Source: an uncultured Alistipes sp. (lineage in GTDB: Bacteria; Bacteroidota; Bacteroidia; Bacteroidales; Rikenellaceae). Taken from it: 38,209 nucleotides of DNA. Positions 1 to 38,209 of this stretch are shown piece after piece; the stretch's first letter is position 1; every line of letters begins with the position of its first letter. A program made the position numbers and the translations under genes. The notes under the pieces are model-generated. The model ran no database searches. It was not told the origin of the DNA and saw nothing but the letters and a program-made list of their open reading frames with translations. The stretch covers positions 1-38,209 of the forward strand of contig CALUNH010000021.1 in assembly GCA_944321965.1 (NCBI GenBank), given 5' to 3'.

Positions 1-1
1 C

Positions 2-43
2 ACGCAGATGCGCGAGACCATCGCCAAACCGGAAAAGAAGTAG
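2..43 (+). CDS. 3' end of an unidentified protein
   Basis: Only the last 13 codons lie in the window; they read TQMRETIAKPEKK and end in TAG at 41-43. The charged Lys-rich tail gives no family. A strong terminator follows 21 bases later, which supports this frame as the real gene end. Confidence 0.5.
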   Translation, partial: TQMRETIAKPEKK

Positions 44-64
44 CTTTTTCGGAGCATTCCACTC

Positions 65-91
65 GGGGCGTTGTTGCAACGCCCCTTTTTT
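65..91 (+). terminator. Intrinsic terminator of the upstream gene
   Basis: A perfect 9-bp stem (GGGGCGTTG at 65-73 with CAACGCCCC at 77-85) has a 3-base loop and is followed by six T residues at 86-91. Confidence 0.92.
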
Positions 92-159
92 CAAACCCCG
101 GGCTCCCGGGCTCCCGAGTTCCCGAGTTTTCGGGCTTTCGGGCTTCCGGGCTTCCGAGC

Positions 160-281
160 TTCCCGACACCCCGAAAACTTCCGGGCTCCCCGAAAACTCC
201 CGGACTTCCGGACACCTCGAAAACTTCCGGACACCCCGAAAACTCTCGGACACCCCGAAAACTTCCGGACACCCCGAAAAC
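160..281. repeat. 19-bp degenerate tandem repeat, six copies
   Basis: Copies of TTCCGGACACCCCGAAAAC start at 160, 179, 206, 225, 244 and 263. The copies at 225 and 263 are identical, the others differ at one to four bases, and an 8-base insertion sits at 198-205. The repeat is preceded from about 95 by shorter degenerate CGGGCTTCCGAG-like units and decays into CGAAAA-rich DNA up to the start codon at 312. It fills the whole gap before the esterase gene, so that gene's promoter must lie in or upstream of it. There are no spacers. Confidence 0.9.
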
Positions 282-311
282 TCCCGAAAAATCTCGAAAA
301 AAACCGAAACG

Positions 312-1151
312 ATGAAGAAGATTCCTTTTCTGCTGTTTTTTCTGTGGCTGAACGTGGCCGCTTTTGCCGCACGGATCGATACCGTGGCGGTCTTCAGCCC
401 CGGGATGCAGCGCGACATTCCGGCCGTTGTGGTTGTTCCCGATGCGGCTGCGGCTGCTGCCGACGACTCCACAGCCGGGGCGCGGCGTTTCCCGGTGCTC
501 TACCTGTTGCACGGGCATGGCGGTTCGCACCTTTCGTGGCTCGGGATCTGCGACCTCGGCTCGTTTGCCGACCGCCTGGGACTGATCTTCGTCTGCCCCG
601 ACGGTGAAAACAGCTGGTACTGGGACAGCCCGCTCGATCCCCGGTCGCAGTTCGAGACCTTCGTCTCGACGGAGCTCGTCGACTGGGTGGATGCCCGCTA
701 CCCGACGGTCCCCGCCCGCGAGGGGCGCGCCATCACGGGCCTGAGCATGGGGGGACACGGCGCCCTGTGGGTGGCCCTGCACCACAAGGACCGCTTCGGG
801 GCTGCGGGGTCGACCTCCGGGGGTGTGGATATCCGGCCCTTCCCCGATTCGTGGCACATGAAGAACCAACGGGGCGAGCGCGACGAAAACCCCGAACGGT
901 GGGATGCCCATACGGTCATCGAACAGGTCGACAGCCTGAAAAACGGAGAACTGGCGCTGATCATCGACTGCGGTTACGGGGATTTCTTCTACCAGGTGAA
1001 CCTGAACCTGCACGACAAACTCCTCAAACTGGGAGTCGGGCACGATTTCCAGGTGCGGCCCGGCGTGCACAATTCGGCCTACTGGTCGATTTCGCTCCCC
1101 TCGCAACTGGTCTTTTTCGAGCGTTATTTCCGCACGCACGCCGCTCAGTAG
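312..1151 (+). CDS. Secreted alpha/beta-hydrolase esterase (PF00756, FrmB/esterase-D type)
   Basis: The 279-residue protein begins with a Sec signal peptide (MKKIPFLLFF then hydrophobic to AAFAA at about residue 20), so it acts in the periplasm or is secreted. Family features are LLHGHGG at 65-71 (oxyanion region) and the nucleophile elbow GLSMGG with Ser145. Asp224 (or Asp219) and His253 in PGVHNSAYW complete the likely catalytic triad. Members of this putative-esterase family hydrolyse acyl or acetyl esters, including those on polysaccharides; the substrate here cannot be told. An Ala-rich insert at 45-56 is unusual. The start is the first ATG after the repeat region and gives a proper signal peptide. 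The 3' end overlaps the convergent CDGSH gene by 7 bases. Confidence 0.88.
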   Translation: MKKIPFLLFFLWLNVAAFAARIDTVAVFSPGMQRDIPAVVVVPDAAAAAADDSTAGARRFPVLYLLHGHGGSHLSWLGICDLGSFADRLGLIFVCPDGENSWYWDSPLDPRSQFETFVSTELVDWVDARYPTVPAREGRAITGLSMGGHGALWVALHHKDRFGAAGSTSGGVDIRPFPDSWHMKNQRGERDENPERWDAHTVIEQVDSLKNGELALIIDCGYGDFFYQVNLNLHDKLLKLGVGHDFQVRPGVHNSAYWSISLPSQLVFFERYFRTHAAQ

Positions 1152-1924
1152 GTCTCCTCGCAGGCCTCTTCGGGCAGCGCTTCGGCGGCAGGGGTGCTGT
1201 CGAGCCCGTCCTGCCACTTGACGGCGGCGTGGGTGCCGTCGCAGTAGGGTTTGTTGGCCGACTGCCCGCAGCGGCACAGCACCATGCGGTTGCGGATCTC
1301 GTAGGAGTGTCCGTCCTCGCGCCGCAGGGGGATTCCGCCCCGGACCCAGACTCCCCCGCTGCAGCCGATTGCCGGGTCCTCGATCAACCCCAGACTGGGC
1401 TCGAAACGGAATTCGTAGGGTTTCCCCGAGATGGGGTCCCAGGCCGTCAGCCGCCCGCCGGGGCACATCGACGCTTCCCGGATGGCCAGGCGCCGCGACG
1501 TCGGGTCGTCGGAGTGCTCGGTGAGCGTCCACGCATCCCCCGCCGGGTGGCAGAAGCGTGCGAAGACGCAAAACTGCGCACGGTCGGTCAGCGTGAGCGT
1601 CTCGCCGCGGATCTCCTCCGCACGGTCGGGCACTGCTTCGTCCGGGGCCGTGAGTGTCGGATCCCACTCCGCCGAGGTATGGCTTCCGTCGCAGTAGGGC
1701 TTGCGTTTCGAGGCCCCGCACCGGCAGAGTGCCGTGGGTTCCGCCTCCGTCGGGTAGCTGCGTCCCTGCTGGAAATCCCAGCTTTCGTGCTCCGCATTGG
1801 GCATGATGAACTGCGTGGCCAGGGGCGGACGCCCGTAGACCAGATAGGGGCCCTTTTCACACACCGTGATCGAGAAACGCTCCTCGGCCCGGCGGCTTCC
1901 CGTTTCAATTTTCCTGTCGGACAT
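1145..1924 (-). CDS. Double CDGSH iron-sulfur protein
   Basis: A 259-residue cytosolic protein with no signal peptide. It carries two CDGSH-type [2Fe-2S] sites: Cys67, Cys69, Cys78 and His82 (CRCG...YCDGSH), and Cys217, Cys219, Cys228 and His232 (CRCG...YCDGTH). Each has the C-x-C plus CDG(S/T)H ligand pattern of the zf-CDGSH family. Between them a region of about 100 residues holds further cysteines (125, 154, 188) in contexts such as FCHPAGD and MCPGGRLTAWD, which occur in long bacterial CDGSH proteins. The two CDGSH modules look like an internal duplication. Function is probably electron transfer or Fe-S handling; the partner is unknown. It is transcribed alone, convergent with the esterase. 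Confidence 0.88.
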   Translation of the reverse strand: MSDRKIETGSRRAEERFSITVCEKGPYLVYGRPPLATQFIMPNAEHESWDFQQGRSYPTEAEPTALCRCGASKRKPYCDGSHTSAEWDPTLTAPDEAVPDRAEEIRGETLTLTDRAQFCVFARFCHPAGDAWTLTEHSDDPTSRRLAIREASMCPGGRLTAWDPISGKPYEFRFEPSLGLIEDPAIGCSGGVWVRGGIPLRREDGHSYEIRNRMVLCRCGQSANKPYCDGTHAAVKWQDGLDSTPAAEALPEEACEETY

Positions 1925-2023
1925 ATACTATATGCGTTTATAATTCGTTAGGAAAGAAGCGGCAATAATCGTTCCCGAATGCAAAATTCGAAAGTACGTT
2001 ATAGGAATTGTCCCGCTTTTTGG

Positions 2024-2031
2024 TATCTTTG
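2024..2031 (+). promoter_or_regulatory. Bacteroidota -7 element for the FISUMP lipoprotein
   Basis: TATCTTTG matches TAnnTTTG exactly and lies 35 bases before the ATG at 2067. I see no convincing -33 TTTG at 19-21 bases spacing. Confidence 0.6.
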
Positions 2032-2066
2032 CAACGGTTTTTGGAATTGAAATTCAGTAATACACG

Positions 2067-3503
2067 ATGGATATGAAAAGATTCGCTGGGTGGTGCTCGG
2101 TTCTTGCCGCCGCCCTTTTCATCTCGTGCGGCGACGACGATGTGACCGGTTCGCTCGCCTTCGATTCGCCCGCCGTCTTCTTCACGCAGGGCGAGACGGC
2201 TTCGGCGTCGGTCCACTTCACGGCCTCGAATCTCAACAGCTTCACGGTCTCCAGCAAACCCACCGGGTGGGATGACGTGACGGTGGATGCCGCGACGCAG
2301 ACCGTTCGGGTGACGCCGCCCTCGTCGTTCGACGAGGGGGAGGCTAAAACCGGCACGGTGACCCTGAGCGGTACGGGCGGTGGCGGTGCCTCGGGCTCGG
2401 CCTCGTTCTTCGTCGGGGTGGTCGGCCGCAAGGACCTCTCCTCGGAGGCGGCCAACAGCTACATCGCCAACAAGAAGGAGACCCACTACCTGCTCGATGT
2501 CGAGCATCGCAGCGACGGTACGTCGCTGGCAACGGCATCGGTGGGGGTCATCTGGCAGAGCGCTTCGAGCCTGATCCAGTACCTGACGCTGCAGAACGGA
2601 AAGGCTTCGTTCTACGTGGGTGCGGACAGCGACGACGAGACGAAGATCAAGTCGGGAAATGCCCTGATCGGCGCCTACGATGCCGCCGGAACGCTGCTCT
2701 GGAGCTGGCACGTCTGGGTGGCGGATTACGATCCGTCGGACGCCGCAAACCAGCGCTCGTTCAACGGCTATACGATGATGGACCGCAACCTCGGGGCCCT
2801 CGCGTCGTCCAATGCGTCGAACGAGGAGATCCTCGCCTCCTACGGGCTCTATTACCAGTGGGGCCGCAAGGATCCCTTCATCGGCCCGGGAGCCTACAAC
2901 TTCTCCAACGGTACGGCCGCCACGATGTACAACGGCAGCAATTCGAGCGTGACTGCCACGCCGGTGGCTTCGGATGCCGCAACCGGAACGGTGGAGTATG
3001 CCCGGCTCAATCCGCTGACCTTTATCCTGGGGGTCGAGGAGTCGGGGTATGACTGGTTGTGGAGTGCGGGTTCCGATGCCCTGTGGAGCGCTCCCGGCAC
3101 GGCCAAAAGCCTCTACGATCCCTGCCCGGCGGGGTGGCGTGTGGCTCCTGCCGCCGCGTTCGAGGGGCTGACCCCCGATGCGGAGAGCCTGGCGTGGGCC
3201 AATACGAAATACAGCGTGACGCTTGCCAAGGATGGCGTTTCGTCGCTCTTCATGGGTGCCGGGCGCCGGACCTACCTCGACGGAAAGTATCAGAATGTCC
3301 ATGTCGCAGGGTATGATCCCAAGAGTACGCGGGCCGATGAGGCCCAGCCCTGGGTCGGACTCTACTGGACCTCCGGGGTGCAGGCTGCCGACCGGCTCGC
3401 TACGGCGGCCTACTTCCACTACGGCGATGCGTCGGCCGTGCAGAGCAGCTACGGGCTGCGGCGTGCCGGAGGTCTTCCGGTGCGTTGCGTGAAGGCCGAC
3501 TGA
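2067..3503 (+). CDS. Lipoprotein with a C-terminal FISUMP domain
   Basis: A 478-residue lipoprotein. The signal ends in the lipobox FIS-Cys21, followed by GDDD, an acidic pattern seen in surface-exported Bacteroidota lipoproteins. Residues about 30-118 form a beta-rich BACON/Ig-like segment ending in a Gly-rich linker. Residues 120-220 hold a domain ending in GTLLWSWHVWV, common in Bacteroidales surface proteins. Residues 235-478 match the Fibrobacter succinogenes major paralogous domain (TIGR02145): MMDRNLGA, YYQWGRKDPF, DPCPAGWRV, YWTSG and the terminal LPVRCV. Such proteins are cell-surface and of unknown function; some sit in fimbria-like loci. An alternative start at Met3 (2073) is possible. 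A second FISUMP lipoprotein lies at 5051. Confidence 0.85.
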   Translation: MDMKRFAGWCSVLAAALFISCGDDDVTGSLAFDSPAVFFTQGETASASVHFTASNLNSFTVSSKPTGWDDVTVDAATQTVRVTPPSSFDEGEAKTGTVTLSGTGGGGASGSASFFVGVVGRKDLSSEAANSYIANKKETHYLLDVEHRSDGTSLATASVGVIWQSASSLIQYLTLQNGKASFYVGADSDDETKIKSGNALIGAYDAAGTLLWSWHVWVADYDPSDAANQRSFNGYTMMDRNLGALASSNASNEEILASYGLYYQWGRKDPFIGPGAYNFSNGTAATMYNGSNSSVTATPVASDAATGTVEYARLNPLTFILGVEESGYDWLWSAGSDALWSAPGTAKSLYDPCPAGWRVAPAAAFEGLTPDAESLAWANTKYSVTLAKDGVSSLFMGAGRRTYLDGKYQNVHVAGYDPKSTRADEAQPWVGLYWTSGVQAADRLATAAYFHYGDASAVQSSYGLRRAGGLPVRCVKAD

Positions 3504-3571
3504 CCGGGGCGGTGTGCCGGGGACCGGTGCATGGCGACTGTCCGGGCGGAGCGGAAGGCCGACTGACCGGG
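3491..3571 (+). repeat. 18-bp direct repeat of the FISUMP gene end
   Basis: GAAGGCCGACTGACCGGG occurs at 3491-3508, spanning the TGA stop codon, and again at 3554-3571, 63 bases downstream. It may be a small tandem duplication of the gene end. Confidence 0.75.
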
Positions 3572-3653
3572 TGGAGCGTGAAGGAACGGAACTCGGGCGG
3601 CGGACGGTGGATTCCCCGGGCTGCCGCGTAAAGATACCCACATCGATTTGAAC

Positions 3654-3692
3654 GGACCGATCCCTCGAAAGGGGTCGGTCCGTCGCTTTTTT
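3654..3692 (+). terminator. Intrinsic terminator of the FISUMP lipoprotein gene
   Basis: An 11-bp stem (GGACCGATCCC at 3654-3664 with GGGGTCGGTCC at 3671-3681, one wobble pair) has a TCGAAA loop; after GTCGC comes T6 at 3687-3692. Confidence 0.88.
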
Positions 3693-3777
3693 ACGATTGC
3701 AGGGCCCGTTGCGGCCCGGTTTCGGTATGACACTTGCAGGAGTTGCGGAAAAATCTCCGAACAAAAAATCTCCGACC

Positions 3778-4980
3778 ATGAAAATCGAAACCGGAAAAGG
3801 TTCCATCTCCCTTGCCGTTCTGCTGGCGATCTGGTCCGTATCGGCCATCGCATCGCTCCCGGGGCTGGCCGTTTCTCCGATTCTGGGGGATCTGAACAAG
3901 GTCTTCCCCAAGGTTACCGACCTGGAGATCCAGATGCTCACGTCGCTGCCCTCGCTGCTGATCATCCCCTTCGTGCTGCTCTCCGGCAAACTCTCCGAAG
4001 GACGCGACAGCCTGAAACTGCTCACAACGGGGCTCCTGATCTTCTTCCTCAGCGGCGTGGCCTGCCTCTTCATCCGCAGCATCGTCGGGCTGATCGTCGT
4101 CAGCTGCATCCTCGGCATCGGGGCCGGAATGGTCATCCCCTTCTCCACGGGACTCGTCGTGGCCTACTTCACGGGTGACTACCGCGTCCGGCAGCTGGGC
4201 TACAGCTCTGCGATCAACAACCTCACGCTCGTCCTGGCTACCGCTCTGACGGGCTATCTGGCCGATGTCGACTGGCACCTTCCCTTCCTGGTCTATACGC
4301 TGCCGGGCGTCTCGCTGCTTCTCTCCCTCTTCCTGCGGCGGCAACCCTCCGACCCCGAACCCACGCAGAGCCTCCAGCTGCGCTACAAACGCATCGACAG
4401 CCGCAAACTCGCCGGATTGATGCTCTTCTACTTCTTCATCACCTATGCCGTGCTGGCCGTCGTCTACTATGCGTCGTTCCTGATCGACGACTACCGGATC
4501 CGCAGCTCCTTCTCGGGGGTGCTCATTTCGCTCTTCTTCCTCTCCATCATGCTCCCCGGGCTCTTCGTCGACCGCATCATCCGGCGTCTGAAATCCCGCG
4601 TCAACCTCGTATCGCTGGCCCTGGTGGCGCTGGGGCTGCTCTGCATGGGGCTCTTCCATACGAAGGCGCTGCTGGTGGTCGGGGCCCTGCTTGCCGGGTT
4701 CGGTTACGGGGTGATGCAGCCCGTCGTCTACGACAAGGCCGCAACGATCGCTCCGCCGCGTTCGGCAACCTTCGCCCTGTCGTGCGTCATGGCCATGAAC
4801 TACCTTGCCGTGATGCTCAGCCCGTTTCTCACGGACCTCTTCCGCTCGCTGTTCCACACCCACGGCGACCGCTTCCCTTTCCTTTTCAATGCTGCCCTGG
4901 CCCTGCTTCTGACGGCCGTTGCCTGGTGGCGCCGAGGCAGTTTTACCCTCGGGCTCGACGAAATTTACTATAAAAGTTGA
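3778..4980 (+). CDS. Major facilitator superfamily transporter
   Basis: A 400-residue inner-membrane protein of about twelve hydrophobic segments in two halves, with a charged central loop near residues 185-215 (RRQPSDPEPTQ...RYKRIDSRK). The segment KLSEGRDSLK after helix 2 is the place of the MFS A-loop but lacks the full GxLaDrxGrR pattern. The closest general type is the MFS drug or metabolite exporters; substrate unknown. I chose Met at 3778 because the protein then starts just before helix 1. An in-frame ATG at 3727 would add 17 hydrophilic residues and sits almost on the upstream terminator. It lies between two FISUMP lipoprotein genes, which may be incidental. Confidence 0.82.
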   Translation: MKIETGKGSISLAVLLAIWSVSAIASLPGLAVSPILGDLNKVFPKVTDLEIQMLTSLPSLLIIPFVLLSGKLSEGRDSLKLLTTGLLIFFLSGVACLFIRSIVGLIVVSCILGIGAGMVIPFSTGLVVAYFTGDYRVRQLGYSSAINNLTLVLATALTGYLADVDWHLPFLVYTLPGVSLLLSLFLRRQPSDPEPTQSLQLRYKRIDSRKLAGLMLFYFFITYAVLAVVYYASFLIDDYRIRSSFSGVLISLFFLSIMLPGLFVDRIIRRLKSRVNLVSLALVALGLLCMGLFHTKALLVVGALLAGFGYGVMQPVVYDKAATIAPPRSATFALSCVMAMNYLAVMLSPFLTDLFRSLFHTHGDRFPFLFNAALALLLTAVAWWRRGSFTLGLDEIYYKS

Positions 4981-5010
4981 CCGGAATGGTATAATCTGGA
5001 CGAAAAAGTT

Positions 5011-5018
5011 TATTTTTG
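5011..5018 (+). promoter_or_regulatory. Bacteroidota -7 element for the fimbrillin-like lipoprotein
   Basis: TATTTTTG matches TAnnTTTG exactly, 32 bases before the ATG at 5051. This supports independent transcription from the MFS gene upstream. Confidence 0.65.
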
Positions 5019-5050
5019 CACCGCGTATTGTCGTAAAAATAAACCGAAAG

Positions 5051-6421
5051 ATGAAACAGAACTATTTTATCGGCCTGTTTTTGGCGGGCCTTTTCGTCGT
5101 GGGAGGCTGTTCCGAGAAGCGGGATTCGGCGCCTCGGGTCGAGATCTTTCCGACCGTCCGGACCCGGGTGTCGGGACTCTATTTTGACCGTGGCGACCGG
5201 ATCGGTCTGACGATCCTGAAAGGGGCGGAGCCTTATGTCCGGAACTTCCCCATGACCTATGACGGGTCGGTCTTCACCGATCCGGGACTCGTCTGGTACG
5301 ACGACTCGCAACAGACGGCAACCCTGACGGCCTATTATCCCTATATGGAGTCGGGTACTCCCGAGGAGTTCTCCGTGGCTGCGGACCAGGGCGCCGGGTG
5401 CGAGTCTTCTGACCTGTTGGGAGCCGTGGTGGCGGATGCTCTTCCCGTAAGTACGCCCGTGGGTATGCTCTTCTACCACCTGATGTCGCAGCTCACCATC
5501 ATTGTCGACAACACCACCGACACCGAGGTGACGGAGGTTGTCATCGGCGGATTTGCCGCGACGGCCGTCGTGGACTTCTCCGTACCGACGGCTTCCGCCA
5601 AACCCGGGGTTCAGGCCTCCGAGATCCGGACCTTCGAGGCGGCAGCCGGCACCTCCTACCGGGCGATTCTCGTGCCGCAGCAGGGCGATCTGAGCGTCAC
5701 GGTCACAACCTCCGACGGCAAGACCCGCAGCAAGAGCGTCCAGCAGGCCCTGCTCGAAAGCGGCAAGCGTTACGATCTTTCGATCCGGGTTTCGATGGCC
5801 GAAATCGAAGTGACGCTGAGCGGCGAGATCAGCGACTGGGTGGACGGCGGTTCGCTCGATACGAACGATGACACCGATGCAGCCGATGATTTCTACGAAA
5901 CCGGAATCCCGGAGGGGTCCGAGACTGCAAGCCTCGTTTACGAAGGGGTGACCTACCCTACGGTCCGCATCGGAGATCAGGTGTGGATGGCCGCCAATCT
6001 GCGCTATGAACCCGCAGGCCGGACGCTCGATACGGATTTCTGGGCCCCGCAGGAGGGGCTTGAGTCCGATCCGGAACTGGGTCTGCTGTACAATTACGCC
6101 ACGGCGACGAACGGTGCTTCGGGTGACGGCGGGCGCGTGCAGGGGATCTGCCCCGACGGCTGGCACCTTCCCGATACGGCGGAACTGCAGGCCCTGGCCG
6201 AGAGTGCCGAACGCCCGGACGATTTCCTGAAATGTGCCGGATTCTGGATCGTGGCTTCCATGAATCAGCGTTATGGCGATTCCTCCACGGGTTACCTGAT
6301 GGGCAGCGAGTGCCCCGAGTCGGGGAAATGCGTCTGCCTGCTCTATACCTCCGGTTCCGAGCCTTCACTGACGAGTGTCTCCGTCAATTACGGCATCTCG
6401 GTCCGCTGCGTGCAGGACTGA
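5051..6421 (+). CDS. Fimbrillin-like lipoprotein with a C-terminal FISUMP domain
   Basis: A 456-residue lipoprotein with signal sequence and lipobox VVGG-Cys20. Residues about 30-265 resemble fimbrillin-family (Mfa-like) proteins: GDRIGLTI, the MTYDGSVFTDPGLVWYDD strand region, TATLTAYYPY, and a second half ending in SISDW-like (GEISDWVDGG) strands. An acidic linker (about 268-284) leads to a FISUMP domain at about 297-456 with VRIGDQVWMAANLRYEP, YNYATA, ICPDGWHLPD and the terminal ISVRCVQD. It is probably cell-surface and may be an accessory adhesin or tip component; no other fimbrial genes are in the window. The start at 5051 gives the signal peptide and follows the promoter; an open frame extends upstream but lacks one. 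Confidence 0.85.
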   Translation: MKQNYFIGLFLAGLFVVGGCSEKRDSAPRVEIFPTVRTRVSGLYFDRGDRIGLTILKGAEPYVRNFPMTYDGSVFTDPGLVWYDDSQQTATLTAYYPYMESGTPEEFSVAADQGAGCESSDLLGAVVADALPVSTPVGMLFYHLMSQLTIIVDNTTDTEVTEVVIGGFAATAVVDFSVPTASAKPGVQASEIRTFEAAAGTSYRAILVPQQGDLSVTVTTSDGKTRSKSVQQALLESGKRYDLSIRVSMAEIEVTLSGEISDWVDGGSLDTNDDTDAADDFYETGIPEGSETASLVYEGVTYPTVRIGDQVWMAANLRYEPAGRTLDTDFWAPQEGLESDPELGLLYNYATATNGASGDGGRVQGICPDGWHLPDTAELQALAESAERPDDFLKCAGFWIVASMNQRYGDSSTGYLMGSECPESGKCVCLLYTSGSEPSLTSVSVNYGISVRCVQD

Positions 6422-6440
6422 TCCCGTGCCGACAATACCG

Positions 6441-6475
6441 AACAGGGACAGGGTTTAACCCTGTCCCTGTTTTTG
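6441..6475 (+). terminator. Intrinsic terminator of the fimbrillin-like gene
   Basis: A perfect 13-bp stem (AACAGGGACAGGG at 6441-6453 with CCCTGTCCCTGTT at 6459-6471) with a 5-base loop runs into T5. The gap from 6476 to 6596 is C-rich, with degenerate CCGGCTCCGG-like units and no gene. The hairpin could also stop hom transcription from the other side, though it lacks a T-tract in that direction. Confidence 0.9.
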
Positions 6476-6596
6476 TGCTTGTTCCCCGGCTTTTCCCGGC
6501 CCCCGATCTTCCGGTCCGTGGTCCCAGGCCCTCCGGTCCCCTCCCCGGCTCCGGTTCTTCGGCCCTCCGGCTCCGGCCCTCCCCCTGGTCCGCAGA

Positions 6597-7805
6597 TCAG
6601 TCGCGGTTCAGGAAGAAGATCGGAATGTTGGCCAGGAAGACATCCTTGCCCGAAAGCTGCGACCGTTTTTCGAGCAGCTCGCTCAGCAGGATGTCGCCGA
6701 TCACGTAGTTGCTCTCCTCGCTGATGAACTGTTCGTGGATCTTCGAGAAGTGCAGGATCTGCTGGACGTCGGTCTCCCGGTAGCGGGCGTAGATCTTCAG
6801 CGTGATGTCGGTCGTGTAGTCGGGCTTCTCGATGTAGTTCATCTTCTTGTACTCGTAGCGGTAGTTGTTCAGCCGCGCCATGATGTCGCTCAGGATCGAC
6901 GAGGCCGTGGGGAGGCTTCCGGCGCCCTTGCCGAACATGAACTGGCGGTCGTAGCACTCGCCGCGGATCACCACGCCGTTGTACTCGTCGTCGACGCTGT
7001 AGATGTACTTCGAGGGGGTCACGAATTCCGGCATGACGAACATCGTGAAGTGCTCGTCGCTGACCTTGACGACCTGGGCCACGAGTTTGATCTTGACGTT
7101 CTTTTCGCGGGCATAGCGGATGTCCGAGTCGTGGATCGTCGAGATGCCGTAGGTGAAGATCCGCTCCGGGGCGACGTAGGTTCCCAGGGCGTGCACGGTG
7201 ATGATCACCAGCTTGAAGAGCGAGTCGTATCCCTCGATGTCGAACGACGGGTCGCTCTCGGCGAAGCCCAGGGCCTGGGCCTGGGCCAGCGCATTGGCGT
7301 AGGAGTCCTTGTGGTCGAAGACCCGCGAGAGGATGTAGTTCGACGATCCGTTCAGGATACCCTTCACTTCGAGCAGCAGGTCGTTGTCGTAATACTCTTC
7401 GAGGTTGCGGATCACGGGGATCGAACCGCACGACGAGGCGTCGTAGAGCAGCGCTACGCCGCGTGTCTTCTGGATCTCGATCAGCTCCGGGAGGTGGTGG
7501 GCCAGCATGGTTTTGTTGCCCGACACGACGGGGATTCCGCGCAGCATGGCGCGTTTGACGATGTCGTAGGCCGCACGGGCGTCGTCGATCACCTCGACGA
7601 CGAGGTTCACGTTCTGGTTGTCGAGGATCTCGTCCACCGAGGTGGTGAACAACGACGGGTCGACCTCGATCTTCCGAGGCTTCTTCGGGTCGCGGACGCA
7701 GATCTTCACGATCTCGGCGTGGGCGTTCTTCGATTTGCGCACCACCTCGTAGATGCCCTGTCCGACGACGCCGAATCCGAACAGTCCGATTTTGATTTTC
7801 GTCAT
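6597..7805 (-). CDS. hom: Homoserine dehydrogenase
   Basis: Reduces aspartate semialdehyde to homoserine with NAD(P)H in the cytosol, the branch-point step towards methionine and threonine. Of 402 residues, the Rossmann motif GFGVVGQG is at 10-17, GNKTML with the conserved Lys98 at 96-101, GILNGSSNYIL at 149-159, and ESDPSFDIEGYDSLFK with the probable catalytic Asp194 and Lys198. Residues after about 320 form a C-terminal extension that may be ACT-like. It is a stand-alone enzyme rather than an aspartokinase fusion. It is the last gene of metY-metX-hom, 36 bases after metX, so it should share the leader control and supply homoserine for MetX. Confidence 0.95.
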   Translation of the reverse strand: MTKIKIGLFGFGVVGQGIYEVVRKSKNAHAEIVKICVRDPKKPRKIEVDPSLFTTSVDEILDNQNVNLVVEVIDDARAAYDIVKRAMLRGIPVVSGNKTMLAHHLPELIEIQKTRGVALLYDASSCGSIPVIRNLEEYYDNDLLLEVKGILNGSSNYILSRVFDHKDSYANALAQAQALGFAESDPSFDIEGYDSLFKLVIITVHALGTYVAPERIFTYGISTIHDSDIRYAREKNVKIKLVAQVVKVSDEHFTMFVMPEFVTPSKYIYSVDDEYNGVVIRGECYDRQFMFGKGAGSLPTASSILSDIMARLNNYRYEYKKMNYIEKPDYTTDITLKIYARYRETDVQQILHFSKIHEQFISEESNYVIGDILLSELLEKRSQLSGKDVFLANIPIFFLNRD

Positions 7806-7841
7806 AGCTGTATGCGTTTGTTGTTTGTTGACCGGGTTGGG

Positions 7842-8861
7842 TCAGGCCTTGTCCTCCAGGAACGGAAGCAGCAGGGCGTTGAGCTGTTCGTATTCGACGA
7901 GGAATCCGTCGTGGGCGAACGGCGAGTCGATTTCGCGGTAGAGGCTGCCGGGAATCTGCCCGTGCAGGCGGCGCATCTCCGCGGGGGTGAAGATGATGTC
8001 GGTGCTGATCCCCACGACCAGCGTCCGGGCCCGGATCTGCTGCAGCGCCGCCTCCACGCCGCCGCGCCCGCGTCCCACGTCGTGGGTGTCGAAGGCGTCG
8101 AGGATCGCATGGTACGAATAGGCGTTGTAGCGGCGGCAGAGCTTCTCGCCCTGATACTGCTGGTAGGTGCAGGCGCGGTGCAGGGCGGGATTCTCCTCGC
8201 GGTCCTGCTGCGTGAGGTTGTAGCCCTCGGGACCGCGGTAGCTCAGCAGCCCCAGCGCCCGTGCCGCCGCAAGGCCCTTCATGCCGGCATCGGGGCGCTC
8301 TTCGCCGAATGTAGAGTCGGCCTCGATGGCCATGCGCTGCGTTTCGTCGATGGCGATGTTCCAGGGTGAGGCCTTGGCATCGGTGGCGATCAGCGCCAGG
8401 CGTTCGATCCGCTCCGGCTCCATGACGGCCCACTCCACGGCCTGGAATCCCCCGACCGAACTCCCCACCAGCAGGGCGATCCGCCCTACTCCCAGCGCTT
8501 CGGCCAGCAGGCGGTGCGCCTGCACGATGTCGCGGATCGTGAAGGGCGGGAACGTCCCGTACCACGGACGTCCCGTTGCGGGGTTGACGTGCAGCGGCCC
8601 CGTCGTGCCGTAGTGCGAGCCGAGGATGTTGGCGCAGACCACGAACCAGCGCTCCGGATCGAGGAACCGCCCCTTCTCGACCGTGTGGGGCCACCAGTCG
8701 GCGACCTCCGAATTGGCCGTCAGGGCGTGGCAGACCCACGCCACGTTGTCCCGTGCGGCATTCATCCGCCCGTAGGTGTGGTAGGCGATGCGCAATTCGG
8801 GCAGCGTGTGTCCCGTCTCCAGTTCGAAGGGCCCGGGGGCCGTGTAGATCTGCGGATCCAT
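7842..8861 (-). CDS. metX: Homoserine O-acetyltransferase
   Basis: Transfers acetyl from acetyl-CoA to homoserine, giving O-acetylhomoserine. The 339-residue alpha/beta-hydrolase has the MetX hallmarks: HALTANSEVADWW at 45-57, LGSHYGTTGP at 80-89, the nucleophile Ser135 in GSSVGG, Asp288 in ISTDIIFTP and His318 in HDGFLVE, the complete triad. Family members may use acetyl- or succinyl-CoA; O-acetyl is inferred from the neighbouring sulfhydrylase. The start at Met8861 gives normal family length; a much longer open frame upstream overlaps metY and is rejected. Gaps are 32 bases from metY and 36 bases to hom. Confidence 0.95.
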   Translation of the reverse strand: MDPQIYTAPGPFELETGHTLPELRIAYHTYGRMNAARDNVAWVCHALTANSEVADWWPHTVEKGRFLDPERWFVVCANILGSHYGTTGPLHVNPATGRPWYGTFPPFTIRDIVQAHRLLAEALGVGRIALLVGSSVGGFQAVEWAVMEPERIERLALIATDAKASPWNIAIDETQRMAIEADSTFGEERPDAGMKGLAAARALGLLSYRGPEGYNLTQQDREENPALHRACTYQQYQGEKLCRRYNAYSYHAILDAFDTHDVGRGRGGVEAALQQIRARTLVVGISTDIIFTPAEMRRLHGQIPGSLYREIDSPFAHDGFLVEYEQLNALLLPFLEDKA

Positions 8862-8893
8862 GATGCGGGGGTTCTGAGGCTTGTTCTGCGGGG

Positions 8894-10180
8894 TTATTCT
8901 ACGTGGGCGAAGGCCTGTTCGAAATCGTCGATCAGGTCCTCGACGTTTTCCAGTCCGAGCGAGATGCGCAGCATCGTGGGCGTCACGCCCGCCGCCGCGA
9001 GGTCCTCGTCGCTCAACTGCTTGTGGGTCGTCGAGGCCGGGTGTGTCACCACGGTGATCGAGTCGCCGATCATCGTCATGTTCGCGGCCAGGTGCAGCGA
9101 TTCCACAAAGCGCACGGTGCTCTCCAGCGTCCCTTTCAGTTCGATGGTGAAGATCGCCGAGGCCCCGAACCGGTAGTATTTCCGGGCGTTGTCGTGGCTC
9201 GGATGGGTGTCGAATCCCACGTAGCTGACCGTTTTGACCTTGGGATGGCGGCGGCAGTATTCGGCCAGCCTCCGGGCCGACTCCACCTCGTGCCTTACGC
9301 GCAGCGAGAGGGTCTCCAGCCCGATGAGCATCAGGTAGGAGTCGAACGGCGAGGGCGTGCAGCCCAGGTCGCGCAGCCCGTCGACGCGGCACTTCACCAC
9401 GAAGGCCGCATTGCCGAACGTTTCGTAGAGATTCAGCCCGTGATACCCTTCCGAGGGACCGTCGATCTGCGGGAACTTGCCGTTGGCCCAGTTGTAGTTG
9501 CCTCCGTCGACGATCACGCCGCCGAGCGTTGTGCCGTGGCCGTTGATCCACTTCGTCGCGGAGTCCACGACGATGTTCGCACCCCACTCGAAGGGGTTGC
9601 AGAGGTAGCCTGCGGCTCCGAACGTGTTGTCCACCACGAACGGGACATCCCGCCGCCGGGCCAGTTCGCCCAGCGCCTCCAGGTCGGGCACCGTGCAGGT
9701 CGGGTTACCCATGCTCTCGGCATAGATCATCCGCGTGCGGTCGTCGATCAGCGGTTCGAAATCCGCGGCCTGTTCGCTTGCAGCCATGCGGCAGTCGATG
9801 CCCAGGCGCCGCAGCGTCGTGCGCAGCAGGTTGTGGGTGCCGCCGTAGAGGTAGGGCGAGACGACGATGTTGTCGCCCGCGGCGGCCAGCGAGAGCGTCG
9901 TCACGAGGATCGCCGACATCCCTGACGAGACGGCCAGCGCTCCGACAGCTCCGTAGAGTGCGGCGATGCGCTCCTCGAAGGCTGCGGTCGTGGGGTTCTG
10001 CAGCCGCGTATAGATGTTTCCGGCCTCGCTCAGGTCGAAGAGCCGTGCGGCGTGGTCGCAGCTCCGGAAGCGATAGGCCGCCGTAGGCCAGATCGCGATG
10101 CCGCGCGAACCCGTAGGTTCGTCGGGGTTGAGTCCGGCATGGATCTGCCGCGTTTCGAATCGGTAATCTCTGGTATCCAT
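8894..10180 (-). CDS. metY: O-acetylhomoserine sulfhydrylase
   Basis: PLP enzyme making homocysteine from O-acetylhomoserine and sulfide in the cytosol. The 428 residues are the usual length. [11 protein letters not shown] near the start, [10 protein letters not shown] at 62-71, SSGMSAI (85-91), the cofactor Asp/Asn region VVDNTFGA and the Schiff-base Lys210 in [11 protein letters not shown] all match the Cys/Met-metabolism PLP family, OAH-sulfhydrylase branch. The start at 10180 ([10 protein letters not shown]) matches the family. An in-frame ATG at 10205-10207 adds nine Arg/Asn-rich residues and sits on the T-tract of the attenuator, so it is less likely. First gene of metY-metX-hom; no metB or metC is nearby, consistent with direct sulfhydrylation. 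Confidence 0.95.
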
Positions 10181-10208
10181 TTTTCGGTTTCTGTTGCGTT
10201 CGTTCATG

Positions 10209-10237
10209 AAAAAATCCGACTTCTCGGGAAGCCGGAT
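10209..10237 (-). terminator. Attenuator terminator in the met operon leader
   Basis: On the minus strand ATCCGGCTTC (10237-10228), loop CCGA, and GAAGTCGGAT (10223-10214) form a 10-bp stem with one wobble pair, running straight into a six-T tract (10214-10209). It lies 25 bases after the leader-peptide stop codon and 28 bases before the metY start, between promoter and structural genes, where an attenuator belongs. Confidence 0.9.
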
Positions 10238-10332
10238 CGTCTTGTTTCTGCACACGAAAAAACTACACCCGGCAAATTCGGCTGCACATGCACATGACCA
10301 TCATCATCGTCCCGAAGGAGACCATGCCGGTG
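10231..10332 (-). promoter_or_regulatory. Candidate antiterminator pairing of the met attenuator
   Basis: Three segments can pair in alternative ways. Segment 2 (GCCGGGT, 10273-10267, leader codons 30-32) pairs over 7 bp with segment 3 (ATCCGGC, 10237-10231), which is the 5' arm of the terminator; the two pairings exclude each other. Segment 1 (CACCGGC, 10332-10326, codons 10-12) can instead pair with GCCGG-GTG of segment 2, with one bulged G. A ribosome stalled in the Met run (codons 19-25) would leave segment 2 free to disrupt the terminator; one reaching the stop codon would cover it. Seen by inspection only; no folding energies were computed. Confidence 0.65.
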
Positions 10333-10361
10333 TTCATCCGATATGTGGTCCGTGCATCCAT
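10263..10361 (-). CDS. Met/Cys-rich leader peptide of the metY-metX-hom operon
   Basis: A 32-codon open frame on the minus strand, ATG at 10361-10359 and TAG at 10265-10263. Eight of 32 residues are Met (positions 1, 9, 13, 19, 20, 21, 23, 25) and three are Cys (24, 26, 30), clustered as TMMMVMCMC at 18-26. It begins about 25 bases after the predicted transcription start and ends 25 bases before an intrinsic terminator. This is the classical form of a leader whose ribosome stalls when the operon's end product is scarce. No Shine-Dalgarno is visible, as is normal in Bacteroidota. Initiation at Met9 would leave a 24-residue peptide that keeps the control codons. Its role is inferred. Confidence 0.82.
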   Translation of the reverse strand: MDARTTYRMNTGMVSFGTMMMVMCMCSRICRV

Positions 10362-10391
10362 GTTCCGAGATTTTCTCGTGCTCGACAGGTG

Positions 10392-10423
10392 CAAATATAG
10401 GAAAAGATTTCAAGAAATGCAAG
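10392..10423 (-). promoter_or_regulatory. Promoter of the met operon
   Basis: On the minus strand the -7 element TATATTTG (10399-10392) matches TAnnTTTG exactly; CTTG (10423-10420) matches three of four bases of the -33 TTTG at an ideal 20-base spacing. Transcription should begin near 10385, giving a 5' leader of about 205 bases before metY. Confidence 0.82.
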
Positions 10424-10442
10424 ATCTCCGGGCAAATCCCCA

Positions 10443-10482
10443 AAGAAAAGCTCCGCACATTACAGTGTGCGGAGCTTTTCTT
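10443..10482 (-). terminator. Terminator of the RND-tetR operon
   Basis: A perfect 17-bp stem (10443-10459 with 10466-10482) with a TTACAG loop. Its ends are A/T-rich so it supplies CTTTTCTT on either strand. It separates tetR from the met promoter. Confidence 0.88.
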
Positions 10483-10518
10483 CATGCGTAGTTTCCGTTT
10501 CGGACGTTTGGGGGGGCT

Positions 10519-11100
10519 TCATGCCCGGCGGTCGATCATCTCGATGCCCTGGCGGGTTGCCGCACCGCGCAGGATCGTGCGGCAGAAGAGACTCACCTCC
10601 TCCTGCGAAGCGCCGTTCAGCCGCAGGTCGAGCAGTGCTCCCATCAACTGGTCGGCGAATGCCGTGGCGTCGATCTCCGGCAGGAGCAGCTCCTGCTTGC
10701 GGCAGGTGTCGAGATGCAGGGCCAGCTCCTTGTGCCAGAATTCGCGCTGTTCGTCGTAATGCTCCGCGAAGACCACCTTGCGGCGCAGGTCCGACAGGAA
10801 ACTGTGATCCACCCGATAGAGATTCTCGATGTACTCGTTCATCAGACGGACGGTCTTTTGCAGGGGATTTCCGCTCCGGCGTTTGCGGCAGGCGACGATC
10901 CGCTCCTGCTGCTGAGTCCGCATGGCGTCGAGACACGTCATGATCAGGTCGTTCTTGTCGGCGAACATTTCGTAGAGGGTGCGTTTGGAGATCCCCAGCG
11001 TCTGCGCGATCTCATCCACCCTTACGGCACGGATGCCGTATCGGGCGATGAACTCCTGCGTCGTGCGGATGATCTCCTCTCTGGTCGCTCCCCGTTTCAT
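10519..11100 (-). CDS. TetR-family transcriptional regulator
   Basis: A 193-residue DNA-binding protein. The N-terminal TetR helix-turn-helix spans about 9-55, with IRAVRVDEIAQTLGISKRTLYEMF typical of the recognition region (DEIAQTLGISKRTLYE is the core). The rest is the helical ligand-binding and dimerisation domain. It is the last gene of the RND operon: its ATG overlaps the stop of the outer-membrane factor gene (ATGA, 11097-11100), so the two are translationally coupled. The regulator would then be made together with the pump, which suggests feedback control; the inducer is unknown. An operator was not identified. Confidence 0.9.
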   Translation of the reverse strand: MKRGATREEIIRTTQEFIARYGIRAVRVDEIAQTLGISKRTLYEMFADKNDLIMTCLDAMRTQQQERIVACRKRRSGNPLQKTVRLMNEYIENLYRVDHSFLSDLRRKVVFAEHYDEQREFWHKELALHLDTCRKQELLLPEIDATAFADQLMGALLDLRLNGASQEEVSLFCRTILRGAATRQGIEMIDRRA

Positions 11101-12473
11101 TTCTGCTCCTCCCCGGTTGTCAGGTCACGACCTCCGCCGAGTGCCTGGTAGAGGTTGACGGCACCCTGAATCTCGTCGAAGCGGTCGGCGATCTGCGACA
11201 ACTGGGCCGAGAGCAGCGACTGCTGGGCGGTCAGGACTTCGAGGTAGGTCGTCGTACCGTGCTGCATGAGCAGTTCCGTGGACTCCACGGCACGCTCCAG
11301 CGCCTCGATCTGACGCATCCGCAGGTCGGCTTTCGCACGTGCCGACTGGCTCTGCGTCAGGGCGTTGTTGACCTCGGCCCCGGCATTGAGCAGCGCCTGC
11401 TGGAACGCAAGGCGCGACTCCTCCTGCTGGGCCTTGGCGATCTTCACCTGTGCACGGTTGGCGTTGGCGTTGAAGATCGGCTGCAGGAGCGATGCGGCGG
11501 CATTCCAGATCATTTTGCCCGGATTGACGATGATTCCGTTGTTGTTGGTCCAGCCGAGCGTACCGCTCAGCGTGATCGACGGATAGAGGGCCGAGCGGGC
11601 ACTGGCCGTGGCATAGTAGGACTGCATGAGCGAGTATTCGGCCTGCCGGATGTCGGGACGGTTCGCGAGCATCTGCAGGGGCACGCCGACGGCCAGCGTC
11701 TCGGGCATGTGCTGATCGGCAAGCTCCCCGCGGGCAATCGTGTGGGGAGCCTCGCCCAGCAGCGAGCAGAGGCTGTTTTCGGTCTGCGTGCGCTGGTAGG
11801 CCAGGTCGTGCAGCGACGCCTCGATCGAGAGCGTGTTGGCTTCGTACTGGGCGACAGCGGCCTCATTGGCCAGTCCGGCCTGTTTCATGGCCTGCATCAT
11901 CTCGACGCTCTGACGCCATTTGGCTGCCGTCTCTTCGGTCACGTCGTACTGGCTGTCGAGCATCAGCAGCGTGTAGTAGAGGTTTGCCACGCTGGCGATG
12001 AGTTGCGTCTTGACGGCCTGTTCGTACTCCCGGCTCTGCAGGTAGAGCGCCTTGGCCCTGCGTTTGGCATTCGTCAGTCCGTTGAAGATGTCGATCTGCC
12101 AGCTGGCCTGGACCGGAATCGAGTAGGTTTTCGTCGGGGTTGCGCCGTCGAAACTGCTCAGCGAGCCCTGGGGTGCGAAGTTGAACGACGGCAGGTAGGC
12201 CAGGCGGGCCGATTTGAGCGTCGCCTCGGCCTCCTGGATGCGCCAGCCGGCCGATTGCAGGTCGGTATTGCTCTCCAGGGCCTGTCCGATGAGCGCCTGC
12301 AGCTGCGGATCGGCGAACATCTCCTGCCAGCTCAGATCGCCCAGGGTCGTCGAATCGGCCGTTTCGGCCGTGCCGTAGAGTCCGTCGGTCATCACCTCCG
12401 GACGGGTATAGGGTTTGTAGATGCCGCAGCCCGTCATGGCGGCTGCCGCAAGTATGATGATGGTTTTTCTCAT
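11097..12473 (-). CDS. Outer-membrane efflux lipoprotein (TolC/OprM, NodT family)
   Basis: The 458-residue protein has a lipoprotein signal with Cys16 (AMTGC) and the NodT-family start GIYKPYTRPEV. Two repeated alpha-hairpin and beta-strand halves follow, with family signatures WRIQEAEATLKSARLAYLP near 82-100 and ANRPDIRQAEYSLMQSYYATASARSALYPSI in the second half. The trimer forms the outer-membrane channel of the RND system. It follows the pump gene by 4 bases and overlaps tetR by 4. Confidence 0.93.
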   Translation of the reverse strand: MRKTIIILAAAAMTGCGIYKPYTRPEVMTDGLYGTAETADSTTLGDLSWQEMFADPQLQALIGQALESNTDLQSAGWRIQEAEATLKSARLAYLPSFNFAPQGSLSSFDGATPTKTYSIPVQASWQIDIFNGLTNAKRRAKALYLQSREYEQAVKTQLIASVANLYYTLLMLDSQYDVTEETAAKWRQSVEMMQAMKQAGLANEAAVAQYEANTLSIEASLHDLAYQRTQTENSLCSLLGEAPHTIARGELADQHMPETLAVGVPLQMLANRPDIRQAEYSLMQSYYATASARSALYPSITLSGTLGWTNNNGIIVNPGKMIWNAAASLLQPIFNANANRAQVKIAKAQQEESRLAFQQALLNAGAEVNNALTQSQSARAKADLRMRQIEALERAVESTELLMQHGTTTYLEVLTAQQSLLSAQLSQIADRFDEIQGAVNLYQALGGGRDLTTGEEQK

Positions 12474-12477
12474 GGTG

Positions 12478-15400
12478 TTACTCCTCCTCTTTCTCGTTTT
12501 TAACCTCTTCCAGTTCGGCGCGCACGGCCCATTGCGGATCGGGATCGAACTCCAGGGGCTTGAGCTTCTCCTGAAGCGTCTCGAAGACGATGAACAGCGT
12601 CGGCACGAGGAACAGCAGCGCCAGCGTTCCGACGATCATGCCGCCCACGACGCCCGAACCGAGGGTCGAGTTACCGTTGGCACCCACACCGTGCGAGAGA
12701 ACCAGCGGGATCATACCGAAGACGCAGGTCAGCACCGTCATCAGAATCGGGCGCAGACGGGCCTTGGCGGCCGAAACGGCAGCTTGCGTGAGGCTCATGC
12801 CCGCACGGCGGCGGTCGGCGGCGTATTCGGTGATCAGGATGGCGGTCTTCGACAGCAGACCGATCAGCATGATGATACCCGTCTGGAGGTAGATGTTGTT
12901 TTCGAGCCCCATGATCTTGGCCAGCAGGAACGAACCCATCAGTCCGCACGGTACGGCCAGAATCACGGCGAACGGCAGCAGGAAACTCTCGTAGAGGGCG
13001 CTCAGGATCAGGTAGATCAGCAGGATGCAGATCCCGAAGATGATGATCGTGTTGCTGCCCGTCTGGGCCTCCTCACGGGTGATGCCGTCGAACTCGTAGC
13101 CGTAGCCGTGCGGGAGCACGGTGGCGGCAACCTCCTGGATGGCCTTGATGGCGTCACCCGACGAATAGCCGTCGGCAGCCGTACCGTTCACGGCGATCGA
13201 GTTGTAGAGGTTGAAACGGTTGAGCACCTCGGAGCTGTAGACGCGCGTCAGCTTCACGAACTGGCTCAGCGGGGCCATTTCGCCGCTCTCCGTGCGGACG
13301 AAGACGTTGTTCAGCGATTCGGTGTCGAGCCGGTATTTCGGGTCGGCCTGGATCGTCACGTAGTACATCTTCGAGAAACGGTTGATGTTCGAGACGTACT
13401 GACCTCCGTAGTAACCCGAGAGGGTCGAGAGAATCGTGTTGGGCGAGACTCCGGCACGTTTGGCCTTGGCGGCGTCGATGTCGACCATGTACTGCGGGAA
13501 GTTGATGTTGAAGGTCGAGTAGGCGCGGGCGATCTCCGGACGCTGGTTCAGCGCCGCGATGAACTGCAGGTAGACGTTGTAGAAGTCGGTCAGCTCGCCG
13601 CCCGCCTTGTCCTGCAGGTGCATCGAGAAACCGGTCGACGTTCCGTAACCCGAGATCATCGGCGGTGCCACGGCGAAGAGCTGGGCATCCTTGATGTCGG
13701 CCGTACGTCCGTAGATCTGGTTGATCACGGCGTTCACGTTGTCCGTTTTTTCCGGACGCTCGTCCCAATCCTTCAGCTTGAGGATACACATACCGTACGA
13801 CGAACCCTGTCCGGCAATCATGCCGTAACCGGCCACCTGCATGAAGTCGCGGATCTGCGGAATACCCTGAATACGTCCGGCAACCTCCTTCATGACCTTG
13901 TCGGTCTCGGCAAGCGACGATCCCGGGGCCGTGGTGACGTTGACCATGATCGTTCCCTGGTCCTCGTCGGGCACCAGACCCGTCTTGGTGGAGTTCATCA
14001 GCAGGACCAGTGCCGCGAAGGCCAGTCCCAGCGTCGACCACATCAGCCACTTGTGCTTGATGAAGAGCATCACGCCGTGCTTGTATTTGGCGATCATGGC
14101 GTTGAAGGCCGTGTTGAAGGCCTTGCGGAAACGGGCGGCGAAGTTGTCCTTCATCTCGCCGTTTTCATCCATGTAGGGCTTCAGAATCAGGGCGCAGAGG
14201 GCTGGAGAAAGCGTCAGGGCGTTGACGGCCGACAGACCCACGGCCACGGCCATCGTGATACCGAACTGCGTGTAGAAGACGCCCGACGTACCGCCCATCA
14301 TCGCCACGGGGATGAACACCGCCATGAAGACGAGCGTCGAGGTAACGATGGCCGACGTGATGCCCGACATGGCGTCGATCGTAGCCATGTAGGAGGACCT
14401 GTACCCGGCGTCGAAGCGGGCCTGGACCGCCTCGACGACGATGATGGCGTCGTCGACGACCGTACCGATGGCCAGTACCAGGGCGAAGAGCGTCAGCAGG
14501 TTGATCGAGAATCCGGCCACGGCCAGGAAGGCGAACGTACCGACCAGTGCCACGATGATCGAGACCGTGGGAATCAGCGTCGAGCGGATGTCCTGCAGGA
14601 AGACGTAAACCACGAGAATCACAAGCAGAATGGCCTCGAAGAGGGTCTTGACCACCTCCTTCATCGAGGCGTAGAGGAAGTCGTTGACGCTCTGCAGGTG
14701 GGCGATGGCGACGCCTTTCGGAAGTTCCTGTTCGATTTCGTCGAGCAGGGCGTTGATATCGTTGACGACCTGCGTGGCGTTCGAGCCCGCCGTCTGGAAG
14801 ATCATCGAGCTCACGCCCGGGTGTCCGTTCGTATAACCCTTGTAGGCGTAGGATTCGCTGCCGAGTTCGATATCGGCGATATCCTTCAGCCGCAGGACGT
14901 TGCCGTCGGCATCCGAACGGATGACCACCTGGCCGAACTCCTCGGGGGTCTGGATACGTCCGCGGTACTTCATCGTGTACTGGAACGTATTTTCGGAGTT
15001 TTCACCCAGCGAACCCGTTGCCGACTCGATGTTCTGCTCGGCCAGCGCTGCGGTGACGTCCGACGGGATGAGTTTGTACTGCGCCATCACGTCGGGTTTG
15101 AGCCATACGCGCATCGAGTAGTCGGCGCCCAGCGTGAAGGCCTCGCCGACACCCTGGATACGCAGGATCCGCGGTTCGATGTTGATTTTCGAGTAGTTGG
15201 CCAGGAACGTCTCGTCGTAGCTGTCGTCGGGGCTGTAGAGCGAGAAGATCTTGACCATCGAGGTCTGGCGCTTCATGGTCGTCACACCGATCTGCGTGAC
15301 TTCCGAAGGCAGCTGTCCGGTAGCGGTCGAGACCTTGTTCTGTACGTTCACCGCCGCCATGTCGGGGTTGGTGCCCTGGCGGAAGTAGATCGAGATCGAG

Positions 15401-15663
15401 GCGCTTCCGGCTGCGGCGCTGGAGGTGATGTAGGTCATGTCCTCCACGCCGTTGATGGCCTCCTCAAGAGGTACGACGACCGAGTTCTGAATCGTCTCGG
15501 CGCTTGCTCCCGGGTACGAGGCGCGCACCATGACCGTCGGGGGCGCGATGTCGGGATATTGCTCGATAGGCAGGCTTGCCAGACCGATCAGGCCCGCAAT
15601 CACGATGACGATGGAGATGACCGACGCCAGTACGGGTCGTTCAATAAAATGCTTGAGTGTCAT
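12478..15663 (-). CDS. RND efflux pump, HAE1 type (AcrB/MexB-like)
   Basis: A 1061-residue inner-membrane proton/drug antiporter, the usual length. It has twelve transmembrane segments and two large periplasmic loops; the start MTLKHFIERPVLA is typical. Proton-relay residues Asp404 and Asp405 are in GTVVDDAIIVVEAV, and the Lys of the second half in LLSKTAILITEYA. The protein ends in an acidic tail (EEVKNEKEEE). It works with the adaptor encoded 3 bases upstream and the channel 4 bases downstream. Substrates cannot be read from sequence; HAE1 pumps export drugs, bile salts and similar amphiphiles. Confidence 0.95.
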   Translation of the reverse strand: MTLKHFIERPVLASVISIVIVIAGLIGLASLPIEQYPDIAPPTVMVRASYPGASAETIQNSVVVPLEEAINGVEDMTYITSSAAAGSASISIYFRQGTNPDMAAVNVQNKVSTATGQLPSEVTQIGVTTMKRQTSMVKIFSLYSPDDSYDETFLANYSKINIEPRILRIQGVGEAFTLGADYSMRVWLKPDVMAQYKLIPSDVTAALAEQNIESATGSLGENSENTFQYTMKYRGRIQTPEEFGQVVIRSDADGNVLRLKDIADIELGSESYAYKGYTNGHPGVSSMIFQTAGSNATQVVNDINALLDEIEQELPKGVAIAHLQSVNDFLYASMKEVVKTLFEAILLVILVVYVFLQDIRSTLIPTVSIIVALVGTFAFLAVAGFSINLLTLFALVLAIGTVVDDAIIVVEAVQARFDAGYRSSYMATIDAMSGITSAIVTSTLVFMAVFIPVAMMGGTSGVFYTQFGITMAVAVGLSAVNALTLSPALCALILKPYMDENGEMKDNFAARFRKAFNTAFNAMIAKYKHGVMLFIKHKWLMWSTLGLAFAALVLLMNSTKTGLVPDEDQGTIMVNVTTAPGSSLAETDKVMKEVAGRIQGIPQIRDFMQVAGYGMIAGQGSSYGMCILKLKDWDERPEKTDNVNAVINQIYGRTADIKDAQLFAVAPPMISGYGTSTGFSMHLQDKAGGELTDFYNVYLQFIAALNQRPEIARAYSTFNINFPQYMVDIDAAKAKRAGVSPNTILSTLSGYYGGQYVSNINRFSKMYYVTIQADPKYRLDTESLNNVFVRTESGEMAPLSQFVKLTRVYSSEVLNRFNLYNSIAVNGTAADGYSSGDAIKAIQEVAATVLPHGYGYEFDGITREEAQTGSNTIIIFGICILLIYLILSALYESFLLPFAVILAVPCGLMGSFLLAKIMGLENNIYLQTGIIMLIGLLSKTAILITEYAADRRRAGMSLTQAAVSAAKARLRPILMTVLTCVFGMIPLVLSHGVGANGNSTLGSGVVGGMIVGTLALLFLVPTLFIVFETLQEKLKPLEFDPDPQWAVRAELEEVKNEKEEE

Positions 15664-15666
15664 GGG

Positions 15667-16872
15667 TTATTCCTCCTTTTCGGTTTGGGTTTCGGCGGCA
15701 GCGTTCTCCTCGTCTGCGGCGGGAGCTGCGGCGGTCTCTTCGGCAGGAGCTGCGGTTTCGGACGCTGCAGCCTCGCCCTTGGCGCGGATCGGCGTGCCTT
15801 CACGCATCAGACCGACACCCTCGGCGACGATCACATCGCCCGGAACGAGACCCGAGGTGACGATATACTCCTTGCCGTCGGAGATCTTCTCGACGCCGAT
15901 CATGGCCGAGGCGGCCTTGCCGTCTGCCAACTTATATACATATACCTTGTCCTGGAGTTCGAACGTGGCGGCCTGCGGTACGACGATGCAGTCCTTGAAG
16001 GTGCTGGTCAGGATGACGTTGCCCGAACCGCCGCTGTGCAACAGCCCGTCGGGGTTGGGGAACGCCGCACGCAGCGAGACGCTGCCCGTCGAGGTGTCGA
16101 TCACACCGCTGATCGACTCCACGCGGCCCGAAAGGTCGTACATCGAGCCGTCGTTGAGCTGCAACTGTACGTCGGGCATGTTCTTGAGCGTCTCGGCGAT
16201 CGAGCCGTAGCGGCGCGTGAGCGAGAGCAGTTGGTTCTCGGTCATCGAGAAGTAGACGTACATCGTCGAGTTGTCCGACACGGTGGTCAGCGGTTGCGGC
16301 ATCGAGGCGCTCACCAGGGCGCCGACGCGGTACGGCAGCGTGCCGACGACACCGTTCGACGGAGCCTTCACAACCGTATAGGAGAGGTTGTTGGCGGCAT
16401 TGACGCGCTGGGCCTCGGCCTGAGCCAACTGGGCTTTGGCCGTCAGCAGGTTGTTCTCGGCCGTCGAGAGGTCGAACTGCGAGACGACTTTGCGGGCGAA
16501 AAGTTCTTTTTTGCTGTCATAGGTAAGTTGGGCCGTAGCGACGCTGGCTTCTGCAGCGGCGACATTGGCCTCGGCGGTTTGCAGGGCGGCCTTGTAGGGT
16601 ACCTGGTCGATGATGAACAGGGTCTGGCCCTTGGAGACGTTCTGGCCCTCGTTTACGCAGAGCTGCCAGATGGTTCCCGAGACTTGCGGGTAGATGTCGA
16701 TGTCCTGACGTCCGCGGATCGTTGCCGAGTAGTTCGTCGGGATTTCGCGGTCGGTCGTGGCAATGGTCATCACGGCGTATTCGCCAGGGCCCATTGCGGT
16801 CGGGGCCTGTCCACACGCAACGGCAGCCAGGCTGTATGCCCAAACGGCCGCTTTCACAAATGTTTGCTTCAT
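15667..16872 (-). CDS. RND periplasmic adaptor lipoprotein (AcrA/MexA-like)
   Basis: A 401-residue membrane-fusion protein with a lipoprotein signal ending LAAVA-Cys20. The order is beta-barrel start, lipoyl half (PQVSGTIWQLCVNEGQNVSKGQTLFIID), alpha-hairpin (about 90-165, AEANVAAAEASVATAQLTYDSKK region), second lipoyl half (VKAPSNGVVGTLPYRVGALV), beta-barrel and membrane-proximal domains. A low-complexity Ala/Glu tail of about 35 residues ends the protein; it is unusual in length. First gene of the operon, transcribed divergently from the AraC regulator. Confidence 0.93.
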   Translation of the reverse strand: MKQTFVKAAVWAYSLAAVACGQAPTAMGPGEYAVMTIATTDREIPTNYSATIRGRQDIDIYPQVSGTIWQLCVNEGQNVSKGQTLFIIDQVPYKAALQTAEANVAAAEASVATAQLTYDSKKELFARKVVSQFDLSTAENNLLTAKAQLAQAEAQRVNAANNLSYTVVKAPSNGVVGTLPYRVGALVSASMPQPLTTVSDNSTMYVYFSMTENQLLSLTRRYGSIAETLKNMPDVQLQLNDGSMYDLSGRVESISGVIDTSTGSVSLRAAFPNPDGLLHSGGSGNVILTSTFKDCIVVPQAATFELQDKVYVYKLADGKAASAMIGVEKISDGKEYIVTSGLVPGDVIVAEGVGLMREGTPIRAKGEAAASETAAPAEETAAAPAADEENAAAETQTEKEE

Positions 16873-16910
16873 AACTTTCCTTTTTCTTAACTAAAAAACT
16901 TTTTCAGGTG

Positions 16911-16918
16911 CAAAAGTA
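16911..16918 (-). promoter_or_regulatory. Bacteroidota -7 element of the first RND operon
   Basis: TACTTTTG on the minus strand matches TAnnTTTG exactly, 38 bases before the adaptor ATG. No clear -33 element is visible. Confidence 0.6.
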
Positions 16919-17005
16919 TCTTAAAAACGTTGCCGATATCCCTTATATTGCGAACATTGTTGGTACTTTTCGGAATAAAAATAGGATTATTCGCCAGTTT
17001 TTCAT

Positions 17006-17013
17006 TACTTTTG
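17006..17013 (+). promoter_or_regulatory. Bacteroidota -7 element of the araC-type gene
   Basis: TACTTTTG, the same eight bases as the divergent RND promoter, lies 18 bases before the ATG at 17032. The two -7 elements face away from each other about 90 bases apart, leaving room for shared regulator binding. Confidence 0.6.
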
Positions 17014-17031
17014 TTCGAAAAAAGAAATACA

Positions 17032-17889
17032 ATGGCTCAGATCAATCCGTTAATTACAACTTTCGAGGAGCAGTTTATTGTCGGCGAATCAGATTTTTCC
17101 TGTTTCGAACAGTACGCTTATCGGATCGAAGGGTGTGCCCTTCTCTTCTGTCGGAATGGTGAGGCGGAGGTGATGGTCGATCAGTGTCAAAGCCGGATTA
17201 CCCGTAATACGCTGATTCTGTTGCTGCCCGGGGCATATCTCCTGTTCATGGACCGTTCGGAGGATTTCCGGGCTTCCTATTGTACCTTTTCGCGCGATCT
17301 TTTTTCGGAGGCCGCATTCCGCCTGGAGCCGAAGTTTTTCGAATCCGTGCACCGCAATCCGGTTTCGAAACCTCCCCAGCAGATTGTTGACGGGGCCGAT
17401 ATCTGGTTCCAGATGGCCGCCTACACCTACCGTGACCGGCAGAATCTATTCCGCAACACGATCATCAAGAACCGTCTGCAGAATGTCCTGCTGGAGATTT
17501 ACGACAAGGTGCAGCGCTTTGCAAGCAAAGAGGTGAGGGCCTTCGAGAACACCACCCGGCAAATGGAGTTGTTCCACCGTTTTGCGGCGCTCGTGCATGA
17601 GTATTGTGCGCAGGCCCGGGAGGTCTCCTTCTATGCCGACAAACTCTGTATTTCGACCCGTTATCTTTCGACCATTGTGCGGACCGTGGCGCACACCTCG
17701 GCCAAGGAGTTTATCGACCGGGCGGTGATGCTGGAGATTCGGATGATGCTCCGTTCGACGGACCTGTCGGTGCAGGAGATCGCCTACCGGTTGAAATTCC
17801 CCGACCAGTCCTATCTGGGACGCTTCTTCAAGAAGCACGCCGGGGAGTCCCCCACCGAATACCGCACGGGCTTAAGAAGCACGCTTTGA
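17032..17889 (+). CDS. AraC-family transcriptional regulator
   Basis: A 285-residue protein. Residues about 1-170 form a cupin-like sensor part (LLFCRNGEAEVMVDQ, NTLILLLPGAYLL). Residues about 190-285 carry the two AraC helix-turn-helix motifs: VSFYADKLCISTRYLSTIVR, and LSVQEIAYRLKFPDQSYLGRFFKKHAGESPTEYR split as family signature SVQEIAYRLKF plus FFKKHAGESPTEYR. It is divergent from the RND operon across a 159-base gap, so it probably controls that operon in addition to TetR. The start at 17032 follows the promoter and fits the family; the frame stays open upstream but would overlap promoter DNA. Confidence 0.9.
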   Translation: MAQINPLITTFEEQFIVGESDFSCFEQYAYRIEGCALLFCRNGEAEVMVDQCQSRITRNTLILLLPGAYLLFMDRSEDFRASYCTFSRDLFSEAAFRLEPKFFESVHRNPVSKPPQQIVDGADIWFQMAAYTYRDRQNLFRNTIIKNRLQNVLLEIYDKVQRFASKEVRAFENTTRQMELFHRFAALVHEYCAQAREVSFYADKLCISTRYLSTIVRTVAHTSAKEFIDRAVMLEIRMMLRSTDLSVQEIAYRLKFPDQSYLGRFFKKHAGESPTEYRTGLRSTL

Positions 17890-17924
17890 TTGGCAATAGA
17901 CGGATTTTTCGGTTTCCTGCCCGG

Positions 17925-18180
17925 CTTCTCGCCTCTGTCCCGCTCTGTCCCGCTCTGTCCCTTCCCCCGCCCGCCTCTGCCCGTTCCCGCTCGTCCTCCC
18001 TGTTCCTTCCCTTCCCTTTCCTTCCCCAGTCCGCTCGTCTCCGCCTGCTCTGCCGTCACCCGTCCGTCCTCTCCTCCTCCCTCCTCCCTCCTCCCTCCCT
18101 GTTCCTTCCCTTTTCCGCCTTTTTTGCCTTCTCTGCCCGTCCGGTCTTCCCGATTGCCTTTTGGACCCGAATTTGCAGGG
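17925..18180. repeat. Pyrimidine-rich low-complexity tract between araC and ldhA
   Basis: The gap 17890-18344 has no gene. About 230 bases of it are almost only C and T on the plus strand, with three tandem CTCTGTCCCG units near 17933-17962, CCTCCCT-type units near 18070-18100 and CCTTCCC runs. A run of eight G follows at 18178-18185. From 18200 to 18344 the DNA is ordinary and should hold the ldhA promoter, but I found no clear TAnnTTTG there. Confidence 0.85.
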
Positions 18181-18344
18181 GGGGGAGGCGGATAAGGTCT
18201 CGAAACCTATATATAATATGGTTCCCGATTTTTCCGTTTATCACAAATGGATCTCCGGGGCCGGGGCCTGCCGTCTCGGACGCGGTCCGGAACCCGACGG
18301 TCCGTGGGGCGGAGTGCTCAACAACGAACAAAATTTCGAACGTT

Positions 18345-19342
18345 ATGAAAGTCATGCTTTTCGGGACGCAACCCTATGACAGGGAGTCCTTCGAGCGGAT
18401 CCGGCCGAATTTCGGCTTCGACATCTGCTATCACCGCAGCCATCTGAATGCCAGCAATGTGGCTTTGGCCCGGGGGACCGATGCCGTCTGTATCTTCGTG
18501 AACGACACGGCGGATGCCGACACCATCCGCGAACTGGCAGCCATGGGTGTGAAACTGATCGCCCTGCGCTGTGCGGGCTTCAACAACGTGGACCTCAAGG
18601 CTGCCGCGGCCTATGGAATTCCGGTGGTCCGGGTTCCGGCCTATTCGCCTCATGCCGTGGCGGAACATGCCGTGGCGCTGATGCTGGCGCTCAACCGCAA
18701 GATCCACCGTGCCTACTGGCGGACCCGAGACGGGAACTTTTCGCTCCACGGCCTGATGGGATTCGACATGTACGGCAAGACCGTCGGAATCATCGGCACG
18801 GGCAAGATAGCCCGGGAGTTGATCCGCATTCTGCAGGGGTTCGGCATGGAGGTCCTGGCCTACGATCTCTACCCGGATGCGGCGTATGCGGCCCGGACGG
18901 GGATTACCTACGTTCCGCTTGAAGAGTTGTACGGGCGTTCGGACATCATATCGCTGCACTGCCCGCTGACCGACAGCACTCGTTACATGATCGGCGACGT
19001 GCCATTTCGCACATGAAGCCCGGGGTGGTGATCATCAACACGGGCCGCGGGCAGTTGATCCATACCGAGGCGCTGATCGACGGTCTGAAGGAGAAGCGGA
19101 TCGGGGCGGCGGGACTGGATGTCTACGAGGAGGAGGCGGGCTATTTCTACGAGGACACCTCGGACCGGATCATGGACGACGACGTGCTGGCGCGCCTGCT
19201 GTCGTTCAATAACGTGATCGTGACCTCGCACCAGGGCTTTTTCACACGTGAAGCATTGGATAATATAGCGCGTATTACGATGCTGAACATCAGTGAATTT
19301 GAAACCGGTAAAAAACTGACGAACGAGGTGCGGGCCGAATAG
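18345..19342 (+). pseudogene. ldhA: D-lactate dehydrogenase with a one-base frameshift
   Basis: An NAD-dependent 2-hydroxyacid dehydrogenase that reduces pyruvate to D-lactate. The first frame runs from 18345 to TGA at 19014-19016, with ALRCAGFNNVDL (catalytic Arg75), the Rossmann motif GIIGTGKIA at 148-156 and HCPLTDSTRYMIGD ending at Asp218. The second frame resumes at 19001 with AISHMKPGVVIINTGRG and runs to TAG at 19340-19342, with the conserved Glu (VYEEEAGYF) and His (TSHQGFF). Between GAC at 18996-18998 and GCC at 19001 there are two bases where one codon is expected; restoring one base gives MIGDxAISHMKPG and a normal 332-residue enzyme. Either a recent mutation or a sequencing error: everything else is intact. 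Confidence 0.88.
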
Positions 19343-19385
19343 TCCGCATCGGGTGGGAACGGCGTCGGGAACGGCGTCGGGCAGA

Positions 19386-19415
19386 GGACGGGCTCAGCGG
19401 CCCGTCCTTTTTTTT
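19386..19415 (+). terminator. Terminator after ldhA
   Basis: An 8-bp stem (GGACGGGC at 19386-19393 with GCCCGTCC at 19400-19407), loop TCAGCG, then T8. Confidence 0.9.
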
Positions 19416-19499
19416 GCGGGGGCGGCGGGGATCGTGGTAAAAAGAACCGGAATCCGGGTATGGTCCGGTTACCGGGAAAGGGCTATTTTTGTATCGGGA

Positions 19500-19795
19500 T
19501 TTAGGAACGGCGGAACGGGAGGTGTAAAACGCGGCGTTTTCCGGTGGAAAGCCTTCGAAAAGCCCTCTAAAAACCGGGGGGGGAACCGTGTAAGATCGGA
19601 GGGAAACTGATGGAAGACCGGTGTAAAGGCCTCGAAAAACCTGTGGAAGGCCCGTGGAAGATTGATGGGAAACGGGTGTAAGACCGGTGTAAAACCCCCG
19701 AAAAAGCCTCGAAAAGCCCTCAAAAAAACATCGAAAAAACTCGAAAGTCCGGTGAAAGACCCGATTTCGGGGGTGAAAAGCCCCGAGGGGCGGAA
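19500..19795. repeat. Degenerate purine-rich repeats before the polyferredoxin gene
   Basis: The gap 19343-19881 holds the ldhA terminator, then about 300 bases of short degenerate units of the types GGTGTAAA, CTCGAAAA, GTGGAAGG and AAAGCC on the plus strand. AAGACCGGTGTAAA occurs twice (near 19614 and 19681). No coding is evident. The CGAAAA motif recalls the 19-bp repeat at 160-281. Confidence 0.75.
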
Positions 19796-19804
19796 AATTT
19801 TCGC

Positions 19805-19812
19805 TAACTTTG
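19805..19812 (+). promoter_or_regulatory. Bacteroidota -7 element of the polyferredoxin-reductase operon
   Basis: TAACTTTG matches TAnnTTTG exactly, 69 bases before the ATG at 19882. Confidence 0.6.
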
Positions 19813-19881
19813 TGCTTGCCTCCGCAGCCCGGAATCCGGTTGCGGACGCGGTTGACGACACACACAAACTCGAAAATACCC

Positions 19882-21504
19882 ATGCTGCGAAAAATCCGGA
19901 TCGTGCTGGCGATCCTCTTCTTCGTTCTGATCACGCTGTTGTTCCTCGATTTCACGGGTACGCTCCATGCGTGGTTCGGCTGGATGGCGAAGATCCAGTT
20001 CCTGCCTGCCGTACTGGCGCTGAATGTCGGTGTGGTGGTGGGGCTGGTTGTCCTGACGCTGCTTTTCGGTCGTATCTACTGCTCGGTGATCTGCCCCCTC
20101 GGGGTGATGCAGGACCTCGTTTCGTGGTTCTCCGGGCGGCGGCGCAAACACCGCAACCGCTTCGCCTGGACGAAGGCCCGCACGTGGCTGCGATGGACGG
20201 TCCTCGTGCTTTTCGTTGCTGTCATGGCGGCCGGGCTCGGGAGCCTCGGCGCCCTGATCGCCCCCTACAGCGCCTACGGGCGGATCGTGCAGAGCCTGCT
20301 GGCGCCCCTCTACGCCTGGGGCAACAATCTCCTGGCCTGGGCGGCCGAGCGGGTTGACAGTTACGCCTTCTATTCGGTCGATGTCTGGTTGAAGAGCCTC
20401 CCGACGCTGCTCGTTGCCGTCGTAACCTTTGCGGTACTCTTCGTGCTGGCCTGGCGCGGCGGACGCACCTGGTGCAATACGATCTGCCCGGTCGGCACGG
20501 TGCTGGGGGCCTTGGCGCGTTTCTCGCTCTTCAAGCCGAAATTCGATGTCTCGAAGTGCAACGGCTGCAAACTCTGCGCCCGCAACTGCAAGGCTTCGTG
20601 CATCGACCCCGCGGCCCACACGATCGATTACAGCCATTGCGTGGCCTGCATGGATTGTCTGGAGCATTGCCGTCAGGGGGCTATCACCTATACGTGGCGG
20701 CGTTCGAAACCGACGGAGGCCCCGAAGCCGACCGCAAAACAGACCTCGAAATCGGCCCCGAAACCGACTGCGGAACCGGCGGGGACCCCGAAACCGGCTG
20801 CCGGGCCGGAGAAGCCGGAGAAAAAGCCCGTTGCGGCGGTTGCGCCGAAGGAGGACGGAATTGCCGACACGCCGGTCGATGCGTCGCGCCGCCGTTTTCT
20901 CGGCGTGGTGGGGCTGATGGTCGGGGCGGCGGTCCACGCCCAGGAGAAGAAGGTCGACGGAGGACTGGCCCTGATCGAGAAGAAACGCGCTCCGGAGCGT
21001 TCGACCCCGCTCGTGCCGCCCGGCGCCCGCGGGTTGAGGGAGTTCCTCACCCACTGCACGGCGTGCCAGCTCTGCGTGACGGTCTGCCCGAACCAGGTGC
21101 TGCGCCCGTCGGGCGATCTGATGCGGCTGATGAAGCCCGAAATGTCCTACGAACGCGGATACTGCCGCCCGGAGTGCACGAAGTGTGCGGAGGTCTGCCC
21201 CACGGATGCGATCCATCTGACGGAGCTTTGCGAAAAGTCCTCCATCCAGATCGGCCATGCCGTATGGATTCCCGAAAACTGCGTGGTCAATACCGACGGC
21301 GTGTCGTGCAACAACTGCGAGCGTCACTGTCCCGTCGGAGCCATCCATCTGGTTCCCAGCGATCCCGACAACAAAAAGTCGCTGCGTATCCCCACCGTGG
21401 ACGAGGAGCGTTGCATCGGTTGCGGGGCGTGCGAGAATCTCTGCCCGGCCCGGCCCTTCAGCGCCATGGTCGTCGAAGGACACGAACGTCATAAAACCCT
21501 CTGA
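19882..21504 (+). CDS. Membrane polyferredoxin, NapH-like part fused to a NapG-like part
   Basis: A 540-residue membrane Fe-S protein. Residues 1-215 have about four or five transmembrane helices with the two CxxxCP motifs of NapH/MauN-type proteins (Cys67/71 and Cys198/202). Two [4Fe-4S] motifs follow at 226-236 and 253-263. A Pro/Lys/Thr/Ala linker spans about 275-328. Next is RRRFLGVVGLMVGAA (336-350), resembling a Tat signal, although internal. Further clusters are at 392-402, 432-439, 476-483 and 511-521, like NapG. It could pass electrons from quinol to a periplasmic partner, plausibly the reductase encoded 14 bases downstream. The start at 19882 leads directly into helix 1; an upstream in-frame ATG overlaps the promoter. 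Confidence 0.85.
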   Translation: MLRKIRIVLAILFFVLITLLFLDFTGTLHAWFGWMAKIQFLPAVLALNVGVVVGLVVLTLLFGRIYCSVICPLGVMQDLVSWFSGRRRKHRNRFAWTKARTWLRWTVLVLFVAVMAAGLGSLGALIAPYSAYGRIVQSLLAPLYAWGNNLLAWAAERVDSYAFYSVDVWLKSLPTLLVAVVTFAVLFVLAWRGGRTWCNTICPVGTVLGALARFSLFKPKFDVSKCNGCKLCARNCKASCIDPAAHTIDYSHCVACMDCLEHCRQGAITYTWRRSKPTEAPKPTAKQTSKSAPKPTAEPAGTPKPAAGPEKPEKKPVAAVAPKEDGIADTPVDASRRRFLGVVGLMVGAAVHAQEKKVDGGLALIEKKRAPERSTPLVPPGARGLREFLTHCTACQLCVTVCPNQVLRPSGDLMRLMKPEMSYERGYCRPECTKCAEVCPTDAIHLTELCEKSSIQIGHAVWIPENCVVNTDGVSCNNCERHCPVGAIHLVPSDPDNKKSLRIPTVDEERCIGCGACENLCPARPFSAMVVEGHERHKTL

Positions 21505-21518
21505 AAAATCCCGAAGAA

Positions 21519-22898
21519 ATGGAGAAGAAAAAGATAGATCGCCGCGAATTCCTGAAGACCCTGGGTCTCGGGGCGGCAGCTACGACCGCAGCGCTTTACG
21601 GTTGCGGTCCGAAGGGCGGAAGCGCGGCTTCGGCCCCGGCGGGAGAGGTCCCCGCGGGCAGCATGACCTACCGGACGAGTCCGACGGGCGACCGGGTGTC
21701 GCTGTTGGGCTACGGGTGTATGCGGTGGCCGCAGCTGCCGACGCCCGCCGCCGACGGCAATCCCATCGACCAGGAGACGGTCAACGCCCTGGTCGACTAC
21801 GCCATCGCCCACGGTGTCAACTACTTCGATACGGCTCCGGTCTACCTGCAGGGCTTTTCCGAACGCTCCACGGGAATCGCCCTCAAGCGCTATCCGCGCG
21901 AGCGTTACTACATCGCCACGAAGATGTCGAACTTCTCGAACTTCTCGCGTGAAAACTCCCTGGCCATGTACCGTCAGTCGTTCAAGGAGTTGCAGGTCGA
22001 CTACATCGACTACTACCTGCTGCACTCGGTGGGCGGCGGCAAGGGGATTCAGACCTTCAACGACCGTTTCATCGACAACGGCGTGCTGGAGTTCCTGATG
22101 CGCGAACGCGAGGCGGGGCGCATCCGCAACCTGGGCTGGTCGTTCCACAACAGCGTGAAGGTCTTCGACCATCTGCTGAAGATGCACGACGAGGGCAAGG
22201 TGCACTGGGATTTCGTCCAGATTCAGTTGAACTACGTTGACTGGCGCCACGCCTCGCGCGGCAATGTCAATGCCGAGTACCTCTACGGCGAACTCGAAAA
22301 GCGCAACATCCCGGCCGTGGTCATGGAGCCGCTGCTCGGTGGGCGCCTCTCGCGGTTGAACGACTTCCTGGTGGGGCGTTTCAAGGCCCTGCGCCCGACG
22401 CAGAGTACCGCTTCGTGGGCCTTCCGCTATGCGGGTTCGTTCCCCAACGTCCTCACCGTGCTGAGCGGCATGACCTACATGGAGCACCTCCAGGACAATA
22501 TCCGCACCTACTCGCCGCTCGAAGAGCTGGCCGAATCCGATTACGAACTGCTGGAGGATACGGCGCAGGTGATGCTCAAGTTCCCCACCGTACCCTGCAC
22601 CGAGTGCCAGTATTGTATGCCCTGCCCCTACGGGTTGAACATCCCGGCGATCTTCGCCCACTACAACAAGTGCGTGAACGAGGGCAACGTGCCCAAGAGC
22701 CGTCAGGACCCCAATTACCGGGAGGCGCGGCGTGCCTTCCTCGTGGGATACGACCGTTCGGTGCCGCGGCTGCGTCAGGCCAGCCACTGCATCGGTTGCA
22801 ACCGGTGTGTGGAGCACTGCCCGCAGTCGATCAAGATTCCCCAGCAGTTGCGGCGCATCGACCGTTTCGTCGAGCAACTCAAGCAGGATACGCTTTGA
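21519..22898 (+). CDS. Tat-exported aldo/keto reductase with a C-terminal ferredoxin domain
   Basis: The 459-residue protein starts with a twin-arginine signal (DRREFLKTLGLG, Arg8-Arg9) ending near LYG-Cys29, a plausible lipobox, so it may be a Tat-dependent periplasmic lipoprotein. The aldo/keto reductase barrel has the tetrad Asp104, Tyr109, Lys135 and His169 (NYFDTAPVY, IATK, LLHS). The C-terminal 100 residues hold two ferredoxin-like cysteine groups: CTECQYCMPCPYG and CIGCNRCVEHCPQ. Fusions of this kind are common in Bacteroidales, but their substrates are not established. Electrons may come through its clusters from the polyferredoxin encoded upstream rather than from NADPH, which is absent outside the cytosol; that is inference. 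Confidence 0.9.
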   Translation: MEKKKIDRREFLKTLGLGAAATTAALYGCGPKGGSAASAPAGEVPAGSMTYRTSPTGDRVSLLGYGCMRWPQLPTPAADGNPIDQETVNALVDYAIAHGVNYFDTAPVYLQGFSERSTGIALKRYPRERYYIATKMSNFSNFSRENSLAMYRQSFKELQVDYIDYYLLHSVGGGKGIQTFNDRFIDNGVLEFLMREREAGRIRNLGWSFHNSVKVFDHLLKMHDEGKVHWDFVQIQLNYVDWRHASRGNVNAEYLYGELEKRNIPAVVMEPLLGGRLSRLNDFLVGRFKALRPTQSTASWAFRYAGSFPNVLTVLSGMTYMEHLQDNIRTYSPLEELAESDYELLEDTAQVMLKFPTVPCTECQYCMPCPYGLNIPAIFAHYNKCVNEGNVPKSRQDPNYREARRAFLVGYDRSVPRLRQASHCIGCNRCVEHCPQSIKIPQQLRRIDRFVEQLKQDTL

Positions 22899-22944
22899 GA
22901 CCGGCAGGCTCCGGCCCGTTGCGGCGGAGCGCCTCTCGAATACT

Positions 22945-22974
22945 TCCCTCCCGGTACCCGGGAGGGATTTTTTT
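22945..22974 (+). terminator. Terminator of the polyferredoxin-reductase operon
   Basis: A perfect 10-bp stem (TCCCTCCCGG at 22945-22954 with CCGGGAGGGA at 22958-22967), loop TAC, then T7. Confidence 0.9.
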
Positions 22975-23044
22975 CGTTTCTCTTTTCGCGCCTCGTTTCT
23001 TCCCTTCTCCTTCTCCTTCTTTTCATCCCGCTCCCCGTGACTGT

Positions 23045-23079
23045 AAAAAAAGCCTCCGGAGCGATTCCGGAGGCTTTTT
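23045..23079 (-). terminator. Terminator of the second RND operon
   Basis: A 14-bp perfect stem (23047-23060 with 23066-23079) with a 5-base loop; on the minus strand it runs into T7. It faces the terminator at 22945, so the convergent operons each have their own. Confidence 0.9.
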
Positions 23080-23114
23080 CGTGGATTTCAGCCGTTGGGG
23101 GATCCTTGGTTGGG

Positions 23115-24539
23115 TTATCCTTGGTTGGAGGCGGAATCCCCGTCGGCCCGGGTTGGGAGATCTCCCCAGCCGCCGCCCAGCGCCTTGTAGAGCCGGACCA
23201 GCGCCAGGTGCTCGTTGCGTACCGCCGTACTCTCCTCGATCTGTGCGTCGAAGAACTTACGCTGGGCGTCCAGCACGTCGATATAGCGGATCACCCCGTT
23301 GATATACTGCAGTTTGGCCAGTACGACATACTGCCGGGCCGCTTCCCGCAGGTTGTATTTCAGCTCGGCCGTGCGGCGCATGTTGCGGTAGGCCTCCACG
23401 GCGTCGTTCACCTCCTGGAAGACCTCCAGCACCTTCTGCTCATACCCCAGCCGGGCCTGGTCGTAGGCCGCCAGCGCCGCGCGGTACTTCGCACGTTTCG
23501 CCCCAAAGGCGAAGAGCGGTGAGGCGAGGTCTCCGGCCATGTAGGTGAAGGGCGATTCGAGCAGCCCCTTGAAGTGGCCGTTCTCCACACCGCCCGTCAG
23601 CGTGAAGGTCAGCCGCGGGAACCGGTCGGCATAGGCGATGCCTACGGCCGCCATCGCCGCCCGCAGCTGCTGTTCGGCCTGCCGCACGTCGGGGCGCCGC
23701 TGCAGCAGCGTCGACGGAAGCCCGATGGGCAGTGCCTCCGGCATCACCACGTTCAGGTCCATGTCCGCACGCTCCACCCGGGCCGGGTAGCCGCCCGCAA
23801 GCACCGAAATCTGATTCTCCTTCTGGGCGATCTTCATCTCCAGGTTAGGGATCAGCGCCGCGGCACTCGCCAGTTCGACCTTGGCCTGCTGGTAGTTCGT
23901 CTCGGAGGTCAGACCCCCTTCGAAACGGAGTTTCGCCTGTTGGACACTCTCCTCGCGGGTCTCCACCGTGCGGCGCACGATCGCCAGTTCGTGGTCGAGG
24001 GCCACCAGTTCGAAATAGGCCGTGGCGACTTCGGCCACCAGCGCCATCTGCAGCGCCCGGACCCCCTCGACCGATGCGAGGTATTCGGCCCCGCCCTTGC
24101 GCTTGGCCCACCGCAGGCTCCCCCACAGGTCGGCCTCCCAGCTCAGGCGGCCCTTGATGCCGATCTCCGGATCGTTCGAGTATTTCGAATCGGCATAGTC
24201 GTTCGTTTCGCGCTCGGCATAGGCCGTACCGTCGATCGACGGAAGCCGGGCCGCCTTGCTCACGCGGTAGAGTTCTTCGAGCTGGCGCACGCGGGCTTCG
24301 GCCGACAGCAGGTTGCGGTTGCGTTCGAGCGTGCGGTCGATCAGTCGGCAGAGCGTCGTGTCGGCGTAGATCTCCCACCAGTTGCGGTCGCTGATCGAGA
24401 GCGAGTCGGTGGCTCCGGCGACGATCTCCGAGGGCAGGTTCAGTTCCGGGGCCTTGCACCGCTTCTGAACCGAGCAGCTCCCCGCCGTGAGGAGCAGCAC
24501 GCCGCACGACAGGATATATATGATGGGGGCTCGTTTCAT
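23115..24539 (-). CDS. Outer-membrane efflux lipoprotein (TolC/OprM, NodT family), second RND operon
   Basis: A 474-residue outer-membrane channel subunit with lipobox TAGS-Cys22. Family signatures include LSISDRNWWEIYADTTLCRLID, here DRNWWEIYADTTL, the alpha-hairpin segment LSWEADLWGSLRWAKR, and RRPDVRQAEQQLRAAMAAVGIAYADRFPRL (core RRPDVRQAEQQL). Its ATG at 24539 overlaps the pump's stop codon (ATGA), which decides the start over an ATG four codons upstream and a much longer open frame. Last gene of the operon. Confidence 0.93.
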   Translation of the reverse strand: MKRAPIIYILSCGVLLLTAGSCSVQKRCKAPELNLPSEIVAGATDSLSISDRNWWEIYADTTLCRLIDRTLERNRNLLSAEARVRQLEELYRVSKAARLPSIDGTAYAERETNDYADSKYSNDPEIGIKGRLSWEADLWGSLRWAKRKGGAEYLASVEGVRALQMALVAEVATAYFELVALDHELAIVRRTVETREESVQQAKLRFEGGLTSETNYQQAKVELASAAALIPNLEMKIAQKENQISVLAGGYPARVERADMDLNVVMPEALPIGLPSTLLQRRPDVRQAEQQLRAAMAAVGIAYADRFPRLTFTLTGGVENGHFKGLLESPFTYMAGDLASPLFAFGAKRAKYRAALAAYDQARLGYEQKVLEVFQEVNDAVEAYRNMRRTAELKYNLREAARQYVVLAKLQYINGVIRYIDVLDAQRKFFDAQIEESTAVRNEHLALVRLYKALGGGWGDLPTRADGDSASNQG

Positions 24540-27500
24540 CGTTTTGACCATTTTTCTTTCACTTTGTAGACCCAGACGAAGAACAGCGGCACGAAGACGA
24601 TACCGACCGTAATGGCCACGAGCATTCCGAAGAAGACGCCCGTACCGATTCCCTGACGGCTTGCCGAGCCGGGGCCGCTGGCGAAGACCAGCGGCAACAT
24701 GCCGAGGATGAAGGCCAGCGAGGTCATCACGATCGGGCGGAAACGCAGGTGTGCGGCCTGAATCACGGCCGACAAGGTATCGCGGCCCTTTTCGACCTCG
24801 TCCTTGGCGAACTCCACGATCAGGATGGCGTTCTTGGCCACCAGTCCCACGAGCATCACCAGACCGATCTGGAAATAGATGTTGTTTTCCAGTCCGCAGG
24901 CCCAGTTTCCGAGGTAGGCGCCGATGCCCGCGATGGGCAGCGACAAGATCACCGAAACGGGAATCAGCCAGCTTTCGTACTGCGCCGCGAGGAACAGGAA
25001 GACGAACAGGAAGGCCAGCCCCAGCACGTAACCCGTCTGTCCGCTGACGTGCTTCTCCTGGTAGGAAAGGCCGCTCCACTCGACGCCGATCGTCGAGGGC
25101 AGGTGGCGGCGGGCGATCTGTTCAAGGATGGCCATGGCCTGTCCCGAGCTGTAACCCTGGGCCGCTTCGCCCGAGATCGTGGCCGAGTTGAACATGTTGA
25201 AGCGCCGGATCGTGCCCGGGCCCGTCGTGTAGGAGGTGGTGCCGAGGGCCGTGATGGGGATCATCGCCTTGTCGGCCCCCCGCACGAAGAACAGCCCGAG
25301 GTTCTCACGCTGGGCGCGGTACGGCGCTTCGGCCTGGATGTAGACCCGGTAGATGCGGTTGAACATGTTGAAGTCGTTGACGTAGACCGAGCCCGTGAAG
25401 GTCTTCACCGTCGAGAAGATGTCGGACATCGGGACGCCCAGCATCTGGGCCTTGTCGCGGTCCACGTCGAAATAGAGCTGCGGGATGTCGTTCTGGATCG
25501 ACGACGAGAGCCCCGTGAGCTCCTTGCGCTGTGCGGCGTAGTGCATCAGCGTGTCGACGGCCCTTTGGAGGTCGTTGTAGGAGGCGTCGCCGCGGGCTTC
25601 GAGCACCATCTCGAAACCGCCCGAAGCCCCGAGGCCCGGGATCACCGGCGGCGTCGACAGATAGGCCTTGCTCTCCGGGTAGCGGCTCAGCTCCCGGCGC
25701 ACGGCGGCCATCACCTCGCGGATGTCGGAGCTCTTGCGCTCCTCCCACGGCTTGAGGATCACGGTCATCTGGCTTCGCGACTGGTTCGTGCCCACGCGCG
25801 GGCTCGATCCCGTGACGTTGAGCACGTACTCCACGTCGGGCAGCGACATCAGATACTCCATCGCACGGTCCGTGACGCGGCGCGTGCGTTCGAGCGTCGC
25901 CCCCTCGGGGAGCTCCAGCTCCACGGTGAAGTAACCCTGGTCCTCCTGGGGCATGAAGCTCTGCGGTACGACCTTGTTGAGCAGCCACAGCGCCACGAGC
26001 GTCATGCCGAAGAGTGCGAGCATCCGTTTCGAGTGGCGCACGCCGCCGCGGATCATCTTTTCGTAGAACTTGTTGCCGCGGGCCAGCCAGAAGTTGATGC
26101 GGCGGAAGAGGCGGTTTTTCTTCTTGCCCGAATCGGGGCGCAGGATCAGGGCGCACAACGCCGGGGAGAGCGTCAGGGCCACGAAGGTCGAGATCAGCAC
26201 CGAAACGGCGATCGTGATGGTGAACTGCCGGTAGAGCTGTCCGGTAATGCCCGAGAGGAAGCTCACCGGGACGAACACGGCGCACAGCACGAGCGATGTG
26301 GCGATAATGGCGCTGCCCAGACCGCTCATGGCCTTCTTGGTGGCTTCGTAGGGCGACAGCCCCTCCTCGTCCATCGTGCGCTCGACGGCCTCGACCACGA
26401 CGATGGCGTCGTCGACGACGATACCGATCGCCAGGATCAGTCCCAGCAGCGTCATCATGTTGAGCGAGAAGCCGAAGACGAGCATCACGCCGAACGTACC
26501 GATCAGCGAGATCGGCACGGCGATCGTCGGGATGAGCGTCGCGCGCCAGTTCTGCAGCGAGAGGAACACCACGAGGATCACCAGCAGCAGCGCCTCGATG
26601 AGCGTATGGTAGACCTCCTTGATCGACTGCGAGATGTAGGCCGTCATGTCGAAGGGGATTTCGTAGGAGATGCCTTCCGGGAAGTTGCGGCTGATCTCCT
26701 CCATGGTCTCCCGGACGCGCTGGGCAACCTCCATGGCGTTGGCACCCGGGAGCATGTTGATGTTCATCACCGCGGCATTTCCGCCGTTGATGCCGCTCTC
26801 GGTGTTGTACGAGGCGGCTTCGAGCGAGACGCGCGCCACGTCGCGCAGGCGCGTCAGCGATCCGTCGGGGTTGGCGCGGATGACGATCTCCTCGAACTCG
26901 CTCACCGACGAGAGGCGCCCCTGGGCGATGATCGGCGTGGTGACGTCGAGGTCCGTGATGGGCTGCTGGCCCAGCACGCCGGCGGCCGATTCACGGTTCT
27001 GGTCCTTGAGGGCCTTCTGCAGGTCCTGGACCGTGAGCCCGAGGTTGGCCAGGCGGTCGGGCTGCACCCAGATCTGCATGGCGTAGTAGCGGCTGCCGAC
27101 ATTCGAGACGCTGCCCACGCCCGGTACGCGCCGCAGCATGTCCAGCACGTTGAGCGTGGCGTAGTTCGAGAGGTAGATTTCGTCGAACTTCGGGTCGTTC
27201 GACAGCAGCGTGACGGTCATCAGGCGGCTCGACGCCTGCTTCTCCACCGAGATGCCGTTCTGCACCACCTCCGCCGGGAGGCGCGATTCGGCCTGTTTCA
27301 CGCGGTTCTGGATCTCCACGGCCGCCAGGTCGGCATCCGTCGAGATGTCGAAGGTCACCGTGGCCGAGAAACTGCCCGAGTTGGAGTTCGTCGATTCCAT
27401 GTAGAGCATCCCGGGCGTACCGTTCAACTCCTGTTCAATGGGTGTGGCGACGGCCTGCGTTACGGTCTGGGCGCTCGCCCCCGGGTAGGAGGCCGAGATC

Positions 27501-27634
27501 TTCACCACCGGGGGTACGATCTGCGGATACTGGTCCACGGGAAGCAGCACCAGCCCCAAAAGACCCACGATGACGATGACGATCGAAAGAACGGTCGAGA
27601 AGATCGGCCGGTCGATAAAGAAATCCGATTTCAT
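24536..27634 (-). CDS. RND efflux pump, HAE1 type, second operon
   Basis: A 1032-residue AcrB-like proton antiporter. The start MKSDFFIDRPIFSTVLS is typical; the frame stays open for 46 residues upstream, but those lack membrane features and overlap the adaptor gene. The proton-relay residues are Asp408 and Asp409 in GIVVDDAIVVVEAV, with the second-half Lys in GLVAKNAILIVEFA. Compared with the pump at 12478 it has the VDQYPQIVPPVV rather than the IEQYPDIAPPTV signature, so the two are distant paralogues with presumably different substrates. Seven bases separate it from the adaptor gene. Confidence 0.95.
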   Translation of the reverse strand: MKSDFFIDRPIFSTVLSIVIVIVGLLGLVLLPVDQYPQIVPPVVKISASYPGASAQTVTQAVATPIEQELNGTPGMLYMESTNSNSGSFSATVTFDISTDADLAAVEIQNRVKQAESRLPAEVVQNGISVEKQASSRLMTVTLLSNDPKFDEIYLSNYATLNVLDMLRRVPGVGSVSNVGSRYYAMQIWVQPDRLANLGLTVQDLQKALKDQNRESAAGVLGQQPITDLDVTTPIIAQGRLSSVSEFEEIVIRANPDGSLTRLRDVARVSLEAASYNTESGINGGNAAVMNINMLPGANAMEVAQRVRETMEEISRNFPEGISYEIPFDMTAYISQSIKEVYHTLIEALLLVILVVFLSLQNWRATLIPTIAVPISLIGTFGVMLVFGFSLNMMTLLGLILAIGIVVDDAIVVVEAVERTMDEEGLSPYEATKKAMSGLGSAIIATSLVLCAVFVPVSFLSGITGQLYRQFTITIAVSVLISTFVALTLSPALCALILRPDSGKKKNRLFRRINFWLARGNKFYEKMIRGGVRHSKRMLALFGMTLVALWLLNKVVPQSFMPQEDQGYFTVELELPEGATLERTRRVTDRAMEYLMSLPDVEYVLNVTGSSPRVGTNQSRSQMTVILKPWEERKSSDIREVMAAVRRELSRYPESKAYLSTPPVIPGLGASGGFEMVLEARGDASYNDLQRAVDTLMHYAAQRKELTGLSSSIQNDIPQLYFDVDRDKAQMLGVPMSDIFSTVKTFTGSVYVNDFNMFNRIYRVYIQAEAPYRAQRENLGLFFVRGADKAMIPITALGTTSYTTGPGTIRRFNMFNSATISGEAAQGYSSGQAMAILEQIARRHLPSTIGVEWSGLSYQEKHVSGQTGYVLGLAFLFVFLFLAAQYESWLIPVSVILSLPIAGIGAYLGNWACGLENNIYFQIGLVMLVGLVAKNAILIVEFAKDEVEKGRDTLSAVIQAAHLRFRPIVMTSLAFILGMLPLVFASGPGSASRQGIGTGVFFGMLVAITVGIVFVPLFFVWVYKVKEKWSKR

Positions 27635-27641
27635 GGGCGGG

Positions 27642-28913
27642 TCACTTTTCGGGGTTTTCCGATTCGGTTGCGGCGGACGGTCCCGGCACGGGAGCCGTGA
27701 CGGGTTCGACCTTGTCGCCGTGGGTGAGCTTGTGGAAGCCCTCGACGACGATCTTTTCGCCCGGGACGGCACCGCGTTCGATGATCACCCGGTTGCCGAT
27801 TTCGGGTCCGAGTTCGATCATGCGGCGTTCGGCCACGCTGTCGGGCCGGATCACGAAGATGTAGGCCCCGCCCTTCTCGATGACCACGGCTTTCGTCGGG
27901 ATCACCGTGGCGTGCTCGCGCACGTCGAGCAGCAGGCGCACCTTGGTGAACTGTCCCGGGAGCAGGATCCGGTCGGGGTTGGCCATCTCGGCCCGCACGG
28001 AGAAGGTTCCCGTTTCGGGATCGACCTGCGGGTCGGCGAAATCCACCAGTCCCCGCAGCGGATAGGGCGTATTGTCGGGCAGCGTGATGGTGATGTAGGG
28101 GTTCCACTTGCGGGTGGTGTCCTTCTGTCCGATGTTGACGTTCCGGGCCTTGCTCTTCAGGTAGTCGAGGCCCGTCATGCTGAAGTCCACACGCACGGTG
28201 TCGCTCTTGACCACGGTGGCCAGCAGCGACTTGCCGTTCGGGCTGACGAGCGTCCCGATATCGACGCTGCGCTCGGAGATGTAGCCCGAGATGGGCGAAC
28301 TGACGGTCGTGTAGCTCAGGGCGGTTTCGGCCTGCGTGAGGTCCGCCTCGCTCATCGCCACGGCCGCCGTGGCGCTTTCATAGGAGGCGACGGCATTGTC
28401 CAGGTCGAGCTGGCTGGCGGCATTCTGCTCGTAGAGCGGGCGGATGCGCTGCAGGTCGCGTTCGGCCTTCTGGGCCAGGGCCTTGTCCTTGTTCAGCTGA
28501 GCTCTGGCCTTGTTGACGCGGGCCTGGTAGACCTTGGGGTCGATGATGAAAAGGGGCTGTCCGCGGCGGACGTAGGTACCCTCCTCGAAGAGCATCCTTT
28601 CGAGGAAGCCCTCCACCCGGGCCCGGATCTCGACGAATTGCTGGGCACGGATACGGCCGACGTATTCGCCGTAGATTTCGATGTCGTCCGTCCCGACGGG
28701 TTCGACCTCCACGACGGGATAGACGGGTTTCGGAGGCTCCGGGCGGAAGAACCACCAGACTCCTCCGGCTACCAGGACGGCGCAAACACCCAGAATGCTC
28801 CAGGTCCGTTTGGAGAAGCGGCGGATACGTCCTCCGGCTTCCTTGCCGAGCTCAACGGTACGACGCCCGGCACGGGTTGCCTGCCGGACGATTTTCTCGC
28901 GTGAAAATTCCAT
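27642..28913 (-). CDS. RND periplasmic adaptor, membrane-anchored, second operon
   Basis: A 423-residue membrane-fusion protein. Unlike the first adaptor it is not a lipoprotein: a 38-residue basic cytoplasmic N-terminus is followed by one transmembrane helix (about 40-57, ILGVCAVLVAGGVWWFF). Then come a lipoyl half (ARVEGFLERMLFEEGTYVRRGQPLFIID), an alpha-hairpin (about 125-195), a second lipoyl half (VSSPISGYISERSVDIGTLV) and beta-barrel domains with FSVRAEMANPDRILLPGQF (core ANPDRILLPGQF). The long basic N-terminal extension is odd for the family. First gene of the operon, downstream of the two-component remnant at 29118-30079. Confidence 0.92.
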   Translation of the reverse strand: MEFSREKIVRQATRAGRRTVELGKEAGGRIRRFSKRTWSILGVCAVLVAGGVWWFFRPEPPKPVYPVVEVEPVGTDDIEIYGEYVGRIRAQQFVEIRARVEGFLERMLFEEGTYVRRGQPLFIIDPKVYQARVNKARAQLNKDKALAQKAERDLQRIRPLYEQNAASQLDLDNAVASYESATAAVAMSEADLTQAETALSYTTVSSPISGYISERSVDIGTLVSPNGKSLLATVVKSDTVRVDFSMTGLDYLKSKARNVNIGQKDTTRKWNPYITITLPDNTPYPLRGLVDFADPQVDPETGTFSVRAEMANPDRILLPGQFTKVRLLLDVREHATVIPTKAVVIEKGGAYIFVIRPDSVAERRMIELGPEIGNRVIIERGAVPGEKIVVEGFHKLTHGDKVEPVTAPVPGPSAATESENPEK

Positions 28914-28966
28914 GTTCCAATCAAAAATTCCGGAATGTTTGCCTGGTATGTTTCCGGTTAGAGGTG

Positions 28967-28974
28967 CAAAAGTA
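28967..28974 (-). promoter_or_regulatory. Bacteroidota -7 element of the second RND operon
   Basis: TACTTTTG on the minus strand, 53 bases before the adaptor ATG; it is the same octamer as before the first RND operon. The rest of the gap 28914-29117 shows nothing else I recognise. Confidence 0.6.
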
Positions 28975-29117
28975 CGAATTTTTCTCTAAGAAACGGTTTT
29001 TTTGGACGAATATGATGGGTTTGGGAGGGAAAATCTCCGGATTTTCTCTCTTTTCCCCGACCATCGGTTCGGATAACGCTTAGCAACGGCGTGGCAATGG
29101 CTCCGGATGCCGCCGCC

Positions 29118-29624
29118 CTACTCCTTGTCCGAAAAGCCCGCCGGAAGCAGCGCGTGACGTGCCAGAAAATCGTAGAAGAGCTGCCGGTAGTTCTCCGAAA
29201 CGGGAATGCGCTCCGACCCGAAAACAATCCGGTTGCGTTCGATCGTGCGGATCTTCGACGGCTGCACGATGTAGGAGCGGTGCACCCGGATGAAACGGTC
29301 GGCCGACAACTGCTCCTCCAGGGACTTGAGGCTCAACAGCGACACGACCGGGTGCGCTTCGCCCTCGACGTGGATCTTCACGTAGTCCTTCAACCCCTCG
29401 ATGTAGAGAATGCGCTCCAGATCGATCTGCTGCAGGCGGTATTCCGTCTTCACGAAGATGCTCTGGGGCGCTTCGCCGGGTTTCCGCGAATCCCCTTTCG
29501 GCTGGCTGTCCCGTCCGGCCTCTTCGGCCCGGCGCTTGAGCTCGAACCACTGGAGCGCCCTGTTCGCTGCCGAGAGGAAGTCCGTGTAGCTGATCGGCTT
29601 GAGCAGGTAATCCACCGCCTGTGT
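29118..29624 (-). pseudogene. LytTR response regulator, C-terminal part only
   Basis: The frame from about 29624 down to the stop at 29118 encodes the end of a receiver domain (QAVDYLLKPISYTDFLSAA, with the conserved Lys-Pro) and a complete LytTR DNA-binding domain (IFVKTEYRLQQIDLERILYIEGLKDYV then SADRFIRVHRSYIVQPSKI). About the first 95 residues of the receiver, including the phospho-acceptor Asp, are missing. Directly upstream the sequence is that of a histidine kinase in another frame. No good start codon lies in the remaining part, so a functional regulator is unlikely. Confidence 0.82.
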
Positions 29625-30079
29625 TCGAGTTCCTGCCGGGCGGCTTCGGCGCGGTACCAGCCGCTCGTCATCCGGATGGCCACACTGACTCCCATTACCA
29701 GCAGGTAGAGCAAGGCGTTGCTGGTGAAGAAGCGCACGGTATCCTGCCAGGGTCGTTCCATGGGCGGATGAATGGTGTTGGGCGGCAGGATGTATCTGAA
29801 AATCACGTGTACGCCAAGCATGACGGCTCCGATCAGCAGGAGGTTGTACCCCGCGAAACGTCCGAATCGCCGGGTGGTGAGATAACGGTCGATGAGCAGG
29901 AAATAGTTCGTGTAGAAGACCACCATGAAGGAGATCGGAACGATCAGAAAATGGAGGTACTGGGACCACGTCATCAGCGGCCGGTCCGGGTTGATGACAA
30001 AGAGCGGCATTCCGAAGATTACGGCCCAGGCTGTGAAGTGAACCAGTCTTCCGGTGTGTTTCGATTGCGATGCGGTCAT
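29621..30079 (-). pseudogene. Sensor histidine kinase, N-terminal membrane part only
   Basis: From the ATG at 30079 the frame encodes four hydrophobic helices (about residues 14-30, 43-62, 78-97 and 118-137) and the start of the linker helix (SGWYRAEAARQELEH, to residue 153). This is the N-terminal half of a LytS/YehU-type kinase partner of LytTR regulators. The His-kinase and ATPase domains (normally LNPHFLFN onward) are absent: at about 29620 the DNA changes to response-regulator sequence out of frame, and the remaining open frame to 29450 is Arg/Ser-rich nonsense. A deletion of roughly 1 kb is inferred. Confidence 0.8.
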
Positions 30080-30083
30080 ACTG

Positions 30084-30091
30084 CAAAGATA
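30084..30091 (-). promoter_or_regulatory. Bacteroidota -7 element directly before the kinase start
   Basis: TATCTTTG on the minus strand ends only 4 bases before the ATG at 30079, which would make the mRNA leaderless or nearly so, if this is the promoter and the start used. Confidence 0.45.
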
Positions 30092-30110
30092 TAAAAAATT
30101 ATGGGTCAGA

Positions 30111-30588
30111 GCGCGGAACCGGCTCGGAAACCCGGGAAGTTCCCGTCGCCCATAGAACCGGTTTCTTAAACCGGGCGGGTAAAGGCTTCGGAAACCCCGC
30201 GAGGTTCAGCAGCTTCTAAAACCGGCTTCTTAAGCCGGTACCTTTTGATGGCAAAAGGTACCACCAAAACCAGCCGCAAGTTGCTTTTTGCGGGAATCTT
30301 CGGAACTCCTCGCTGAACGGGTGCAGGAAGATCAGGCCTTTCCAGCCTCCCGTTCCGGGCGCTCGGACTTCCGAAGATTCTTTTTCCGCAAAAAGCAGAA
30401 TGCGGCAGCAAGGCCCTCCTAAGAGGAGGGTTCTATGGACTGCTGAACCTTTAGCGGTTTCCGAAGCGTGAATCCGCATACGATTGCCGGTCGAGGCGCG
30501 GAACCGGCTCGGATACCGGATGAAACTTCCTCTGCTCCTAAAACGGGCTTTTTAAGCCCGCGCCCATAGAGCCGGCTTCTTAAGCCGG
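30111..30588. repeat. Palindrome-rich intergenic segment with four related 17-bp hairpins
   Basis: No gene lies between 30080 and 30588. Four palindromes of form SSGGYTTYTTAARCCSS are at 30158-30174, 30222-30238, 30544-30560 and 30572-30588. The first and fourth share an upstream CGCCCATAGA; the second and third share GCTYCTAAAA. GCGCGGAACCGGCTCGGA occurs at 30111-30128 and 30496-30513, so the two ends of the segment are diverged direct repeats. Between them are an 11-bp perfect inverted repeat (30237-30247 with 30252-30262), a long nested hairpin (30283-30396) and CCCTCCT-AAG-AGGAGGG (30414-30430). Confidence 0.88.
30283..30396. other. Long nested hairpin inside the palindrome-rich segment
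   Basis: Two 11-bp perfect pairings are stacked: GCTTTTTGCGG (30283-30293) with 30386-30396, and GAATCTTCGGA (30294-30304) with 30370-30380, separated on one side by a T5 bulge. Inside, GAACGGG (30315-30321) pairs with CCCGTTC (30349-30355) and AGGC with GCCT. It could be a structured RNA or an element end; nothing shows which. Confidence 0.75.
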
Positions 30589-31809
30589 TTATTCGTAGCG
30601 GATGGCTTCGATGGGGTCGAGCATCGCGGCTTTCTGCGCCGGGTACTACCCGAAGAAAACCCCCGTCAGGGTGCAGACCGCAAACGACAGGAAGACACTC
30701 CACGGTTGGATGTAGATCGGGAAGGCCGCAAAGACGTTCACCGCAATGGCCGCTCCGACTCCGACCAGCACCCCGATCACGCCGCCCGTGACGCTGATCA
30801 GGATCGACTCGATGAGGAACTGTGCCAGAATGTCGATCCCCTTGGCGCCGATCGACATGCGCAGGCCTATTTCACGTGTCCGTTCGGTTACCGAGACGTA
30901 CATGATGTTCATGATCCCGATGCCGCCCACGAGCAGCGAAATCCCCGCCACGGCAGCCAGCAGCACGGTCATCATGTCGGTCGTCGAGGTCAGCATCGAG
31001 GCCATCTCCTGCTGCGAACGGATCGAGAAATCGTCGTCGTCGGACTCCTTGAGCCGGTGGTTTTCGCGCAGGATCGCCGTAATCTCGTCGATGGCCTGGT
31101 CGGTGTAGGCCTCGGTCAGCGCCGAGCAGACGATCTCCTGCAGGTGGGTAATGGCCAGGATGCGCTTCTGGACCGTCGTGTAGGGGGCGATGATCAGGTC
31201 GTCCTGGTCCATGCCCATGCTGTTGTAGCCCTTGCTTTCGAGCACCCCCACGATGCGGAACGGAATCGTCCCGAAACGGATCACCTTCCCGACGGGTTTC
31301 TCTCCGTCGGGGAAGAGTTCGTCGGCAACGCTCTTTCCGATGAGGCAGACCTTGGCCGCGGTCTTGATGTCCTGTTCGGTGAAGGTGTCGCCGTCGTCCA
31401 CGCGGTAGCGGCGGATCTCCAGGTAGTCGAGGTTCACGCCGTAAACCGTCGTCGGGGTGTTGTTCGCCCCGTAGATGGCCTGCCCGGCGCTGTTGACCGA
31501 CGGCGAGACGTAGGTCACGTAGCGCGTCTTGGTCTGGATGTCTTCCAGATCCTGCAGCTTGAGCGACTCCATGTCGTCGGCACTCAGCTGAACGCCTCCG
31601 CGGCGGTCGCCGCCCGGGTGGATCATGATCATGTTCGAACCCATCTCGCTGATCTCGGCCTGGATGCTGCGTTTCGAGCCCTGGCCGATGGCCAGCATCG
31701 TGATGACCGACGCCACGCCGATGATGATGCCCAGCATCGTCAGGAATCCCCGCAGCTTGTTGTTGCTCAGCGCCTTGACGGCAATCTTGAAAAGGTTTGC
31801 GAAATTCAT
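30589..31809 (-). pseudogene. MacB-like ABC permease with an amber codon near its end
   Basis: The intact frame from 31809 codes for 387 residues and meets TAG at 30648-30646. The same frame continues for 18 sense codons (YPAQKAAMLDPIEAIRYE) to TAA at 30591-30589, which is the usual end of this family; the amber codon stands where Trp (TGG, in GVFFGWYPAQKAA) is expected. The protein has an N-terminal helix (LRGFLTMLGIIIGVASVITM), a large periplasmic MacB-PCD domain and three C-terminal helices (FtsX family). The stop removes only the short tail after the last helix, so the product may still work. It belongs to the macrolide/peptide exporter type with the ATPase encoded 3 bases upstream. Confidence 0.88.
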
Positions 31810-31812
31810 GGT

Positions 31813-32556
31813 CTAATCCTCCTGTCGGGGCAGCCGGGACAACGCCTCGGCCGCACTCAAAATATGTTCGTTGCGCGTATCGCCCGTGATGTGTCCGTCA
31901 CGCAGCGTGATGTTGCGGCTGCTGTACTGTGCGATCTCGGGGTTGTGCGTCACGAAGATGATCGTGCGCCCCGCGGCGTGGAGCTGCTGGAAAAGCACCA
32001 GCACCTCGAAACTCGTCCGCGTATCGAGATTGCCCGTCGCCTCGTCCGCGAGGATCACCGCCGGGTCGTTGACCAGCGCCCGGGCGATGGCCACGCGCTG
32101 CATCTGACCTCCGGACATCTGGTTGCTCCTGTGCAGCAGGCGGTCGCCCAGACCTACGGCCTCCAGCGCCTCGATGGCCCGGCGGCGGCGCTCCGAAGCC
32201 GTGCACTGTGGATTGTACATCAACGGCAGTTCGACGTTCTCGATGGCCGTGGTCTTCGGCAGCAGGTTGTAGTTCTGGAAGACGAAGCCGATCTTGCGGT
32301 TGCGCAGCGTCGCCCGCTGGTTCTTGTCCATCGTGCGCACCGAAACGCCGTCGAGGTAATACTCCCCCGCTGTCGGCGTGTCGAGGCATCCCAGGGTGTT
32401 CAGAAGGGTCGATTTCCCGGACCCGGACGTTCCCATGATCGTCACGAACTCCCCTTCGTGGATCGTGAACGACACCCCGCGCAGGGCATGGACCGTCTCG
32501 TCGCCGACCCGGAAATCACGCCGGATATTCTCCAGCCGGATCACTTCCCGCTCCAT
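31813..32556 (-). CDS. ABC transporter ATP-binding protein (MacB/LolD type)
   Basis: A 247-residue cytosolic ATPase. Walker A is GTSGSGKST (42-50), Q-loop Gln94, signature MSGGQ (147-151; Met replaces the usual Leu), Walker B VILADE (Asp171, Glu172) and the switch His204. LDTPTAGEYYLDG and NLLPKTTAIENVELPL are typical of the LolD/MacB subclass that drives mechanotransmission rather than classical import. ATPase and permease are separate proteins here, as is common in Bacteroidota. Gaps are 3 bases on each side, indicating one transcript. Confidence 0.94.
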   Translation of the reverse strand: MEREVIRLENIRRDFRVGDETVHALRGVSFTIHEGEFVTIMGTSGSGKSTLLNTLGCLDTPTAGEYYLDGVSVRTMDKNQRATLRNRKIGFVFQNYNLLPKTTAIENVELPLMYNPQCTASERRRRAIEALEAVGLGDRLLHRSNQMSGGQMQRVAIARALVNDPAVILADEATGNLDTRTSFEVLVLFQQLHAAGRTIIFVTHNPEIAQYSSRNITLRDGHITGDTRNEHILSAAEALSRLPRQED

Positions 32557-32559
32557 GGC

Positions 32560-33747
32560 CTACTTCTTTTTGTCTTTTCCGCCCGGAGGCGACGGCATGA
32601 AGGGACTGCGTTCCGTCGTGGCGGCCTGCGGCGCCTGGCTGACGGCGGTCAGCCCCACGGCTACCGTATCGCTGTCGGAGAGCCCTTCGGTGATCTCGGT
32701 CAGATCGCCGCTCGTGGCACCCGTCGTGACGAGGCAGGGCTGCAACTCCCGGCCGCGCATGACCCAGACCTCGCGTTTGCCCGCCTGGGTTGCGGCCGAC
32801 GGCGCGAGCGTCAACTCCAGTTCGCCCAGCAGCCCGGCGTCGGGCACGAACCGCAGCGCCTTGGTCGGAATGGCCAGTGCGTTGTCTTTCTCCAGGGTGA
32901 AGATCGTCACGTTGGCCGTCAGTCCCGGTTTGAGTTTCAATTCGGGATTGTAGGCCGTGATGACCACCTCGTAGGTCACGACACTCGACTCGGTCGTGGC
33001 TTCGAGCCGCACCTGCTCCACCGTTCCCTCGAACGTGTCGTCGGGATAGGTATCCACGGTGAACTCCACGCGCTGCCCGTCGGCCACCTGCCCGATGTCG
33101 GCCTCGTCGACATCCGCAACGACCTGCATCTGCGTCAGGTCGTTGGCGATGGTGAAGAGCGTCGGGGTCTCGAATCCCGCCGCCACGGTCTGACCCTCCT
33201 CCACGGCCCGGCTGATCACCACACCGTCGATCGGCGACGTGATGGTCGCATAGCCCAGGTTGCGCTCGACCTTGACCATCGCGGCCTGCGCCTGGTCGTA
33301 GGCCGCCCGCGACTTCTCGTAAAGATACAGGGCGTCGTCGTACTCCTGGTCGCTGACCAGCTTCTTCTCGTAGAGCGACTTGCTCCGCGCGTAGTTTTTC
33401 GACTGATAGTCGTATTCGGCCTTGCAGTTCGCCAGCTCGGCCTGCGCCGATTCCAGTTCGGCCTGGAGCGTCACCTTGTCCATTTCGGCAATCAGCTGCC
33501 CGGCCTTCACCTCGTCGTTGTAGTCGACGTAGAGCTTGTCGATGATTCCCGAGACCTGCGTACCGACCTCGACCTCCGTGACGGGTTCCACGGTTCCGGT
33601 CGCCGTCACCGAATTGCGGATCGTGATGCGGCTCGTCGGCGTGGTCTCCAGCGTGATCCCCGCCTCCTTCGCGGGCCGCAGCAGCAGCCACAACCCCGCG
33701 GCTGCCACGACGACCGCCGCCGTGATCAGGATTTTTTTCCGTTTCAT
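32560..33747 (-). CDS. MacA-like periplasmic adaptor
   Basis: A 395-residue HlyD/MacA-family membrane-fusion protein anchored by one N-terminal helix (ILITAAVVVAAAGLWLLL, about 6-23). Next are a lipoyl half (VGTQVSGIIDKLYVDYNDEVKAGQLIAEMD), an alpha-hairpin (about 95-160), the second lipoyl half (ITSPIDGVVISRAVEEGQTV) and beta domains with LKPGLTANVTI. The C-terminus is Pro/Lys-rich (PSPPGGKDKKK). It bridges the ABC permease to the outer-membrane channel encoded 15 bases upstream. Confidence 0.93.
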   Translation of the reverse strand: MKRKKILITAAVVVAAAGLWLLLRPAKEAGITLETTPTSRITIRNSVTATGTVEPVTEVEVGTQVSGIIDKLYVDYNDEVKAGQLIAEMDKVTLQAELESAQAELANCKAEYDYQSKNYARSKSLYEKKLVSDQEYDDALYLYEKSRAAYDQAQAAMVKVERNLGYATITSPIDGVVISRAVEEGQTVAAGFETPTLFTIANDLTQMQVVADVDEADIGQVADGQRVEFTVDTYPDDTFEGTVEQVRLEATTESSVVTYEVVITAYNPELKLKPGLTANVTIFTLEKDNALAIPTKALRFVPDAGLLGELELTLAPSAATQAGKREVWVMRGRELQPCLVTTGATSGDLTEITEGLSDSDTVAVGLTAVSQAPQAATTERSPFMPSPPGGKDKKK

Positions 33748-33762
33748 CTTATGCTTCAGATT

Positions 33763-35214
33763 TTAGTTGATCGTAGTCGTGTCGCGCCCCTGGTAGATGT
33801 TCAGCAGCTCGATGTTCAGCAGCGCCATGTACTTCGCCTGCAGCACCTCCTGCCGTGCCGACGACCATTCGTTCTGGGCCGTGATCAGCTCGACGGTGTT
33901 CTTCACCCCGAGGTTGAACTGCTCCTGCGTGAGGTCGAAACTCTCCCGGGCATAACGCTCCTTCTCCGTGGCGGCCCGGTACTGCGCCTGTGCCGACAGG
34001 GCATCCAGATAGGCCGATTCCACCTCCTGCAGCAGCGTTTTCTGCAGGTCCTGCCACGTAAGGCGGCTGTTTTCGGCTTCGAGCCGCGCCTTGTTTACCG
34101 CCGTGCGGTTGCGGCGGTTGGAGAAGATCGGGACGCTCAGCGTAAGTCCCACATTCTCGTTGAAGCGGTTCCAGACCTGGCTGCCGCTTTCGTATCCGCC
34201 GTTGGACATGTGTCCCGTTCCGATTCCGGCGGTCAGGGAAACGGAGGGATAGAACCCAGCCTGAGCCTGTCGGATGCCCAGTTCCGCCGATTCTACGGCC
34301 AGTTCGCCCCGCTTGATCTCGGGCATGGCCTCCAGTGCCGTTGCATAGATTGCGGCTTTGGCAGGAAGGGCTGACAACACCTCATTCTCTTGGATGACAG
34401 GCGTGGCAAGGTTCATCTCCTCCGTTATGTCGAGCTCCAGCAGCTGTTTGAGCTGGAGCCGGTAGTTGTCGAGCGACGTGCGGGCCGTGGTGGCCTGGTA
34501 GAGATCGCTCGCGAGTTGGCTTTCGAGCTGCGCGAGATCGACCCGGCTGATCGACCCGGCTTTCCACAACTCCGCGGCGCGGTCGCGCTGCGCCCGGGAT
34601 ACTGCGGCCGTGTTGTCGGCAACCGTCACGGCCTCCGCGGCATAGAGTGCCTGCATGTAGGCCTGCACGATGGCGATGCGGATGTCGTTTTCGGCCTCTG
34701 CGACCGACAGTTCGTCGATGCGGTTCTGCACCTGCTGCTGCTTGACTGCCGTGCGGAGTTTGCCGCCCTCGTAGAGGGTCAGTCCGGCATCGATGCCGTA
34801 GGTCCCGGTGTAGGTGTTGCGATCGGAGACGTTCGTCGAGGGGTAGTTCGTGAATCCCTGGGTCGTCGAGGCGGTCAGCGACGGCAGCATCGCCGCTTTG
34901 GCTTCTTTCGTGTCCTCGAGTCCCGAGAGGTAGTTGTTGCGGCTCTGGCGCAGCTGGATATTGTTCTCCAGCGCATACCACAGGCATTCGTTCAGCGTCC
35001 AGGTCTTTACGAGGGTTGCGGTGTCCCGGGTTTTATCGGCGATCTCTTCGGGTGTCGGGGCCGTTCCGGACGTTTGATTTTCCGGAATCTCCGGAACCTG
35101 CCGGGATATCGGTGTCATTTCTGGCGTTCGGGTCCCGGCCGGAGCCCCGGTTTGAGCCGCAGCTGCGAGAATCCCCAGCAATACGGTGCAATATGTCAGT
35201 GCGATTCGTTTCAT
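33763..35214 (-). CDS. TolC-family outer-membrane channel of the MacAB-type system
   Basis: A 483-residue outer-membrane efflux protein. A Sec signal (MKRIALTYCTVLLGILAAAAQ) without a lipobox separates it from the two NodT-type lipoproteins in this window. A Pro/Thr-rich stretch (about 22-65) precedes the TolC core, which starts with WTLNECLWYALENNIQLRQSRN (core LWYALENNIQLRQS). Repeats of the alpha-hairpin fold follow, and a late RQEVLQAKYMALLNIELLNIYQG (core KYMALLNIELLN) typical of Bacteroidota members. The start at 35214 gives the signal peptide; an upstream ATG in frame adds 16 non-signal residues. First gene of its operon. Confidence 0.93.
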   Translation of the reverse strand: MKRIALTYCTVLLGILAAAAQTGAPAGTRTPEMTPISRQVPEIPENQTSGTAPTPEEIADKTRDTATLVKTWTLNECLWYALENNIQLRQSRNNYLSGLEDTKEAKAAMLPSLTASTTQGFTNYPSTNVSDRNTYTGTYGIDAGLTLYEGGKLRTAVKQQQVQNRIDELSVAEAENDIRIAIVQAYMQALYAAEAVTVADNTAAVSRAQRDRAAELWKAGSISRVDLAQLESQLASDLYQATTARTSLDNYRLQLKQLLELDITEEMNLATPVIQENEVLSALPAKAAIYATALEAMPEIKRGELAVESAELGIRQAQAGFYPSVSLTAGIGTGHMSNGGYESGSQVWNRFNENVGLTLSVPIFSNRRNRTAVNKARLEAENSRLTWQDLQKTLLQEVESAYLDALSAQAQYRAATEKERYARESFDLTQEQFNLGVKNTVELITAQNEWSSARQEVLQAKYMALLNIELLNIYQGRDTTTIN

Positions 35215-35231
35215 TGATATTTTCTTTGCTG

Positions 35232-35263
35232 CAAAATTACGCAAGGCTTCCTGCGCGTACAAT
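35232..35263 (-). promoter_or_regulatory. Promoter of the MacAB-TolC-type operon
   Basis: On the minus strand TAATTTTG (35239-35232) matches TAnnTTTG, with ATTG (35263-35260, three of four for TTTG) at 20-base spacing. The start codon is 17 bases downstream of the -7 element. Confidence 0.75.
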
Positions 35264-35273
35264 TTAAATAGAC

Positions 35274-35287
35274 GAATCGCGCGATTC
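35274..35287. promoter_or_regulatory. 14-bp perfect palindrome upstream of the exporter promoter
   Basis: GAATCGCGCGATTC ends 10 bases upstream of the -33 element of the operon at 35214. Its place and symmetry suit a dimeric regulator site; no regulator gene is adjacent. Confidence 0.4.
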
Positions 35288-35416
35288 TTTCGACGAAAGG
35301 GCCCGGAGTATGGACGAATGGTCGGACTGTGGAGAAGGATTTAGGGTTTGGACGGATGTTTGGGGGTGGTTTTCGGGTCGGGGATTGTAAAAAAATTTCA
35401 GAATAAGGAGGAAAAA

Positions 35417-35447
35417 TTTGGAGATTCAGAATTTTTAGCTACCTTTG
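35417..35447 (+). promoter_or_regulatory. Promoter of the tRNA-Gly gene
   Basis: TTTG (35417-35420) and TACCTTTG (35440-35447) both match the Bacteroidota consensus exactly at 19-base spacing, 25 bases before the tRNA. Confidence 0.88.
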
Positions 35448-35472
35448 CACTCGCAATAAGCCATTAGGCAAT

Positions 35473-35548
35473 GCGGAAATAGCTCAGTTGGTAGAGCGCA
35501 ACCTTGCCAAGGTTGAGGTCGCGGGTCCGAGTCCCGTTTTCCGCTCCA
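35473..35548 (+). tRNA. tRNA-Gly (anticodon GCC)
   Basis: A 76-base cloverleaf: acceptor arms GCGGAAA and TTTCCGC, D-arm GCTCAGTTGGTAGAGC, anticodon arm CAACCTTGCCAAGGTTG with GCC in the loop, T-arm CGGGTCCGAGTCCCG, and an encoded 3' CCA. Reads GGC and GGT codons. The integrase gene begins 250 bases downstream, so the tRNA 3' end is a possible integration site. Confidence 0.96.
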
Positions 35549-35580
35549 GAGGGGGCCAGAAAGAAACCCCGATAGAAAGC

Positions 35581-35617
35581 AAAAAGCCTTGTATATCAGC
35601 GATATACAAGGCTTTTT
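35581..35617 (+). terminator. Terminator downstream of tRNA-Gly
   Basis: A perfect 17-bp stem (35581-35597 with 35601-35617) with loop AGC; its arms end in A5 and T5, so it can work on both strands. Confidence 0.9.
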
Positions 35618-35670
35618 CTTATATTTCCCCACTCCTGTTGACGCAAAAGGCAGCAAGTATTTCAGGCCTT

Positions 35671-35712
35671 AATCGTGACCTTTTTTGCTCGGACCGAAAA
35701 TAGGTCACGATT
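35671..35712. repeat. 11-bp inverted repeat upstream of the integrase
   Basis: AATCGTGACCT (35671-35681) and AGGTCACGATT (35702-35712) are perfect inverted copies 20 bases apart, about 90 bases before the integrase ATG. Recombinase arm sites or an operator are both possible. Confidence 0.7.
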
Positions 35713-35797
35713 TAGCTCTATTTCCCTGATTTGCATCATTTTACTCTGCAACATTCTGGTGCTGAAGACGTTTAATTTATCCAAAAACCAAGCAGCC

Positions 35798-36859
35798 ATG
35801 TTGCCACGAACCACCTTCAGCGTTGTCTTCTTCTGCAAGAAGACCAAAGTCACGAAAAAGGGCAAGGCCCCGATCTATGCCCGTATCACTACGACCGGTC
35901 AGTCGACCGAAATCTATACACAATGCCAGATTGAGCCGGAACGCTGGAACCAGCGCCTCGAACGCTCACTCTACAAGGACGAGGTCGACCAGCAGATCAA
36001 CCGTATCGTAGCCAGCTACCGGGCCTCGATCCTTGCCGCCTACGACCGCCTGATCCAGGAGAACAGGATACCGACCTGCTTTGCCATCAAACAGCTGCTG
36101 GGCTCCGCCTCTTCGAGCCGGATGTTGTTGGCGGAGTTCGGCAAATACTGCGAGAAACGGCAGCAGGAGGTTGGCACCCGCATCACGCAGCTTACGGCCA
36201 ACAAGTACCACCGTCTGCTGCGCTATATGACCGAATATATCCGGGATATTTACCACAAAGAGGATCTTCCGCTGGAAACGATCGACTACGCCTACGTCGA
36301 TGGATTGAACACCTATATGCAGACGGCCTACAACTGCCACAACAATGGAGCGGTCAATCTGCTCTGCTGTTTGAAAAACTTTCTGCTCTATGCGGTCCGC
36401 AATGAATGGATCGAGAAGAATCCCTTCCGCTACTACAAGATGAAGATCGATAAGACGAACGTCAAAGTGCCGCTGACGAAGGCGGAGCTGGACCTGCTGC
36501 TGAAGCGGCCGATGCCTAATGAGCGTCTGGACCGCATCCGGGATGTCTTCTGCTTCTGCGCGCTGACGGGACTGGCCTTCACGGATGTCGACCACCTGCG
36601 GCGGGAACACTTCACGACGGACGAGGAGGGACAGCTGTGGATCCATAAGCCACGAGAGAAGACCTCGGTGATGAGCCGTGTTCCGGTGCTCCCGCAGGCG
36701 GCGGCCCTGCTGGAGAAGTACCGCGACGATGCCAACTGTCGGGCGCGGGGCAAACTGCTGCCCGTCCCGTCGAATACGAAGATGAACGCCTACCTGAAGG
36801 AGATCGCGGATATTTGCCAGATTCCCAAGCATCTGACCACGCACCTAGCAAGGCATTAG
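35798..36859 (+). pseudogene. Tyrosine recombinase (Bacteroidota integrase), C-terminally truncated
   Basis: The remaining 353 residues hold the Arm-DNA-binding start (TFSVVFFCKKTKVTKKGKAP), the SAM-like core-binding domain (about 105-205) and most of the catalytic domain: TGLAFTDVDHL at 257-267 (Ala260 at the Arg I position, a known variant in Bacteroidota integrases), Lys288, and His349-x-x-Arg352 in HLARH. The frame stops right there. The rest, normally HTFAT..., the LGH box and the nucleophile Tyr, is missing, so it cannot recombine DNA. Base composition drops to AT-rich at the same point, which marks a DNA junction near 36,855. The start at 35798 fits the family; an ATG at 35675 is in frame but lies inside the inverted repeat. 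Confidence 0.88.
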
Positions 36860-37236
36860 TTTCAGAAATATCCACTGAATGAGAGATATTTACAGAGATC
36901 TGTCAGCCGACAGGTAACGATTTAGAGACGAGCAATATTCTCTGAATTACTCGATTCTGCACAACTGAAAAGAACATTCTATATACAAAGATAATGTTAA
37001 AATCAATAGAGCCCAATAAATTTAGTACATAAAATCAAATTTAAGATAAGCAGTTTCACTCCCTCCCCAAAAAATCGTTTCGGAGCCTGCAAAATCTCTG
37101 ACAGAAGTTTGGTCGGCAAGAATACCTGCAACACTCGAAGAACAAAACTGTAGATTAAAGTGCGCTAGGTCAAGAAAAGAAATTGCTAGCCTTACTGACA
37201 CACCTTTTTTAATTTACAGTCACGACAAAATATCAT
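36860..37236. other. AT-rich stretch without a recognisable gene
   Basis: Between the truncated integrase and the sulfatase remnant the DNA is AT-rich and full of stops. CTGTC-AGCC-GACAG at about 36900-36913 is a small palindrome. On the minus strand a stop-free run of about 58 codons ends at TAA 37022-37024 (GSETIFWGGSETAYLKF near its end); it has no clear start and matches no family I know. Confidence 0.6.
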
Positions 37237-37937
37237 CTAATCAACTCTCGGCTTCTCTGATAATAGTTCTTTCATCCTCAAATATTCGCTTCTGTCAGAG
37301 TCCACATGATTAACAAGTTCTTGCTCGGAAATCCTTAAAAGAACATCCTTGCAGATCCTATCAAATAGCGGATATTTCCAATCTCCGGATAAGACCGTCC
37401 GGAAATCATGGCCTTCAATGATCAAATGCGTCCGTTCATTCATACTTTTGCCATGAAGCACGACAGAAAGGGCAATCCCATCTGATGCCGGAGCCTAAAT
37501 ATCAACCAAATCACACAAGGTTGGCAAAATATCAACCAACGAAACCAGAGAGGGAATCCGCATGCCGACAAGTATGCCCGGACCTGCAAAAATAAGAGGA
37601 ATCCGCTGGCATTCCTCAAACGGGAAACTTTTAGCCATTGACCGATGGGCCCCCCTGCATATCTCCATGATTCGAGGTAAACACAACGATCGTATTCTCC
37701 TTCAATGCCGGATTCCCATCCAACGCATCCAGGATCTGCCCTATCTTCGCATCCATATTCGATTGAAATAAGCCGAGCATAAATCCGTCTGCATTTCCGC
37801 CAATACCAGTCTTCTAGATTCTTATTCACGGATGAAGTCGTATTCCAGTCCATATGCGCGGGGAAATTCTATGGCCAGGAAAGATTCTCCGAAAGACGGG
37901 GTGCTTCCTCCGCATAAAATGTCAGGGAATCAATCTT
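37237..37937 (-). pseudogene. Decayed sulfatase (S1 family), C-terminal half
   Basis: Read across three frames on the minus strand the segment gives a continuous sulfatase C-terminal half: FYAEEAPRLSENLSWP, NKNLEDWYWRK, SNMDAKIGQILDALDG, VFTSNHGDMQGAHR, SFPFEECQRIPLIFAGPG, VSLVDILPTLCDL, and a final ERTHLIIEGHDFRTV...KYPLF. The FTSNHGDM box corresponds to a metal-binding sulfatase motif. Lesions are TAG at 37871-37869, a frameshift near 37775, one extra G in a G6 run at 37650-37655, and TAG at 37497-37495. The N-terminal half with the formylglycine site is absent; the readable part stops at the inverted-repeat element at 37938. Host sulfated-glycan use by the donor is likely. Confidence 0.82.
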
Positions 37938-38068
37938 ATACTACTATCGTTTTTTGGACAGGTATCGTAGTTTTGTTAGTTAATCAAGCAGCTTTCTTGG
38001 ACCTTTCATAAATGCAAAGATAATTAATTTTTAACTTAGACACCTGTCTGAAAAAGTGGGAGTACTAT
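37938..38068. mobile_element. Short element with imperfect terminal inverted repeats (IS remnant or MITE)
   Basis: The ends at 37938-37965 and 38040-38068 are imperfect inverted copies sharing the pattern ATAnTACT, T5 and GACAGGT. The roughly 130-base interior carries on the minus strand a TATCTTTG promoter element (38022-38015) 5 bases before an ATG and a nine-codon frame (MKGPRKLLD, 38009-37980). That looks like the first bases of a transposase gene left after internal deletion. No target duplication could be assigned with confidence, and the IS family is not recognised. Confidence 0.55.
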
Positions 38069-38209
38069 AACATAGGCATCTGATATGTAAGAATTATTAA
38101 TCTTGGGGAAATCCCGTTGGTTATAATATTGATACACTGCTGTCCGGAGAAATTTTACCATAAAGTAGGTTGCTCGACAGAACCCGCCTCCGGAACACTA
38201 ACGGGAGTT
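38069..38209. other. AT-rich end of window, content unknown
   Basis: No frame is convincingly coding. A plus-strand stretch reading GNPVGYNIDTLLSGEIL is stop-free but short, and nothing identifies it. It may be more of the imported, decayed DNA. Confidence 0.4.

Follow-up and report, generated by a model that had tools for sequence, protein, structure and literature searches.

Methionine genes are usually controlled by riboswitches, T-boxes or repressors. In the window (the whole stretch of DNA analysed here, 38,209 nucleotides from an uncultured Alistipes sp.), a short frame rich in methionine codons stands ahead of metY-metX-hom on the minus strand. The locus raises the question of what such a frame senses, by which mechanism it could control the genes behind it, and how widely the arrangement recurs among relatives.

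The leader frame and its setting

The genes downstream of the frame were assigned with curated protein families. The metY product (O-acetylhomoserine sulfhydrylase; 8894..10180, minus strand) scored 558 bits against TIGR01326 (cut-off 495) and matched PF01053, and that of hom (homoserine dehydrogenase; 6597..7805, minus strand) scored 307 bits against NF004976 (cut-off 205) and matched PF00742. metX (homoserine O-acetyltransferase; 7842..8870, minus strand, start approximate) had TIGR01392 and NF001209 as best matches, both under their curated cut-offs (324 bits of 500; 299 of 331), and was over the cut-off for PF00561. The order metY-metX-hom given by the first-pass annotation thus held for metY and hom, whereas metX is named after its best-matching family although it stays under the cut-off.

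Upstream of metY, a 32-codon ORF (MDARTTYRMNTGMVSFGTMMMVMCMCSRICRV*; 10263..10361, minus strand) contains eight Met and three Cys codons. Its regulatory codon cluster, ATG ATG ATG GTC ATG TGC ATG TGC, occupies codons 19-26 (10284..10307, minus strand), and a Met tail is also found in relatives. The frame is preceded by a short 5' UTR of about 30 nt (10362..10391, minus strand) and a promoter string, TTG-N20-TATATTTG (10392..10422, minus strand), which is of the Bacteroidota consensus type. The same or nearly the same string stands 60-82 nt 5' of the leader start in L003, L004 and L006-L010. A sigma-70 promoter scan found none, as expected for a member of the Bacteroidota. The promoter and the Met/Cys-rich frame described by the first-pass annotation were therefore confirmed, the promoter being of the Bacteroidota type. 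The leader peptide had no match in Pfam, and its Met run, ATGATGATGNNNATG, is present five times in the window's own genome, one copy being the leader. Between the metY promoter and a TetR-like regulator gene (10519-11100; PF00440) lies a perfect 16-bp palindrome with a 6-nt loop (10444-10481), which looks like the terminator of that upstream gene; after the TetR-like regulator, ORFs resembling by eye an outer-membrane factor, an RND pump and a membrane fusion protein complete the interval 10519-16872.

Between leader and metY, a terminator scan and folding identified an intrinsic terminator with an 11-bp stem, a loop of 4 and a U-run (10209..10238, minus strand; -15.1 kcal/mol). A terminator ahead of the methionine genes had been called before, and it is real, though its stem (10213-10238) lies beyond the interval then annotated (10263..10423). 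At the gathering score, Rfam returned only a tRNA for the window, with no T-box and no other cis-regulator, and no cis-regulator, T-boxes included, in 17 leader loci. Twenty-one permissive matches (DsrA, uup, Thr_leader and others) were all below the gathering score and were judged to be chance. The SAM-I riboswitch (RF00162) had no match upstream of metY in the window, nor any in the window's genome, which is 85% complete.

For Met clustering, we counted the internal Met codons among the 15 final codons of every ORF with an ATG start within 300 nt 5' of metY and took the highest count as the score. The window's score of 5 was reached in one of 20,000 dinucleotide shuffles of its 300-nt upstream region. 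A conserved Met-rich frame, which the first-pass annotation proposed to look for upstream of metY in relatives, was then sought over 300 nt in 97 regions, mostly from Alistipes and other Rikenellaceae. These comprised the window, the first relative loci (80 kept of 179 relatives, of which four had less than 300 nt upstream and were dropped) and, from the 29 family loci L172-L200, the 20 that remained once nine duplicates or near-duplicates were dropped; some near relatives, such as L003, stayed in the set. At least three internal Met codons were found in 57/97 regions, compared with 0.8% of shuffles and 1/97 antisense regions, and leaders similar to the window's, with a terminator, recur in relatives. 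The other 40 regions had fewer than three, 26 of them none. Across the order, 10/89 metY upstream regions had at least three (0.4% of shuffles; 2/89 antisense). Where the Met leader is lacking, metY lies close behind another frame in L031, L033, L036, L041 and L045 (by eye) and has a promoter-like string 68-100 nt upstream in L047, L061, L063, L065 and L075.

Competing helices at the leader end

The last codons of the window's leader contain GCCGGGU (region 2; 10267..10273, minus strand), which folding and covariation identify as the 5' strand of a candidate antiterminator. Its partner, AUCCGGC (region 3; 10231..10237, minus strand), is common to antiterminator and terminator. Among 24 loci with a leader of this kind (type I; L083 was outside the scan), 22 had a U-tract terminator (shuffles, 5%), and a separate scan found one in the remaining two, L040 and L046. 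The first of these scans found none in 39 leaderless metY upstream regions, so the arrangement that had been named as counter-evidence, a terminator kept and a Met-rich frame lost, was not seen.

Side by side, the 3' codons of type I leaders match the terminator's 5' arm as its complement, and the two vary together: GGAGCCGG with CCGGCTCC in L054, GGTCCGG with CCGGACC in L057, GGGAACCGG with CCGGTTCCC in L070 and GAAGCCGG with CCGGCTTC in L083. When 25 type I loci were reduced to 11 sequence-class representatives, with four hairpins entered by hand, 60 of 100,000 partner permutations were as favourable as the true pairing of tail and arm, and several foreign arms paired better than a leader's own. 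L046 is an exception to the rule: its leader has an early stop codon, with the GCCGG element 3' of it.

Covariation was measured on 21 of these 25 loci, leaving out two near-duplicates (L005, L015) and two that did not fit the pattern (L044, L046). In the antiterminator, six of ten pairs had changed on both sides (0/500 shuffles) and covariation was 0.147, against 0.079 in shuffled and 0.03-0.08 in slid alignments. Its four core pairs are invariant, the pairs in columns 8-10 hold in just 5, 7 and 8 of the 21 sequences, and further pair types were not above shuffles (9 vs 8.2; 191/500). The terminator was paired in 97.6% of cells, with a covariation of 0.245 against 0.147 shuffled and 0-0.09 slid; just two of its pairs had changed on both sides, a count that 29/500 shuffles reached. 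Gaps among seven aligned type I leaders were multiples of three, which carries little weight, since whole ORFs, start to stop, were aligned.

We folded the RNA that a ribosome would leave free, up to the terminator loop. With Met20, 21, 23 or 25 in the A-site, the antiterminator was preferred (-14.6 to -14.9 kcal/mol); with the ribosome at the stop, the terminator was (-15.1 kcal/mol). With Met19 in the A-site, the fold preferred another structure to the antiterminator. Once the full terminator stem was included, the terminator won even with the ribosome at Met21. Because the energies are close and the full stem prevails in this way, the order of synthesis must decide, as it does in known attenuators. 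In the ribosome-free fold, computed for the window, CACGAGAAAA in the 5' UTR can pair with UUUUUUCGUG just 3' of the leader stop when the leader is untranslated, and a 1:2 pause/anti-antiterminator hairpin that ties up region 2 is predicted.

Computationally, the locus thus has the anatomy of an attenuator: a short ORF with cognate codons between a promoter string and methionine biosynthetic genes, a terminator, a competing antiterminator that covaries within the limits given above, and recurrence in relatives. From sequence and modelled folds, we consider it highly probable that the window's leader controls transcription by ribosome-mediated attenuation and takes the supply of charged elongator tRNA-Met as its signal; that the ORF is translated, that ribosomes stall on it and are coupled to the polymerase, and in which direction the response goes, is what we infer. 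RNA polymerase would start at the promoter (10422-10392) and a ribosome would begin the 32-codon leader. With plentiful Met-tRNA, the ribosome would reach the stop and cover region 2, which lies directly 5' of it, so that region 3 would pair with region 4, the terminator would form and transcription would end before metY. If Met-tRNA were short, the ribosome would wait on the Met cluster, about 16-34 nt 5' of region 2, which would then be free to capture region 3 before region 4 is made, allowing read-through into metY-metX-hom. With no translation, upstream pairing would tie up region 2 and termination would be the default. Attenuation of the trp/his type by methionine, as first proposed for this locus, is therefore supported for the window's architecture by an antiterminator that lies at the leader end and covaries. 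The picture is limited to that architecture, because the leaders described below keep the Met tail mostly without a terminator.

Met-tailed leaders of other kinds

Forty-six loci (44 distinct), mostly from rumen Alistipes and other Rikenellaceae, have a leader that ends in MRMCR* or a near variant (type II). They lie among L018-L082 (rumen Alistipes) and among L176-L212. An almost invariant ATGCGAATGTGCCGNTAGGCAC corresponds to GUGCC-GNUA-GGCAC, a hairpin whose loop holds the stop codon, and about 13 nt 3' of it comes a second one, in which the loop is typically UACGY. Part of this invariance is by construction, because the loci were collected with the pattern CGAATGTGCC..TAGG; ORF-based lists chosen by Met count show the same end. 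The first helix is invariant except for one wobble, which puts it beyond a covariation test, whereas the second has changes on both sides at all six pairs, with 81% of cells paired. Jointly, covariation in the two helices was 0.324, against 0.149 shuffled and 0.09-0.15 slid, although the bare count of six pairs changed on both sides was reached by 186/500 shuffles. A U-tract terminator was found in one of 38 type II leaders, and the downstream stretch has more C (0.25) than G (0.18), which is compatible with Rho but proves nothing.

At E <= 0.01, a covariance model of type II (R1) had matches in 19 of 120 family genomes. In 17 of these the match was strong (E < 1e-5) and in every case lay ahead of metY, whereas we saw no metY close to any of five weak matches from the family and order searches; one of the five (L234) is near a contig end. 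Outside the Rikenellaceae, 295 genomes of the order yielded a single weak match to R1, and 59 leader loci of other kinds gave eight weak ones (best E 0.17), mainly to the string AUGCGAAUG.

Upstream of metY in other Bacteroidales families, 9/40 regions carried a SAM-I aptamer. Across the order, 81 such aptamers were found in 71 of 237 genomes, and 54 of the 81 are followed, within 26 nt and mostly after 9-15 nt, by the start of an ORF of 12-60 codons. Six further aptamers (L252, L263, L267, L278, L289, L290) run, by eye, into metH-like genes at 12-20 nt, and 21 have neither. Met fills 94 of the 540 last-ten positions of the 54 ORFs, compared with 14 of 1081 positions elsewhere (odds ratio 16, P = 4e-33); Arg (13% vs 4%) and Cys (5.9% vs 2.8%, P = 0.002) are also enriched there. 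A stricter rule, requiring a start within 60 nt of the aptamer and two or more Met among the 12 final positions, selected 38/81 aptamers in 36/71 genomes (shuffled mean 1.2, maximum 4 in 50 rounds), and 33 of these 38 leaders start 9-15 nt behind the aptamer. The 38 lie among L244-L324 (e.g. L264, L266, L279, L295, L316). The same rule selected none of 31 aptamers picked outside Bacteroidales from a longer list across the phylum; partial cases there are L355 (TRMR), L366 (RMCMELCCSS, start 132 nt downstream) and L373 (seven Cys).

Where examined, the Met-tailed leaders behind SAM-I precede methionine-pathway genes. For 24 of the 54 ORFs, metY falls in the 1-1.5 kb of downstream sequence retrieved; in ten others the longest downstream frame resembles aspartate kinase in four cases, metH in three, HcyBio in two and metX in one, and Pfam, run on one of each, returned AA_kinase with ACT, S-methyl_trans and HcyBio, and only an alpha/beta hydrolase for metX. 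U-tract terminators were found in 3 of 22 SAM-I-linked leaders, and their downstream stretch again has more C (0.20) than G (0.14). Codon differences in four pairs of these leaders were mostly non-synonymous (synonymous/non-synonymous 2/6, 5/19, 2/5 and 2/7) and the Met tail was kept, as expected of a sensor rather than a protein. The tail M-P-x-M-P-M-C-M occurs in separate genomes (L264, L316, L321, L304, L324), with synonymous differences at Pro and Leu among the first three, which hints at some constraint on the peptide itself.

Since leaders and metH alike start about a dozen bases behind the aptamer, SAM binding may block initiation of either. We lean towards a reading in which the window's leader would be the riboswitch-less branch of a two-input Bacteroidales device: SAM-I would gate translation of the leader, the ribosome on the Met tail would read Met-tRNA, and the genes would be on only if SAM and charged Met-tRNA were both low. 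The Rikenellaceae metY leaders examined (the window and 17 leader loci) have no aptamer; type I leaders among them have an intrinsic terminator and type II leaders a nearly invariant stop-codon hairpin. The aptamer may have been lost from them. Within the window's family, an aptamer and leader occur together in one genome (G213, L295), before HcyBio.

The first-pass annotation also suggested that the Cys codons may sense sulfur supply. Cys is absent from 3 of the 18 typed type I leaders, whereas it is modestly enriched in the SAM-I-linked tails, so that cysteine sensing by the leader is a guess with weak support from sequence. Some leaders end in Cys runs (L286 SSCCCFCCC, L373 NPCCCCCCC, L131 MRMCCCC, L144 RMCCCKH, L142 MCMCCCGNHS), and these ends may possibly sense cysteine; L286 and L373 lie behind SAM-I aptamers, with starts at 10 and 19 nt.

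Alternative readings and known systems

The plus strand carries a His-rich ORF (10194-10400) that reads HAHDHHHRPEGDHAGVHP, and the Met frame might be its shadow or a chance ORF; with Met clustering seen once in 20,000 shuffles, a frame that recurs in relatives and no Pfam match for either ORF, this is scarcely credible. Metal-binding runs resemble MMMVMCMC, which would suit a genuine small protein made from the same transcript as metY, such as a peptide that binds metal through Met and Cys. That reading is very improbable, as the peptide lacks a Pfam match, leader bodies are poorly conserved among relatives, a terminator separates the leader from metY, and Met tails also occur behind SAM-I aptamers ahead of methionine genes.

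Two other explanations keep the leader as a regulator. In nascent-peptide arrest like that of TnaC, a tunnel peptide with an R-x-x-R or MRMCR end would sense methionine or SAM and stall at the stop, so that Met would matter as amino acids and not as slow codons. Conservation of the tail does extend beyond Met, with R-x-x-R in most type I and MRMCR* in type II leaders, and MPLMPMCMR is kept in L264, L316 and L321 across synonymous differences. Yet in type I much of this conservation is accounted for by RNA pairing, given that tail codons and terminator arm covary; the synonymous positions (CGA, TGC) of type II are invariant too, which also points to RNA; and among SAM-I-linked leaders the tails vary widely and the codon differences in the four pairs are mostly non-synonymous. 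We regard arrest as improbable for the window's leader. Small, too, is the probability that the same leader acts through Rho or at translation rather than through the intrinsic terminator, as the scarcity of U-tract terminators in type II (1/38) and SAM-I-linked leaders (3/22) might suggest, together with the excess of C over G behind both (0.25/0.18 and 0.20/0.14; leaderless controls, 0.205/0.244). In type I this bias is small (0.212/0.198), and the window's strong terminator is rightly placed, with a helix that covaries among relatives. Ribosome-mediated attenuation at the intrinsic terminator is thus the reading we prefer for the window.

E. coli trpL and hisL are ribosome-mediated transcription attenuators. 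Like these, the window has a leader ORF with cognate codons, overlapping antiterminator and terminator, and a stop near the antiterminator 5' strand; unlike them, its signal would be methionine and region 2 lies inside the last leader codons. Bacteroid-trp RNA has a suspected leader peptide in the Bacteroidota, with tryptophan as the signal. Small ORFs, also suspected leader peptides, have been reported in long 5' UTRs of B. thetaiotaomicron, their signal unspecified and no methionine leader being named in the part of that paper available to us (PMC7366714). According to the sections available, a uORF before fthC possibly answers to methionine in an indirect way, via initiator tRNA (PMC11109978). 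In the literature searched, much of it available in part, we came across neither a leader peptide for methionine in Bacteroidota nor a SAM riboswitch combined with a methionine leader, nor a terminator-less form like type II; a broad attenuator survey (Lopatovskaya et al. 2010, as cited in the available part of PMC10272879) could contain earlier predictions.

In Actinobacteria, as far as the available text of PMC1262725 goes, trp and ilvB have ribosome-mediated attenuators, whereas methionine operons have no conserved upstream RNA structure and methionine is elsewhere under S-box control. The same text describes Mycobacterium cys operons whose cysteine-codon leaders lack terminators, with Rho proposed (PMC1262725). 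These are nearest in anatomy to the type II and SAM-I-linked leaders, having sulfur amino-acid codons near the stop and no terminator, but they read cysteine, belong to another phylum and come with no riboswitch in that text, and the window's type has a terminator. Nearest in logic to the composite of SAM-I and leader is the Xanthomonas campestris met operon, whose SAM-I riboswitch also senses uncharged initiator tRNA (PMC7270179, in the part available), joining SAM and Met-tRNA sensing in one 5' UTR. There the RNA binds the tRNA directly and controls the Shine-Dalgarno sequence, whereas the window has no SAM-I match; the terms 'leader peptide' and 'uORF' are absent from the text of PMC7270179. 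The SAM-II riboswitch of S. meliloti metA is described in the accessible sections as AUG1/terminator/AUG2, with AUG1 and AUG2 in frame (PMC9373788). It resembles the composite in having a SAM aptamer, a start codon close behind and a terminator further down, but it is SAM-II, and those sections describe no methionine-codon tail (PMC9373788).

The leaders examined escape Rfam models, and ORFs so short are easily overlooked. If the composite works as proposed, one 5' UTR would sense the cofactor through RNA and the amino acid it is made from through a ribosome, as a two-signal gate, which would suggest how relatives dispense with the riboswitch yet keep control. As far as we have found, the device is of a known kind, the methionine signal being new for the phylum and the SAM-I partner new elsewhere in the order.
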